This document shows positions 1-64,000 of a DNA stretch of 64,000 nucleotides, in pieces. Numbering within the stretch: position 1 is the first letter of the stretch; each line of letters begins with the position of its first letter. Both the position numbers and the translations under genes were made by a program. The DNA is from Synechococcus sp. C9 (lineage in GTDB: Bacteria > Cyanobacteriota > Cyanobacteriia > Gloeomargaritales > Gloeomargaritaceae): NCBI RefSeq assembly GCF_022984075.1, contig NZ_JALAAD010000001.1, positions 1,778,455 to 1,842,454 of the forward strand. Reading direction: 5' to 3'. Under the pieces are notes generated by a model. It was not told the origin of the DNA and ran no database searches. It worked only from the letters and a program-made list of their open reading frames with translations.

Positions 1-108
1 CTTGGCGACCGCCGCCACATCATCCGCTGAGTCTAGGGGACGTTGCCAGAGCATGACCCCCCCTGTAGCCAATAGTGCCACGGTCACGCCGCAACTAATG
101 CGTTTCAT
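1..108 (-). CDS. N-terminus of an exported or membrane-anchored protein (partial)
   Basis: An ATG at 108 on the minus strand opens 36 codons that run off the left edge without a stop. The peptide starts MKRISCGVTVALLATGG and looks like a signal peptide or single membrane anchor: basic start, hydrophobic core, then a polar D/A-rich stretch. A GGGAG ribosome-binding site lies nine bases upstream. It is divergent from the SDR gene at 246. Only the anchor is visible, so no function can be given. The call rests on the ribosome-binding site and the signal-like composition. Confidence 0.55.
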   Translation of the reverse strand, partial: MKRISCGVTVALLATGGVMLWQRPLDSADDVAAVAK

Positions 109-245
109 GTTAGCCGTCTCCCACTTTCGCTTGCATTTTATTATACCGAGAGTGAGGCAAAATTTCGGAGCAATTCCGAAAAATAGAGCCAGAAAGAGAA
201 TCACCGCTTACACTGAACTTGTGATCATTGGTACGGGCGAGGCGA

Positions 246-1136
246 ATGGTGCAACCGGCGACCGAATTATATCTCGTGACGGGGGCAACGGGTCAAATTG
301 GCCGGCGGGTGGTGCATCAACTGCGACACCAGGGCCAGCGGGTACGGGCATGGGTGCGGCTGGGATCAAACTATCAAGATTTAGCGGATGCGGGCGCAGA
401 ATTATATTTCGGGGATATTACCCAACGGGAAGATATTTGGACAGCCATGACCGGTGTCAATTATGTGATCAGCACCCACAATCACCCTCAGCAAATTCTT
501 CAGATTCATCTCAAAAGTAATTTGCATCTCATCGAAGTTGCCCATAAATTTGGGGTGGAATGTTTCACTTATATTTCGGGTTTGGGTGTGGATCAATATG
601 CCCGGAATGCACCCCTTTTGGAAGCTAAATTAGCCATTGAAAATGAATTGCTGAATCGTACATTAAACTATGTCATTTTACGCCCGCCCTTACTTAATCA
701 CTATCTGTTACCCTGGTTGCGGCAATTGCAGAAAACCGGAAGTTTAATTTTAACCGGGGATGGACATTTGCGCCATGCTTGGATTAGTTTGGATGACCTA
801 GCCCATATTACCGTAAAAGCCACCCAAAATCCTGCATTCCGGCGACAGATTTTCCCCGTAGGTGGGTCGCCCCTCAGCCGTTGGGAGGTAATTCACCTGT
901 ATCAAAAACTCACCCAGTCCCAACCCATGATTATCCCAGTGCCATTGCCAATCTTAGATGGGGTACGGTGGGGTTTACAATGGTTGCAACAGGAGGAAGA
1001 CCTCGGTACTTTGAAAACCCTATTCAGCCATGAATTTATTTGCGGTGAAAGGGACATTAAACAGTTAGAAAATCACCTTGATATTCAACTCGAACCCCTC
1101 GAACAATTCTTGCAACGTTATTTGGGATTGAATTGA
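246..1136 (+). CDS. NAD(P)-binding atypical short-chain dehydrogenase (NmrA/Ycf39-like)
   Basis: About 296 residues with the dinucleotide-binding motif GATGQIGRRV close to the N-terminus, followed by an acidic 'GDIT' turn typical of extended/atypical SDRs. The catalytic YxxxK motif is not evident, which fits the NmrA-like branch whose members act as sensors or assembly factors. Cyanobacterial relatives include Ycf39, which helps photosystem II assembly; equating this gene with Ycf39 is inference. The start is taken at ATG 246 rather than the upstream TTG at 228, because GGGCGAGGCG precedes it. Monocistronic, with a divergent partial gene on its left and a convergent mechanosensitive channel gene on its right. 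Confidence 0.75.
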   Translation: MVQPATELYLVTGATGQIGRRVVHQLRHQGQRVRAWVRLGSNYQDLADAGAELYFGDITQREDIWTAMTGVNYVISTHNHPQQILQIHLKSNLHLIEVAHKFGVECFTYISGLGVDQYARNAPLLEAKLAIENELLNRTLNYVILRPPLLNHYLLPWLRQLQKTGSLILTGDGHLRHAWISLDDLAHITVKATQNPAFRRQIFPVGGSPLSRWEVIHLYQKLTQSQPMIIPVPLPILDGVRWGLQWLQQEEDLGTLKTLFSHEFICGERDIKQLENHLDIQLEPLEQFLQRYLGLN

Positions 1137-1211
1137 GAATCCCAGGGGCACTGTCCCCAAAGTTCGTTTTTTAGAATCGTGGTTTGCCCAAGGGTTTTGC
1201 CACCAGCACGA

Positions 1212-2972
1212 TTAGGTGGGCTGGCGATACTTTGCGTCACTGTCCTCCCATACCTGATGCGGACGACCCAAGGCAATCCCATTTTGTGCCAAACTTTGGA
1301 CAACCCGACGACGAAATTCTCGACCCACCAGCCATTGCTGTCCCGGTTGGGTTTTGAGCCAAACCCGCAGAAGTAACCCCTCATGCCCAGCCGCATCAAT
1401 GCCTAACACTTCCGGGAATTCCATCAAACTTTGCCGCCAGTCCGGGTCAGCATAAAATTCCTGCGTAACTTTTTTGAGCACCTGGAGGGCTTGGGTAGGG
1501 TCGGTTTGACAGTCCACTAAAATCTCAAAATTGACCCGTGACCACAGCCGAGTCAAATTAGAAACTTTGATAATACTGCTGTTGGGAATCGTGATTAAAC
1601 AGCCCTCGGGATTCCGCAGTTGGGTAATCCGCAAACTCATACTTTCTACCATACCTGTATATTCCCCAATTTGGACAATATCCCCAATTCCAAACTGGTC
1701 TTCCCAAAGAATTAAAAGACCATTGATAATATCTTTAATGACGTTCTGTGACCCCAGGGAAATAGCTAAAGCGATCAAACCACCCAAGGCAAATATCGAA
1801 CTAATTGGTACCCCTAATGTATTAAGTATATAACTGGTTCGGATAAAATAAATTAGCGCATTTTTCACCCCCCGCAGGGTTTCCATCGTCGTCGAAATTC
1901 GCAGTGACTTACGGGTCAGTTCACCGGTTTCAAACAAATTATACTTTTCCCAGGCTTGCTGTAACCGGTCAATCAAAAAATCCCCGGCTTTACTGCCCAA
2001 ACCTGTGACAAACCACATACTCAGCCATAGGATGGGCAGATGTAAAAGCTGGTTAGCAACCGCCCTGGTCTGGGGAAAAATCGCAAGAATATAGGATACT
2101 CCTGCCAACCAAACTGCAAATTGTATCCACAGTAAAATATACTCAAATAAAGAAATTACTTTCTTTCTATGTTCGTAGTCAAAATAGGATTTAATGTGGT
2201 TGATAAATTCAATTCTTTGTCGGTTTAAGCCGTGAGTATTCGGTGATGGTTGCTCTGGTTGTTTTGGAGTATTTTTTAAGGTCATAATTTGTTTTTGTAT
2301 ATACAATTTACGGCGGTTGATGAAGTATTGCAATCCCAGTAGAATTAAACTAATAAATAATACAAAAATAAGAGCCTGAACCGCTTGGTATATTTGACCT
2401 AAGAGGGCTTTGGGTGTCCTCTGGGAAATAGCCTCTTGAAGATTGTTTTGAATAATACCTCGCCATGCTTCAGCAAGTTCGGGGATAGGGATGCCATTGT
2501 AAGACGAATCAAGCTCTGTAACCGTCAGAATGGTAATATTTTGTTTTTGGTCTTCTGTCCGACCTAAAATTACGGTTTCATTGTTCAACGTCGCCACAGA
2601 AATGATTACTTTAGGCTCACGATTATCGAGTAGGTTTTGTGTGTAAGGTGCCACAATCCGGCGCAAATTGGCTTCAATCAGTTCCGCCCGAATTTCAACT
2701 GGGATCAGTTTATTAGCATTATTACGATCTCGCACCGTCGGTGAGGCAATTGTAAATAAACTTTTCCCATCAAATACCACATCAGTAGTTTCGATATTTC
2801 CATAACGGGTGACATGACTTGGTAAAACGACCTGGGATTGTTGCTGGGGAATGGGAAGTTGTCCCCAACCCACTTGGACAGGGAATAGCACCGTTGTTAA
2901 CGTGATTAACCATACAGCGAACATTCGATAGATAAAATGCAATCGCATCGGCATCAATGGTCCTAAACCCAT
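1212..2972 (-). CDS. MscS-family mechanosensitive ion channel with N-terminal periplasmic domain
   Basis: 586 residues. A signal-peptide-like N-terminus (residues 10-36) is followed by a soluble region of roughly 160 residues. Several membrane helices follow at about 195-215, 275-300, 315-335 and 370-420. The pore-lining helix and MscS beta domain are recognisable from 'GGLIALAISLGSQN' and 'WEDQFGIGDIVQIG', then a C-terminal alpha/beta cage. The family releases solutes on hypo-osmotic shock from the cytoplasmic membrane. It is longer than E. coli MscS (286 residues), as is common for cyanobacterial homologues with extra N-terminal domains. ATGs at residues 1, 9 and 17 are all possible starts. 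Confidence 0.85.
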   Translation of the reverse strand: MGLGPLMPMRLHFIYRMFAVWLITLTTVLFPVQVGWGQLPIPQQQSQVVLPSHVTRYGNIETTDVVFDGKSLFTIASPTVRDRNNANKLIPVEIRAELIEANLRRIVAPYTQNLLDNREPKVIISVATLNNETVILGRTEDQKQNITILTVTELDSSYNGIPIPELAEAWRGIIQNNLQEAISQRTPKALLGQIYQAVQALIFVLFISLILLGLQYFINRRKLYIQKQIMTLKNTPKQPEQPSPNTHGLNRQRIEFINHIKSYFDYEHRKKVISLFEYILLWIQFAVWLAGVSYILAIFPQTRAVANQLLHLPILWLSMWFVTGLGSKAGDFLIDRLQQAWEKYNLFETGELTRKSLRISTTMETLRGVKNALIYFIRTSYILNTLGVPISSIFALGGLIALAISLGSQNVIKDIINGLLILWEDQFGIGDIVQIGEYTGMVESMSLRITQLRNPEGCLITIPNSSIIKVSNLTRLWSRVNFEILVDCQTDPTQALQVLKKVTQEFYADPDWRQSLMEFPEVLGIDAAGHEGLLLRVWLKTQPGQQWLVGREFRRRVVQSLAQNGIALGRPHQVWEDSDAKYRQPT

Positions 2973-3404
2973 GACTTTCCATAGGTTACCAAAATTTGAT
3001 AATCATTTGACGATGTTTGCTGAGGTTCAGTCACGTATTTGATGGTTAATCGCCTTGGCAGTATCACAACATTAGCGGGTGGGTTGATTGCCAGAGAGGA
3101 CATTAAAGGCTTAACTTAGAGGGCATCTCTATTTATTTGAGCCAACCCATACGTTGGCATATCCCTAGTACCCAGAACCAAAGGCGGGGGTGCCCCTGCG
3201 ACCACTAACTTTGAATTTATAGAGGTTCCCTAGAGTAACAAGCAGGGTGATTAACACTCTGAGATGCTTTTCCCAAGGTATTGGTACTCATCCACACCAG
3301 TCCTTGCTGGTCAATCGGGGTGTAAGTACGCCGTGAAACGTGGCTATTTCACAACCATTAGGGGATGGTTTATGCTAAAAGAATGACGTTATTTTTGGAA
3401 CAAC
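2973..3404. other. Intergenic region with one dispersed mini-element
   Basis: A 432 bp gap between the divergent MscS and methyltransferase genes. It holds one copy of the dispersed mini-element (3120-3231), annotated separately. I see no convincing small ORF or RNA gene in the rest. Promoters for both flanking genes must lie here but no strong -35/-10 pair stood out. Confidence 0.5.
3120..3231. repeat. Dispersed mini-element, GGGCAYCTCTAT type
   Basis: Left end AGGGCATCTCTATTTATTTG and right end TATAGAGGTTCCCT form imperfect terminal inverted repeats. The shared core (CCAGAACCAAAGGCGGGGGT then GCCCCTGCGACC) lies in the middle. TAGA flanks the GGGC...CCC ends on both sides and may be a 4 bp target duplication. 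It has the same ends as the copy at 41621-41750. Confidence 0.7.
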
Positions 3405-4910
3405 ATGGTAGGGAATTGGCAGGATGGTTATGTCATAGAAATCCCTTATACCCAAGGGTTTTATCACCACCTCAGTCCGGCGAATTTGATCCTGTGTTTG
3501 TTGGCGAAACAGGTGAAGTTTCCCCCGATTGGGCAACCGTTTACCTATTGCGAATTGGCCTGCGGGCATGGGTTAACCACCAATCTGTTGGCGGCGGCCT
3601 ATCCTCAAGGGGACTTTTATGCAACAGATTTTAACCCCACCCATATTCATCAAGCCCGGGACTTAGCGGCGGCGGCGGGTTTGAGCAATGTCACCTTTAG
3701 TGATCAGAGTTTTCAGGAGTATTTAGAGGCGGATTTGCCTGCTTTTGATTTTATTAGTTTGCACGGGATTTATAGTTGGATTAGTCCTGAAAATCGCCGG
3801 GTGATCCAAGCCTTTCTCCAAAAATATCTGAAGGTGGGGGGGGTGGTTTATGTGTCCTACAATACTCTGCCGGGTTGGGGGGTGCTGGCGCCCATTCAAA
3901 AGTTGATGAACTTTTATCGGGGGCGGAGCAGTGGGGTAGCGGTAGAACGCTTAAAATTGGCTTTGGAATTGGTGGAATTGTTAAAAACCAATCAAGCGGT
4001 GTATTTACAACATCCTTGGCTGGCCAGTCGTTTGGAACAATTAAAAACCCAGGATGTGCATTATCTCGTGCATGAATTTTTCAATGAACATTGGCATCCC
4101 CTGTATGTGGATGAAGTGATGACGGAAATGGGTCATGCCAAATTAAGTTATGTGGGTTCGGCGCATTTGGTGGATCATGTGGATGCGTTTAATTTGCCCC
4201 CGGCGGCGATCAACCATTTGGCAACCTTGAGTGACCCGGTGTTGCGGGAATTGGTGCGGGATTTTTACCTCAATAGCCAGTTTCGCCGGGATGTGTATGT
4301 GCGGGGGCCGGTCGGAATGCCTGGGGAAGCCCAGGCGCAGATTCTACAAAATATGGCTTTTATCTTGACGGTTTTGCCCAGTCTGGTGAAGCTGGAACAT
4401 CAAACCACGGCGGGACAGGTGCAATTGCAGGCGAGTTTGTATCAGCCGGTGGTGGAGCATTTGGCGCAGGGGCCGGTGACGGTGGCGGAATTGGTGACCC
4501 GCTTGGCTCCCCAGGGGATAACGTTACAGCAGATCGGCCAGACGTTGATTGTGCTGACGGGGTTGGGGTATGCCCATCCGGTGGTGGGGGAGGGTGGGTT
4601 GTGCACGGAGCGGTTTAACCGGGTGATTGTGGAACGGGCGGAACTGGGGGGGGAATTGCAGTTTTTGGCGAGTCCGGTGATTGGTAATGGGGTGAAGGTT
4701 TCCCATTTGGAACTGCTGTTTTTGTTGGCGGCGCAACGGCAGGCACCCCCGGTGGCGTTTGTTTCAGAGATTCTCGCCCGGCGGGGATTGCAACTCACCC
4801 ACGAGGGCAAGGTGTTGGATACCCCGGAGGCGACCCTGGGGTTTTTGCGGGAACAGGCGGTGCAATTTGCCCAGCACGGACAACCCCTGCTGCAACGGTT
4901 GGGGATTTAA
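3405..4910 (+). CDS. SAM-dependent methyltransferase with methyltransferase regulatory domain
   Basis: 501 residues. The N-terminal Rossmann methyltransferase (about residues 40-170) has motif I 'CELACGHGLTTNLLA' and a following acidic 'YATDFNP'. The central and C-terminal part (about 210-500) is helical and matches the layout of proteins carrying the 'methyltransferase regulatory domain' (PF10119-type), as recalled from the family. The substrate is unknown; relatives occur in cyanobacteria and proteobacteria without a settled role. ATG 3405 has GGA seven bases upstream. It is convergent with the phosphohexomutase gene, with only ten bases between stop codons. Confidence 0.8.
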   Translation: MVGNWQDGYVIEIPYTQGFYHHLSPANLILCLLAKQVKFPPIGQPFTYCELACGHGLTTNLLAAAYPQGDFYATDFNPTHIHQARDLAAAAGLSNVTFSDQSFQEYLEADLPAFDFISLHGIYSWISPENRRVIQAFLQKYLKVGGVVYVSYNTLPGWGVLAPIQKLMNFYRGRSSGVAVERLKLALELVELLKTNQAVYLQHPWLASRLEQLKTQDVHYLVHEFFNEHWHPLYVDEVMTEMGHAKLSYVGSAHLVDHVDAFNLPPAAINHLATLSDPVLRELVRDFYLNSQFRRDVYVRGPVGMPGEAQAQILQNMAFILTVLPSLVKLEHQTTAGQVQLQASLYQPVVEHLAQGPVTVAELVTRLAPQGITLQQIGQTLIVLTGLGYAHPVVGEGGLCTERFNRVIVERAELGGELQFLASPVIGNGVKVSHLELLFLLAAQRQAPPVAFVSEILARRGLQLTHEGKVLDTPEATLGFLREQAVQFAQHGQPLLQRLGI

Positions 4911-4920
4911 GGGGTCGGGG

Positions 4921-7668
<2,748 letters not shown>

Positions 7669-7739
7669 CCTTGGGGGCCAAGGGATTGGAACCTGGCATT
7701 CTATAATGGGCAAATCGAAAGTCTTGCCATCATTGCCCT

Positions 7740-8888
7740 ATGACCAGCTTCGCCTGTGAATATCGCCCGGGGTTAGAGGGGGTGCCGGTCACCCAGTCCA
7801 GCATTAGTTATGTGGATGGTCAGCAGGGCATTTTGGAATATCGGGGGATTCCCATTCAGGAATTGGCCGCCAAAAGTAGTTTTTTGGAGGTGGCTTACCT
7901 GCTCATTTGGGGGGTACTGCCGACGGCGAGTGAATTGCACGCTTTTGAACACGAAATCACCTACCACCGGCGGGTGAAATACCGCATCCGGGACATGATG
8001 AAATGTTTTCCCGAAAGTGGCCACCCCATGGATGCGCTCCAGGCGTCGGCGGCGGCTTTGGGGCTGTTTTACTCCCGGCGGGCGTTGGATGACCCCCAGT
8101 ACATTCGGGCGGCGGTGGTGCGCCTATTGGCGAAAATTCCCACGATGGTGGCGGCGTTTCAACACATCCGCAAAGGCAATGACCCGGTGCAACCCCGGGA
8201 CGACCAAAACTATGCCGCCAATTTCCTCTATATGTTGCGGGAACAGGTGCCCCATGAACTGGAAGCCCGGGCGTTGGATGTGTGTTTGACCCTGCACGCT
8301 GAACATACGATCAATGCGTCCACCTTTGCGGCGATGGTTACGGCATCCACCCTGACCGACCCCTACGGCGTAGTGGCTTCGGCAGTGGGTACCCTGGCGG
8401 GGCCATTGCACGGGGGGGCGAATGAGGATGTGATGCAAATGATTGAACAAATCGGCACGGTAGATCAAGTGGAACCGTTTATTGAACGATTGCTGGTGGA
8501 AAAAGCCCGCATTCCTGGGTTTGGGCATCGGGTCTATAAGGTGAAAGACCCCCGGGCCACAATTTTGCAAAACCTGGCTAAGGAATTGTTTGCGGAATTT
8601 GGGGCAGACACCTACTACGATATTGCGGTGGAAATTGAACGGGTGGTCGTAGAACGGCTGGGACACAAGGGCATTTATCCGAATGTGGATTTTTATTCCG
8701 GTTTGGTCTATCGCAAACTAGGAATTCCCAATGATTTATTTACCCCCGTATTTGCCATCGCCCGGGTAGCGGGTTGGTTAGCCCATTGGAAGGAACAATT
8801 AAACCACAATCGCATTTTCCGTCCCACCCAAATTTATGTGGGGGGTCACGATTTACCCTACATTTCTATTGAAGAACGGACGGATTAG
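7740..8888 (+). CDS. gltA: Citrate synthase
   Basis: 382 residues, type-I citrate synthase length. The active-site residues are visible: His224 in GPLHGGANE, His263 in GFGHRVYK and Asp317 in NVDFYSG. HAEHTINAS at 186-194 is a further family signature. It condenses oxaloacetate with acetyl-CoA as the entry to the incomplete or branched cyanobacterial TCA pathway in the cytosol. It stands alone, 70 bp after rsmH, with a GC-rich hairpin in that gap. A truncated restriction gene and the hicBA pair follow. Confidence 0.96.
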   Translation: MTSFACEYRPGLEGVPVTQSSISYVDGQQGILEYRGIPIQELAAKSSFLEVAYLLIWGVLPTASELHAFEHEITYHRRVKYRIRDMMKCFPESGHPMDALQASAAALGLFYSRRALDDPQYIRAAVVRLLAKIPTMVAAFQHIRKGNDPVQPRDDQNYAANFLYMLREQVPHELEARALDVCLTLHAEHTINASTFAAMVTASTLTDPYGVVASAVGTLAGPLHGGANEDVMQMIEQIGTVDQVEPFIERLLVEKARIPGFGHRVYKVKDPRATILQNLAKELFAEFGADTYYDIAVEIERVVVERLGHKGIYPNVDFYSGLVYRKLGIPNDLFTPVFAIARVAGWLAHWKEQLNHNRIFRPTQIYVGGHDLPYISIEERTD

Positions 8889-8912
8889 GGTTTTGGTAGG
8901 TTCTCAGAGTTG

Positions 8913-9067
8913 TGGGCAATATAATAATCCTACTTGATTTACATTGGGGCACCTCTATTTATTTGTATTACCAGGAGGTTATCTCGCTGGAATGCCAATA
9001 TTATTGAGAACTACAGACGGGGGCGGTGTGCGACCCCTGTTCCATTTTCATTTAGGATTGCTATATA
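8913..9067. repeat. Dispersed mini-element, chimeric ends
   Basis: The outer ends resemble the TATAGCAATCC type (caatataataatcctacttg at left, TTTAGGATTGCTATA at right). An internal GGGCACCTCTATTTATTTG end starts at 8947. The core reads GGGGGCGGTGTGCGACCCC, a shortened form of the common hairpin. It lies directly against the restriction-enzyme remnant and may have helped truncate it. Its internal part matches, in reverse orientation, the copy that abuts the CRISPR array. Confidence 0.65.
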
Positions 9068-9073
9068 TAAACG

Positions 9074-9335
9074 ATGGAGAGTGGTAGAATTGGCTGTAGG
9101 TTCAGCAGATTTAGCGAGTGATGTGGAGTTTGAACGTCCGAATGATTATCTGGATAATCCAGGGTTTCGTAGTATGCACCGCAGTGTAGAGCAGAGTTTT
9201 GATGAAATTTATGTTATAGATTTACACGGCAATACCAAGAAGAAAGCAGTGGTTCCCGATGGTTTCAAAGATGAGAATGTGTTTGACGTTCAGCAGGGAG
9301 TATCGGTCAGTTTAATGCTTAGAAAAGGAGTTTAA
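9074..9335 (+). pseudogene. Remnant of a type IIG/ISP-like restriction-modification enzyme
   Basis: The in-frame peptide contains DYLDNPGFRSM, then SFDEIYVIDLHGN, then PDGFKDENVFDVQQGV. This matches a conserved stretch just after the NPPY methyltransferase core in large Eco57I/type-ISP restriction-methylase proteins, as recalled from the family. Only about 75 residues remain of a protein normally longer than 900, with neither SAM motif nor nuclease domain. The left side runs into a dispersed mini-element and the right side ends five bases before hicB. It is best read as a decayed defence gene whose neighbouring toxin-antitoxin survived. Confidence 0.65.
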
Positions 9336-9339
9336 CACC

Positions 9340-9585
9340 ATGACGGCACAGCAAGTAAATCAGCCATCTAGTCTAATTAAGGAAATTATTTTTTTGGTTG
9401 AAGAAGATGTGGAAGGCGGTTATTGTGCCCAGGCATTAGGGGAATCGATTTTCACACAAGCTGATGATCTGGAATCTCTGCGATTAATGGTTAGAGATGC
9501 TGTGGAATGTCACTTTCTTAATCCAGAGGAACGACCTCGGGTGATTCGGCTACACATTGTACGGGATGAGGTCTTTACTTTATGA
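9340..9585 (+). CDS. hicB: HicB-like antitoxin
   Basis: 81 residues, rich in beta-strand and acidic residues (FLVEEDVEGGYCAQALG, then 'TQADDLESLRLMVRDAVECHF'). This is the partial RNase-H-like fold of short HicB antitoxins, which lack a DNA-binding tail. It neutralises the HicA mRNA interferase encoded immediately downstream. Its stop overlaps the hicA start as ATGA (9582-9585). Antitoxin-first order is the reverse of the classical hicAB operon but is common among cyanobacterial pairs. AAGGAG precedes ATG 9340. Confidence 0.85.
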   Translation: MTAQQVNQPSSLIKEIIFLVEEDVEGGYCAQALGESIFTQADDLESLRLMVRDAVECHFLNPEERPRVIRLHIVRDEVFTL

Positions 9586-9824
9586 AGTTACCTCGTGACA
9601 TCACAGGGGAAACATTAGCAATTGCTCTCAATCGTTTCGGCTATAAAATAGTACGTCAAACAGGTAGTCATCTTCGCCTCACGACACAAAAGGAAGGTGA
9701 ACATCATATTACTATCCCCAATCATTCACCCCTCAAAACCGGAATACTTAATGCTATCTTGAAAGATGTTGCTTCTCATTTCAAAATTAGTCGAGATGAT
9801 TTGCTGAAACAATTATTCGATTAA
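9582..9824 (+). CDS. hicA: HicA-like mRNA interferase toxin
   Basis: 80 residues with the double-stranded-RNA-binding-like HicA fold. The active-site His lies in RQTGSHLRL (about residue 30), and a 'HHITIPNHSPLKTGIL' strand-helix follows, both typical of the family. It cleaves mRNA when released from HicB. Coupled by a 4 bp overlap to the upstream antitoxin. The pair follows a decayed restriction gene, which suggests an old defence islet. Confidence 0.9.
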   Translation: MKLPRDITGETLAIALNRFGYKIVRQTGSHLRLTTQKEGEHHITIPNHSPLKTGILNAILKDVASHFKISRDDLLKQLFD

Positions 9825-9893
9825 CTAATGACTCAAATCTACCACGTCCACCTCTACGGTACTCGTAGTGGAATTTCAACTGTACCCTATAAA

Positions 9894-10011
9894 TATAGTC
9901 ATTTCACAAATAGATGCGACACTTTTTAGGCACTGGTAATCGCTCTATCCCCTTCTAGGAAAGGGGTTGTAGGTAAAAGTGAATGTCGCAAACTTGTTTG
10001 AAATTACTATA
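9894..10011. repeat. 118 bp palindrome-ended element, TATAGT type
   Basis: The left end TATAGTcATTTCACAaat mirrors the right end, TATAGTaATTTCAAACaa on the opposite strand. The inverted repeats continue inward through TGCGACA and ACTTTTTA. An inner hairpin CCCCTTCTAGGAAAGGGG lies near the centre. It has no coding capacity, so it looks like a non-autonomous (MITE-like) derivative of an unidentified insertion sequence. It sits between hicA and two other mini-elements. Confidence 0.55.
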
Positions 10012-10021
10012 CTTAAAAGGC

Positions 10022-10134
10022 TGTATAACAATCCTATGTGATTAACGAATGGAAATTTCCCAGAACCAAATGCGGGGGCGGTGCCCCTGCGACCCCTGTT
10101 CTATTTTTTTATTTAGGATTACTGTATAACAATT
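10022..10134. repeat. Dispersed mini-element, TATAGCAATCC-like type (tandem copy 1)
   Basis: Starts TGTATAACAATCCTATGTG and ends TTTAGGATTACTGTATA, giving inverted ends. The core is CGGGGGCGGTGCCCCTGCGACC. It shares its right end with the left end of the next copy, so the two form a tandem pair. Confidence 0.7.
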
Positions 10135-10240
10135 CTATGTGATTAACAAATGGAAATTTCCCAGAACCATACACCGCAGGTGCTTCTTGTACGGGGGCGG
10201 CGCCCCTGCGACCCGTGTTCTTTTTTTTTTTTTCATTTAG
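10122..10240. repeat. Dispersed mini-element, TATAGCAATCC-like type (tandem copy 2)
   Basis: Begins TGTATAACAATTCTATGTG, with the core ACGGGGGCGGCGCCCCTGCG. A T-run and CATTTAGG follow instead of a complete right end. It carries an insert (acaccgcaggtgcttcttgt) also present in the copies at 13062 and 34285. Confidence 0.65.
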
Positions 10241-10399
10241 GCTTTTCGGGAATTACAGCCTGTTCACCAATTAAAGGACGGATACCAAGCATCTGATTTC
10301 CAAGGGTTAGTGCTAATGAATGAGGCTTAGAGTCGGTGGGTTTACAGCCCTATTCCGTAACTATTGAAAAGGCTGTAACTAGGGTTGCCGTAGGATTGC

Positions 10400-10502
10400 T
10401 ATAGCTAGGTAGGTTAAGGTTGTTGCCTTAAGATTCTGGGAAACCAATGTGGGGCTACGCCCAGCGACCCATATCATGTCAACCTTTGTATGCTTAGCTA
10501 TA
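10400..10502. repeat. 103 bp inverted-repeat element, TATAGCTA type
   Basis: TATAGCTAGGTAGGTTAAGG at the left pairs with the right end, which reads TATAGCTAAGCATACAAAGG on the minus strand. The centre contains GGGGCTACGCCC-AGCGACCC, a diverged version of the common core hairpin. It lies 7 bp before the groEL terminator. Confidence 0.55.
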
Positions 10503-10508
10503 GAGCTA

Positions 10509-10532
10509 CAAAAAACCCCCATTGCTGGGGGT
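10509..10532 (-). terminator. Rho-independent terminator of groES-groEL
   Basis: On the minus strand ACCCCCAGCAATGGGGGTT is followed by a T-run. This gives a 5-6 bp GC stem with a short loop, about 50 bp after the groEL stop codon. Confidence 0.8.
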
Positions 10533-10583
10533 CAGGGTTAATCATTCATTAGCAAAATGAGCCACTATTGCTTCAGCGTTGGG

Positions 10584-12227
<1,644 letters not shown>

Positions 12228-12233
12228 TCAGGG

Positions 12234-12545
12234 TTACTTGACCGTAGCGAGAATGTCTTTTTCCGCCAGCAGGACGTATTCCTCACTGCCGATTTTGATC
12301 TCGGTGCCAGCGTACTTGGAGTACAGCACCTTGTCGCCGACTTTGACTTCTAGGGGTTGCCGTTTCCCATCCTCATCCCGTTTGCCAGGACCCACGGCGG
12401 CTACTTCGCCAATTTGGGGTTTCTCCTTGGCGGTGTCGGGCAGGAGGATGCCCCCGGCGGTTTTTTCCTCAGATTGACTCACTTTCACCAGTACCCGGTC
12501 TCCCAACGGGGTGACGGTGGAGACATTCAACGTGATGGTTGCCAT
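12234..12545 (-). CDS. groES: 10 kDa co-chaperonin GroES
   Basis: 103 residues from ATG 12545 ([10 protein letters not shown]). [10 protein letters not shown] opens the fold, the mobile loop is [15 protein letters not shown], and the C-terminal half includes [16 protein letters not shown] longer in-frame start at 12566 is rejected because it lacks a ribosome-binding site and family support. GroES caps the GroEL ring. First gene of the groES-groEL operon, with a CIRCE element 67 bp upstream. Confidence 0.98.
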
Positions 12546-12611
12546 AAATGACGCTCCCAATGTCATTAAAATTAGACCTGGAGTTGCTGTCCAGAGGTTT
12601 GCGACCCTGAC

Positions 12612-12638
12612 CTAGCACTCTCAGCCTTCGAGTGCTAA
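12612..12638 (-). promoter_or_regulatory. CIRCE operator (HrcA-binding)
   Basis: Inverted repeat CTAGCACTC-N9-GAGTGCTAA. It matches the CIRCE consensus TTAGCACTC-N9-GAGTGCTAA with one mismatch in one arm and none in the other. It lies upstream of groES, where HrcA represses groESL in cyanobacteria (established for the family). Confidence 0.95.
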
Positions 12639-12791
12639 TTTAGCGTACCCGGTGCCGGGACTTGGGTACGGGTTTCCGAACTGGGGGTTGTGTGAATCAG
12701 CGCAAAGTTTTGTGGGGAAGTATGACAAAGGGTGGGGCGGGGGGGCGGGCTGGTTTTAGGATGGGGGTGATTGATTTCTGGAGTGTTGCCC

Positions 12792-13046
12792 ATGAATTCC
12801 CTACTGTTGACCGTACCGACGACGGTGCCCTGGTCCCCCAGTGTGGCTGTGGTGATGGTGGGTTGCAATTTGTTTGCGGTGGCGATTGGTTATTACGCCA
12901 TCGAGGGCAAGGGGGTGGGGCCGGCTCTGCCTTTGCCGGAGTTATTCAAAGGGTTTGGGGTACCGGAGTTGTTGGCGACGGCGGCGCTGGGGCATCTGTT
13001 GGGGACGGGGATGGTGTTGGGTTTGGCCAATTCGGGACTGCTCTAA
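12792..13046 (+). CDS. psaK: Photosystem I reaction centre subunit PsaK
   Basis: 84 residues with two membrane helices. The first follows TVPTTVPWSPSVAVVMV and the second covers ELLATAALGHLLGTGMVLGL. 'GPALPLPELFKGFG' links them, and the tail is GLANSGLL. This is the PsaK pattern: a peripheral, X-shaped subunit at the outer edge of the PSI trimer that binds chlorophyll. ATG 12792 has GGAG eight bases upstream, so the longer frame from 12771 is not used. Monocistronic and divergent from groES. Confidence 0.92.
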   Translation: MNSLLLTVPTTVPWSPSVAVVMVGCNLFAVAIGYYAIEGKGVGPALPLPELFKGFGVPELLATAALGHLLGTGMVLGLANSGLL

Positions 13047-13061
13047 ATATCAATTCTGAAT

Positions 13062-13193
13062 TAAGGGCACTTCATAAAAATAGGTGGCAGGGGCGTAGCC
13101 CCCGTTAACCAAGCACCTGCGGTGTATGGTTCGGGAGAGTATGGGCATTCCAGCGAGATAAACTGGGTGCAAATCATGATAGGGGTGCCCTTA
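13062..13193. repeat. Dispersed mini-element, AAGGGCACTTC type
   Basis: TAAGGGCACTTCATAAAAAT at the left and AGGGGTGCCCTTA at the right form terminal inverted repeats about 130 bp apart. The core is GGCAGGGGCGTAGCCCCCGT, with an inserted CACCTGCGGTGT and the block GGGCATTCCAGCGAGATAA that recurs beside the CRISPR array. It lies 15 bp after psaK. Confidence 0.7.
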
Positions 13194-13268
13194 ATCTGGC
13201 ATTGCATTAGATGAATGCCCTGTCCCGACTTCTTACAATAGAGATAGTGACGTTTGGGGGTACAGGCA

Positions 13269-14489
13269 ATGCAAGGGGGAATCCGGGTCGGTTCATTATT
13301 TGGCATCCCCCTGTACCTCGACCCGTCCTGGTTTGTGATCGCCCTGTTGGTGACCTGGGCCAATCGTCTGCGCTGGCGGCAGTTGTACCCGGATTGGCCG
13401 GGGAGTTGGGTATGGGGCATGGGCTTCCTGTTGGCGCTGGGACTGTTCGGCTCGGTATTACTGCATGAGTTGGGGCACAGTCTGGTGGCGAAGGCGCAGG
13501 GGGTGAAGGTGCGCTCGATCACCCTGTTTTTGTTTGGGGGGGTGGCGACTTTGGAGCAGGAATCCCGTACCCCCATGCAGGCGTTGCGGGTGGCGATTGC
13601 GGGGCCGCTGGTGAGTCTCGGGCTGGCGGTGGGGTTCATGGGCCTCACCCAGCAGTTGGGGAGTTCTCCCTGGGGGCGGATCACCCAGGAGTTGATGGCG
13701 ATGAACTGGATTTTGGGGGTTTTTAACCTGATTCCAGGTCTCCCCTTGGATGGGGGACAGGTGCTCAAGGCCTGCATTTGGCAAGTGACGGGCAGTCCGT
13801 TTCGGGGGGTGCAGTGGGCGGCGGCCTTTGGTTGGGCGTTGGGTACCCTGGGGATGGTGTTGGGCATATTTGCCTTTTTGGGTGGGGCGGCGGGAGGGCT
13901 GTGGCTGGCCTTGATTGGCTGGTTTATGGCCAGCAATGCCCAGACCTATCGGCAGTATAGTGTCCTGCAAGAAATTCTTTTGAAAACCCGGGTTCACCAG
14001 ATCATGAGCCGGGACTTTCGGGTCTTGGGGGCAGAATTGTGTCTGCGGGATTTTGTGGATTTGTATTGTTTGCCCGCCCAAACCCCGGAGATTTATTTTG
14101 CTGAGGCGGATGGGCGTTATTTGGGCTTGGTGGACAGCGGGCGATTGTCCCGGATTGAACGCAGTCAGTGGGCCACCACGTCCCTGGCGGCGATTGTGAT
14201 CCCCTTGGACGAATTGCCCAGCATCCGGGAGCAGGACAGCCTGGCCCAGGCAATCATTACCCTGGGGGATGCCCATGCTTGGTTGCTGGTGCGTTCTCCG
14301 GCGGGGGGGGTGCAGGGCTTGGTGATGCGGGGGGATGTGCTGAAACCGTTGGCACCCTTTTTGGGACTGAGTGGGACGGACTTGGAGCGGGTGAACCGGG
14401 AGGGGCGTTATCCCCAGGGCTTGAATTTAGTCCCCTTGGCGCAAAAAGCCCTGGAATTGTCCGCCACGCTCCCAGAAACCCAGCATTAA
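13269..14489 (+). CDS. Site-2 protease family zinc metalloprotease with CBS-like C-terminus
   Basis: About 406 residues. The intramembrane M50 motifs are HELGH (about residue 65 onward, in a membrane helix) and NLIPGLPLDGG (about 155), which supply the zinc ligands. The C-terminal 180 residues after 'VHQIMSRDFRVL' look like a CBS-domain pair, an arrangement recalled for cyanobacterial S2P homologues. The role is regulated intramembrane proteolysis; the substrate is unknown. ATG 13269 is chosen because the mature sequence begins MQGGIRVGSLFGIPLYLDP, the typical N-terminus of this subgroup. Convergent with gap2. Confidence 0.88.
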   Translation: MQGGIRVGSLFGIPLYLDPSWFVIALLVTWANRLRWRQLYPDWPGSWVWGMGFLLALGLFGSVLLHELGHSLVAKAQGVKVRSITLFLFGGVATLEQESRTPMQALRVAIAGPLVSLGLAVGFMGLTQQLGSSPWGRITQELMAMNWILGVFNLIPGLPLDGGQVLKACIWQVTGSPFRGVQWAAAFGWALGTLGMVLGIFAFLGGAAGGLWLALIGWFMASNAQTYRQYSVLQEILLKTRVHQIMSRDFRVLGAELCLRDFVDLYCLPAQTPEIYFAEADGRYLGLVDSGRLSRIERSQWATTSLAAIVIPLDELPSIREQDSLAQAIITLGDAHAWLLVRSPAGGVQGLVMRGDVLKPLAPFLGLSGTDLERVNREGRYPQGLNLVPLAQKALELSATLPETQH

Positions 14490-14496
14490 CCGGGAC

Positions 14497-15513
14497 TCAA
14501 GCCGCCCAGCATTTGGCGACGTGTTCGGCTAAATCTACCACCCGTTGGGAGTAGCCCCATTCGTTGTCATACCAGGCCACCACCTTGACCAGGGTGCCAT
14601 CCATGACCATCGTGAGGGCGGCATCCACAATCGAAGAAGTGTCCGTGCCCCGGTAATCGCTGGAAACCAGGGGTTCTTCGTTGTAGCCGAGGATACCTTT
14701 GAGGGGACCTTCGCTGGCCTGTTTCAAAGCGCCATTCACCTCTTCGGCGATGGTGGGCTGGCTGACTTCCACCACCAAATCCGCCAGGGACACGTTGGGG
14801 GTGGGCACCCGGAAGGCGATACCGTTGAGTTTGCCATTCAATTCCGGCAGTACCAAACCCACCGCCTTGGCCGCCCCGGTGGACGTGGGGACGATATTCA
14901 CCGCCGCCGCCCGGGCCCGCCGCAAATCCCGGTGGCTGGCATCCAACAGCCGTTGGTCGCCGGTGTAGCTGTGGGTGGTGGTCATCATGCCCTTGACAAT
15001 TCCAAAATGCTCATGCAATACCTTGACCACGGGGGCGAGGCAGTTGGTGGTACAACTGGCATTGCTAATAATGTGGTGTTCGTGGTGGTTGTAGTCCTGG
15101 TGGTTGACCCCCATGACAAAGGTGCCGATGCCTGAGCCTTTCCCGGGGGCGGTAATCATCACTTTTTTGGCACCGGCGGTGAGGTGTTTGCTGGCACCTT
15201 TTTCATCCACAAATACCCCGGTGGCTTCGATGATCAGGTCAATCCCCAATTCGCCCCAGGGCAGGTTTTCCGGGTTGCGGTCGGAATAGCATTTACAGGT
15301 TTTGCCATTGACCGTGATCGAATTTTCATCGCTGGTAATGTCGGCATCCCAGCGCCCCAACATGGAGTCATATTTCAGCAGATGGGCGTTGGTTTTGGGG
15401 TCGGAGGTGTCGTTGATCGCCACAACGTCCAGCCCGGTGGTCGCCCGTCCCGCCCAACAGCGCAGGAAGTTGCGCCCGATGCGGCCAAAGCCATTAATTG
15501 CAACCTTAATCAC
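14497..15513 (-). CDS. gap2: Glyceraldehyde-3-phosphate dehydrogenase, photosynthetic type
   Basis: 338 residues from the GTG at 15513, which has GAGGA upstream; an earlier TTG would add four residues with no ribosome-binding site. NAD(P)-binding [11 protein letters not shown] starts the chain, the catalytic Cys is in SNASCTTNC, and 'WYDNEWGYS' ends the fold. The family member in this position in cyanobacteria is the dual-cofactor Calvin-cycle enzyme reducing 1,3-bisphosphoglycerate; the Gap2 assignment rests on overall resemblance. Convergent with the site-2 protease gene and divergent from murC. Confidence 0.93.
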
Positions 15514-15684
15514 GGTAGTCCTCAACGGTGATGATGGCGTGAATTTGCCCTACATCTTACCACCGTTTGGGCTTTCCTACTGGGGATCAAGGAAACGAAT
15601 GGTACCTGGTGCGTCCGTTCCCTCCGGGGAAAATTCCTGGTATGATAACGCCTGAACCCCGCTGTGGTGTCGTAAGGAGTTTGG

Positions 15685-17097
15685 ATGCCACCCCGTGCAA
15701 TTGACTTTTCGGGCCGTCCCTTTCATTTTATTGGCATTGGGGGCATTGGGATGTCGGCCTTGGCGCATATCCTGGCGCGCCGGGGGGTGCCGGTGTCCGG
15801 TTCGGATGTGTCGGTGAATGGGATCAGCGCCCGGTTGGCAAGTCTGGGGGTGCGGGTGACCCCCCAGGATGGTTCGGCTTTGCGGGCGTGGGGAGACTGC
15901 CTGCCCCAGGTGATCTGTTCCACGGCGATTAGCGACTCGAATCTGGAATATCAATTGGCGCAGGGGTTGGGTTGCCCGATGTTTCACCGTTCGGAGGTGT
16001 TGGCGGCGCTGGCCCAGGAGTACGAAAGTGTCCTGGTGGCGGGCACCCACGGCAAAACCACCACCAGCAGTTTGATCAGCCACATTCTGTTAGAGGGCGG
16101 CTGGGACCCGACGATTATCATTGGCGGGGAAGTGAATACCTGGGGGGGCAATGCCCGCTTGGGGCAGGGGCGGTTTTTGGTGGCGGAGGCGGATGAATCG
16201 GATGGCACCCTGGTCAACCTGCGGGGGCGGGTGGGGGTGATCACCAATATTGAATTGGACCATACGAACCATTTTGCTGATTTGGCGCAGGTGGTGGCGA
16301 CCTTTCGGACTTTTGCCCAGCATTGCGGGACGATGGTGCTGTCGGCGGATTGTGATACGGCGGCGCAGTTGGGGCGGGAATTGACCACGCCGGTGTTGAC
16401 CTATGGGTTAAACGTGCCTGCCACCTACACGGTGGGGGATGTGCATTATTTACCCACGGGGATCACCGCCGAGGTGTGGGAGCGGGAGTGCCTTTTGGGA
16501 ACCCTGGCCCTGCCCCTGTTCGGGGAGCATAATTTGCAAAATACCCTGGCGGCGGTGGCGGTATGCCGGGAATTGGGGGTGGATTTTCCTTTGATTCAAC
16601 GGGCGGTGACGACGTTTACGGGGGCGCGTCGGCGGTTTGAACTGCGGGGGCAAGGGGGGGGGATTGAGTTTTATGACGACTATGCCCACCATCCCAGCGA
16701 AATTCGGGCGACGTTGAATGCGGCCCGGCAACGGTGGCCCCAGGGGGAACGGCGGTTGGTGGTGGTGTTCCAGCCCCATCGTTATAGCCGCACGGCCAGT
16801 TTGCTGAGGGATTTTGGCCCCGTCTTTAGCGAGGCGGATGTGGTGATTACGGTGGACATTTACGGGGCGGGGGAGGCCAATCCCACGGGGGTGACGGGGG
16901 AGGATTTTGCCCAGGAGGTGCGCCAATACCACCCGGCGGTGACCTATGCGCCCACTCTGGAGCAAGTGGAACACCATTTGCGGGAAATATTACAGCCTGG
17001 GGATGCGGTGTTATTCCTGGGGGCGGGGAATCTGAATCGGGTCATTCCCCGTTTGTTGGCGTTTTATCAACCGAGTGACCCCTTGGCCGTGGGATGA
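15685..17097 (+). CDS. murC: UDP-N-acetylmuramate--L-alanine ligase
   Basis: 470 residues. The N-terminal UDP-binding motif is FIGIGGIGMSALA, the ATP loop is VAGTHGKTTTSS (about 113-124), and 'DDYAHHPSEI' plus 'FQPHRYSRT' lie in the C-terminal domain. It adds L-Ala to UDP-MurNAc in peptidoglycan synthesis. AAGGAG precedes ATG 15685. The stop overlaps the murB start as ATGA, so the two form a coupled operon. Confidence 0.97.
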   Translation: MPPRAIDFSGRPFHFIGIGGIGMSALAHILARRGVPVSGSDVSVNGISARLASLGVRVTPQDGSALRAWGDCLPQVICSTAISDSNLEYQLAQGLGCPMFHRSEVLAALAQEYESVLVAGTHGKTTTSSLISHILLEGGWDPTIIIGGEVNTWGGNARLGQGRFLVAEADESDGTLVNLRGRVGVITNIELDHTNHFADLAQVVATFRTFAQHCGTMVLSADCDTAAQLGRELTTPVLTYGLNVPATYTVGDVHYLPTGITAEVWERECLLGTLALPLFGEHNLQNTLAAVAVCRELGVDFPLIQRAVTTFTGARRRFELRGQGGGIEFYDDYAHHPSEIRATLNAARQRWPQGERRLVVVFQPHRYSRTASLLRDFGPVFSEADVVITVDIYGAGEANPTGVTGEDFAQEVRQYHPAVTYAPTLEQVEHHLREILQPGDAVLFLGAGNLNRVIPRLLAFYQPSDPLAVG

Positions 17098-17990
17098 CCC
17101 CAGGGGCGCTCTGCCGGGAACAGGTGGACTTGGCGGTATTGACCACCTATCGGGTGGGGGGACGGGCCGAGTGGTTGGCTCTGCCCCGGTGTGTGGAGGA
17201 ATTGCAAACCGCCCTGGCTTGGGCACACCAGTCCCACCTGCCGGTGACGGTGATCGGTGCGGGTTCTAACGTGCTGATCAGCGACCAGGGTTTAGCGGGA
17301 TTGGTGGTCTGTACCCGTTATCTGCGGGGGGTGACGTGGGATGAACGCACGGGGCGGGTGACGGCGGCGGCGGGGATGCCCTTACCCCAACTGGCCTGGG
17401 ATGCGGCGCGGCGGGGGTGGGATGGGTTGGCTTGGGCGGTGGGGATTCCCGGTACGGTGGGGGGGGCGGTGGTGATGAATGCGGGGGCGCAGGGGGGCTG
17501 TACGGCGGAGGCCCTGGTGGCGGCGCAGGTCTTCCAGGCTGGGGAGGTCATCACCTACCGGAACGCGGAATTGCACTACGCCTACCGTAGCTCTTGCCTG
17601 CAAACCGATGGGGGGGTGGTGCTCTCCGGCTGTTGGCAATGTACCCCCGGCCATGACCCCCAATGCCTGCTCCAGCAAACCAGCGATTATCTGCATCACC
17701 GGCGCAGTACCCAGCCCTACCATTTGCCCAGTTGTGGCAGTGTGTTTCGCAACCCATCGGCGGCAAAGGCGGGATGGTTAATTGAACATAGCGGATTGAA
17801 GGGCTACCAAATCGGCCAAGCCCAAGTTTCCCCCATGCACGCCAACTTTATCGTCAATCTCGGGGGGGCAACGGCACAGGATATTTATGATTTAATCCAT
17901 CATGTCCAAGGGGTGGTGGCAGAAAAGTGGGGGATAGAATTACACCCGGAAGTAAAATTTTTGGGGGAGTTTCGCCGTCCCCCGGTTTGA
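17094..17990 (+). CDS. murB: UDP-N-acetylenolpyruvoylglucosamine reductase
   Basis: 298 residues with the FAD-binding signature VIGAGSNVLISDQGL, the pyrophosphate loop GIPGTVGGAVVMNAGAQGG and the C-terminal 'AKAGWLIEHSGLKG'. It reduces UDP-GlcNAc-enolpyruvate to UDP-MurNAc, the step before MurC. Its ATG lies inside the murC stop (4 bp overlap). A dispersed mini-element follows eleven bases after the stop. Confidence 0.97.
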   Translation: MTPGALCREQVDLAVLTTYRVGGRAEWLALPRCVEELQTALAWAHQSHLPVTVIGAGSNVLISDQGLAGLVVCTRYLRGVTWDERTGRVTAAAGMPLPQLAWDAARRGWDGLAWAVGIPGTVGGAVVMNAGAQGGCTAEALVAAQVFQAGEVITYRNAELHYAYRSSCLQTDGGVVLSGCWQCTPGHDPQCLLQQTSDYLHHRRSTQPYHLPSCGSVFRNPSAAKAGWLIEHSGLKGYQIGQAQVSPMHANFIVNLGGATAQDIYDLIHHVQGVVAEKWGIELHPEVKFLGEFRRPPV

Positions 17991-18000
17991 ATTTATTTAT

Positions 18001-18109
18001 GGGCACTTCTAAGAATGGGTCGCAGGGGTGCTGTCCCCGTTTGTGGTTCTGGGGAATTTTTGTATGCCTACGGCACGCAAGCGAACGTTAATCAAGGGTG
18101 ATTGCGATA
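18001..18109. repeat. Dispersed mini-element, AAGGGCACTTC/TATAGCAATCC hybrid
   Basis: Left end GGGCACTTCTAAGAATGGGT, core GGTCGCAGGGGTGCTGTCCCC, then the GTATGCCTACGGCACGCAAG block. The right end 'AACGTTAATCAAGGGTGATTGCGATA' is cut here as a degenerate TAGGATTGCTATA end. It fills the murB-ftsQ gap. Confidence 0.65.
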
Positions 18110-18173
18110 TGCTTCCCAATGCCAGGTGGAAACTTGGGGACTCCAGGGGCATCTAGCCAGCAAAAAGAGCAGT

Positions 18174-18989
18174 TTAATTCGTAACCGCCGGTTTGGTTTT
18201 GTCCTGCCGCAGTTCCACCAGGGGGGCTTGGGGGTCACTGAGATCAATGGCGGCAATCCGATTCAGGGGCACTTGCCGGGGTAAATTCCGCAGGCGGTCC
18301 AGGGCAACCAATTGCTCCGGGAGTTGTTGCAAATCCCCCCCCAGGCGAATCAAACCCAATTCTGTGTGCAGATGAATATCCCCGACCTGTTCCCAGTCAA
18401 TCCCCGTGACCCGCACCGGACTCGCCATCACCGCCTGGTACACCTGGGGCCAAAGGGATTTTTGGGTGGGGTGCCAACCCGTCACCCGCAGTGGGGGAAA
18501 ACGTTTTAACTGCCGCAGGGTCGGGCCATATTCCGCACTCAGTTGATTGCCCTCCCGGTCGAGAAAGCCCTGGTTTTGGGGGGTACAATGCCGTTGACAG
18601 ACCAGCACCGCCACCGGATGCCGTTCTTCCACCCACACCTCGACCCGACTGGGAAACCCCTGCCGCCGCACCCGCACCTGCGCCACAATCGGTTCCTGCT
18701 GGAGTTTTTGGGTCAAAGTCGTGGGGGACAACTGCCAAAGGAATTGGGGGGATTCCAGGACTAACCATTTCCGCACCTGCGCCTCGGTCAATAGCCCTTC
18801 CGTGCGGATGGTGATTTGCCCCGGTTCCCTGATTTGCCACAGGGGATGCACCAACAGCCAGCCCAACCCCAAAGCCACCCCCCCACTCGCCAGGGTTTGC
18901 CAGACCTCTAGCCAAAAACGCCACTGCCTTTGACGACGCAGGGTTTGCCGTCGTTGGCGAAAGTTCATTCCTGCCGGAGAAGTTCTCAT
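18174..18989 (-). CDS. ftsQ: Cell division protein FtsQ (POTRA-domain)
   Basis: 271 residues. A basic N-terminus (RQRRQTLRRQRQWR) leads to one membrane helix at about 33-50. A POTRA-like domain follows (about 60-130, 'LLTEAQVRKWLVLESPQFLW' and a 'FPSRVEVWVEER' strand) and then the FtsQ beta domain. It bridges the divisome across the cytoplasmic membrane. In many cyanobacteria ftsQ follows murC-murB on the same strand; here it is convergent with them. ATG 18989 or 18968 could be the start. Confidence 0.85.
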   Translation of the reverse strand: MRTSPAGMNFRQRRQTLRRQRQWRFWLEVWQTLASGGVALGLGWLLVHPLWQIREPGQITIRTEGLLTEAQVRKWLVLESPQFLWQLSPTTLTQKLQQEPIVAQVRVRRQGFPSRVEVWVEERHPVAVLVCQRHCTPQNQGFLDREGNQLSAEYGPTLRQLKRFPPLRVTGWHPTQKSLWPQVYQAVMASPVRVTGIDWEQVGDIHLHTELGLIRLGGDLQQLPEQLVALDRLRNLPRQVPLNRIAAIDLSDPQAPLVELRQDKTKPAVTN

Positions 18990-19210
18990 AAAATGTATTT
19001 AATCTTAATTCCCAGAAAATGTACAGACGCTGACCGTACTCCCGGCACGCTGAATCCACAATCCCTGGGGGTTTAGGGGCAATGCCTACGGATTTAGTTT
19101 AACATTTAACAATTTTTTATTAAAGTTGCCTTAATTTTTATCCCGGCGAAATCGGTTAACAATAGGTAGCGATACCTACGGTCGGGTCAAACGGGTACTG
19201 AGGGTTGCCG

Positions 19211-20095
19211 ATGCACGGGTTTCTGGCGGGTTCCCTGAAGGTAGAGCGGGTGACGGTGCCCATCCGGGGTTTGCCATCGGCGTTGGCGGGGTTGCGGTTG
19301 GTGCAACTTTCCGATTTTCATTTTGACGGCCTGCGCTTGAGCAAATCCCTCTTGGGGGAAGCCTTGGCCACTGCCCAGGCGGAGCAACCGGATTTGATTG
19401 TCCTCACCGGGGATTACGTCACGGACGACCCCAGCCCGATTGGGGCATTGTGCGCTTATTTGGGGGAATTGCGGGCGACCTATGGGGTATGGGCGGTGCT
19501 GGGCAACCACGATATTGAATGGCCCGAGTCCCGGCAGGTAGTCACCCAAGCCATGACCCAGGTGGGGATTCGCGTGTTGTGGAACCAGGTGGCTTACCCG
19601 GTGGGCCAAGGGTTGGCGGTGGTGGGGCTGGCGGATTTTTGGTCGAAGGAATTTCGCCCTGCTCCAGTGTTGCAATCCCTACCCCCGGAATTGCCCCGCT
19701 TGGTACTTGCCCACAACCCCGATAGTGCGGAGGTTTTGCAACGGTGGCGGGTGGATTTGCAACTGTCTGGCCATACCCACGGGGGGCAGGTGGTGATTCC
19801 GGGGTGGGGACCCTTGCCCGCCCGTACCCGTACTTGGTTCCAACGGATACCCCGCTGGTTGCGCCGCTGGATTCCTTCCCCCTTGTTCAACCAAAACTGC
19901 GACCGGGTGATCCTGCATTGGGAATGGAGCGAGGGCTTGCATCGGGTGGGGCAAAATCAGCTTTATGTGAATCGGGGGTTGGGCACCTATTTGCCGGGGC
20001 GGTTGTTTTGTCCGCCGGAAGTCACGGTCATCACCCTGACGCAGGAAGCGGCAGTCAAACCGGAGGAGTCAGCGGCAGTGGGGGTTTTGGTGTGA
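19211..20095 (+). CDS. Metallophosphoesterase (YkuE/calcineurin-like)
   Basis: About 294 residues with the dinuclear metal motifs in order: LSDFHFDG, LTGDYV, LGNHD and SGHTHGGQ. The superfamily hydrolyses phosphomonoesters or diesters; YkuE-type members are often membrane-associated and act on lipid or nucleotide substrates, which cannot be told here. ATG 19211 (MHGFLAGSLKVERV) has GAGGGT upstream and is preferred to the TTG at 19205. Divergent from ftsQ and convergent with the FHA-ABC gene. Confidence 0.85.
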   Translation: MHGFLAGSLKVERVTVPIRGLPSALAGLRLVQLSDFHFDGLRLSKSLLGEALATAQAEQPDLIVLTGDYVTDDPSPIGALCAYLGELRATYGVWAVLGNHDIEWPESRQVVTQAMTQVGIRVLWNQVAYPVGQGLAVVGLADFWSKEFRPAPVLQSLPPELPRLVLAHNPDSAEVLQRWRVDLQLSGHTHGGQVVIPGWGPLPARTRTWFQRIPRWLRRWIPSPLFNQNCDRVILHWEWSEGLHRVGQNQLYVNRGLGTYLPGRLFCPPEVTVITLTQEAAVKPEESAAVGVLV

Positions 20096-20118
20096 TTGCC
20101 TTGTCTGGGTAAAAGCCA

Positions 20119-22914
20119 TTAAACCAAATCCCGGCGTTTTTGCAAAAAGGGCACCGCCACCAACATGACCAGGATCAATAGACCCAAATTGCGCCAACTG
20201 GTTAACACATTGGCATTGAACAACGGCCCATGATCCTTACGAAAGGTATCGAGCAAGCCTTCCGCTTCGTTGATGGAACGACTGCGCCGCTGTTGCCAAT
20301 CCGTGAATTTATCCTGCCAAGCGGTGATTTGTTGCTGGTAGATTTTCATTTGGTTCTGATAGTCCCGCAGGGTATCCCGGAAGGTGGCAAAGGCCGCCGG
20401 GTCATCCGGCACCTCCCCTGGCTCGGCGGGTTTGGTGGGTTTGACTGGCTCCGGTTCATCCACTGCCGAATTGTACCGACTGCGAATCCCCGGAAATTCA
20501 CATTGGCGAAACACATTAGCACCCAGACATTGACAGGTTTGTAATTCTGCCGCCGTCAAGGCTTTGCGGGCCGCCGCATCCTTCTGCCAACAGGGGTCCT
20601 GGATCAAATCCCGCCCCATCCCGGATAGGCTCACCAGGGCCTCGTAGGGCCAGCGGATCACCGACACCTGGGAAAGTAATTTGGCGCCGCCCCCCATACC
20701 CGTCACGGGCTGAATCCCGCCGCTGAAAATAATCATCGGCACCAAAAATAAAATACTCAGCAGGGGTGCCATATTCTGGTTTGGTGCCAGAGCGGAAACA
20801 AACAGCCCCATTACCATCCCGCCAAAGGTCGCCAGGGCAAAGGTGACATACATTTGCATGACTACGTCCCAACCGCCGGGAATGTCCACCGCTAATTTTT
20901 TCACAAGTAAAAAGACCGCCCCCTGATAAGCGGCAAATAGCACCGCCAACGACACCTTGGAGGCAATGTAGGGAAGCAATTGTAACCCCACCATCCGTTC
21001 CCGACGGTAAACCTCCACCTCCTTCACCAGGTCCCGCATGGTGGTCAATTCCCCGATCAATACTGCGATTAAGGCACTCACAAACAGCATGGTCATGGAC
21101 TGGGCCGCATTGCCCGTGTCCGTGTTAAAAATATGCCGATCCCAAGCGATAAAATCCAACAGCCCCAGCAACACCGGGGTCAGCAAAATCAAAGCGAAAC
21201 TGCCCATATCCTGTTGCAAAATCGCCACATTCCGGCGCAGGAGGATCAGAAATTGCCGCCAAGGGGAAATCCCCCGGTTCAGCACCCGCTTCTGGGGGGT
21301 TTGGGGCCGCAGACCAGAGGTTTTGGGCTTGACCATCTCCTGGAGGGATTGCTGCCGCTCCAGCACATATTGACGATACTGAGGCGAGGCTAGGTAGGCT
21401 TCCTGGAGTTGGATGGCCGTGGGCGCCTGGGGGTTCTTTTCCCGGTCCAACGCCCGATAAATGCCGGTAATATCCCGAATGTGAAACGGTGCCAAGGCGG
21501 TGGCAAAATTTTCCAGAAAGTAGGGCACTAATTCCTCCGGTGGGCCAAAATAGGCGACCCGGCCCCCCTCTGCCATATAAATCACCAAATCGCACAGGGC
21601 AACATTTTGGGTGGCATGGGTAATCAGCAAAATCGTCCGCCCCTGATCCGCCAACTGGCGCAGGAGTTCCATCATGTCGGTTTCCGTGCCGGGGTCAAGA
21701 CCAGACGTGGCCTCATCCAGGAAAAACAAACTCGGTTTGGTGAGCAATTCCACCCCGATACAAACCCGCCGCTGTTGCCCACCGCTGAGGCTTTTCACCG
21801 GCACATCCCGCCGCTGGGTGAGACCCAATTCCGCCAGCACCTCGTTAATCCGCTGTTGCCGTTCCTCTGGGCGGGTATCGGCAGGCATCCGCAACTGGGC
21901 GGCAAAATCCAAAGACTGGGCAACGGTCAATTCCTCATGGATGATATTTTTCTGGGGCACATAGCCAATTTCACTGTGGTAGGCGTTGAAATTTCGGTAC
22001 AAATCCACCCCATTCACCATCACCGTCCCGCCGGTGGCCGGGCGCAGACCATTTAGGGCATCCAACAGCGTGGATTTGCCGGAACCGGAAGGCCCCAAAA
22101 TCGCCACAAATTCCCGGGGCATGATGGAAACCGATACCCCATTCAGCACCTTGGCACCGGATTTGACCACCTTGCTCAAATTCAGGGCATCCAGCCGCAG
22201 GTTCCCCACCTCGTTGGTCTGAACCAGGGTTTCGTTAATATTTAGTACTAATAAATGCGACCCAATCCGGATCGTATCCCCCGTCCTCAGGGTAAAGGGG
22301 GCGGTAACTTGTTTGCCATTGACGTAGGTGCCGTTGGTGGAACCCAAATCCGTCAGGACAAAGGAACCCTGCTTGCGCTCCACCCGGGCGTGGTACCGGG
22401 ACACGGTGGGGTGGTGAATCACCAAGTCATTTTGGGGGTCCCGGCCAATGGTGAGCATCTGGCGTCCCCGCAGGTCCAAAATCGCCGGTTGGGCATCCAC
22501 GAGGGGCAGGGGGTCATCCCCTAGCAGTACCGTTTTGCCACTGTCCCCCGGACTGGTTTGGCGGGTGGCGGGCTGGTCGGGCACCACCACTTGGTAGCCC
22601 AGGGTGACCCGGTTGCCAATGCTCAACACATCCCCGTTACGCAGTTCGTGCTGTTGCACCCGCTGCCCGTCATAGACCAAGCCATTGCTGCTGTTCAGGT
22701 CAATGATTTCGTAGCCGGTGGGACGACGCTCCAACCGAGCATGGCGACCGGAAACCACGCTTTCTTCAATGACAATATCGCAGGTGGGATGCCGCCCCAA
22801 AAGCAAGGATTCCCCCGTCAATGGCACCTTGCGGGTAGATTCGGGGGTGGTAATGACCAAAAAGGACAGGCCGGTTTGGGTCGGGCTGTCGGGGGGGGAC
22901 GACATAGGGGTCAT
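20119..22914 (-). CDS. FHA-FHA-ABC-2 fusion transporter
   Basis: 931 residues. Two FHA phosphothreonine-binding domains (about 20-110 and 140-230) each carry the GR...SR/GRHA...N-G pattern (LLLGRHPTCDI, 'SVVSGRHARLE', 'LNSSNGLVYDG'). An ABCG-type ATPase follows (about 240-480) with Walker A GPSGSGKST, signature LSGGQQRR and Walker B 'LFFLDEATSGLD'. The C-terminal ABC-2 permease (about 570-925) has five or more helices and a long soluble loop rich in Pro, Glu and Gln before the last helix. The architecture implies export gated by Ser/Thr phosphorylation; cargo is unknown. A single gene with no partner. Confidence 0.88.
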   Translation of the reverse strand: MTPMSSPPDSPTQTGLSFLVITTPESTRKVPLTGESLLLGRHPTCDIVIEESVVSGRHARLERRPTGYEIIDLNSSNGLVYDGQRVQQHELRNGDVLSIGNRVTLGYQVVVPDQPATRQTSPGDSGKTVLLGDDPLPLVDAQPAILDLRGRQMLTIGRDPQNDLVIHHPTVSRYHARVERKQGSFVLTDLGSTNGTYVNGKQVTAPFTLRTGDTIRIGSHLLVLNINETLVQTNEVGNLRLDALNLSKVVKSGAKVLNGVSVSIMPREFVAILGPSGSGKSTLLDALNGLRPATGGTVMVNGVDLYRNFNAYHSEIGYVPQKNIIHEELTVAQSLDFAAQLRMPADTRPEERQQRINEVLAELGLTQRRDVPVKSLSGGQQRRVCIGVELLTKPSLFFLDEATSGLDPGTETDMMELLRQLADQGRTILLITHATQNVALCDLVIYMAEGGRVAYFGPPEELVPYFLENFATALAPFHIRDITGIYRALDREKNPQAPTAIQLQEAYLASPQYRQYVLERQQSLQEMVKPKTSGLRPQTPQKRVLNRGISPWRQFLILLRRNVAILQQDMGSFALILLTPVLLGLLDFIAWDRHIFNTDTGNAAQSMTMLFVSALIAVLIGELTTMRDLVKEVEVYRRERMVGLQLLPYIASKVSLAVLFAAYQGAVFLLVKKLAVDIPGGWDVVMQMYVTFALATFGGMVMGLFVSALAPNQNMAPLLSILFLVPMIIFSGGIQPVTGMGGGAKLLSQVSVIRWPYEALVSLSGMGRDLIQDPCWQKDAAARKALTAAELQTCQCLGANVFRQCEFPGIRSRYNSAVDEPEPVKPTKPAEPGEVPDDPAAFATFRDTLRDYQNQMKIYQQQITAWQDKFTDWQQRRSRSINEAEGLLDTFRKDHGPLFNANVLTSWRNLGLLILVMLVAVPFLQKRRDLV

Positions 22915-23214
22915 GGATAATGATTCAGCAACGGTCTATCGCTCCTCACACGTTTATTAAGGTATAACGAATCCCAGGCTTTTGGCAAAGTTCAGCCATC
23001 CCCCTCCCAAGCACTACAACAATTCCAGAAGATTCATGTGAATAACCAGGTTACTTAAAACCAGGAACGGGGCGATGCCCTCGGACTTTTAATTTTCTAA
23101 ATTTAAAGTTTAACTCACAATTCAAATATGATTGCTACCGAGAGATTACCAAAATGCTGGATGTGCACCCCCGCATGGAGATTGGGCATCCGCTCAGCCA
23201 ATGGGTGCTTTGGT

Positions 23215-23880
23215 TCACAGGGGAGGGGTCTGTGCCGCCTGGGCTACCATGTCCATCTCATCCTGCGCCAAAGTCGCCAAAAGGGCTTGGGCATCAGCAC
23301 CATCCAAGCGTTGTAACGCCTGCGCCAGCCGCAACCGCACCTGCCAATCGGGATGGTTGACCAATGTCCCCAGATGGGGTACCGCCCGCATATCCCCCAA
23401 ATCCGCCAAGGCACCAATTGCCGCCAATTGCAATAGGTCAATCTCCGCCGTCAAGGCTTCCAACAACAGGGGATAGGCACGGGCATCCCCCAACACCCCC
23501 AACCCGGCAATCACACTGAATTTGACCAACCACTCCGGGCTTTCCCGGTAGGCACGCTCCAAATCCTCGTAGGCTTCGGTTAACCCCAACCCCGCCAGGG
23601 CATCCGCCGCCGCCGCCTGTACATCCGCTTCACTATCGCCATACAACCGTTCCCGCAGGAGGGGCAGTAATTCCTGCTTTTGCGCCGCTGATAACCCTAC
23701 CATATTCCCCAATTGGCTGACCGCCGCATAACGCACCCGGGCGTTGCGATCCGTGATCACCTCCTTGAGCAAAGCCATCGCCACCGCTGGTGCCAACTGC
23801 CGACATTGTTCCACCCCATGCAGACGGCGACCCCAATCCGCATCGTTCAATAGGGCTTGTACCGTTTCAGGAGCGGACAT
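23215..23880 (-). CDS. HEAT-repeat protein, NblB/bilin-lyase-like
   Basis: 221 residues made of about six HEAT/PBS-lyase-like helical repeats, recognisable from recurring 'VRYAAVSQLG', 'VQAAAADALAGLG' and 'VRLRLAQALQRLDG' units. Such short all-HEAT proteins in cyanobacteria include NblB, needed for phycobilisome degradation, and bilin lyase subunits. Which applies here is not settled, but the nearby apcE gene supports a phycobilisome role. Its start overlaps the end of the upstream response regulator by 14 bp, so they are co-transcribed. Confidence 0.75.
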   Translation of the reverse strand: MSAPETVQALLNDADWGRRLHGVEQCRQLAPAVAMALLKEVITDRNARVRYAAVSQLGNMVGLSAAQKQELLPLLRERLYGDSEADVQAAAADALAGLGLTEAYEDLERAYRESPEWLVKFSVIAGLGVLGDARAYPLLLEALTAEIDLLQLAAIGALADLGDMRAVPHLGTLVNHPDWQVRLRLAQALQRLDGADAQALLATLAQDEMDMVAQAAQTPPL

Positions 23881-24553
23881 GGTTCACCCGACTCAACAGG
23901 GCGTGTAGTTGCTGAATTTCGCTCACGATACTCAGTAAAATTTTGTTTTGCTGATCCAATTGTAACTGTAACCGCTCCGTGCGAGCTTCCAAATGGCTCA
24001 GGCGATTTTCCTGGGATTCGCCCTGGGCATCCAATTCCAGCAACCGGGAGACGATTTCCCTTTGCACCAATCCCTCAATCCCCTGAATCAACAGGGTTTC
24101 GATATTGACTAATTTGTTCGCCAACGCCTGCATTTCCGTAGCCGCCACCGGAGCGGGCAAGACCTGAAATTCCCCGGTCAAGGCTTTATTGATATGTTGG
24201 TATAAATCTTCCTGTTGAAAAGGCTTTTCTAAAAAATCAAACCCCACAAAGGGCTGGGGCACTTTATTCACCACCTCATCCGGCAAACCGGACATCATAA
24301 TCACCGGAATTTTTTGCAAAGTCACATCTTTTTGCAGAAGTTGCAGGGTCTCATAGCCGTCCAATTCGGGCATGACAAAATCCAGCAAAATCACATCCGG
24401 TTTATGCTCTTTTGCCAGTCGCACCCCCTCCCGCCCATTGCGAGCTTCCACCACCAGGAAGCGGTCTTCGAGCAAATCCACGACCATTTTGCGGATCATG
24501 ATGCTGTCATCAATGACCAAAATGCGGTGTTTTTTGCCAATCATAGGGGTCAT
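23867..24553 (-). CDS. Response regulator: REC domain plus C-terminal coiled coil
   Basis: About 228 residues from ATG 24553. The REC domain (about 10-125) has the acidic pair 'LVIDDSIMIRK', phospho-acceptor Asp in 'ILLDFVMPELDG', Thr/Ser in 'VIMMSGLP', and Lys in 'FLEKPF'. No DNA-binding or enzymatic output domain follows. Instead the C-terminal 100 residues form a long helix with heptad-like character ending in 'QQNKILLSIVSEIQQLH'. It likely works through protein contacts. It overlaps the NblB-like HEAT gene downstream and has a paralogue at 33754. The longer frame to 24697 is not used because its first 48 residues read unlike a protein. Confidence 0.82.
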   Translation of the reverse strand: MTPMIGKKHRILVIDDSIMIRKMVVDLLEDRFLVVEARNGREGVRLAKEHKPDVILLDFVMPELDGYETLQLLQKDVTLQKIPVIMMSGLPDEVVNKVPQPFVGFDFLEKPFQQEDLYQHINKALTGEFQVLPAPVAATEMQALANKLVNIETLLIQGIEGLVQREIVSRLLELDAQGESQENRLSHLEARTERLQLQLDQQNKILLSIVSEIQQLHALLSRVNHVRS

Positions 24554-24611
24554 GGTTTTACTCAGATTTTGGAAGCTCCAACTTGTCCGTATTATACCCA
24601 GGGGTACAAGC

Positions 24612-25775
24612 TCAAGGAACAGTTTCCGGCAAACGGGCGAGTTGCACCCCCACCGCCAGCGCCAGCAACACCAAAAAAATCCAGAGTCCATCGGCACTAG
24701 GGCGGGGTAAATCCAAAAACCAGCCCCCCACCGGCGGCCCCAGCAAGTACCCGGCGGACCAACACAGGGAATTGACCGCCAAATAGGTGCCCCGCAGTTC
24801 CCAGGGAGCCAGTTGAGCCACCCAGGTGGAAGCCGTGGGCAGGTAAGCCGCCGTCGCCACCGCCAACAGGGACAACCCCAGCCAAGCCGGAAACTGGAGC
24901 AATCCCGTCAGGGCAATCCCCGCAAACCCCGCCCCCCAAAACCAGGACGACAGTTGCAGGGTACCAATCAACCCCAAAGGCTGGGACAGACGCACCACTG
25001 GAATTTGCAACGCCGCCGTCACCAGCACAAACAGGGTAAAAAAAGCCGTGATTTTCACATTGGACAATCCCTCCGTCCCGACAAAATTTTTCAAATAGAG
25101 GGGTAAGGCACTGTTGGTTTGCGCCAAAAAAAAAGTAAAAATAGTATTAATGACCACATAAACTTGCAGGGTTTTATCTTGCCTTAAAATTTGCCCCATG
25201 CCCTGCAATTGGCTGGTGGTTTGGCGCACCGGTTCTGTGAGTCCCACCGCCACAATCAGCCCAAACAGCAGAAAGCTCAACCCGTCAATGATAAACAACC
25301 AGCGAAATAATTCCCCCACCAAAATGCCCCCCAAGGCTACCCCCAGTCCCAACCCCACCGCATCGGCACTGCGGGTCAAGGCATAGGCGGTTTGGCGTTG
25401 CGATGGTGCCGTCAAATCTGCCACAGCGGCCTCATTGGCAGGCCAGTACAAACCCACCCCCAGCCCCAACACCAAATTCCCCAGGGTAAAAGTGACAAAA
25501 TCCCCGGAACCGGCCAAGCCCGCACAGCCCAGGGCAGAAATCAGGGCGGCCAGGATCAACACGGGTTTGCGGCCAAAGCGGTCACTGCCCCACCCCCCGG
25601 CGATCCGCCCCGCAATGCCACTGAACGCCGTCGCCCCCAGCCCCACCCCCACCTGGGTCGCACTCAGTCCCACTTGATTCACAAACACAATCGGCGCATA
25701 AAACAGCGTAAAGCCGCTGCCCAACTGGGAGAGCAAGCGGCCGACGAAAAGAACCCAGATTTGGGGATGGAACAC
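24612..25775 (-). CDS. Major facilitator superfamily transporter
   Basis: About 387 residues with twelve predicted membrane segments. The loop 2-3 MFS signature is 'GGWGSDRFGRKPV' (close to G-x3-D-x2-G-R-R). A repeat of this kind in the second half is weak. Substrate unknown; probably a drug- or metabolite-type exporter of the cytoplasmic membrane. The GTG at 25775 (protein beginning VFHPQIWVLFVG) is chosen because the longer frame would overlap the apcE coding end with unrelated sequence. It lies directly after apcE and may be read through from it. Confidence 0.8.
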   Translation of the reverse strand: MFHPQIWVLFVGRLLSQLGSGFTLFYAPIVFVNQVGLSATQVGVGLGATAFSGIAGRIAGGWGSDRFGRKPVLILAALISALGCAGLAGSGDFVTFTLGNLVLGLGVGLYWPANEAAVADLTAPSQRQTAYALTRSADAVGLGLGVALGGILVGELFRWLFIIDGLSFLLFGLIVAVGLTEPVRQTTSQLQGMGQILRQDKTLQVYVVINTIFTFFLAQTNSALPLYLKNFVGTEGLSNVKITAFFTLFVLVTAALQIPVVRLSQPLGLIGTLQLSSWFWGAGFAGIALTGLLQFPAWLGLSLLAVATAAYLPTASTWVAQLAPWELRGTYLAVNSLCWSAGYLLGPPVGGWFLDLPRPSADGLWIFLVLLALAVGVQLARLPETVP

Positions 25776-25776
25776 C

Positions 25777-28635
<2,859 letters not shown>

Positions 28636-28705
28636 TTAATCAAAAATTAACCAAAACAACCAGTTACGGTCAGATCGTGACGATGAAAAATCAAATTCCG
28701 GCTCA

Positions 28706-30427
28706 TCAGGCAGGTATTCCCAACAGGAGAAATAGGGCACCAAAAAGTAGTAAAAAACCACTCCAAAACCACCCCCAAAATCTGTGGAAACTGGAAATAC
28801 GGCGATTACCTAACCGTAGTTGAATCAAGTCCATATAGGACGCTAAACCCCGGCGGAACCAGCCCAGCACTTCCCCCTGTTGACCGATAAAGCCCTTGAC
28901 TTGTTTGGCACCAAATAAGAAATTTCCTAGAGATCCAAATCGAGAAGCATAATGCAAAAATATCAACCCGGTTTTGTCCTGAAATTGCAGGTCAGAACCC
29001 CAGATATAACCACTGTCCCCCCGCCCGATCACTTGCCCTTCTAAACGTGCCGGACGTCCCCGCAATGGACTCGCATAGGGGTCAGACATGAGCGTGAGCA
29101 CATCCATCGCCGGTGCTTGGCGGAAACTCGGATACATCACCCCCAATTTGAGCAGTCTTCCGAAGCCCCAGCCCAACAACCATGACCCCACAACCAACAA
29201 AATGACTTTGAACCAATGATTGCTAACCAGATCATGAGCCAGGAATACCGCCGTGATAATGCCAGCTACTAAACCTAAAAATCCCCCCAACCAAGGTGCG
29301 CCGTAAACCAAAATATCTAAAAGAAATCCCCCGTATAACCGCCCTTTGTCCAGGTAACGCCCCTCGCTGACAATCGCCCCCATATTAAACGCCGCCGACT
29401 GCCCCAACGCCTCCGCATAGTTTGCCAACGCCCGAATCCGTTTGCCGGTCAGGGGATGGGTCGAATTTAACTCCATCCAGGTCGCCCAGGGGTTGAATAA
29501 ATCCCACAAAAATACCCGTCCCACCGCCTCCGTGCCCGCAGAACCATAGACCGTCCCCGTTGCCACCGCCGCTTTCGGATCAAAAATACCCAATGCCCGG
29601 GTGCCCTCCAACATCCGGCTGGGGGTCTCCGATTTCTGGCTCTGATCCACAATCCCGTAGGCAATTTTCACCAACGCCCGGGACAACGCATTGGGGTTCC
29701 CGGTAGCTTCAGCGGCAAAATGGTCAGCAAAATACTCCCGCACCCGAGATAAATACAACACCAAATAAGTGCCAACAATATAAAAAATATACGCCGCTAG
29801 GGCTACCGAACCTGCCACATTTGCCCCCTTATTGTCACTGTCCCCCCTGCCCATTTCCCGCAGAAAAATGTACAGTAAAAAGCAAATTTGCACCAAGGTC
29901 TGCGCCAGGGTCATGACTGCAAAATCCCAATGCACCACGTGTCCCAATTCGTGGGCATAAACCGCCGCCGCTTCCTCATCCGCCAAATAGGTAAATAATC
30001 CCTGACTCACCACCACCCGGGCGGTATCGGGCAGGGAACCATAGGTAAAAGCGGTGGGATTTTGGTCATTAATTAACCCCAATTTCGGTGTTTTTAACCC
30101 CTTCTCTGCACAAATTTGCCGAATAATGTTTGCCGAAGCCCGACTCTGGCGTTCAATATCCACCAAAGAAACCCAACGGGTTTGATAAAGCCCCCCTTGG
30201 ATCATATCCATGATGTAAGGAGCCAGAAAAAAGACGATACTGTTTACGACAATCGTGGCTACAATTGCCTTGAACAGTCCCATCGCCGGGTCAGCACTAT
30301 CCACAATCAGCATGACCGCTAAGCCCAAAACAAACACCATCCCCAACAGCAGACTTACGGTCACGGTCGAAGCCAAGGTCAAATTGCCAATACCAGCGGC
30401 TAACGGAAGTGGGTTACGGGCAGTCAT
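28706..30427 (-). CDS. M48-family membrane metalloprotease (HtpX/Ste24-like)
   Basis: 573 residues. Two N-terminal membrane helices (about 12-75) precede the zinc motif HELGH (about 160) and the third ligand Glu in 'RVREYFADHFA' (about 233). Two more helices sit between and after. A long C-terminal region (about 350-560) with further helices and a soluble 'RLEGQVIGRGDSGY' part is unlike short HtpX and matches the longer cyanobacterial M48 form. Probable role: quality control of membrane proteins. ATG 30427 has GGAG eight bases upstream, unlike the GTG at 30436. Confidence 0.85.
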   Translation of the reverse strand: MTARNPLPLAAGIGNLTLASTVTVSLLLGMVFVLGLAVMLIVDSADPAMGLFKAIVATIVVNSIVFFLAPYIMDMIQGGLYQTRWVSLVDIERQSRASANIIRQICAEKGLKTPKLGLINDQNPTAFTYGSLPDTARVVVSQGLFTYLADEEAAAVYAHELGHVVHWDFAVMTLAQTLVQICFLLYIFLREMGRGDSDNKGANVAGSVALAAYIFYIVGTYLVLYLSRVREYFADHFAAEATGNPNALSRALVKIAYGIVDQSQKSETPSRMLEGTRALGIFDPKAAVATGTVYGSAGTEAVGRVFLWDLFNPWATWMELNSTHPLTGKRIRALANYAEALGQSAAFNMGAIVSEGRYLDKGRLYGGFLLDILVYGAPWLGGFLGLVAGIITAVFLAHDLVSNHWFKVILLVVGSWLLGWGFGRLLKLGVMYPSFRQAPAMDVLTLMSDPYASPLRGRPARLEGQVIGRGDSGYIWGSDLQFQDKTGLIFLHYASRFGSLGNFLFGAKQVKGFIGQQGEVLGWFRRGLASYMDLIQLRLGNRRISSFHRFWGWFWSGFLLLFGALFLLLGIPA

Positions 30428-30496
30428 AAACAACACTCCGAGGGCGACACCTTTATTCTAGGAGCCAAATTTGTCTCGTCAAGCACCTGCCGGAAA

Positions 30497-30979
30497 TCAA
30501 GCGTTGGTATCCCCTTGTGCCAACCGTGCCAGCACCGCCGTGAGCGACACCAGGGCTAAGGCTTCCCCCCGGCGATAGACCAACCCCTGGAATAATTCCC
30601 GATACCAGGCGTGCAACTGCGGGGGCATGGGGACAATCTGGGATTGATCCGCCGTAAATAGCCCCTCCAAAGCCGTCACCACCCAAGCCAACCGGCGATT
30701 CCCCGTCGTCACTACCACCGTCGTCATGGGCAGATGCTCATTTGGGGTTGCCCCTGGGAGACGGAGAAATACCGCCAAATCCAGCACCCAACAGAGTTGA
30801 CCAGAGCGGTTGACCACCCCCAACAGGGCGGCGGGTACCCCTGGTAGGGGACAAATTTCCTTTGGGGAGATTTGCGCCACCTCTCGCACCACCTCCGCGG
30901 GGAGTGCCAAACGCACGTTTTTCCCCAGCCGCACCGCAAAACATTCCTGGGGAGGGACAGCCACAGGGGTTCTGGTCAT
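30497..30979 (-). CDS. CheW-like adaptor protein
   Basis: 160 residues forming one CheW domain: strands around 'CFAVRLGKNVRLALP', then 'GVPAALLGVVNRSGQLCWVLDL', the usual GxVNLRGxxxPVxDL motif in a diverged form. CheW proteins link chemoreceptors to a CheA-type kinase, for phototaxis or pili in cyanobacteria. No receptor or kinase is adjacent, so its partner is unknown. It is upstream of the M48 protease gene by 60 bp on the same strand. Confidence 0.78.
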   Translation of the reverse strand: MTRTPVAVPPQECFAVRLGKNVRLALPAEVVREVAQISPKEICPLPGVPAALLGVVNRSGQLCWVLDLAVFLRLPGATPNEHLPMTTVVVTTGNRRLAWVVTALEGLFTADQSQIVPMPPQLHAWYRELFQGLVYRRGEALALVSLTAVLARLAQGDTNA

Positions 30980-31020
30980 GCTCTGTGCCTCCTTTGTTGA
31001 TGAGTAAATAATTCAGTAAC

Positions 31021-31120
31021 TATAGCAATACTAAGTGAAAATCCAATAGGGGTCGCAGGGCACCGCCCCCGTCCCTGATTCTGGGAAATTTTTACTCGTT
31101 AATCAATATAGAATTGCTAT
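31021..31120. repeat. Dispersed mini-element, TATAGCAATCC type
   Basis: TATAGCAATACTAAGTGAAA at left and AATATAGAATTGCTAT at right are inverted repeats. The core reads GGTCGCAGGGCACCGCCCCC. Exactly 100 bp. It directly abuts the next copy. Confidence 0.75.
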
Positions 31121-31251
31121 GGATAACGTAGGGGTCGCAGGGCACCGCCCCTGTCCTTGGTTCTAAGTAATTATGATTATTCCAACGATGAGATTTATGG
31201 CTACGCCACGCAGGCTATGGGTTGGCTCAAATAAAATAAATAGAGATGCCC
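31121..31251. repeat. Dispersed mini-element, GGGCAYCTCTAT type
   Basis: The core GGTCGCAGGGCACCGCCCCT is followed by the block 'GGCTACGCCACGCAGGC' and the right end AAATAGAGATGCCCT. The left end is shared with the preceding TATAGCAATCC-type copy, so the pair is a head-to-tail dimer of two end types. Its right end overlaps the muramidase stop region. Confidence 0.7.
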
Positions 31252-31261
31252 TATTGTTTAA

Positions 31262-31879
31262 TTATCGTTGTTGTTGCGCCAATTCTTCCCGCAGAACCTG
31301 CCGATAAATCCAAGGCAACAGGGGTGTCAACCGATTGGATTCGCTCCCGTAGCCCAAACTTGTCCAGGTGGGGGATAGGGTACGCAACACCGACTCCAAT
31401 TCCCCCCGGCGCAGGCTCGCCGCCACATCCAGATTCCAGGCACTGGGGTCGCTCAGCCAATGGTACACCACCTGGTCTTGAAATTCCGGTGCAAAGCTCA
31501 AACCATGAGCCTGGGGATGGTAACGCCGGGCTTTTTCGTACCAGGTGGTAGAAAGCAGTTGATACCGCCCCGCCGCCGTAGAACACCAACCGGGACGAAT
31601 CGCCACACACTGGTCGGGATGGCGAGTGAAATTGACGATGTGCCCCCCCCCATACAGACGGCTGTACCCCTGGGGGCCGTAGGCTTCACTCACGGTGATC
31701 GTCCGCATCAACGCCCGCACGTAGGGGTCACCCCCCCGCATCACCAAAGGCGGCGAAAGCCAGCGGGTGAGCAACCAGGGTTGCAGGAGCGGCCAACAGC
31801 CCATCCCCATACCCACAACCATCGCTGTCCAGAAGGAATAACCCCCTGGCCGCCTCACCACCCGTTTATGCCCCATCAC
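31262..31879 (-). CDS. Membrane-anchored GH104-like muramidase
   Basis: 205 residues. One N-terminal membrane anchor (about 14-38) is followed by a lysozyme-like domain: 'ALMRTITVSEAYGPQGY' contains the likely catalytic Glu, then 'YSRLYGGGHIVNFTRHP', 'STAAGRYQLLSTTWYEKA' and a 'FAPEFQDQVV' end. These match the GH104/phage-endolysin-like muramidase family, whose usual context is phage lysis or cell-wall turnover. The membrane anchor argues for a host wall role here. Single gene between mini-elements and apcD. Confidence 0.78.
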   Translation of the reverse strand: MMGHKRVVRRPGGYSFWTAMVVGMGMGCWPLLQPWLLTRWLSPPLVMRGGDPYVRALMRTITVSEAYGPQGYSRLYGGGHIVNFTRHPDQCVAIRPGWCSTAAGRYQLLSTTWYEKARRYHPQAHGLSFAPEFQDQVVYHWLSDPSAWNLDVAASLRRGELESVLRTLSPTWTSLGYGSESNRLTPLLPWIYRQVLREELAQQQR

Positions 31880-31934
31880 ACCGAATTGGTTTGCCCTACA
31901 TCAACCATACAACGGCTGTAACCGACCCCCATGC

Positions 31935-32420
31935 CTAGGACATGGCTTGGATCACGTAGTCAAAGTAGTCGCTGGCCGTATCCGCATCTTCCGCATCCAA
32001 CAGCGCCAGGGAAGCGGTTTTCAGACAGCGAATCGCATCCGCCATCCCCACCACCGGCACCCCCAGGGAGTTGTACATTTCCCGCACCCCCACCAGCCCA
32101 ATGCTCTCAATGGGGGCCTTATCCCCCGCCACAATCCCGTAGGAGATCAACCGCAAATACCAGCCATAATCCCGCAGACACAACGCCCGCTGCCGCTGAC
32201 CGTAGGCATTGCCGCCGGGGAGGATGTAGTCCGGGTGCAACTGCCAGAGTTGTTGTACCGCCTTGTCAATAATCTTTTTCTCATTTTCCGCCAGGGTGCT
32301 GGCGATGCGAAGCCGTTGTTCACCGGTGGCAAAAAAATCCCGAATGGACTGCAATTCCCCGCTGGTGGGGTAACGCAACTCCTCATCCGCTTGCAAAATT
32401 ACCTGTGCGACTAAAGCCAT
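31935..32420 (-). CDS. apcD: Allophycocyanin B alpha subunit (terminal emitter)
   Basis: 161 residues from ATG 32420 ([15 protein letters not shown]), with GAGG upstream; a longer frame from 32447 is not used. The bilin-binding Cys81 is in '[13 protein letters not shown]', and the ApcD-specific reads 'YPTSGEL', 'ENEKKI' and '[10 protein letters not shown]' distinguish it from ApcA and ApcF. It replaces one ApcA in a core trimer and passes energy mainly to photosystem I. Single gene, divergent in function from the neighbouring muramidase and LptA-like genes. Confidence 0.95.
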
Positions 32421-32498
32421 ATGCCAAAACCTCGTTAGTACAGCCAAACAAACCCACCTGTTCCACTTTAGGAATTAATCGCCCCTTCCGGCAAGGGG

Positions 32499-32948
32499 TC
32501 AGGGAATGGTCGCACCGGGGGCGGGGGTCGGGCTGATTTGGGGGGCGGGTTTTTCCGGGTTTTCTTTGATCATGTACACGGACTGCACCTGCTTTTGGGG
32601 CACGGGTAGGGCTTCGATTTTGCCCGTATCAATGGTGTAAACCACCACGTCTGCCCGCAGGGTATTGTTTTCCTGTTGGACAAAGACATTCCCCCGTAGG
32701 GTGACAATCCGGCGACGGGTGTCGTATTCCGCCATTTCCGAAACCGCATCCACCTGGCGGCTGGGATAGACCATGCGGACATTCCCCCGGGCGATAAAAA
32801 TCCCAGAACGGGCGTTCCCTTCCTGGGTATCGGAAGTGATGGTCAAGGGACCACCGCGGTTGGGGGCGGGGCTAGGTTGTGCCAACAGGGGCATCATGGC
32901 GGTCAGCAAGCTGAGACTCCCCAACACACCAATGGCAAATCCTTTCAT
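32499..32948 (-). CDS. LptA/OstA-like periplasmic lipopolysaccharide transport protein
   Basis: 149 residues. A signal peptide (about 1-23, MKGFAIGVLGSLSLLTAMM) is followed by a beta-jellyroll LptA-type domain with 'ITSDTQEGNARSGIFIARGNVRMVYPSRQ' and 'VTLRGNVFVQQENNTLRAD' as its repeated strands. The tail is Pro-rich. LptA bridges LptC and LptD, moving LPS across the periplasm; it is known in cyanobacteria as a short stand-alone protein. Divergent from bioD. Confidence 0.82.
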   Translation of the reverse strand: MKGFAIGVLGSLSLLTAMMPLLAQPSPAPNRGGPLTITSDTQEGNARSGIFIARGNVRMVYPSRQVDAVSEMAEYDTRRRIVTLRGNVFVQQENNTLRADVVVYTIDTGKIEALPVPQKQVQSVYMIKENPEKPAPQISPTPAPGATIP

Positions 32949-32980
32949 AATGGTGACTGCAACACTACTGTTTATCTTAA

Positions 32981-33661
32981 ATGACGCATTCCCCCTTGGG
33001 TCAGTGCCTGTTTATCAGTGGGAGTGATACGGATGCGGGGAAAACGGTGGTCACAGCGGCTCTGGCTTTGACCAGCGGGCAGGTGGGGGTGATGAAACTG
33101 GTGCAGGCGGGGACGGGCGACCGGGAGTATTACCAAAAAATTTTAGCGTTAGACCAAAGCCCGACGGAATTAAATCCCCTGTATTTTGCCGCTCCCCTGG
33201 CTCCCCCCTTAGCGGCACAGCGGGAGGGACGGACGGTGGACTTAGCCCAGGCGTGGCAAAGTTTAACCCAACTGCGGCAGCGGTTTCCCCGGGTATTGAT
33301 TGAAGGGGCGGGGGGGCTAGGTTCGCCCGTGACCTGGGAGTGGACGGCGGCGGATGTGTGCGCCCAGTGGCGGTTGCCAACCATCGTGGTGATCCCCGTG
33401 CGGTTGGGGGCGATTGGGCAGGCGGTGGCGCAGGTGGCTCTGGCTCGACAGGTGGGGGTGCCCCTGCGGGGATTGGTCTTGAATGAACTAGAACCCTTGA
33501 CCCCAGCGCAACGGCAGGATTGGGCACCGGTGGGGCTGATCCAACAACTGACGGGGGTACCCATCGTGGCACAATTTCCCCATGTGACGGACATCTTTTC
33601 CCCAGAATGTCTCAAAAGAGCGGCTCTATCTGCGGATATGGAACGGTGCTGGTCGGGTTAA
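32981..33661 (+). CDS. bioD: Dethiobiotin synthetase
   Basis: 226 residues. The ATP P-loop GSDTDAGKT (14-22) is the BioD form of Walker A. 'EGAGGLGSPVT' matches the BioD substrate loop, and 'LVLNELEP' replaces the usual VxN base-recognition motif. It closes the ureido ring from 7,8-diaminopelargonate and CO2 in biotin synthesis. ATG 32981 is the first start in frame. No other bio genes are adjacent. Confidence 0.9.
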   Translation: MTHSPLGQCLFISGSDTDAGKTVVTAALALTSGQVGVMKLVQAGTGDREYYQKILALDQSPTELNPLYFAAPLAPPLAAQREGRTVDLAQAWQSLTQLRQRFPRVLIEGAGGLGSPVTWEWTAADVCAQWRLPTIVVIPVRLGAIGQAVAQVALARQVGVPLRGLVLNELEPLTPAQRQDWAPVGLIQQLTGVPIVAQFPHVTDIFSPECLKRAALSADMERCWSG

Positions 33662-33753
33662 ATCTGGCTTTTGGGCGCAAAAACGGCATTTAGGGTTACA
33701 GCCCCGCAAATTATGTGGTTAAATCGGAAGTGAATGCCAAACCGTAGGGCGTT

Positions 33754-34278
33754 ATGACCAGAAAAGTTTTGGTGATTGATGACAGCCGAGTGATTCGGAT
33801 GCGGGTGAAGGAGATGATGCCCCAGGAAGGTTTGGAACTGCTGGAAGCCCGGGATGGGGTGGAAGGCATGAAAATGATCCGCCAACATCAGCCGAATTTA
33901 ATTTTGCTGGATTTTATTCTCCCGAAAAAGGGGGGCTGGGACATTTTTCAAGAAATTCAACAGGATGCCCACCTACACCCCATTGCCCTGGTGATTATGT
34001 CAGGACGCAAAGAAGAAGTGGTCGAAAAAATCCCGGAACCCTTTGATTATTTTGCCTTTGTTTCTAAACCCTTTGAAAAGGCGGAATTGTTTGAAGCCAT
34101 CCGGTTAGCCACCCGGTTTGCCAGTGAGCGGCTAAAACGCCAGCAGGTCGCCCCTAGCCCCAAGCCCGTGAGTGCGGATGTGGAGGCACGGGTGCAGGCA
34201 TTGGAAGCGCAAGTTGCCCAACTGCGGGGGGAATTGCAATCCCTGCGTACCTGGATTCAAGAACGGCTAGGGGGTTGA
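33754..34278 (+). CDS. Response regulator: REC domain plus coiled coil (paralogue)
   Basis: 174 residues. The REC domain (about 1-120) has 'VLVIDDSRVIR', phospho-acceptor Asp in 'ILLDFILPKKGG', 'VIMSGRK', and Lys in 'FVSKPF'. It ends with a coiled coil ('VEARVQALEAQVAQLRGELQSL') in place of an output domain. It resembles the regulator at 23867-24553 in domain order and in the 'GYET/GWDI' helix spacing, so the two are paralogues of one signalling family. No cognate kinase is adjacent. Confidence 0.85.
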   Translation: MTRKVLVIDDSRVIRMRVKEMMPQEGLELLEARDGVEGMKMIRQHQPNLILLDFILPKKGGWDIFQEIQQDAHLHPIALVIMSGRKEEVVEKIPEPFDYFAFVSKPFEKAELFEAIRLATRFASERLKRQQVAPSPKPVSADVEARVQALEAQVAQLRGELQSLRTWIQERLGG

Positions 34279-34284
34279 TGGTTG

Positions 34285-34419
34285 AGCAATATAGCCATCC
34301 TATTTGATTTGTATTAGCTTGCGTGCCGTAGGCATACAAAAATTTTCCAGAACCATACACCCTAGGTGCTTCTTTTATGGGGGCGGTGCCCCTGCGACCT
34401 ATTTTTAGAAGTGCCCTTA
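34285..34419. repeat. Dispersed mini-element, hybrid ends
   Basis: The left end AATATAGCCATCCTATTTG is the TATAGCAATCC type; the right end AGAAGTGCCCTTA is the AAGGGCACTTC type. Between them are GTGCCGTAGGCATACAAAA, the insert CACCCTAGGTGCTTC and the core GGGGGCGGTGCCCCTGCGACC. This copy shows that ends are exchangeable. Confidence 0.7.
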
Positions 34420-34553
34420 AGCAGGTTTTAATTCCTTTAATTTTTTAATTTCTTTAATTTGATGAATAATCTGGCACCTGGAACCTGGATTTGTTTATCT
34501 GTGGGTGGGCGATACAATAGGATTAGGATTACTAAATGAATGGAGTACCTACC

Positions 34554-34826
34554 ATGCAAACCCAACCACCGCCGGATGATTTTGAGAATCAAGTACTAAC
34601 CGAACTGCGTAACATCAATAACCGGCTTTCTACCCTTGGGGCTAAGGTGGACAAACTAGAAGGGGATGTCAAAGACTTGAAAGTAGAACTAAACGCCTAT
34701 CAAAAGGGTTTGGATGGCATGGTACGCATGGCAACAACGATCATCATTACCGCTGGAGCCGCTGTGATTTTTGCGCCTTTGATCAAAGAAATTGCTCCCG
34801 CTATTGCGTCACTGATTAAACCGTGA
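34554..34826 (+). CDS. Small coiled-coil membrane protein, tandem copy 1
   Basis: 90 residues from ATG 34554 (MQTQPPPDDFENQVL), with GGAG upstream. A charged coiled coil (about 12-55, with heptads RNINNRLSTLGAKVDKL) leads to a single membrane segment ('TTIIITAGAAVIFAPLI', about 65-82). No known family was recognised; short coil-plus-anchor proteins of this kind recur in cyanobacteria. Its C-terminal 45 residues are identical to those of the next gene. Confidence 0.7.
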   Translation: MQTQPPPDDFENQVLTELRNINNRLSTLGAKVDKLEGDVKDLKVELNAYQKGLDGMVRMATTIIITAGAAVIFAPLIKEIAPAIASLIKP

Positions 34827-34907
34827 TAGGTTATTTTTATAAATTAAATCTGGGCAAGATAAACTATAAAAAATATCAACGGCAAAAATATCAATGGAGT
34901 GCCTGCG

Positions 34908-35138
34908 ATGCAAACCAAACCACCACCAGATGATTTTGAGAATCAAGTGCTGAGTCGTTTAGACCGCATTGATGCTCGGTTGGACAAATTAGAAATCGAA
35001 TTAAATGCCTACCAAAAGGGTTTGGATGGCATGGTACGGATGGCAACAACGATCATCATTACCGCTGGAGCCGCTGTGATTTTTGCACCCTTGATCAAAG
35101 AAATTGCTCCCGCTATTGCGTCACTGATTAAGCCTTAA
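34908..35138 (+). CDS. Small coiled-coil membrane protein, tandem copy 2
   Basis: 76 residues from ATG 34908 (MQTKPPPDDFENQVL), with GGAG nine bases upstream as in copy 1. It has a shorter coil ('RLDRIDARLDKLEIELNAY') and then the same membrane segment and tail as copy 1 (identical from 'ELNAYQKG' to the end). The nucleotide sequences of the shared part differ at only a few third positions, so this is a recent duplication or a converted pair. Function unknown. Confidence 0.7.
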   Translation: MQTKPPPDDFENQVLSRLDRIDARLDKLEIELNAYQKGLDGMVRMATTIIITAGAAVIFAPLIKEIAPAIASLIKP

Positions 35139-35174
35139 TTCTGTACAACTTATTATGGCTTGTTTCTTATATTG

Positions 35175-35300
35175 CTATAGCAATCCCAGAGCAGTGAGGA
35201 GTAAGGAATGAGAAGCGAGAAGTGAGATTCTGAGATTCCCTAGAACCAGGGCGGGGCGGTGCCCCTGCGACCCATGTCCTAAATTCAGTTAGGAGATGAA
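35175..35300. repeat. Dispersed mini-element, TATAGCAATCC type (degenerate)
   Basis: Begins CTATAGCAATCCCAGAGCAG, with the core GGGCGGGGCGGTGCCCCTGC-GACC. The right end is diverged (AAATTCAGTTAGGAG). It lies downstream of the tandem small genes. Confidence 0.6.
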
Positions 35301-35401
35301 TTGCACCATTAATATGGCTACTGGGTGATATTTACAGGTAACTTCTTTGACTTTGGCTAAGCTATAACCATTTCATAACATAGGCTACAGATATTCTGGT
35401 T

Positions 35402-36724
35402 TTATGAGTCAATGACGGTTGTGCCCATGAGGTCATAGACCTCCGCTTGGGTGATTTTCACCGGCACAATTGACCCCAACTCCGCCCTGCCAGACACATA
35501 TACCTGCCCATCCACCTCCGGGGAAAAACGGGCTGACCGACCGACTTTCACACCCGTTTGCGGGTTTTCCTGTTCGATCAATACCTCCACCACCCGACCA
35601 ACGTACTGCTGATGTTTGGCGAGGGAAATGGGCTGTTGCCTTTGCATCAGGGCTTTTTGGCGTTGTCGTTTCACCGATTCCGCAACTTGACCAGGGAGTG
35701 TTGCCGCCGGAGTGCCCGCTTCCGCCGAAAACGTAAATACCCCCACATGATCAAATTGGTGTCGCTCTACGAAATCACATAAATGGGCAAAATGCTCCGC
35801 CGTTTCCCCTGGAAATCCCACGATAAAGGTCGTCCGAATCACCGCATCGGGGAGTTTTTCCCGGATTTGGTCAAGGAGCCGGTCATTGACTTCCTGTTGC
35901 CAAGGACGGTTCATCGCCCGCAAAATCTCCGGGTGGGAATGTTGCAGGGGCAGATCAATGTAGGGCAAGACATTAGGCACGTCTCGAAAGGCTTGCAGGA
36001 CTTCGGGGGTGAGACCTGTAGGGTAACTGTAATGCACTCGTATCCACGGCACGGGCACTTCCCCCAGGGCATAAAGGAGTTGGGCAAGGTGGGGTTTCCC
36101 GTACAAATCCAGCCCGTAGTTGGTGGTGATTTGGGAAATCAAAATCAATTCCTGCACCCCTTGATCCGCCAATTCTTGGGCTTCCGCCACAATCGAGGCA
36201 ATCGGACGGGAACGTTGGTCACCCCGCAGGTGAGGAATAATGCAAAACGCACAGCGATAGTCACAGCCCTCCGCCACCCGCAGATAGGCAACGGGCGCAC
36301 AGGTGGTACGATAGCGGGGCACGGTTTCATCCGCAATATAGGTGGGTTTTGCCGTCACCTGGGAGACTTTGCGCCCCTGTTCCACCTCTTCCAGCACCTG
36401 GACAATGTGTTGATAGTCCCCCGTCCCCACCAGCGCCACCGCTTCGGGGATAGCCGCCAGTAATTCGCCCTGAAAATGTTGCGCCAGACAGCCCGTGATC
36501 ACGATTTTTTTGTCCGCTTCCGCCAGTTCCACCAGGGTTCGCACCGATTCTTGCCGGGCGGCTTCCATAAAACTACAGGTATTGACAATCACATAATCCG
36601 CACTTTCCGGGTCACTGCCCACCTGATAACCCGCTGTCGCCAACAACCCCAGCATATGTTCGGTATCAATGCGATTTTTTTCGCACCCGAGATGGGTAAA
36701 GGCAACCTTGGGACGGGATGGCAT
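35402..36724 (-). CDS. rimO: Ribosomal protein uS12 methylthiotransferase RimO
   Basis: 440 residues from ATG 36724 ([17 protein letters not shown]). The N-terminal MTTase domain has Cys in LGCEKN, VNTCSF and ITGCLAQ, which bind the second FeS cluster. The radical-SAM [11 protein letters not shown] motif sits at about 155-165, and a TRAM domain ends the chain. It adds a methylthio group to Asp89 of ribosomal protein S12. The longer frame to 36835 is rejected since its extra N-terminus is unlike the family. It is followed by no partner gene. Confidence 0.95.
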
Positions 36725-36877
36725 GGTTGGGGTAACGTTGTTAATGAACAGAGCATTTCTTAATATAGAACAATTTAGAGCAATTTTGCCCGCTAGTACC
36801 GTTGGCAAAACCCAAAAACCCAATCCAGGGGTCACACTCTTAGAATCAGCGATTCGGGATTATCTAAATCTAACTAA

Positions 36878-36989
36878 AGGGCACTTCTAAAAATGGGGCG
36901 CAGGGGCACTGCCCCCGTCCTGGTTCTTGATAATATGAGCATTTTAGCGAAATAATCTGCCAGTGGTGGCAAATACATAGAGGTGTCCT
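36878..36989. repeat. Dispersed mini-element, AAGGGCACTTC/GGGCACCTCTAT type
   Basis: Left end AGGGCACTTCTAAAAATGGG and right end ATAGAGGTGTCCT are inverted repeats. The core reads GGCGCAGGGGCACTGCCCCC, followed by the block GAGCATTTTAGCGAAATAA. It occupies most of the 313 bp gap between rimO and the Uma2 gene; nothing else was seen in that gap. Confidence 0.7.
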
Positions 36990-37037
36990 AACAATTTAAT
37001 CAAATTAATAATTAATAATTAATAAAAGTGCCTTAAT

Positions 37038-37682
37038 TTACTGTTGAAAGGTTTGCCACAACCAGCGATGGATCATGCGGTCATCTGCTATTTGACTCTG
37101 CGTTAAAGCTTGCTCCACAATGGCAATGGGTAAGGCGGGTAAAACTTGGGAAACTTGAATTTGCCGACTGCCGCCATCGGATACGGCAAAAGCAATGACT
37201 TCGCCACTTTCCACATCCACCACCCAATACTCCTGTACCCCCAACCGTTCGTATAATAAACGTTTGCGTCCGAGGTCATCGTTGAGGGTGGTGGCGGCTA
37301 CTTCAATCACCAAATGGGGTGCCCCAAATTCATTAATTTCTATGGGTTGGGAAGTTTTGGGGGGAATTTGAAAATCATCCCCCACATAAAAGGCTAAATC
37401 AGGCTGACATTCTCGCACCCCCGCTTGCCGAAAACTGCCATTGGTAAAGCCGACAATCCGAATATTTTTTGCCATGCAATAAAGGGTCACAACTAGGGTC
37501 AAAATGGTATTAGCCTGGCTATGTCCTGACCCAATCAGTGTGGTTTCGACCCTCATGGCGTGGTTATCGTAGTAAAACCGGGCTTTTTCATCCGTAAACT
37601 GAGCCGCCACAGTTAAAAACTCTGCCCAGTCCGCTTTGACCCAAGCATCGGTGGTCACATTTGGGGGTGCAGTGCTAACCAT
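37038..37682 (-). CDS. Uma2-family PD-(D/E)XK nuclease-fold protein
   Basis: 214 residues of the Uma2 (DUF820) family. The fold's acidic and basic residues are present: Asp95 in 'ECQPDLAFYVGD', Glu127 in 'HLVIEVAA', Lys140 in 'LGRKRLLYERLG' and the C-terminal 'VQEYWVVDV'. The family has a restriction-endonuclease fold and is greatly expanded in cyanobacteria; in vivo activity is unproven. It shares the QPDxxFYxGD subtype with the gene at 50280-50945 inside the CRISPR operon. It lies 17 bp downstream of another nuclease-fold gene. Confidence 0.8.
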   Translation of the reverse strand: MVSTAPPNVTTDAWVKADWAEFLTVAAQFTDEKARFYYDNHAMRVETTLIGSGHSQANTILTLVVTLYCMAKNIRIVGFTNGSFRQAGVRECQPDLAFYVGDDFQIPPKTSQPIEINEFGAPHLVIEVAATTLNDDLGRKRLLYERLGVQEYWVVDVESGEVIAFAVSDGGSRQIQVSQVLPALPIAIVEQALTQSQIADDRMIHRWLWQTFQQ

Positions 37683-37699
37683 GATTAATCAAATAACGT

Positions 37700-38098
37700 C
37701 TATGTATCTTCGGATGCAAAGGTACAACGAATTCCTTTATTTTTACATAGTTTTTGAATCATCGTTTTATGCTTGGTTTTACCAAAAAGATGAATACGAG
37801 GTCGGTGATTGGGATAGGCGTGGAGATAAATTTCTACCTGTCCAATTGCCTGTTTCCACTGGGTTGCCCGCTTAACTTCGATGACTTCTGTAGGAGTGAG
37901 AATATCAATGCGACCAAATTCAGTAGTCACTTCAGTCTGGCTTCCTGGAATGCTCTGGGCAAGATGATTGCGGACTTGGGCTTCCGGGGACAATTTGACT
38001 ACCGATTTTCCCCCAGTCATCTGTCGAACAAGGGAACCCGCTAAACGCTTATAGCCAGGGGGAGCTAGTTTTTGAGCAATTTCACTGAAAAAATTCAT
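37700..38098 (-). CDS. PD-(D/E)XK nuclease-like protein
   Basis: 132 residues. 'FGRIDILTPTEVIEVKRATQWKQAIGQVEIYL' is cut here into its key residues: Asp65, then Glu74-x-Lys76, then Gln87 and Tyr91. This D-x8-E-V-K plus QxxxY order is that of Holliday-resolvase-like or restriction-like nucleases. The N-terminal 40 residues are basic. No specific family is recognised. It is upstream of the Uma2 gene at 37038 on the same strand and probably co-transcribed. Confidence 0.65.
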   Translation of the reverse strand: MNFFSEIAQKLAPPGYKRLAGSLVRQMTGGKSVVKLSPEAQVRNHLAQSIPGSQTEVTTEFGRIDILTPTEVIEVKRATQWKQAIGQVEIYLHAYPNHRPRIHLFGKTKHKTMIQKLCKNKGIRCTFASEDT

Positions 38099-38454
38099 GG
38101 ATTATGCTTGGGGGATTGACGAAAGGTTGTCTCTACCTATTGACACTATAGCAATCTCAAAGTCCTATCGCTACACCACGCAGGCAATCAGATGTAGATG
38201 GGAACGATGCCCCCAAACAATTGATTTTCTAAGCATAAAATTTTTGCTCACAATTCGGGTAAACTTAGTACAGTACTGGCGTAGCCTTTGTTAGTGAGAA
38301 ACGGAAGTAGCGCCCCTGTGACCATTGATTCCAGATTAAGACAGGTATCCTAAAAAGCCAAGGGTTGACCCGACGACGGCTATGCCAACAGGAATCAGTC
38401 TCCCGCCCTGCCTACGAACTACAATAGAGTTTGTGCCGTATTGATGGGAAAGTT
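38099..38454. other. Intergenic region upstream of pepA
   Basis: A 356 bp gap. It contains degraded mini-element pieces (ACTATAGCAATCTCAAAGTC near 38148, 'AAGTAGCGCCCCTGTGACC' near 38305) without recognisable ends. A TACAAT at about 38419-38424 could be the -10 of pepA. No gene seen. Confidence 0.4.
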
Positions 38455-39927
38455 ATGGACTTTTTGACGGTGACCACCCGCCCCCAGGACTGGACTGGCG
38501 ATTTACTATGTATCGGCTTTTGGCAAGACCAGGTGGAATTGACCGGCGATGTCGCTGAGGTGGATAGCCGCTTGGGGGGGGCGGTGCAGGAATTGATCAC
38601 CGAAACCGAATTTAAGGGCAAACCCGGTAGCCCTAGTGTGACCCGATTAGGGGCGGGTAGCCCGGTGAAAAAACTGGCTCTGGTGGGTTTGGGGAAAGCG
38701 GATACGGTCAACCTGGAAGCCTATCGTAAAGCGGCAGCCACAGCCGCCAAAACCGCCAAATCCCAGAAAGCCCACCGCCTGGGGTTATATTTTCCCCCCA
38801 GTGACCAGCCTGCGGACCAGGTAGCCGGGGCGTTCACCGAAGGCATCCTCCTCGCCCTCCACCAGGACAACCGTTTCAAATCCGACCCGGAAGATAAACC
38901 CCCCGTGCTGGAACAGGTGGAATTTCTGGGGCTTGATGGGGGAGCCGAGGGGATTACCCGGGCGCAACAATTGGTGTCGGGGGTCATTTTGGCAAGGGAA
39001 TTGGTAGCCGCTCCTGCCAGCTTGGTCACCCCTACGACTTTGGCGGAAACCGCCCTGTCCCTGGCGCAGACCTACGGGTTCAATGTCACGATTCTGGAAC
39101 GGGAGGACTGTGAAGGCTTGGGGATGGGGGCATTTCTGGGCGTGGCACGGGGGTCGGATACGCCCCCCAAATTTATCCATCTCACCTACACCCCACCAGT
39201 CACCCCCCACAAACGCCTCGCCATTGTGGGCAAGGGGGTCACCTTTGATTCCGGCGGGTTGAATCTGAAAACCCAGGGCGGTATTGAAACCATGAAGATG
39301 GATATGGCTGGTGCCGCCGCCGTTTTGGGCTGTTTCAAGGTCTTGGGGCAATGGCAACCGCCGGTGCTGGTGCATGGGATTATTGCCGCTACGGAAAATA
39401 TGATCAACGGTCATGCCATGCATCCGGGGGACATTCTCACCGCCAGCAACGGCAAAACCATTGAAGTGAATAACACCGATGCGGAGGGGCGGTTGACCCT
39501 GGCGGATGCCCTGGTGTATGCGGAAAAGCTGGAGGTGGATGCCATCGTGGATTTGGCGACCCTGACCGGGGCGTGTATTGTGGCTTTGGGGGATGATATT
39601 GCGGGCTTGTGGAGTTCCCAGGATGAACTGGCGGAGCAATTACTCCAGGCATCGGCGGCGACCGGGGAAAAAATTTGGCGGATGCCCTTGGAAGAAAAAT
39701 ACTTTGAGGGCATGAAATCCCCCATCGCTGACATGAAAAACGCGGGCGGTCGCAGTGCCGGTTCCATCACCGGGGCGTTATTTTTGCAACAGTACGTCCA
39801 AAAAACCCCCTGGGCGCACCTGGATGTGGCGGGTCCCGTCTGGAGCGAAAAGGGCAATGCCTACTCTGGAGCGGGTGCCACCGGGTTCGGGGTGCGGTTA
39901 CTAATGCAATGGCTGGTGAGCCAGTAG
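38455..39927 (+). CDS. pepA: Leucyl aminopeptidase
   Basis: 490 residues of M17 family aminopeptidase, from ATG 38455 ([13 protein letters not shown]). The metal and catalytic motifs are '[15 protein letters not shown]', '[13 protein letters not shown]' and the diagnostic NTDAEGRL. It removes N-terminal residues in the cytosol as a hexamer with two metal ions per site. The 38431 start would add eight residues with no ribosome-binding site. It is followed by an alpha/beta-hydrolase-like gene after only seven bases, so they form an operon. Confidence 0.95.
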
Positions 39928-39934
39928 GTTCCCC

Positions 39935-40951
39935 ATGACCTTGGATGGTGAGGTACTGGAACTGAATCCCGGTGCGGCTCGGAGCCGGTTGATTCTGCAT
40001 ATTAACGGGGTGACCGCCGGGGTGGATAACCACCAACGGGACCTGCAAGCCCTCCAGCGCATGGCGCCCACCGCCCATATCCGGGGGGTACACAACGCCA
40101 GCTTGGGATGGCAAACGGATGTCCTCGAGAGCATTCTCGGTCGTTCGGAGTTGTGGCAATACCAGCAGGATACCGGGGAAACCCAGCAACGGCTGGCGGG
40201 CTATAGCCAACTGCTCCAGGAATTACTCCGCTGTCCGGATTTGCCCCCTACGGCAGACCTGCACCAATACCTCCCCCACGCCGCCCCTGGCACGGGTTTA
40301 TTGGATGGGGAACTGCTCCGCCAACTGCCGTTTATCAACCAACTCACCTGGCAGGATTTGCTCAAGTACCTCTACGGGGACTACCCGGCGGGAGCCTCCT
40401 GTGCCACCCTGCGTTTAGCCTATGAACTCGCCCAGGGGATTCATGCGGGGGTACCGGTGCTGGTGGTTGCCCACAGTCAAGGGCTGATCATCACCGCCCT
40501 GGCGACCCATATCCTGGGGCATTTTTTCGGCACCTATACCCGCTGGCAGGAGCAGGTTTTTATCCTGGGCTACGGACCGGTGATTCTCCTGGAGGAATTG
40601 CCGCCGGGACTGCGGGGGCAAACGATTTTGATCCAGGATCGCCATGACCTGGTGGCGGAAGCCTTTAGCAATATGCGCTACACCGACTTTTGGAATGTCC
40701 TGCAAACCCAATTTTGGCGCACCATCCAACGCCTTAACCAATTGCCCCAATTGGCTCGCCCCGATAGCCAGCACAGTGCCAGTTACTACCTGGGTTTACT
40801 GGGTACCCCTGCCAGCCGTCGTTCCGGGCAACTGATCCAGTATTTTGTCAGTCAGGAATGGCTGAAAAACCCAGTCATTGACCACTTCCGGGGGATTCGG
40901 TTCATCCTGGAAGACCTGGTGCCGGGGGGAGCCTTGGCGGTTAAGAATTAG
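39935..40951 (+). CDS. Alpha/beta-hydrolase-like protein of unknown function
   Basis: 338 residues. A central 'VLVVAHSQGLIITA' resembles a nucleophile elbow with Ser in A-H-S-Q-G, and an early strand 'RLILHINGVTAG' resembles the oxyanion-hole strand of lipase-like folds. A 'LIQDRHDLV' near the C-terminus could supply the acid. No family name can be given. It directly follows pepA on the same strand with an ATG seven bases after its stop. Confidence 0.6.
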   Translation: MTLDGEVLELNPGAARSRLILHINGVTAGVDNHQRDLQALQRMAPTAHIRGVHNASLGWQTDVLESILGRSELWQYQQDTGETQQRLAGYSQLLQELLRCPDLPPTADLHQYLPHAAPGTGLLDGELLRQLPFINQLTWQDLLKYLYGDYPAGASCATLRLAYELAQGIHAGVPVLVVAHSQGLIITALATHILGHFFGTYTRWQEQVFILGYGPVILLEELPPGLRGQTILIQDRHDLVAEAFSNMRYTDFWNVLQTQFWRTIQRLNQLPQLARPDSQHSASYYLGLLGTPASRRSGQLIQYFVSQEWLKNPVIDHFRGIRFILEDLVPGGALAVKN

Positions 40952-41014
40952 TAGAATCAGCAAATTTCGGCATTTTCGGGCTTTTATGCCAAGAAATTCT
41001 TATCAATGGAGAGG

Positions 41015-41044
41015 GTGACAAACCCGTAAATCTGCTGTTATAGT
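41015..41044 (+). promoter_or_regulatory. Sigma-70-type promoter of the sRNA candidate
   Basis: GTGACA (41015-41020) and TATAGT (41039-41044) are separated by 18 bases. The transcript would start at about 41051. Confidence 0.65.
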
Positions 41045-41050
41045 AACCCT

Positions 41051-41120
41051 AGTGTGTGAGGAGCGAACCAGAAGGGACACCGAGACGAAACACGGCCAGT
41101 CGTCGGTGTCTTTTCTGCTT
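41051..41120 (+). ncRNA. Small RNA candidate, possibly Yfr2-like
   Basis: About 70 nt. A 14 bp stem (41070-41083 with 41103-41116) contains GACACCGA/TCGGTGTC and ends in TTTTCTGCTTT, a rho-independent terminator. The 5' unpaired segment holds GUGUGAGGAG (41054-41063), the exact complement of CUCCUCACAC, the core of the cyanobacterial sRNA Yfr1. Yfr2-family RNAs are short, stem-loop-terminated and proposed to pair with Yfr1, so a Yfr2-like identity is an inference. No ORF overlaps it. It lies about 100 bp after the hydrolase-like gene. Confidence 0.6.
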
Positions 41121-41193
41121 TATATCAAAGTTTTTAGATAAAATTTTTCTCCCCCCAAAGTCGTGATCAATTTATGTGTGGTTGTTTGAATAT

Positions 41194-41580
41194 ATAGCAG
41201 TCCTATTCGATTAACGCACAGAAATTCTCCAGAACCACGAACGGGGGCGGTGCCCCTGCGACCCCTATTCTATTCTCATTTAGGATTGCTATGGGAATCC
41301 TATTTGATTAACGCACAGAAATTCTCCAGAACCACGAACGGGGGCGGTGCCCCTGCGACCCCTATTCTATTCTCATTTAGGATTGCTATGGGAATCCTAT
41401 TCGATTAACGCACAGAAATTCTCCAGAACCACGAACGGGGGCGGTGCCCCTGCGACCCCTATTCTATTCTCATTTAGGATTGCTATGGGAATCCTATTTG
41501 ATTAACGCACAGAAATTCTCCAGAACCACGAACGGGGGCGGTGCCCCTGCAACTGGTGTTCTAAATGGCTCTATTTCCCC
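41194..41580. repeat. Four tandem 97 bp mini-element units
   Basis: Units start at about 41201, 41298, 41395 and 41492. Each holds ATCCTATTTGATTAACGCAC, the core CGGGGGCGGTGCCCCTGCG, and TCATTTAGGATTGCTATGGG. The first three are nearly identical; the fourth diverges after the core (AACTGGTGTTCTAAATGG). The unit is one TATAGCAATCC-type element, so the array is a head-to-tail multimer. Confidence 0.85.
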
Positions 41581-41620
41581 GTCCATGAATGATGCTCTTC
41601 TAACCAGCCTTTCCACTCAA

Positions 41621-41750
41621 GGGCATCTCTATATTATTTGAGCCAATCCATAGCCTGCGTGGCGTAGCCATAAATCTCATCGTGGGAATACTCATATTAC
41701 CTAGAACCAAGGGCGCTACGACCGCTAACTTTGAATTGATAGAGGTGCCC
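41621..41750. repeat. Dispersed mini-element, GGGCAYCTCTAT type
   Basis: GGGCATCTCTATATTATTTG at left and TTGATAGAGGTGCCC at right. It carries the block 'AGCCTGCGTGGCGTAGCC' and a reduced core (GGGCGCTACGACC). Same class as 3120-3231. Confidence 0.7.
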
Positions 41751-41882
41751 TATCCAGCGTTCCCGCAAACTGCGTGACTTGTATGATCAACGGGGCTTCC
41801 AAAAAGTTGGCCCGGTAGATCATTACTCCCTTGAGAAACAATGGGTTGCAGGGCAGTTGATGACCCCACAACCCTAGCCAAG

Positions 41883-44225
41883 TTACGCTCCCAATTGCTG
41901 GGCGAACCAAGTCTGCCAACGCTCGACTAAATCAGCAGGCTCAGGGTCTGTTAAAGGTGGCGTTGTGCTGAGATGGCGTAACCATTGTTCCGCTTTTTGT
42001 GCTAGGCGTTGCCACAGCAATTCTGAATTAGCAAAGTGGTCTTTTAGAAAACGAAGAACGAAAAGGGTTGCAATAATCCGTTCGGCTTCTTCAGGGGTCG
42101 TATTTAACAGGGTAGCCATTTGCTTGAGTTGATTGGCATCCCCATTCACCGTATTCACAACCTGACTCTCCAGTGCCCAGCAACCTTCATAGGTCTGATG
42201 GGTAGCCAGTTCATACAGTAATCGGAAATTGTCTTTTTCATCGGTAAGACGCTCCTCATCAGAGTCTGTTTCATCGAAAACTTCGTATTGGCATAGGTCA
42301 ATATCGACAATAATGTTTTCTTCACTGGTTGGGGGAGGAGACATCCGTGCCATAAAGGCATGTCTTGCAATTGTGCTTCTCGATCCCGAAGGCATCATTG
42401 AGGAGGCGATCTGGGAACCACCCCAGCCCCGGGTGAGCGCAATGGGCACCCTACGGAGTTTGATTTCTGCGGTTTTATCCCCATCGGGTCGCTGTTCAAT
42501 CGCCACAAAACTCGTCGCCGAAGACATTAACTGATACCGACAACCCAGATTCACCAGCGCTTCCTGCCGCTGTTGCGAGGCTTCCTTGCGCTCCCGCTGT
42601 CGGGAACCCGTCCCCTGACTGGGGAGTTCTTCCCAATCCCGAATGGCACTGCGGGCAAACAGCAACGGAACCACCGGGGTCTCATCCACGCACTCCGGGT
42701 CAAGGGGCAGTTCCCAGGTGTAGGTTTGCCCCGCTAGCACCGCCTGCAAGCGAACCGTCGTAGCGCATAATTGACTGACTCGGGCGTAGGCTGTCCAACG
42801 CTGATTATGGAAAAGTGGCGGCCAAACCCTGGGGGTCACGACCTCCACCGACAGGCCACCCCAATCCACCTGCACCTGTTCGGCGTAGGGCACCCCCATC
42901 CGGTAAAACTGTTGCATCACCTTGAGTTCAATGCGCTCCCCTGGAAAGATAAATTCCGCCGCACCATCTGTCGCCCGCGCCACCCCCCGAATCAAATGTT
43001 CACTTACTCCCCGACCAATGCCAAACGCAAAAATACGCACCCGCCCCCGATACCTTTGCGCCAAGTGGATTACCTCTGGTTCATTACCGACTTGCCCATC
43101 CGTTAGCAGAACCACATTCGCCGCCAAATTGCCCACACGAGATAGGGCATCTTCTAAAGCGGCATAAATTTCTGTCCCCCCCAGGTTCGCATCTAAACGT
43201 TGCACGTGCTGAGTCGCTGTTGCTAGGGTTTCCGCTGTGTAGGGTTGACTGCGTTCAAACAGTTTTTCATAGGTCGAACCAAAGCCATAGATATTGAATT
43301 GATCCCCCGGTTGTAGCGATTTCAAACACAGCAACAAGGCAGTTCTGGCTTGCTGAATACTCTCCCCTCCCATCGAACCTGAGCGGTCAATGATAAAAAT
43401 AAATTCCTGGGGTTGCTGTTGCTGGGTTTCCAACTGCGGCCAAAAATTCAGCATCACCACAAATCCATCGGAACCGATGTCTTTCCCCAAAAGAATGTGT
43501 GGTTCAGGGGATTTTTGTAGCGTGTAGTTCAAAACAAAATCCTGGTCAAGTTGGATGTTTTCACCTACCAATTCCACACTTGCCCGACCGTCTTGGAGGG
43601 TAAAGCGAATCGGATGAGAAGGAGATTCTAACCCCAGAATCGGACTACTGGTTGCCATGTCCACACGCATGGTCAAACCATAGGGCAACGTCCCCAATAC
43701 CCTGGGCGGATTGATATGCAATAATTCAGCGGCAGGAGCCGTTTCCAACTGCTGGGCAGGCACATAACGAGGGGAAATTGTGGTAGGAATGACAAACCGT
43801 CCCCTGTCTGCTTGCATCTCCAATTCCTGGACATAGGAAATACGAATTACCACTGATTGTTGCGGCAGTAAATTCCCCACCGAAATTGTGAAGATATTCG
43901 GGCGATCCTGATCCACCAAATAGGCGCCATGCCCCTCCCGGATCGCCTCATCGTACTGGGCAAAAGCTGTTTCTTTTTCCTCCACCCGTCCGGTAATCAC
44001 CCGTTCCCCCAACCGCACTTCAAACCCACAAATAGCCGCCGATTCTGGCAAAGGAAACGAATAAACCGCCTCAATTGGGTTACTTTCCTCATTTTGAAAA
44101 TGTTGGGAAACCGTCACCTGGGCACCCATATCCCGAATGACTACCTGAAAATCCACGCCCCGCAAAGGAATAGGCGTGCCCGTAGTGGTGTACAACCCCG
44201 CCGGTGCTGTAGCAGTAGAAAACAT
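41883..44225 (-). CDS. VIT and von Willebrand factor A domain protein
   Basis: 780 residues. An N-terminal VIT domain (about 15-145, 'AVYSFPLPESAAICGFEVRLGERVITG') is followed by a VWA domain (about 275-460) with the MIDAS motif DRSGSMGG, the conserved 'GTEIYAAL' and 'LLTDGQVGNE'. It is the inter-alpha-trypsin-inhibitor-like architecture found in many bacteria, usually assigned to protein-protein or surface interactions. No signal peptide is evident. It stands alone next to the trailer end of the CRISPR array; linkage to immunity is not supported. Confidence 0.85.
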   Translation of the reverse strand: MFSTATAPAGLYTTTGTPIPLRGVDFQVVIRDMGAQVTVSQHFQNEESNPIEAVYSFPLPESAAICGFEVRLGERVITGRVEEKETAFAQYDEAIREGHGAYLVDQDRPNIFTISVGNLLPQQSVVIRISYVQELEMQADRGRFVIPTTISPRYVPAQQLETAPAAELLHINPPRVLGTLPYGLTMRVDMATSSPILGLESPSHPIRFTLQDGRASVELVGENIQLDQDFVLNYTLQKSPEPHILLGKDIGSDGFVVMLNFWPQLETQQQQPQEFIFIIDRSGSMGGESIQQARTALLLCLKSLQPGDQFNIYGFGSTYEKLFERSQPYTAETLATATQHVQRLDANLGGTEIYAALEDALSRVGNLAANVVLLTDGQVGNEPEVIHLAQRYRGRVRIFAFGIGRGVSEHLIRGVARATDGAAEFIFPGERIELKVMQQFYRMGVPYAEQVQVDWGGLSVEVVTPRVWPPLFHNQRWTAYARVSQLCATTVRLQAVLAGQTYTWELPLDPECVDETPVVPLLFARSAIRDWEELPSQGTGSRQRERKEASQQRQEALVNLGCRYQLMSSATSFVAIEQRPDGDKTAEIKLRRVPIALTRGWGGSQIASSMMPSGSRSTIARHAFMARMSPPPTSEENIIVDIDLCQYEVFDETDSDEERLTDEKDNFRLLYELATHQTYEGCWALESQVVNTVNGDANQLKQMATLLNTTPEEAERIIATLFVLRFLKDHFANSELLWQRLAQKAEQWLRHLSTTPPLTDPEPADLVERWQTWFAQQLGA

Positions 44226-44291
44226 ACAACCATTACCCCTTAATCAATGTGGATGTACCTAGAATAACCCTAACTAGAATAGCTCTCTTCC

Positions 44292-44403
44292 AAGAATCGC
44301 CCTAATAAGGAGTTGGCAGGGGCACCGCCCCCGTATTTGGTTCTCAATAATATTGGCATTCCAGCGAGATAACCTTTTGGTAATACAAATAAATAAGGTG
44401 CCC
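44292..44403. repeat. Dispersed mini-element abutting the CRISPR array
   Basis: Core GGCAGGGGCACCGCCCCCGT, then the block TTGGCATTCCAGCGAGATAA and the right end AAATAAATAAGGTGCCC. The end meets the first CRISPR repeat exactly at repeat position 9, so the first eight bases of that repeat are missing. The left end is diverged (AAGAATCGCCCTAATAAGG). Confidence 0.65.
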
Positions 44404-47370
44404 TTTATTGAGTTCCCCAGCGAGTGGGGAGACTACTGGGAGGTCTCGGAAAACGAGGCTCTCTCGAGTTTCCAATTTATTGAGTTCCCCAGCGAGTGGG
44501 GAGATGGCAAGCAAGCGGAATTGGCTCTACCATTCATGTTTCCAATTTATTGAGTTCCCCAGCGAGTGGGGAGATGATGAAAAGTAAAGATGTGCGGGTG
44601 TGTAATGAGTTGAGTTTCCAATTTATTGAGTTCCCCAGCGAGTGGGGAGCTTCATGGGCTAACCGGGAATTTCCCGGATGTGCAGTTTCCAATTTATTGA
44701 GTTCCCCAGCGAGTGGGGAGACAGAGCTTGGTTCGAATTCCTCCACCAGGAGGAGTTGTTTCCAATTTATTGAGTTCCCCAGCGAGTGGGGAGAGATGCT
44801 CTGGGTACAGAGCAGATTCCAAGACACCCCGTTTCCAATTTATTGAGTTCCCCAGCGAGTGGGGAGATGAAGTATGCCGGTCGGGAATGGTGCTGGAAAT
44901 GTGGCAGGTTTCCAATTTATTGAGTTCCCCAGCGAGTGGGGAGGTTCTTTGACGACCCGTTCTGCCAGCAATGGGCAAGGTTTCCAATTTATTGAGTTCC
45001 CCAGCGAGTGGGGAGTTGAATTTCATCAAAGCATCGCTCCCTTTTTTTGGGAGTTTCCAATTTATTGAGTTCCCCAGCGAGTGGGGAGTATCGTCACTAC
45101 GTACGCTAGTACGAGCTGATAAAGAGTTTCCAATTTATTGAGTTCCCCAGCGAGTGGGGAGCCGAGCTAATGGAGGTGTTGAATTACTGTCAAGGTAAGT
45201 TTCCAATTTATTGAGTTCCCCAGCGAGTGGGGAGGTTCCCTGGCGCAGGTGATAGCTTTGAAACACCGAACGGTTGTTTCCAATTTATTGAGTTCCCCAG
45301 CGAGTGGGGAGGTTCCCTGGCGCAGGTGATAGCTTTGAAACACCGAACGGTTGTTTCCAATTTATTGAGTTCCCCAGCGAGTGGGGAGCTATCTGTTGAC
45401 ATCTAGGCTTGCCTAGGTTAATCTAAAGGTTTCCAATTTATTGAGTTCCCCAGCGAGTGGGGAGGATCAAAGTTGTGGATAAACCTTGGGGGGAATTGCC
45501 AGTTTCCAATTTATTGAGTTCCCCAGCGAGTGGGGAGAATCCTTTATGTATGCGTTTGAGGCGGTTTTAGCCTTCTGTTTCCAATTTATTGAGTTCCCCA
45601 GCGAGTGGGGAGCTGTCGTTGTCCAACTGCGGTTAGAGGAGCGTAAGAAGGGGTTTCCAATTTATTGAGTTCCCCAGCGAGTGGGGAGTATGAAATCAAT
45701 GGCAGAGGGGGATTTGTTCCTAGCCAAGTTTCCAATTTATTGAGTTCCCCAGCGAGTGGGGAGTATACCCCTTGGGAGCCACAAAACAATGGCGGCTAGT
45801 GATGTTTCCAATTTATTGAGTTCCCCAGCGAGTGGGGAGGTTCCAGTTACACTTCTCTCGAGAAAAGCGGGGAGTGTTTCCAATTTATTGAGTTCCCCAG
45901 CGAGTGGGGAGACGGAAGCCCTCCTCCGGGTTTTTTCTGTTTCCTACAGTGGGTTTCCAATTTATTGAGTTCCCCAGCGAGTGGGGAGTCCAAAGCCGCA
46001 CACCCCCGCCGACGTCTTGCCTTGTTTCCAATTTATTGAGTTCCCCAGCGAGTGGGGAGTTGAATGGTTGCTCGACCTCAACCAACCCCACGTGGGTTTC
46101 CAATTTATTGAGTTCCCCAGCGAGTGGGGAGAACTCGTCATACTGCCGTAAGTCCACTTTCGACCAAGTTTCCAATTTATTGAGTTCCCCAGCGAGTGGG
46201 GAGGCCACCAGAGTGTACAACGAAGGGGTAGATATACCCGTTTCCAATTTATTGAGTTCCCCAGCGAGTGGGGAGCAATAGGGACAAGAGCTCCACCCGG
46301 ATCTCCCGGTCGAGTTTCCAATTTATTGAGTTCCCCAGCGAGTGGGGAGCCAGGCACGGGATTATCCTGGCAATCCGGCGTGAATAGTTTCCAATTTATT
46401 GAGTTCCCCAGCGAGTGGGGAGGAAACTCCAAAGCCCGCTGTGTAGTTTGTTCAATTAGGTTTCCAATTTATTGAGTTCCCCAGCGAGTGGGGAGTTTGT
46501 AGGCAAAACCGGGAGACTCTACCACCCGTCGTTTCCAATTTATTGAGTTCCCCAGCGAGTGGGGAGGAGCGTTTGAAACGGATCGAATTGCTAATTTGTG
46601 AGGTTTCCAATTTATTGAGTTCCCCAGCGAGTGGGGAGATATCGTGGGAACAATCACACGTTAAGGATGCAATGTGATTGTTTCCAATTTATTGAGTTCC
46701 CCAGCGAGTGGGGAGCGCTATCCCCCCGCACCAGCGGTTGGATCGTGGGAAAGTGTTTCCAATTTATTGAGTTCCCCAGCGAGTGGGGAGAAAGTCCAAC
46801 GCCAGCGTAGAGACTGGGCAATTAGTTTCCAATTTATTGAGTTCCCCAGCGAGTGGGGAGGTCAACCCGTGTAAAATCACGGTAATCAACGCTGCCAGTT
46901 TCCAATTTATTGAGTTCCCCAGCGAGTGGGGAGGCGTGCGTCGCTATTATAGAGTCTAATGTTGTCATGTTTCCAATTTATTGAGTTCCCCAGCGAGTGG
47001 GGAGAAACCTTATATAGACTCGAGTTACCCCCGCTCGATAAAGTTTCCAATTTATTGAGTTCCCCAGCGAGTGGGGAGCGCGTTGATTCTAGCGGCCAAT
47101 CTGGAACGCTTGAGTTTCCAATTTATTGAGTTCCCCAGCGAGTGGGGAGAAGAAGATAATAAAGAAGAAATCACCGCCACCGCCGTCAAGTTTCCAATTT
47201 ATTGAGTTCCCCAGCGAGTGGGGAGATCTTCTCAACGCCCCAATCAACCCAAAGGACAACGCCGTTTCCAATTTATTGAGTTCCCCAGCGAGTGGGGAGA
47301 GGCCTACTTAGCCGCCGGTTGGCGGCCATCCCCCGTTTCCAATTTATTGAGTTCCCCAGCGAGTGGGGAG
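44404..47370 (-). CRISPR. CRISPR array, 41 repeats and 40 spacers
   Basis: The repeat is 36 bp, read on the + strand from GTTTCCAATTTATTG to a TCCCCA-GCGAG-TGGGGA hairpin and final G. Forty copies are full length and look identical; the first (44404-44431) lacks its first eight bases. Spacers are 34-41 bp. On the minus strand the repeat ends ATTGGAAAC, like most crRNA 5' handles, so transcription runs leftward, the same direction as the cas genes. The leader is therefore between cas2 and 47370 and the oldest end is 44404. Spacers 45235-45275 and 45312-45352 are identical. Full-length repeats start at 44468, 44538, 44614 and so on to 47335. Confidence 0.98.
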
Positions 47371-47550
47371 TCACCCTATTAAAACCCGCATGGATAGGGA
47401 ATGGCAAGGGGCATTTGCGAGCAGAGAGCAAAATTGTTATACATTGTACTGTTTCTGACCCCGAAAAATTACCCCAAACCCCGTCTGGGAGCCATATCGA
47501 GCATCCCAACGGAAAAATCGGCATTTCCCGGTTTTGGCTCGATCCTCGCA
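47371..47550 (-). promoter_or_regulatory. CRISPR leader
   Basis: 180 bp between the cas2 stop and the newest repeat (47335-47370). On the minus strand it contains AT-rich stretches (GTAATTTTTC, TACAATGTATAACAATTTT) that could provide a -10 about 80 bp before the first repeat. No ORF. Confidence 0.65.
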
Positions 47551-47829
47551 TTAGATAATCACCGAATCCGGTTCTTGGGCGAGTGGCGGTCCACCCCATA
47601 ACTCGACTTGCCCGATAGTGTGTTGCGAAATGGGATAAAATCGAATGCAATCTTCTCCCTCCTTGTATCGCTTTCGTAAACGCTTTTTTAATTCTTGATA
47701 TTTGTCTGGTGGCAAAACACATTCAAACACACTGTATTGCACCCTGCGCCCATAACCTTCTAACAAATCTGCCATTTTTTTGCGTCGCTTATCGGAAGGC
47801 GTATCATAGCACACTATGTACAGTAGCAT
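47551..47829 (-). CDS. cas2: CRISPR adaptation protein Cas2
   Basis: 92 residues with the ferredoxin-like Cas2 fold. The first strand ends in Asp9 ('LLYIVCYDTPSDKRRKK'), followed by 'VQYSVFECVLPPDKYQEL' and 'DCIRFYPIS'. It pairs with Cas1 to integrate new spacers. It directly follows cas1, with a single base between stop and start, and precedes the leader. Confidence 0.95.
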   Translation of the reverse strand: MLLYIVCYDTPSDKRRKKMADLLEGYGRRVQYSVFECVLPPDKYQELKKRLRKRYKEGEDCIRFYPISQHTIGQVELWGGPPLAQEPDSVII

Positions 47830-47830
47830 T

Positions 47831-48820
47831 TTAACGAATTTGATAGGGTTGATACCTTTGTTCTGGGTTAAAAATACACCGTTTATATTGACGCACTTGT
47901 TGCGTTAATACATCCCAAAAAGGCTGGGTTCCATCCTCGGTATTTATTTTAACCGACATCCGCTCCACAAAACTTTTCAAAAACTTTTTTCGCCCCGATT
48001 CATTCAAAAAACATCCCCCCTTTTCATAGTGAAAATCCTCCTCAGAATTCATGATACGCCGATTGACTAAACTTAACATTAATGAGTCAATAATCGGTGC
48101 CCGAAATTCCTCTAACAAATCAGAAACCAATGCCGCGTGTTTGGGATTGCTTTGATGAAAACACCCCTCATATGGATGTAAATCCTGCAATTCGATCAGG
48201 CTAAATAAATGATTCCACAGGACGCTATAGCCAAAACTCAGCAGAGCATTAGCAGGATTGGTTGGCGGACGGCGTGTCCGAGTCAGGAGCATAAACCCTG
48301 GCTGCCGTAGGCAATTCCCCAATTCCGGGAAATAGACTGCCGCCCCTGCCCCCTCGATTCCCCGCAATTGCTCTCGACTCCCTGCTTGCAACGCTTGCAT
48401 AGCCAAATAACCCAAACTCTGTACCGCCAGTGCCCCTGATTCCGTAGCCGTTTCCCGCAGTTGACGCATCAATACCACCCGACTATTGAGCAGTTTCGCC
48501 CGCACAATCCGCTGAGCCGTCTGCAACCGCCATTGCTCCGGCAGAGACTGTTGCCGTTGCGCCAAACCCCGATACCCCCGCTCCAGCGGCATGACCCGCC
48601 CGTAGCAGTAGCCCATCCGGGACAAATAAGCAATGGGAATATCCCGGCTCAAGCAGGCTCGCACCGCCTGGGTGGTCATCTGGGCGTGCCCAAAAATTAA
48701 GACCTGCTCCAGGGTGGGCAGGGGTACGGTGTACAGTTCTTGTCTGCCAGATAATACCTGCAAAGACTCCTGTTTAAGCGTTACCCAGCACCCCTGTTGC
48801 GAAAGATAAAGCGTCCGCAT
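47831..48820 (-). CDS. cas1: CRISPR adaptation endonuclease Cas1
   Basis: 329 residues. The metal-binding residues are visible: Glu156 in 'RGIEGAGAAVYF', His228 in 'SNPKHAALVSDLLEEFR', and the following acidic cluster Asp234/Glu237-Glu238. It is the integrase of spacer acquisition. No reverse transcriptase is fused to it. Its ATG overlaps the stop of the upstream membrane-protein gene as TAATG, so it is translationally coupled with that gene. Confidence 0.96.
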   Translation of the reverse strand: MRTLYLSQQGCWVTLKQESLQVLSGRQELYTVPLPTLEQVLIFGHAQMTTQAVRACLSRDIPIAYLSRMGYCYGRVMPLERGYRGLAQRQQSLPEQWRLQTAQRIVRAKLLNSRVVLMRQLRETATESGALAVQSLGYLAMQALQAGSREQLRGIEGAGAAVYFPELGNCLRQPGFMLLTRTRRPPTNPANALLSFGYSVLWNHLFSLIELQDLHPYEGCFHQSNPKHAALVSDLLEEFRAPIIDSLMLSLVNRRIMNSEEDFHYEKGGCFLNESGRKKFLKSFVERMSVKINTEDGTQPFWDVLTQQVRQYKRCIFNPEQRYQPYQIR

Positions 48821-49083
48821 TACTCCCGGTCACGATAGCGAGTGATACTGGTGTGCAGGTGATCCGGTTCAATTTCCCCGGCAATACTTTTGCGCAATAT
48901 TCCCACCAAAAAGTCCGTGATTTCCTCCCCCAAAAAAGTGCCCACCATGACGAGAATTGTATTAATCATTACCGCCGCCAAACCCAAGGGAGCAATCAAT
49001 AAAATTGTGAAGGTAATTCCCCCATTCACCAGGGCGGCTAGGAAATTTCTCGCCCGTCGAATTAACCACCGATTACGTCTCAT
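48820..49083 (-). CDS. Small membrane protein coupled to cas1
   Basis: 87 residues from ATG 49083 (MRRNRWLIRRARNFL). A very basic N-terminus is followed by two membrane helices (about 14-30 and 33-50), then a soluble acidic tail 'EPDHLHTSITRYRDRE'. No family recognised. Its stop shares a base with the cas1 ATG and its start overlaps the previous gene by 11 bp, so it is locked into the adaptation operon. Small membrane proteins serve as effectors in some type III systems (Csx23, Cam1), but no homology is claimed here. Confidence 0.7.
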   Translation of the reverse strand: MRRNRWLIRRARNFLAALVNGGITFTILLIAPLGLAAVMINTILVMVGTFLGEEITDFLVGILRKSIAGEIEPDHLHTSITRYRDRE

Positions 49084-49417
49084 GATTTGGCTCCCCCATT
49101 TTCCGGCGTGCCCAACGAATGGCTTGCACATTATCTGCCGTTGCGCCCAGCCCCCCCAAAACCATTAAAACTGGGGATGGCTCCCATTCTTCCGACTCAT
49201 TTTCGGGCGTAAAAATCACACCCATTAACCCAGCTAGTGCGAGAAAAATCAACATTGCCCGCCACCGTCGGGTGTAAAGATATGCCCCAATGGGAATCAA
49301 TAATCCCAACAACACCGTGACCCAATAGGCGCGCTGGGATAGGTGGTACACCCGCCGAATCTCCCTTTCTCGGTCTCTTTGCTGTTCCTCAGCAATAATG
49401 TCTTCCGGTCTATCCAT
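49073..49417 (-). CDS. Small membrane protein upstream of cas1
   Basis: 114 residues from ATG 49417. A charged cytosolic N-terminus (EDIIAEEQQRDREREIRR) is followed by two clear membrane helices (about 30-48 and 52-69) and a third weaker one near 'PVLMVLGGLGATADNVQ'. Tail basic. No family recognised. It overlaps the next gene by 11 bp. The two proteins look like a coupled pair between the effector and adaptation halves of the locus. Confidence 0.7.
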   Translation of the reverse strand: MDRPEDIIAEEQQRDREREIRRVYHLSQRAYWVTVLLGLLIPIGAYLYTRRWRAMLIFLALAGLMGVIFTPENESEEWEPSPVLMVLGGLGATADNVQAIRWARRKMGEPNHET

Positions 49418-49513
49418 CAAAGTTTTCCCAAACCCAACATCCCTATCCTAAAAGGGTTTAGAAGGGTCTATTTCCAGACAGATGACAGGGATCAGCGATT
49501 GGCAATGGATTAC

Positions 49514-50101
49514 CTATGGTTCATTGGGGGTTGTTGCTAATTCCACATCTTCGTACAATTCTGCCAATGTTGCGGTCAATTCCACGCTCTGGAGGGTAAA
49601 GTATTTTGATTCCGGGGTATAGGATTGCAGTATCCACATACCATCACCATACCGACGAAAGCACTCCACCCGTTGGTGTCGGGTGTTAACTAAAACGTAT
49701 TCTTCAAGGCTTGTCAGGGTTTGGTAATCAGCAAATTTATCCCCCCGGTCAAAGGCTTCTGTTGATGCTGAAAGTACCTCCACAATCAGCTTAGGAAAGC
49801 ATTTATAGGTAGAATTTTCCCGGTCACGACTGTTGCACGTAACCATAATATCCGGGTAATAAAAACAATTAGGGGTTTCGAGGCGTACCTTCATATCTGT
49901 GATGTACACCCGACAGCCACTGCCCCGGATATGATTTCGTAATAGAGCCGCCATATTCAAAACAATAGTGACATGGGCATCATTTGCGCCCGCCATTGCA
50001 TAAATTGCACCATTAATATATTCGTGTTTGACCAGACTGATACGTTCCATCTGAAGATATTCAGCCACCGAAAGCAAAAGGGATTGGGAATGGGCAACCA
50101 T
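49514..50101 (-). CDS. Uma2-family nuclease-fold protein (CRISPR-locus copy 5)
   Basis: 195 residues, classical short Uma2 form. Asp84 in 'YYPDIMVTC', Glu108 in 'PKLIVEVLS', Lys122 in 'RGDKFADY' and 'LEEYVLVNTRHQRVECF' complete the PD-(D/E)XK pattern. It differs from the other copies here in starting with the 'SVAEYLQMER' helix and 'HEYINGAIYAMAG' strand-turn. Spaced from the next Uma2 gene by a dispersed mini-element. It is the last gene before the membrane-protein/cas1 group. Confidence 0.82.
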   Translation of the reverse strand: MVAHSQSLLLSVAEYLQMERISLVKHEYINGAIYAMAGANDAHVTIVLNMAALLRNHIRGSGCRVYITDMKVRLETPNCFYYPDIMVTCNSRDRENSTYKCFPKLIVEVLSASTEAFDRGDKFADYQTLTSLEEYVLVNTRHQRVECFRRYGDGMWILQSYTPESKYFTLQSVELTATLAELYEDVELATTPNEP

Positions 50102-50159
50102 AGGTACAAATCCTTGGGGGATAAATGTATTATAAAAGCGCAGGACTCAATTATGATTC

Positions 50160-50266
50160 TAGGCACCTCTATCAATTCAACGTTAGCGGTCGTAGCGCCC
50201 TCGGTTCTGGGTAATATGGGTATTCCCACGATGAAATTTTTAGTTGGTTCAAATAAATAGAGATTC
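50160..50266. repeat. Dispersed mini-element inside the cas region
   Basis: TAGGCACCTCTATCAATTCA at left, AAATAAATAGAGATTCATC at right. The core is reduced to GCGGTCGTAGCGCCCTCGG. It lies between two Uma2 genes, within a 178 bp gap, and splits the effector half from the adaptation half of the locus. Confidence 0.65.
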
Positions 50267-50279
50267 ATCGGTAATAGAG

Positions 50280-50945
50280 TTATGGTTTTATTTTTCCCAT
50301 CCACCATTGTCCTAATTGGGCGTTATCTAGTGCTTGACTCTTGTGCAGTGCCTCAGTGATGGCATCCATTGCCAACCCTTCTAATACAACAGACTGCTGA
50401 ACTCTCCGACTACCTAAATTTTGATCCACAGCAAAGGCAAACATTTCCAAAGATGATACATCTACCACCCAGTATTCCTTCACCTGCATTTCCTCATAGA
50501 GTAAACGTTTCATACCCAAGTCATCAGCTAACGAAAAATCAGCAATTTCAATCACCAAGTCTGGGGGAGAATAATTGTCTAAATCAGGAATCTCTCTGCC
50601 AGTAGGTGATGCGTTTACAGAGTCACCAAAATAAAAAGAGCTATCGGGTTGACACTCTCGTAAACCGGGTTTTCGATAACTCGCATTGGTCAAACCACGA
50701 AATGGAATCCCACGCATAATGCAATACAATTCAACGAGCAGAGAAACAATGAGATTGATTGCCGCATGATTCGCTCCCACACCCATAATAAACTGATACG
50801 CTCCTTGGCAATAATAGGCTTTGGCTTTTTGATAGGTAGGTTGCTGAGAAAGAGCGAGAAAAGTTTCCCAGGAACCTGTTTGCCAAGTTTGAGTTTCCCC
50901 TGAAAACTGGTCATTAGGCAAAGTCTTTGCAGTAGCAATTGTCAT
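50280..50945 (-). CDS. Uma2-family nuclease-fold protein (CRISPR-locus copy 4)
   Basis: 221 residues. Asp101 in 'ECQPDSSFYFGD', Glu133 in 'PDLVIEIADFS' and Lys146 in 'LGMKRLLYEEMQ' are intact, as is 'VKEYWVVDV'. Its ATG lies inside the stop of the Cmr6-Cmr1 fusion gene (ATGA, 50942-50945), which couples the two. It is the QPDxxFYxGD subtype, like the gene at 37038-37682. Confidence 0.82.
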   Translation of the reverse strand: MTIATAKTLPNDQFSGETQTWQTGSWETFLALSQQPTYQKAKAYYCQGAYQFIMGVGANHAAINLIVSLLVELYCIMRGIPFRGLTNASYRKPGLRECQPDSSFYFGDSVNASPTGREIPDLDNYSPPDLVIEIADFSLADDLGMKRLLYEEMQVKEYWVVDVSSLEMFAFAVDQNLGSRRVQQSVVLEGLAMDAITEALHKSQALDNAQLGQWWMGKIKP

Positions 50946-52849
50946 CTATTTCCTCCTTGGGGTGATGGGAAAACCTGAATAGCCCTTTCCCTTTTAAGTT
51001 CGTCAACAAATCGCCTGCGTGGCTCTGCCGTTGCACCAAATACGGTAACGGCTTCATAACCGTCAAAATCTGCAATCCACACTGGAGAAGGAATCACATC
51101 TCTATCTCTTCCCACGCCTCCACACAAAAAACGGTCATATTGTTCACCCCGCCTGCCCAGTTGATGCAGTTTTGCCAACGCATAGGGTTTGTTCCCTTCA
51201 GGGTTTCGTTGAGTAATCAGAATTTGGCAATGAGCATCTACTGCCTCTGTCCAGCGTGGTTGAGTGGGTTCAGCACATATTCTCAATTGTTGGGGATTGA
51301 TTGGTTGTCCTGTAACAGTTGCTAAGGCTTCAAAGAAATTTTTAATTCTCTTACGAAACAGTTCTGCAAACTCACGGGCAGACTCGGGCAATTCCCAGAA
51401 TTTATCTTGTGTTTTAGGTATCAAAGTGGAACCCCGCCACCAAGGTGCTCTATCCCTATTTTTACGAGAATAGCAAGGTCTTCTTGCACCTTGTCCAACA
51501 CCCCCAAGATGAAACATTAGCCAAGTTAAATTGCGAAATAATCGTTGGCTCGATTCTTTTTGCTCATCAGGGCATTCGTCAGATAGAGAAAGTACCAAAA
51601 TACCCGATTGTTGACCTACTGGATCATTTTTGCCTTGATAATTTGGTCGTGGCTCTTTTTGTACAATTTTTCCATCCAAAACTTCAACCTGAATCCATCC
51701 CCGTTGCGGGTGCGGTGTAATTGCCCCAAACAATTTACCTTCCCATTCCTGCACCTTAGAAGCTGGTAATACACCTAATCCAAATGCTCGAAACCAATAA
51801 CGCATCATGTTTTTGAATGCAACGGGGCGCACTTCGGCAATAGATTGGTTACGATAATTACCTAAATCTGCTCGCCAAGTAACTGTTTGTCGCCCATGAA
51901 TGAGTTGCCCTTCTAACTCAAAAGGCAAACGCAAAAATTCTCTAGGGTTAGGCGAGGGTTGTTCACTCACCAGCCGCCCATAACCCGAATTAATTTGTGA
52001 GCCAATTCCTTGAGCCAAACCTTTGATGAGCCATTTTTTGACCGTTGTTAACATCTCATCCATGCAGTTAATTCCCTTGCGAATACCAATCAAAAACGTT
52101 GCCTGCTTCAGTGAAAAGAATACATTAGGATTTGGATGGTATTCCAGGTTATTACCTTCCCAATTCCAGATATTATTAGCAATATCTACCGCTAGACCAC
52201 CAGATTTTAGCTCATTTGTAGCTACAGGGTACGCATCTAAAAAGACGATCTTGCCAGCCTTGTGCCTATCCTCAGCATCCAAATCCCCTAAATACTTAGC
52301 AATTTCCTGCTCTGCCTGGGCACGGGACAACCCTTGCGTCATAAATTCACAAATTCCTTGTGCTCGTGTAACACCCCGTAGCGTAGAACTAGGAATATAA
52401 GGCATCCCTAACGCATCAAAAGCAGGCAATAACATCTCTTCAGGACCTTTTGTACCTCCCACACGAATCCGCCACGGACAAGTCACTGTAAAGGTATTAC
52501 TATCCCCAGCAATCAAACGAGTGCGGCGATTCATTTCTTGCAACCGCTGGATATAGTCACCCCGACTCTCTGCAAAACTCACTAGTTGAACTTTTGTTCC
52601 TTCGTTATGTTGAGCATCGTGTGTTCTCATCCACCGCAAATACTCCACAAAACTCGCTGTTTTATGAGGTTGCGGATTGGGGTCTAGTATATGTCCCAAC
52701 CAGGGTGATGGCTCAGGATGATGATTAGAGGGATGATGACCACCACCTCCCTGACCACCGCCACGATTATTGCCTTGATTACCACCACCACGACCCCCTG
52801 GTTGTTGATGAGGGTTATTATTTGCAGGTCTAGGTCTTGTGGATGACAT
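50942..52849 (-). CDS. Cmr6-Cmr1 RAMP fusion protein with Gly/His/Asn-rich N-terminal tail
   Basis: 635 residues. Residues 1-50 are low-complexity (GRGGGNQGNNRGGG then HHPSNHHPEP). Residues about 110-300 match Cmr6: 'GMPYIPSSTLRGVTR' (148-162), 'IVFLDAYP' and the Gly-rich 'GIGSQINSGYGRL' (281-293). Residues about 310-560 match Cmr1: 'IAEVRPVAFKNMMRYWFRAFG' is cut to its core VRP...RYWFR (340-354), then 'GKLFGAI' and the Gly-rich 'GGVGQGARRP'. One protein thus supplies both head-end RAMPs. Its stop overlaps a Uma2 start. Confidence 0.82.
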   Translation of the reverse strand: MSSTRPRPANNNPHQQPGGRGGGNQGNNRGGGQGGGGHHPSNHHPEPSPWLGHILDPNPQPHKTASFVEYLRWMRTHDAQHNEGTKVQLVSFAESRGDYIQRLQEMNRRTRLIAGDSNTFTVTCPWRIRVGGTKGPEEMLLPAFDALGMPYIPSSTLRGVTRAQGICEFMTQGLSRAQAEQEIAKYLGDLDAEDRHKAGKIVFLDAYPVATNELKSGGLAVDIANNIWNWEGNNLEYHPNPNVFFSLKQATFLIGIRKGINCMDEMLTTVKKWLIKGLAQGIGSQINSGYGRLVSEQPSPNPREFLRLPFELEGQLIHGRQTVTWRADLGNYRNQSIAEVRPVAFKNMMRYWFRAFGLGVLPASKVQEWEGKLFGAITPHPQRGWIQVEVLDGKIVQKEPRPNYQGKNDPVGQQSGILVLSLSDECPDEQKESSQRLFRNLTWLMFHLGGVGQGARRPCYSRKNRDRAPWWRGSTLIPKTQDKFWELPESAREFAELFRKRIKNFFEALATVTGQPINPQQLRICAEPTQPRWTEAVDAHCQILITQRNPEGNKPYALAKLHQLGRRGEQYDRFLCGGVGRDRDVIPSPVWIADFDGYEAVTVFGATAEPRRRFVDELKRERAIQVFPSPQGGNR

Positions 52850-52870
52850 GGCTAGATTCTCCTAGAAAAA

Positions 52871-53524
52871 CTAACTCTTTTTTAGACTATCTGCGAGGGA
52901 TTGCCGAAACTCTCTTAACATGGCACTTGCCCCAATAGACATTCCTTGTTTGACCAATTGGGGAATCAGTGTCTTAACTAGCAAATCTGGAAACAATAAA
53001 CTACTCTCAGACTCACTGTACTGTCCATTGTTCAGCAAAAATATTTTGAGGCTACTATTATGATATATCCAAATTTCAGGCACAGCAATCGCTTCATAAG
53101 CCGAGAGAAAACTTTTAGAAGTTGCATCTGATTCAATTGCCAAATCAGGCGGTGGATAAATATCTACATCAATCCTTGCCATACAATCACGCACTAAATC
53201 AGCGTTAGTTACATAAAAACACGTATCAGGCTCAACACCCGCCCTATCTTTGCGATAAAAAGTAGTCGAGCCAAAATCTTCCCAATCTCTGCCCTGAGCA
53301 TCTAAAATTGCCGTCACAATGTAACCGATAAGGCGATGGGGGCGTTCATGTCTGGATAACGGTGACATAATTTCCAAAGCACCTTGATAGTAGGCAATCC
53401 GGGTATGGCGGTCTTCACTTAATTCTTCAAGAATGTTTTCCCAATCCTGCCAAGTTTGAGAATGAAGGATGATAGAGCTTCCTTCTCGTAAATCAATGCA
53501 CTTAAGCGGAATAGATACAGTCAT
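52871..53524 (-). CDS. Uma2-family nuclease-fold protein (CRISPR-locus copy 3)
   Basis: 217 residues. Asp100 in 'VEPDTCFYVTNA' and Glu131 in 'PDLAIESDATSKSF' are present. The basic residue is Lys137, only six after Glu, rather than about thirteen as in the other copies, so the active site may differ or be impaired. Its ATG shares one base with the upstream small-subunit stop (53524). A 21 bp gap separates it from the Cmr6-Cmr1 gene. Confidence 0.8.
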   Translation of the reverse strand: MTVSIPLKCIDLREGSSIILHSQTWQDWENILEELSEDRHTRIAYYQGALEIMSPLSRHERPHRLIGYIVTAILDAQGRDWEDFGSTTFYRKDRAGVEPDTCFYVTNADLVRDCMARIDVDIYPPPDLAIESDATSKSFLSAYEAIAVPEIWIYHNSSLKIFLLNNGQYSESESSLLFPDLLVKTLIPQLVKQGMSIGASAMLREFRQSLADSLKKS

Positions 53525-54021
53525 TAGCGATCATCTCCTGCTACATCGTGATAAACAGCAGATACCCAAAAGCTAAATTCACGGGCAATTTCCAAAGCAA
53601 GCCCAGTCAGACCAAGATAGTCATCAGCACTCAAGTTTTTTAGATTATCCAAACTTAAATCTGGCTTACCAGAAAGCTCTTGCAGACACTCAAAGAATAT
53701 CCTTACAGGGTCTTCCCTACCATCTTTGAGAATAGTTTCTTCAGCCTTAAGACGCATCAATCCCCAGGTGGAGAGATAGGTGTAAATCTCCTGAGCCATG
53801 CTTTTTTGTTTTCTGAGCTTTGCCTGATCATTAGTTCGAGTTCTAAGCTCACTCAAGCGTTCATAAACAGGCGTTCCTATTGTGCGTGGATCAAATAACA
53901 TAGCTTCATTTTTTGGTTGTCTTGGATTAGGAACAGTAGCAACAGGTGCAGGGGTAACTGCGGGAGTTGATGGCGAATTCGGCTTCGGAAATTGAGAGCC
54001 ATGTTTGTTCTTTTTAGACAT
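53524..54021 (-). CDS. Candidate type III small subunit (Cmr5/Cas11-like)
   Basis: 165 residues. A Lys/Pro/Ala-rich N-terminal tail (about 1-40) precedes an all-helical domain with 'KQKSMAQEIYTYLSTWGLMRL', 'IFFECLQELSG' and 'DYLGLTGLALEIAREFSFWVSAVY'. The size, helical content and position between Cmr4 and Cmr6-Cmr1 fit Cmr5, which lines the interference filament. No diagnostic motif exists for this subunit, so the call is by position. It shares one base at each end with flanking Uma2 genes. Confidence 0.6.
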   Translation of the reverse strand: MSKKNKHGSQFPKPNSPSTPAVTPAPVATVPNPRQPKNEAMLFDPRTIGTPVYERLSELRTRTNDQAKLRKQKSMAQEIYTYLSTWGLMRLKAEETILKDGREDPVRIFFECLQELSGKPDLSLDNLKNLSADDYLGLTGLALEIAREFSFWVSAVYHDVAGDDR

Positions 54022-54694
54022 TAGGATTCCTCCTTAGATAGGGAGTGCAATAACTGTTGGCTGAACCAAGAGGCGGCTGAGATGTTTGAGCCTAGTTTCA
54101 TTTGATCTATCGCTTCAGATAAAAGTTGCTCAGTAAACCCTGATATTAGTTGAGAGACTTCATTTCTATAATACTCTTGATTACTAAGAATGAAAATAAA
54201 AACTTGGCTACCTTGGGCATCAATAACCCAGTATTCAGAGATACCTAGTGCGGCGTAGAGGTGTTTCTTTTGATCTAAATCAGAATCCAAAGTAGTATCG
54301 GCGACTTCAATCACTAAATCTGGCGATCGCTGTTGCTCGAGATTGATTCTTCTGGATTCACCTTTTTGATATTGGGGCAGATTTTCTCCTAAATATACCA
54401 GAATATCAGGGGCGGCGGCTTGTTGACCTACCTTTTCCATTAGACAACTTCCCAAAATTTTAGATTTAATTTCAGGATGTTGCATTAGCCACAATCCCAG
54501 AATCAAGCCTAGAAGTTCACGCACTTCTGAATGTAAAATTCCTTCCCATCCCATATTTTCTACTAAAAGCTGATGATTGTAATAGAATAACTGTACTCGC
54601 TCCAAAGATGGGTCGTCTCTCAGTCGTTCATAATCTTGCCAAGTAGCCGTTTGCCATTGAGCATAGGGTTTAACTAAACTACCCACTAAAATTG

Positions 54695-54698
<4 letters not shown>
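54021..54698 (-). CDS. Uma2-family nuclease-fold protein (CRISPR-locus copy 2)
   Basis: 225 residues. Asp98 in 'AAPDILVYLGEN', Glu131 in 'PDLVIEVADTT' and Lys144-Lys145 in 'DLDQKKHLYAALG' are intact, with 'ISEYWVIDAQG' following. Its ATG overlaps the cmr4 stop as ATGA and its own stop shares a base with the small-subunit ATG. It is therefore bracketed by two effector-complex genes with no free base on either side. Confidence 0.82.
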
Positions 54699-56652
<1,954 letters not shown>

Positions 56653-56701
56653 TCATAGTTGCGTGGAAAGAAGTAAGATATAATAAAGAGGACGGGAGGC
56701 A

Positions 56702-56718
56702 TTGAAACAATATTTCAA
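56702..56718. promoter_or_regulatory. Palindrome in the cas10-cmr3 gap (candidate operator)
   Basis: TTGAAA-CAATA-TTTCAA, 6 bp perfect arms. On the minus strand it is followed by TTTATTATATC, a possible -10, suggesting an internal promoter for cmr3 onward. The binding factor is unknown; the WYL regulator in this locus is one candidate. Confidence 0.4.
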
Positions 56719-56748
56719 ATAACGTAAGTATGCTGGCGGTATTCATCA

Positions 56749-59700
56749 TCACTCTCCAAGTCTAATAGAGCGATTGCGTAAATTAAAAGCGGCTAATTTT
56801 AACCAATTTTGAATTTGCCTATCTCGTTCCTTTACTTGGCTATACTCCCAGATATGCTCCAGAAACGCACAGAGCTTTTGGTGGAAATCATTCTTTGCAT
56901 CTTGGTTACCTTGGAATATATCCCGCCGTTCACAAAAAACAACTACCCACTTTGAGATGGCTTCTTGAATCGGCGCAGGATGTTGCTCCCAAATTTGTAC
57001 GGCTTGTTCAAATAGAGACCCTTCCTCTTCCTCTAAATTATATTTCTTCCAGTCAAAGTCCAAAATGTCTTTCCATTTATCAAACGTCTCGAATTTACTC
57101 GTAGCCTGTAGCTGATTACCATTGGCGTAAAGTACCCGCACCTGCACGGCATCTTTTTTATTGCCCTGATCGTCTTCATGTTGCTTGGCTTGTTTTTCTG
57201 CTTCCCAAAGATTCTCTAAAGCAATCGCTAATGGTACGGATTGATGAGCAATCACAATACCAAAACTGATGGTTGCTGCTGAACCCATCGTAAATAAAGG
57301 ACGCTTGCTCAATCCCTTGGGCAATGTTGACTTTTTCCATAGCCAGTAATTGCCCCGATTCTCAAATTCTCCGGCAGGGTCATCTTGTCCCCGAAAACAC
57401 TGACGAATATCCCACAACCACTCATCCCATTCCCATAGATTGGTGTAAGCTAAAACATCATCCCCACCTCCATAAATCAGACGACCTGCATACCGCCGCT
57501 CTGTTAAATAAGGTACAAGTTGATTGGAAAAATCTAATAGCGCACGGCTCAAGGCATTGTGGGTGGATGGTCCCATGCGTTTTTTGATTTCTTGGTTCTT
57601 AACAAACTCACTAAATTGAGACCGAACCTCGGCAAGTTCTTGGGCATTAAACACATCACCAATTTGTTGTTCATGACCATCGGCAAGGTATTTTAATGGT
57701 GTGGGTAAATACTCATAGTATTTTTTCATTCTTGTACCCTTGAGCCATTCACTCATGCCGTCCCCATCGCCCGCCGCTAGCACGTACCAATTTGCTGGAT
57801 TGACGCCGGGATAAAACTCCTTCAAAATTTGATTAATTTGATTTTGATACTCTTTTTTAATCACATCATCAACATCAGCATCTTCTACCAGCCAACCTGC
57901 ATTTAACAAACGAGGATGATACTGAAATTTTCGTTGATGTTCATCTGCCCAAGGAATTCCCCATCTATTGTGCATATCTCGAATGACTTCATTGACCCAA
58001 GGATGTTCTTGCTGAATTGCTGCACAAGCACGTTCAAAATGTTCTCTCTCTCTTTGTCCATGCCTCTCTCTTTGTTCATGCGTTTTAAGGTAACCAGCAA
58101 CACCACCGGTTAAATCGGGATAGGATGCAGCAATTTTTTCCTCTTCACAACCAGGGAAAAGTTTAGGCACAATTTTGTGCAAAACCCGCTTGACAGTTTC
58201 GGTGGCATTGAGCTGTTCCCGACCATCAAAAAGCCCTGCACTTCGTGCCCAATAGTGCTGGCTCTCTCCCTCTGTAATCCAGGAATCACCCGGAGAGGGA
58301 TGCACCACTGAGCCGATACCAGAGATAGTGCTACGAGGACCAAAAGCTACAGGTAACTCCCAATCACGGGCATTTTTACAAGCCGCTTGTACCCTGCGGG
58401 TTTCATCCACCACTGCCGCCCACCAAGAACCGATATTCACTCCAGGCTTATATTGCCGACGTTCTTTAGTTTTAGGGTCAATGAAACTCGCACGCAAAAA
58501 TGCCAGCTCTTTATCCAGAAATAGTCGCTGTTTATCAGTCAAGTGATAGGTTTGATTCTGAGAACATACCCATTGATCCTCATCAATAGACCCTTGAGAA
58601 CGTAAAATTCCTGTATCTTTTAATAGATAGTTAGGATGACCCAACGGAACCGCCGCCCAGTAGTGTTGCCATTGATGTTCTAGCCAGCCTTGCCAAGTCA
58701 AGTCCGATTCATCCAGCCTACGTTGCATCCAATATCTCTCTCGTAAAAAGTTAAATGTTAATTTGCCTAAATGTAGCCACTCTTCCCGTAATGTTTGCTG
58801 AGCCATTTGCATAGCGGCTTTAACTTTGTCCTCCGGTAACAACACCATAATCACATTCGGAAATCCGGCTGTTAGCAATTTTTCCGCCGACGGTTTTTTA
58901 ACTAAATCTGAGAAATCTGGGTACTTCTCTAGTAACCAATAATCAATCAAGGGCTGAGCATATAAACTCGGATAAAGTAAGCAGTCCGGCCCGTATTTTA
59001 GGGCTAATTTCCAGCAAATTCTGGCTGATAGATAATGCAATAACCAAGACCCTGCCCAAAAGTCCCGCATTTTGCGACTGGCTTTGATGAGTTCTTGGAT
59101 GGGACTGAAGGTAAATGTAGCCAGATAGGGACGGGTTTTCTGAGGCTCAGTATATCCTGCCAAACATCCCGCTAGCGCCGAGGTAATACTTGCATGACTC
59201 CAAATAGAACCATCCGGTAAACGCGTTTCCGCAGGCATGAGCATTAAACTATCGTCATTAAATTCTCGGCAAATTGCCTCTGGAAAACACCGCCAAAACC
59301 ACCAAAAGACCTGTGGATAATCATTTTCTTCTTGTTTGATCCAATCGGGAACGACTGATTCCTCTCGTTGCCGTAAATACTCGGCACGATTCCCAGCTCT
59401 GCTTAAATCCCTATGGTTATCAGGTTGTAATTCCCAAAAAATTGTTCCTGCTGATAATAAATGGGTTATTTCCAGTCCAGTTCCAAGTGTCAAACCCCGG
59501 TCAATCGTTTGGTAATCAATAGCAACAGGTAAATTGCCAATCGCTGAACGGTCACTAGCAGATGCAACCAAATCCGCATCACCAATATATTTTTGATAAT
59601 CAGAAGCATCACTCGATTTGGGAGAAACCCAATCCTGCATAACCTGTAATAACCGCCAAACTCCTTCCCTTCCCCGACCCGAAGCATCATGGAGAGCTTT

Positions 59701-59760
59701 CAAGGCTGGGTCATGCAGTAGTCCCCATATTTTGGCTTGCCAGTAATGTTTTTGAGACAT
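56749..59760 (-). CDS. cmr2: Cas10/Cmr2 with HD nuclease and GGDD cyclase motifs
   Basis: About 1003 residues from ATG 59760 (MSQKHYWQAKIWGLLHDPA), chosen because AGGAG lies seven bases upstream; the frame from 59781 would add seven residues. Counting from 59781, the HD motif is 'LLHDPALKAL' (His23-Asp24) with 'ADLVASASDR' and 'IWSHASITSALAG' nearby. The palm motif 'YGGGDDVLAY' (770-779) carries the GGDD of cyclic-oligoadenylate synthesis, and 'LAAGDGDGMSEWL' (668-680) opens that palm. Both activities should be intact: ssDNase and cOA synthase. It lies upstream of cmr3 and downstream of the CARF-HEPN gene. Confidence 0.94.
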   Translation of the reverse strand: MSQKHYWQAKIWGLLHDPALKALHDASGRGREGVWRLLQVMQDWVSPKSSDASDYQKYIGDADLVASASDRSAIGNLPVAIDYQTIDRGLTLGTGLEITHLLSAGTIFWELQPDNHRDLSRAGNRAEYLRQREESVVPDWIKQEENDYPQVFWWFWRCFPEAICREFNDDSLMLMPAETRLPDGSIWSHASITSALAGCLAGYTEPQKTRPYLATFTFSPIQELIKASRKMRDFWAGSWLLHYLSARICWKLALKYGPDCLLYPSLYAQPLIDYWLLEKYPDFSDLVKKPSAEKLLTAGFPNVIMVLLPEDKVKAAMQMAQQTLREEWLHLGKLTFNFLRERYWMQRRLDESDLTWQGWLEHQWQHYWAAVPLGHPNYLLKDTGILRSQGSIDEDQWVCSQNQTYHLTDKQRLFLDKELAFLRASFIDPKTKERRQYKPGVNIGSWWAAVVDETRRVQAACKNARDWELPVAFGPRSTISGIGSVVHPSPGDSWITEGESQHYWARSAGLFDGREQLNATETVKRVLHKIVPKLFPGCEEEKIAASYPDLTGGVAGYLKTHEQRERHGQREREHFERACAAIQQEHPWVNEVIRDMHNRWGIPWADEHQRKFQYHPRLLNAGWLVEDADVDDVIKKEYQNQINQILKEFYPGVNPANWYVLAAGDGDGMSEWLKGTRMKKYYEYLPTPLKYLADGHEQQIGDVFNAQELAEVRSQFSEFVKNQEIKKRMGPSTHNALSRALLDFSNQLVPYLTERRYAGRLIYGGGDDVLAYTNLWEWDEWLWDIRQCFRGQDDPAGEFENRGNYWLWKKSTLPKGLSKRPLFTMGSAATISFGIVIAHQSVPLAIALENLWEAEKQAKQHEDDQGNKKDAVQVRVLYANGNQLQATSKFETFDKWKDILDFDWKKYNLEEEEGSLFEQAVQIWEQHPAPIQEAISKWVVVFCERRDIFQGNQDAKNDFHQKLCAFLEHIWEYSQVKERDRQIQNWLKLAAFNLRNRSIRLGE

Positions 59761-59792
59761 GGTTGCTCCTTTTGGTTTCATGTAGTTTTAGA

Positions 59793-61055
59793 TTAACAGT
59801 GATTAGAATCAACCTCTTCCAATTGCGATGATTGCGTTAAAGAAGGGAAAAGGGATTGTAGGGTGCATACTAATTTTTCTTGGACAAATTTCTCTAAAGC
59901 CTGACTATTGAGTGGCGATTCATTCATCTGCACATGGGCAATATCATTACGGTATTGAGTTAATTGTGACCAAAAGTTTGCTAGAGCTTTAGCGTCTTTG
60001 ACGTGGGAAGCAATAGGTTGTTTAAGAGTAGGATTTTGATAGTCAATCATTTTGCCAAGTTGCTTTTCCACTGCCTCACGATGCTCCCGTTCTAAGTATT
60101 TATCACGTCCATCTAATAAGCATAAGGCAGAAACGACCCACTCCCGTGCCATTAATAGTGCATGAACGGTAAATCGCTTTTCTACATACCACTGCAAAAG
60201 CAAAAATTGCTTGTATATTTCCTCTTTTTTATCTGCATTAGCATTAGATAGAGCCAATGGCGTATAGCTCTGGCGCACCTGTTCTAACATCAGACCAAAT
60301 GGCTTAGAAAATACCCCAATTTCTTGTTCGAGTTCTGGCGTGGAATGCCTTATCAATTTTGGCAAATCTTCCTGAAGTAAATGCATAGGTCGTATCAATT
60401 CAATCGAACGAGAGACATTATGAATCGCTCGACCAAAATTTTGTAATTTAGTTGGTTTCTGCATATCCATTGCCAGTTTTTGAGGACGGTAGAAATCCTG
60501 CTGTACTGTATCTAACAAATTCCCCAAATCAACCGAAGAACCCGTAGTAATGAATTTGTCCGTAGCGGTGAGCCAATCTAGTAAGGACAGGGCTGGGGTT
60601 AGGTCAACAATTGGACTTTCAGATGCCTCGCCACGATAGAGACCATAGTATAAACCTTGAATTTCCACATTTTTCGCCTTGCGTAATAATGCTGCACCTA
60701 GAAGCACCAACACCGGAATCGAACGAAACGCATGGGTAATATCAAAGATAATCTGGTCTTGGGGATCAATACTGTCAACTAATATTTCAAAAATGCGCCA
60801 AATTGCCTCTTCTGTTTCAAGCGAAGGTATATGGCGGTCTTGTACCTGAACCGTTGGCGGCAAACAGGATTTCAGAGATTCCCAATGTTTTTGTCGGGCT
60901 TCGGAAGTGAGTAGAACGATTACCTTTTCAATGGGAAAGATTTGACAGAAGGCTTGGGCAACATAACAGGTTTTTGCCGCTTTTTGGTCAGCAAAGTGAT
61001 AAATTGTCGGTCTGTAGTCACCTGTGCCGATGGTGGTTAAAAGGGTTTTGGTCAT
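59793..61055 (-). CDS. CARF-HEPN ribonuclease, Csx1/TM1812-like
   Basis: 420 residues. The N-terminal CARF domain starts 'LLTTIGTGDYRP' and has the family motif 'FDITHAFRSIPVLVLLGAALLRK', cut to DITHAFRSIP (105-114), which contacts cyclic oligoadenylate. The C-terminal HEPN domain carries R-N-D-I-A-H (Arg369 to His374), the RxxxxH ribonuclease active site. On binding cOA from Cas10 such proteins degrade RNA without sequence specificity. It is 32 bp upstream of cas10. Confidence 0.9.
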   Translation of the reverse strand: MTKTLLTTIGTGDYRPTIYHFADQKAAKTCYVAQAFCQIFPIEKVIVLLTSEARQKHWESLKSCLPPTVQVQDRHIPSLETEEAIWRIFEILVDSIDPQDQIIFDITHAFRSIPVLVLLGAALLRKAKNVEIQGLYYGLYRGEASESPIVDLTPALSLLDWLTATDKFITTGSSVDLGNLLDTVQQDFYRPQKLAMDMQKPTKLQNFGRAIHNVSRSIELIRPMHLLQEDLPKLIRHSTPELEQEIGVFSKPFGLMLEQVRQSYTPLALSNANADKKEEIYKQFLLLQWYVEKRFTVHALLMAREWVVSALCLLDGRDKYLEREHREAVEKQLGKMIDYQNPTLKQPIASHVKDAKALANFWSQLTQYRNDIAHVQMNESPLNSQALEKFVQEKLVCTLQSLFPSLTQSSQLEEVDSNHC

Positions 61056-61073
61056 GGTACACCGTGCTACTTT

Positions 61074-61775
61074 TTAGGATTCAGGGAGATTGATGCCGTG
61101 TTCCCGCAATAAACGTAGGTAATGGTCAGCCCGTTGCCGTTCAATTTCAGCCTGTTCTTCGCCAGTTAATAACAGGTTCCCATCTTCGTCACACCACCGT
61201 AGCCATTCGACGGTAACACCTTCATATTTACCGTTCCACAAAGTTAGCCCCAATCCTACCTTGGGCATCCAATTGGACTCGTACGGAACAAACGCAGTAC
61301 CCTCCCGTTCAAAAATGGTTAAGGACGCCCCCTGTAACTCGGTTAATTGATGTAAAGGATCATAGACAATGTAGTAACCGACTCCGGCATGGGCATAGTC
61401 TCTCAATTTGCGACCTAGCTCATGACCCTTGCGGTTCGAGACAATTTCAATGACCACATCCGGCGGTTTTCCCATTTCCCAAACAAAGTAGGTGCGGTCT
61501 TCTTTGCGCTCAAAATTTTCCGGGCAAGAAACTTCTAAACTCACCATCACATCCGGTACCAAAGGAGGTGCTTTGAGGGTGTAAAAAAGCCCCACATTCG
61601 CCGTAACTAAAAAAGGAACCCCTGGTTTGAAGGAGGCATACAGAGCCGAGGTCAACAGCCGTTGCAACTTTTCGGAGTAAAGACTATCCACAGGCTGATC
61701 ATCCTCAATCACCACATCACTAATGTCAGGGCGGACAGGAATAACCGCAAGCTCTTCAGCAGGGGGCAGTGTCAT
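61074..61775 (-). CDS. Uma2-family nuclease-fold protein (CRISPR-locus copy 1)
   Basis: 233 residues. Asp75 in 'LVPDVMVSLE', Glu110 in 'PDVVIEIVSN' and Lys123 in 'LGRKLRDYAHAG' give the PD-(D/E)XK set. The C-terminal helix 'TGEEQAEIERQRADHYLRLLREHGINLPES' is a common Uma2 tail with an acidic coiled coil. It is the first gene of the csx-cas10-cmr run, 18 bp before the CARF-HEPN gene. Confidence 0.82.
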   Translation of the reverse strand: MTLPPAEELAVIPVRPDISDVVIEDDQPVDSLYSEKLQRLLTSALYASFKPGVPFLVTANVGLFYTLKAPPLVPDVMVSLEVSCPENFERKEDRTYFVWEMGKPPDVVIEIVSNRKGHELGRKLRDYAHAGVGYYIVYDPLHQLTELQGASLTIFEREGTAFVPYESNWMPKVGLGLTLWNGKYEGVTVEWLRWCDEDGNLLLTGEEQAEIERQRADHYLRLLREHGINLPES

Positions 61776-61823
61776 AGCAATTATTACGGGGGATAATTTT
61801 ATGATACTCTAAAAAAAACACCA

Positions 61824-61910
61824 GTGGGTACTTCTATCAAGTCGGAATATTATCAATTCAGAATATGTGGTCGCAGAGCGACGCTAACTTGGTTCTAAAT
61901 AAGATTTGAT
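61824..61910. repeat. Mini-element remnant
   Basis: GTGGGTACTTCTATCAAGTC at left and a reduced core 'GGTCGCAGAGCGACGC' plus 'TTGGTTCTAAATAAG' remain; no right end. It lies in the 213 bp gap between the WYL regulator and Uma2 copy 1. A promoter for the effector operon should be in this gap. Confidence 0.5.
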
Positions 61911-61988
61911 TATGATTAAAATAATTTTTTTCTAAGTGCCAACAAATGCAGGCATCCTGATGCTTAATATTAATTTTAGTATTGTTTT

Positions 61989-63335
61989 TTAACGCCTGTA
62001 TAGGTCGAGTTCCTGAATTGCTTCCTGACGCATTTGTTCTCGCAATTTTGAGGGAGCAATCACTTCGCCGTTGGGTCGCCAATCCCGCAAACGCATCGTT
62101 AAATCGGTATCACCCAGCCGCACCTGAGCTTGATAGTAGGCATCATTCGCAGAACGTTGTTGCAAAATCTGTTGAATGTATTGCCGTTCTGGGTGATTAC
62201 GAATTAAGTATGGAATTCTTTGGTAAGGAATTCTCTGAAATGTTGGGTGTCGTTCGGTTCCGTCAATATAACGGCGGGCAAAGTCTGGCTTAAACCGTAA
62301 AATCATCAGGGCTTTTTCCAGATAAAAATCAGTTCCCCAAGCCTCATACCAAGCCATTTGTACCTGTTCGGGTGTAGGTAATTTTCTGCGTTCTCTTAAG
62401 TTTGATAAATCTGGCATGATTCGAGCATCTGACCAGTCTAAAACCTTAAGTTTTTTTGATGTAATTCGGTCGAGACGAAAGTTATACCAACCTAAAGACT
62501 GATTCGGTGTTGTGCCGTAAGCACTCAAATATTTGGCTCTACGGGCATAAAATAAACACACCGGATAGGTAATCATTGGTTGTTGACCGTTCTGGCGGGT
62601 ATTGTAGATAAATTCGATGGGATTAATCTCTGGTTGTGACCATATTTCATTGAGTTGATATTGGAAGTCGTCCACTTGGTCTTGGGTATTGGGTGAAAAA
62701 ATAAAATCCAAGTGAATAAAAATCCGTTGCTCTTGCTGGTTATTCTCTTGTAAATTAGCAAGTAACAAGGATATACGGGGGTCAACAAAGGCAATATCAT
62801 TTAACACATTAAGGCTATAAATTAGAGATAGTGCTTCAGAGTTATGTCCACGGGGTAGTTGGGGTAAATTATCTAGGGATAAGCGCATAAATTTAGCATT
62901 GGGAAGGGATTTTAGCCAGCCACTTTCCACTAAATGAGGTAAGGTTTTGCGAAGGGTGCGATGGGAATGGTGAAAGGGTTTTTCTACCAAATATTCTTCC
63001 CAGATTGGTTCAGGTATCGCTAGGGCGTGGCGTAGTTCATCAGCAATCGGTTCCACCCAGTAGCTTAATGGGATATGACAAATACATTCTGCATCAGGAC
63101 AGAGAATTTTTTGTCCCTGACTGGGGTCTTGCCGGGGATGGGCAGGTGATAGTAACCGATCCCGAATATCGGTGTAGGTGAATGCTTCGGGTAAATCACT
63201 CCAACCCTGGTCAGAATCGTCATAAAGTTTGTGCAAAAGTACCCATAATCGCACAGAAAAACTCAATCGCTCGGCTAAACGATGCCCGGATAACCAATCC
63301 AAAACTGAGACGCTTAACGGTAAGTCAAAAGTCAT
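61989..63335 (-). CDS. WYL-domain CRISPR-associated regulator (TIGR03985-like)
   Basis: 448 residues. A helical N-terminus with a small cysteine cluster (Cys79, Cys84, Cys86) leads into a winged-helix-like part ('SHRTLRKTLPHLVESGWL'). A WYL-type domain follows, with 'YPVCLFYARRAKYLSAYG' and 'GWYNFRLDRI', and the tail is 'DWRPNGEVIAPSKLREQM'. WYL proteins are ligand-sensing transcription factors; the family label TIGR03985 is recalled, not searched. Its ATG overlaps the upstream CARF-RelE stop by 4 bp. It may set the level of the effector operon. Confidence 0.8.
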   Translation of the reverse strand: MTFDLPLSVSVLDWLSGHRLAERLSFSVRLWVLLHKLYDDSDQGWSDLPEAFTYTDIRDRLLSPAHPRQDPSQGQKILCPDAECICHIPLSYWVEPIADELRHALAIPEPIWEEYLVEKPFHHSHRTLRKTLPHLVESGWLKSLPNAKFMRLSLDNLPQLPRGHNSEALSLIYSLNVLNDIAFVDPRISLLLANLQENNQQEQRIFIHLDFIFSPNTQDQVDDFQYQLNEIWSQPEINPIEFIYNTRQNGQQPMITYPVCLFYARRAKYLSAYGTTPNQSLGWYNFRLDRITSKKLKVLDWSDARIMPDLSNLRERRKLPTPEQVQMAWYEAWGTDFYLEKALMILRFKPDFARRYIDGTERHPTFQRIPYQRIPYLIRNHPERQYIQQILQQRSANDAYYQAQVRLGDTDLTMRLRDWRPNGEVIAPSKLREQMRQEAIQELDLYRR

Positions 63336-64000
63336 CCGTGTAACCCCTTATCGAGCTTGTCAATCACAAAAATATCATGCTCAAAATGACCAAAGATACG
63401 TTTTGCATCCAAGTCACTCCAGGCATCGCATTCATGGGTTGAGGGTGGACAGGGATTCTTCTTAAGTGCTTTGAAATCTAGGGATTTGGGGTTATAATTT
63501 TGGTTTGTTTCCAAACAACGACTCAGTTGATCTAGGCGTTCGTTAACGATTTTTTTCCGGTCTGGCGATAGGGAAGCAAATGTTTTTTGGAAGGTTTCTG
63601 AATAACGGATTTTTGGGCTAAGAGGTTCGAGCAACTGTTCACTATAATAGTCGTCTTTGCAACGGTTCCAGAGTAATTTACCCCACTCAGAAAGTTCGAC
63701 TTCATCCCCAACTTGATAAAGCAATGTTTCAGGAATGGCACGACACATTTTGAGGGGCAGAGTTTCACCTTGGGCTAAGCGACGAAAGATAGATAAATTT
63801 TCACGAATAATGCCCTCTGGGTCAAGTTTTACGGGCAGACGGGGAATCCGCAACAATTCGCTGGAGCTTTGAAAAATATACACACATTCATCGGCGTAAA
63901 ACATTCCCATCGCCTGCAAAAAGCCATTCACACTTTTGAACCCGCCTGTGAGATTGAATACAATTTTATAATTACTTTTTCGATACCCTGGTAAGGTATT
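63332..64000 (-). CDS. CARF-RelE fusion effector (partial, Cami1-like)
   Basis: The frame is open from the stop at 63332 to the right edge; the GTG at 63931 is only an internal codon. The visible part begins inside a CARF domain: 'FNLTGGFKSVNGFLQAMG' followed by 'YIFQSSSELLRIPRLPV', the CARF NxTGG motif and its partner strand. The last 85 residues ('FASLSPDRKKIVNERLDQL', 'SLDFKALK', 'DAKRIFGHFE') look like a RelE/HigB toxin. CARF-RelE proteins such as Cami1 cut ribosome-bound mRNA when cOA binds. The N-terminal part of the CARF domain is outside the window. Confidence 0.8.
   Translation of the reverse strand, partial: NTLPGYRKSNYKIVFNLTGGFKSVNGFLQAMGMFYADECVYIFQSSSELLRIPRLPVKLDPEGIIRENLSIFRRLAQGETLPLKMCRAIPETLLYQVGDEVELSEWGKLLWNRCKDDYYSEQLLEPLSPKIRYSETFQKTFASLSPDRKKIVNERLDQLSRCLETNQNYNPKSLDFKALKKNPCPPSTHECDAWSDLDAKRIFGHFEHDIFVIDKLDKGLHG

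Follow-up and report, generated by a model that had tools for sequence, protein, structure and literature searches.

What is the small RNA that appears to be encoded in a long intergenic gap of Synechococcus sp. C9, and would it pair with the cyanobacterial regulatory RNA Yfr1? The first-pass annotation of this 64,000-nt stretch of DNA (hereafter, the window) had proposed a 70-nt small RNA (sRNA) with a 5' part complementary to Yfr1. Our analysis shows that the sRNA is a member of the known Yfr2 (Cyano-1) family, and we put at about 0.83 the probability that it is a Yfr2-family RNA of class II (defined below) that pairs with and titrates Yfr1; titration in this organism is argued by analogy with other cyanobacteria. 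The sRNA is ordinary in kind, and the idea of pairing with Yfr1 is not new, since the Yfr1-Yfr2 interaction has already been published for Prochlorococcus in 2019 (PMC6778093) and for Nostoc in 2020 (PMC6974561). What is added here is class II itself, a tightly conserved sub-group that looks to be the less familiar part of the finding.

The sRNA gene and its family

The sRNA gene lies in an intergenic gap of 931 bp (40952-41882; initially given as 930 bp). Its features are as follows.

41015-41044, forward strand: putative sigma-70-type promoter, -35 GTGACA, 18-nt spacer, -10 TATAGT (consensus scan)
41050-41119, forward strand: class II Yfr2/Cyano-1 sRNA gene, about 70 nt (scores of RF01701 and model R1)
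41054-41063, forward strand: core GUGUGAGGAG, exact complement of Yfr1 CUCCUCACAC (sequence and pattern search)
41064-41068, forward strand: linker CGAAC, paired in the cofolded complex (CGAACC in 52/62 class II copies)
41069-41117, forward strand: terminal hairpin with the 12-nt loop GAAACACGGCCA at 41087-41098 (fold and class II covariation)

The promoter was found as first described, with 10/12 consensus matches, and its spacing puts the probable transcript start at 41050-41053. In the 52 class II loci compared, the promoter positions A -33, T -13, A -12, and T -8 (relative to GTGTG) were each kept in 77-83%, and the sRNA would be transcribed from this promoter in Synechococcus sp. C9. The predicted fold corrected the 14-bp terminator stem of the first-pass annotation: the hairpin comprises 18 pairs, arranged as 15 + 3 around a one-base bulge, and the fold has a z-score of -2.7 against shuffles. 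This hairpin presumably serves as the intrinsic terminator; a simple terminator scan left it unflagged because its 12-nt loop exceeds the limit of 8 used by the scan. Two further claims held, namely that the 5' part is single-stranded (GUGUGAGGAG was mostly unpaired in the predicted monomer fold, with weak local pairing only) and that GTGTGAGGAG at 41054-41063 is an exact reverse complement of the Yfr1 motif. By chance, 0.07 occurrences of GTGTGAGGAG would be expected in the window and the pattern search observed two, at 41054-41063 and 22942-22951. In the whole 2.96-Mb genome the core 10-mer occurs four times: in the yfr1 gene, in two Cyano-1 copies, and at the 22942 site.

A covariance search with the Yfr2 family, suggested earlier as a check, placed the sRNA above the cut-off of RF01701 (42.1 versus 41 bits) over its full length (1-69/69), and this was the only above-cut-off Rfam match in the window. 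RF01701 is named Cyano-1 in Rfam, a name linked to the Yfr2 family (PMC8400943). A second Cyano-1-type copy elsewhere in the genome scored 36.9 bits, under the Rfam cut-off. Yfr2 RNAs have an unpaired conserved 5' end, a conserved 12-nt loop, and a long stem broken at position -4 (PMC2662882). All of these traits are present in the sRNA, the first as the mostly unpaired GUGUGAGGAG and the others as the loop GAAACACGGCCA followed by three closing pairs and then an unpaired base.

Several observations were made around the locus. The upstream neighbour (39935-40951, forward strand) encodes a 338-aa protein that matched no Pfam or NCBIfam family and whose pattern scan gave matches in Gloeomargarita relatives only. 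It is 98% identical to a protein of Gloeomargaritales cyanobacterium VI4D9 and 82% identical to one of Gloeomargarita sp. SKYG116, which marks the organism as a close relative of Gloeomargarita; the sRNA is kept at the same position in both of these and in a third MAG. At 41201-41550, immediately downstream of the sRNA, a 97-bp unit is tandemly repeated 3.6 times (98% match); it may be a dispersed repeat because a similar sequence (tatagcaatcctacttgattaatgaacagagattc) occurs close to where the yfr1 locus ends. Many class II promoters across families share (G)GGGTGACAAA around -35 (e.g., L198, L199, L202, and the window at 41012-41024), possibly a candidate site of a common regulator.

The second GTGTGAGGAG site in the window (22942-22951, reverse strand) is the only one in the genome outside the yfr1 and yfr2 genes. 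It precedes an FHA-domain ABC transporter gene (20119-22914, reverse strand) in sense orientation, at a distance of 27 nt from the ATG, and is itself preceded by a TATACC-like box some 10 nt away. With GUGUGAGGAGCGAUAG at its start, the leader of this gene would resemble a Yfr2 arm; it is a candidate for a target of Yfr1, or else for a decoy.

Yfr1 and the predicted duplex

The first-pass annotation had made its proposal depend on Yfr1 being encoded in the same genome, and a single Yfr1 (RF01116) was found there with 44.2 bits, above cut-off. It sits between the thioredoxin (trxA) and IMP dehydrogenase (guaB) genes, the usual address of yfr1 (PMC6778093). In the predicted fold of Yfr1, CGUUCACUCCUCACACCACACU lies exposed, flanked by a stem on either side. 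Folded singly, the sRNA and Yfr1 have energies of -25.8 and -27.3 kcal/mol; cofolded they reach -75.5 kcal/mol, a gain of about -22, with the class II hairpin left whole and the 5' stem of Yfr1 shortened by about two pairs. The predicted duplex consists of the 10-bp core, one C-A mismatch, and then GAAC of the linker paired with the GUUC that lies just 5' of the Yfr1 core; at its other end it runs about two pairs past a one-base gap.

Plain full-length duplex energy without accessibility proved useless as a control, as GC-rich windows win; pairing with the Yfr1 single strand only was used instead. Among about 32,000 windows of 22 nt across the 64 kb, the sRNA leader ranked second in how well it pairs with the single-stranded part of Yfr1, slightly outscored by one unrelated GC-rich window alone. 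The family match, the presence of Yfr1, and the accessible complementary strands support the direct pairing first proposed, and predicted structures suggest that the sRNA would bind Yfr1 in Synechococcus sp. C9. The Yfr1 motif had been called nearly invariant, which applies to the core on both RNAs; compensatory changes, proposed as a further check and looked for here, were uninformative in the core for this very reason.

A conserved class within the Yfr2 family

The Yfr2-type matches compared, drawn from 84 genomes plus three named Gloeomargarita records, fall into two sequence classes. Class I has a variable linker and the arrangement ...GUC-GAAACACGGCAA-GAC..., whereas class II, to which the sRNA belongs, has the linker CGAAC, a stem base CAG...CUG, and the arrangement CCGA-GAC-GAAACACGGCCA-GUC-G-UCGG. 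The split was drawn from patterns chosen after viewing the sequences and then tested with a covariance model (R1) trained on 37 class II sequences. R1 scores placed 107 genomes at 66-97 bits, followed by a gap and then the class I copies below 60 bits; about 30 of these 107 genomes had supplied seeds and match by construction, which does not hold for the remainder. The sRNA, itself among the seeds, scored 92.4 bits. In the class II stem, 99.5% of pair cells were intact versus 90.3% in shuffles, and 9/15 pairs had changed on both sides versus 5.3 in shuffles (37 sequences). The core GUGUGAGGAG was identical in 56/62 class II copies. In three genomes (G157, locus L233; G143, L227; G056, L223) it is replaced by GUGUGGGGAG, an A-to-G change that keeps the pairing with Yfr1 as G-U.

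Class II was present in 107/129 Cyanobacteriia genomes outside family f19 and in 0/57 inside it, counts that rest on one sample of 386 genomes and fast filters. We infer f19 to be the Prochlorococcus/marine Synechococcus group, which its Yfr1 type and its Yfr1-less members fit. Among the matches listed, there was one class II copy per genome in all except Gloeomargarita. As for the families as a whole, both Yfr1 and Yfr2 were found in nearly all of the 186 sampled Cyanobacteriia and hardly outside them. The plasmid collection gave no match, and a literature search by sequence strings found no paper with those of class II. An exact 18-mer search of viral contigs gave one match, which lacked the loop and scored only 22 bits; it was taken as chance.

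Synteny was examined in the 47 class II loci whose flanks spanned 2 kb or more, seven of them from Gloeomargarita. Of the other 40, 35 adjoin one or both of two genes and 17 have both. Upstream on the same strand is a gene related to ArgS anticodon-binding proteins (27/40), with a weak NCBIfam match to NrtL, and downstream, convergent, is a Cof-type HAD hydrolase gene (PF08282; 25/40). The two Gloeomargarita copies sit away from this address. Class II might be an ancient, separately inherited Yfr2-family orthologue with a single copy per genome, a fixed address in most lineages, and a linker adapted to prolong the pairing into the 5' flank of the Yfr1 core, and would then be a dedicated Yfr1 antagonist absent from f19; we hold this tentatively, at a little under even odds.

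RF01701 scores of most class II copies were only 31-42 bits. At the gathering threshold, Rfam detected 1/6 class II loci, by 0.4 bits, and left 5/6 unmatched. Because most copies score under this threshold, genome annotation probably misses most of them.

The linker, Yfr1-less genomes, and other partners

GUUCA precedes the Yfr1 core in 60/62 pairs. A changed Yfr1 flank occurred in two genomes (G318 and G056), and both also belong to the ten copies whose linker differs (Fisher p = 0.024, uncorrected for relatedness), a suggestive co-departure of linker and Yfr1 flank. Family f19 is also consistent in this respect, being without class II and having Yfr1 without GUUC in the genomes read, although it is a single clade. 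Extended pairing is a plausible reason for the conserved linker and not a stronger one, because in eight copies the linker changed while Yfr1 did not, and no change restores pairing. The C-A mismatch is kept in the class II linker though a U would pair perfectly, which we count against the reading of the sRNA as a Yfr1 sponge.

Five genomes (G112, G348, G163, G221, and G093) have no convincing Yfr1 match, yet at least GUGAGGAG of the Yfr1-complementary core is retained in their main Yfr2 copies (Yfr2 loci L068, L074, L078, L025, L073, L070, L071, L069, L075, and L079). Yfr1 therefore cannot be the sole reason for the conservation of the core. G093 lacks Yfr1 though its genus-mates carry it.

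This retention of the core bears on the strongest alternative, in which the arm GUGUGAGGAG acts mainly on mRNAs or another RNA and Yfr1 is one among many partners, the two RNAs being halves of a wider network rather than inhibitor and target. Yfr10 and many mRNAs are further partners of Yfr2 in Prochlorococcus, where Yfr10 binds Yfr2 and a Yfr2 pull-down yielded 404 enriched peaks with 302 mRNAs assigned (PMC6778093). But small amounts of Yfr2 already block Yfr1-mRNA pairing (PMC6778093), and the clearest match of the arm is by far the complement of the Yfr1 single strand. We regard this alternative as a genuine contender that nevertheless has the odds against it.

The loop raises another alternative. 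It is strictly conserved and lies outside the Yfr1 duplex in the cofold, a point against the sponge reading, and in class II it and the closing GAC/GUC are invariant or nearly so. The loop GAAACACGGCCA, with its GGA-like motifs, could bind a protein and leave the 5' arm secondary, much as a protein-binding role was proposed earlier for the Yfr2 bulge and GGA motifs (PMC2662882). Against this, an RsmA-type partner was not found in cyanobacteria (PMC2662882), and conservation is equally strong in the 5' arm and the loop; we consider this alternative unlikely. Coincidence, that is, an unrelated hairpin and terminator behind a Yfr1-complementary 10-mer, might be suspected from an Rfam score only one bit above cut-off, but the low score is an effect of class and the same arrangement recurs in more than 100 genomes with compensatory stem changes, so that covariation and phylogenetic spread refute it and we give it next to no weight.

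Proposed role of the sRNA

In Prochlorococcus, Yfr2 pulls down Yfr1, restores the expression of a PMM1121 reporter that Yfr1 represses in E. coli, and blocks the pairing of Yfr1 with ppa mRNA, while Yfr1 protects Yfr2 from RNase E (PMC6778093). In Nostoc, Yfr1 and Yfr2 shift each other in gels, which demonstrates interaction only (PMC6974561). We propose that the sRNA acts likewise because it has all the features needed. It would be made from its own promoter as one long hairpin, also the terminator, leaving the 5' arm single-stranded. This arm would pair with the unpaired centre of Yfr1 through the 10-nt core and a 4-bp extension with the GUUC flank. Since such pairing would hide the same bases that Yfr1 itself uses on its mRNA targets, the sRNA could serve as a sponge, titrating Yfr1 and relieving these targets.

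Gloeomargarita is the closest known living relative of plastids, and the Yfr1-Yfr2 pair is here confirmed in it at the level of genes, family membership, and predicted pairing. Two groups can be told apart in the Yfr2 family: class I, with several copies per genome, and class II, which is for the most part single-copy and syntenic. For genetics, a single-copy class II member offers a cleaner target than the yfr2 genes examined to date, which are multi-copy. If class II is indeed a dedicated Yfr1 antagonist, that antagonist is missing from f19, the group that yielded much of what is known about how Yfr2 works.

Comparison with known systems

The Yfr2 family was reportedly defined by Gierga et al. 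in 2009 (RNA Biol 6:222). Its members (Yfr2-5 of Prochlorococcus MED4 and Yfr2a-c of Synechocystis 6803) share with the sRNA a 5' unpaired stretch complementary to Yfr1, the 12-nt loop, the long stem broken at -4, an own promoter, and a length of about 70-90 nt. According to the family description, they are transcribed individually from their own promoters and are highly abundant. In the description of eight members, the stretch that separates the two motifs lacks conservation of both sequence and length, whereas the class II linker is fixed as CGAAC; that lack of conservation is a descriptive trait and no exclusion criterion, and the conserved linker marks class II as a sub-group of the family. 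The loop-closing pairs also differ, being GAC/GUC in class II versus GUC/GAC in the Yfr2 family. Finally, class II has one copy per genome, Gloeomargarita excepted, and a conserved address in most lineages, whereas yfr2 genes are described as often multi-copy and as occurring at unconserved loci (PMC6778093); these, too, are descriptive traits only.

Yfr1 (RF01116), with two stem-loops and the core between them, is the target of the sRNA rather than the feature itself. The two RNAs are both near-universal in cyanobacteria, have complementary invariant cores, and are both encoded in this genome. RNA sponges or anti-sRNAs in general include the ChbBC trap for ChiX and SroC for GcvB. These titrate a regulatory sRNA by base pairing, as proposed for the class II sRNA, but they are mRNA fragments, whereas the class II sRNA is a stand-alone conserved gene.
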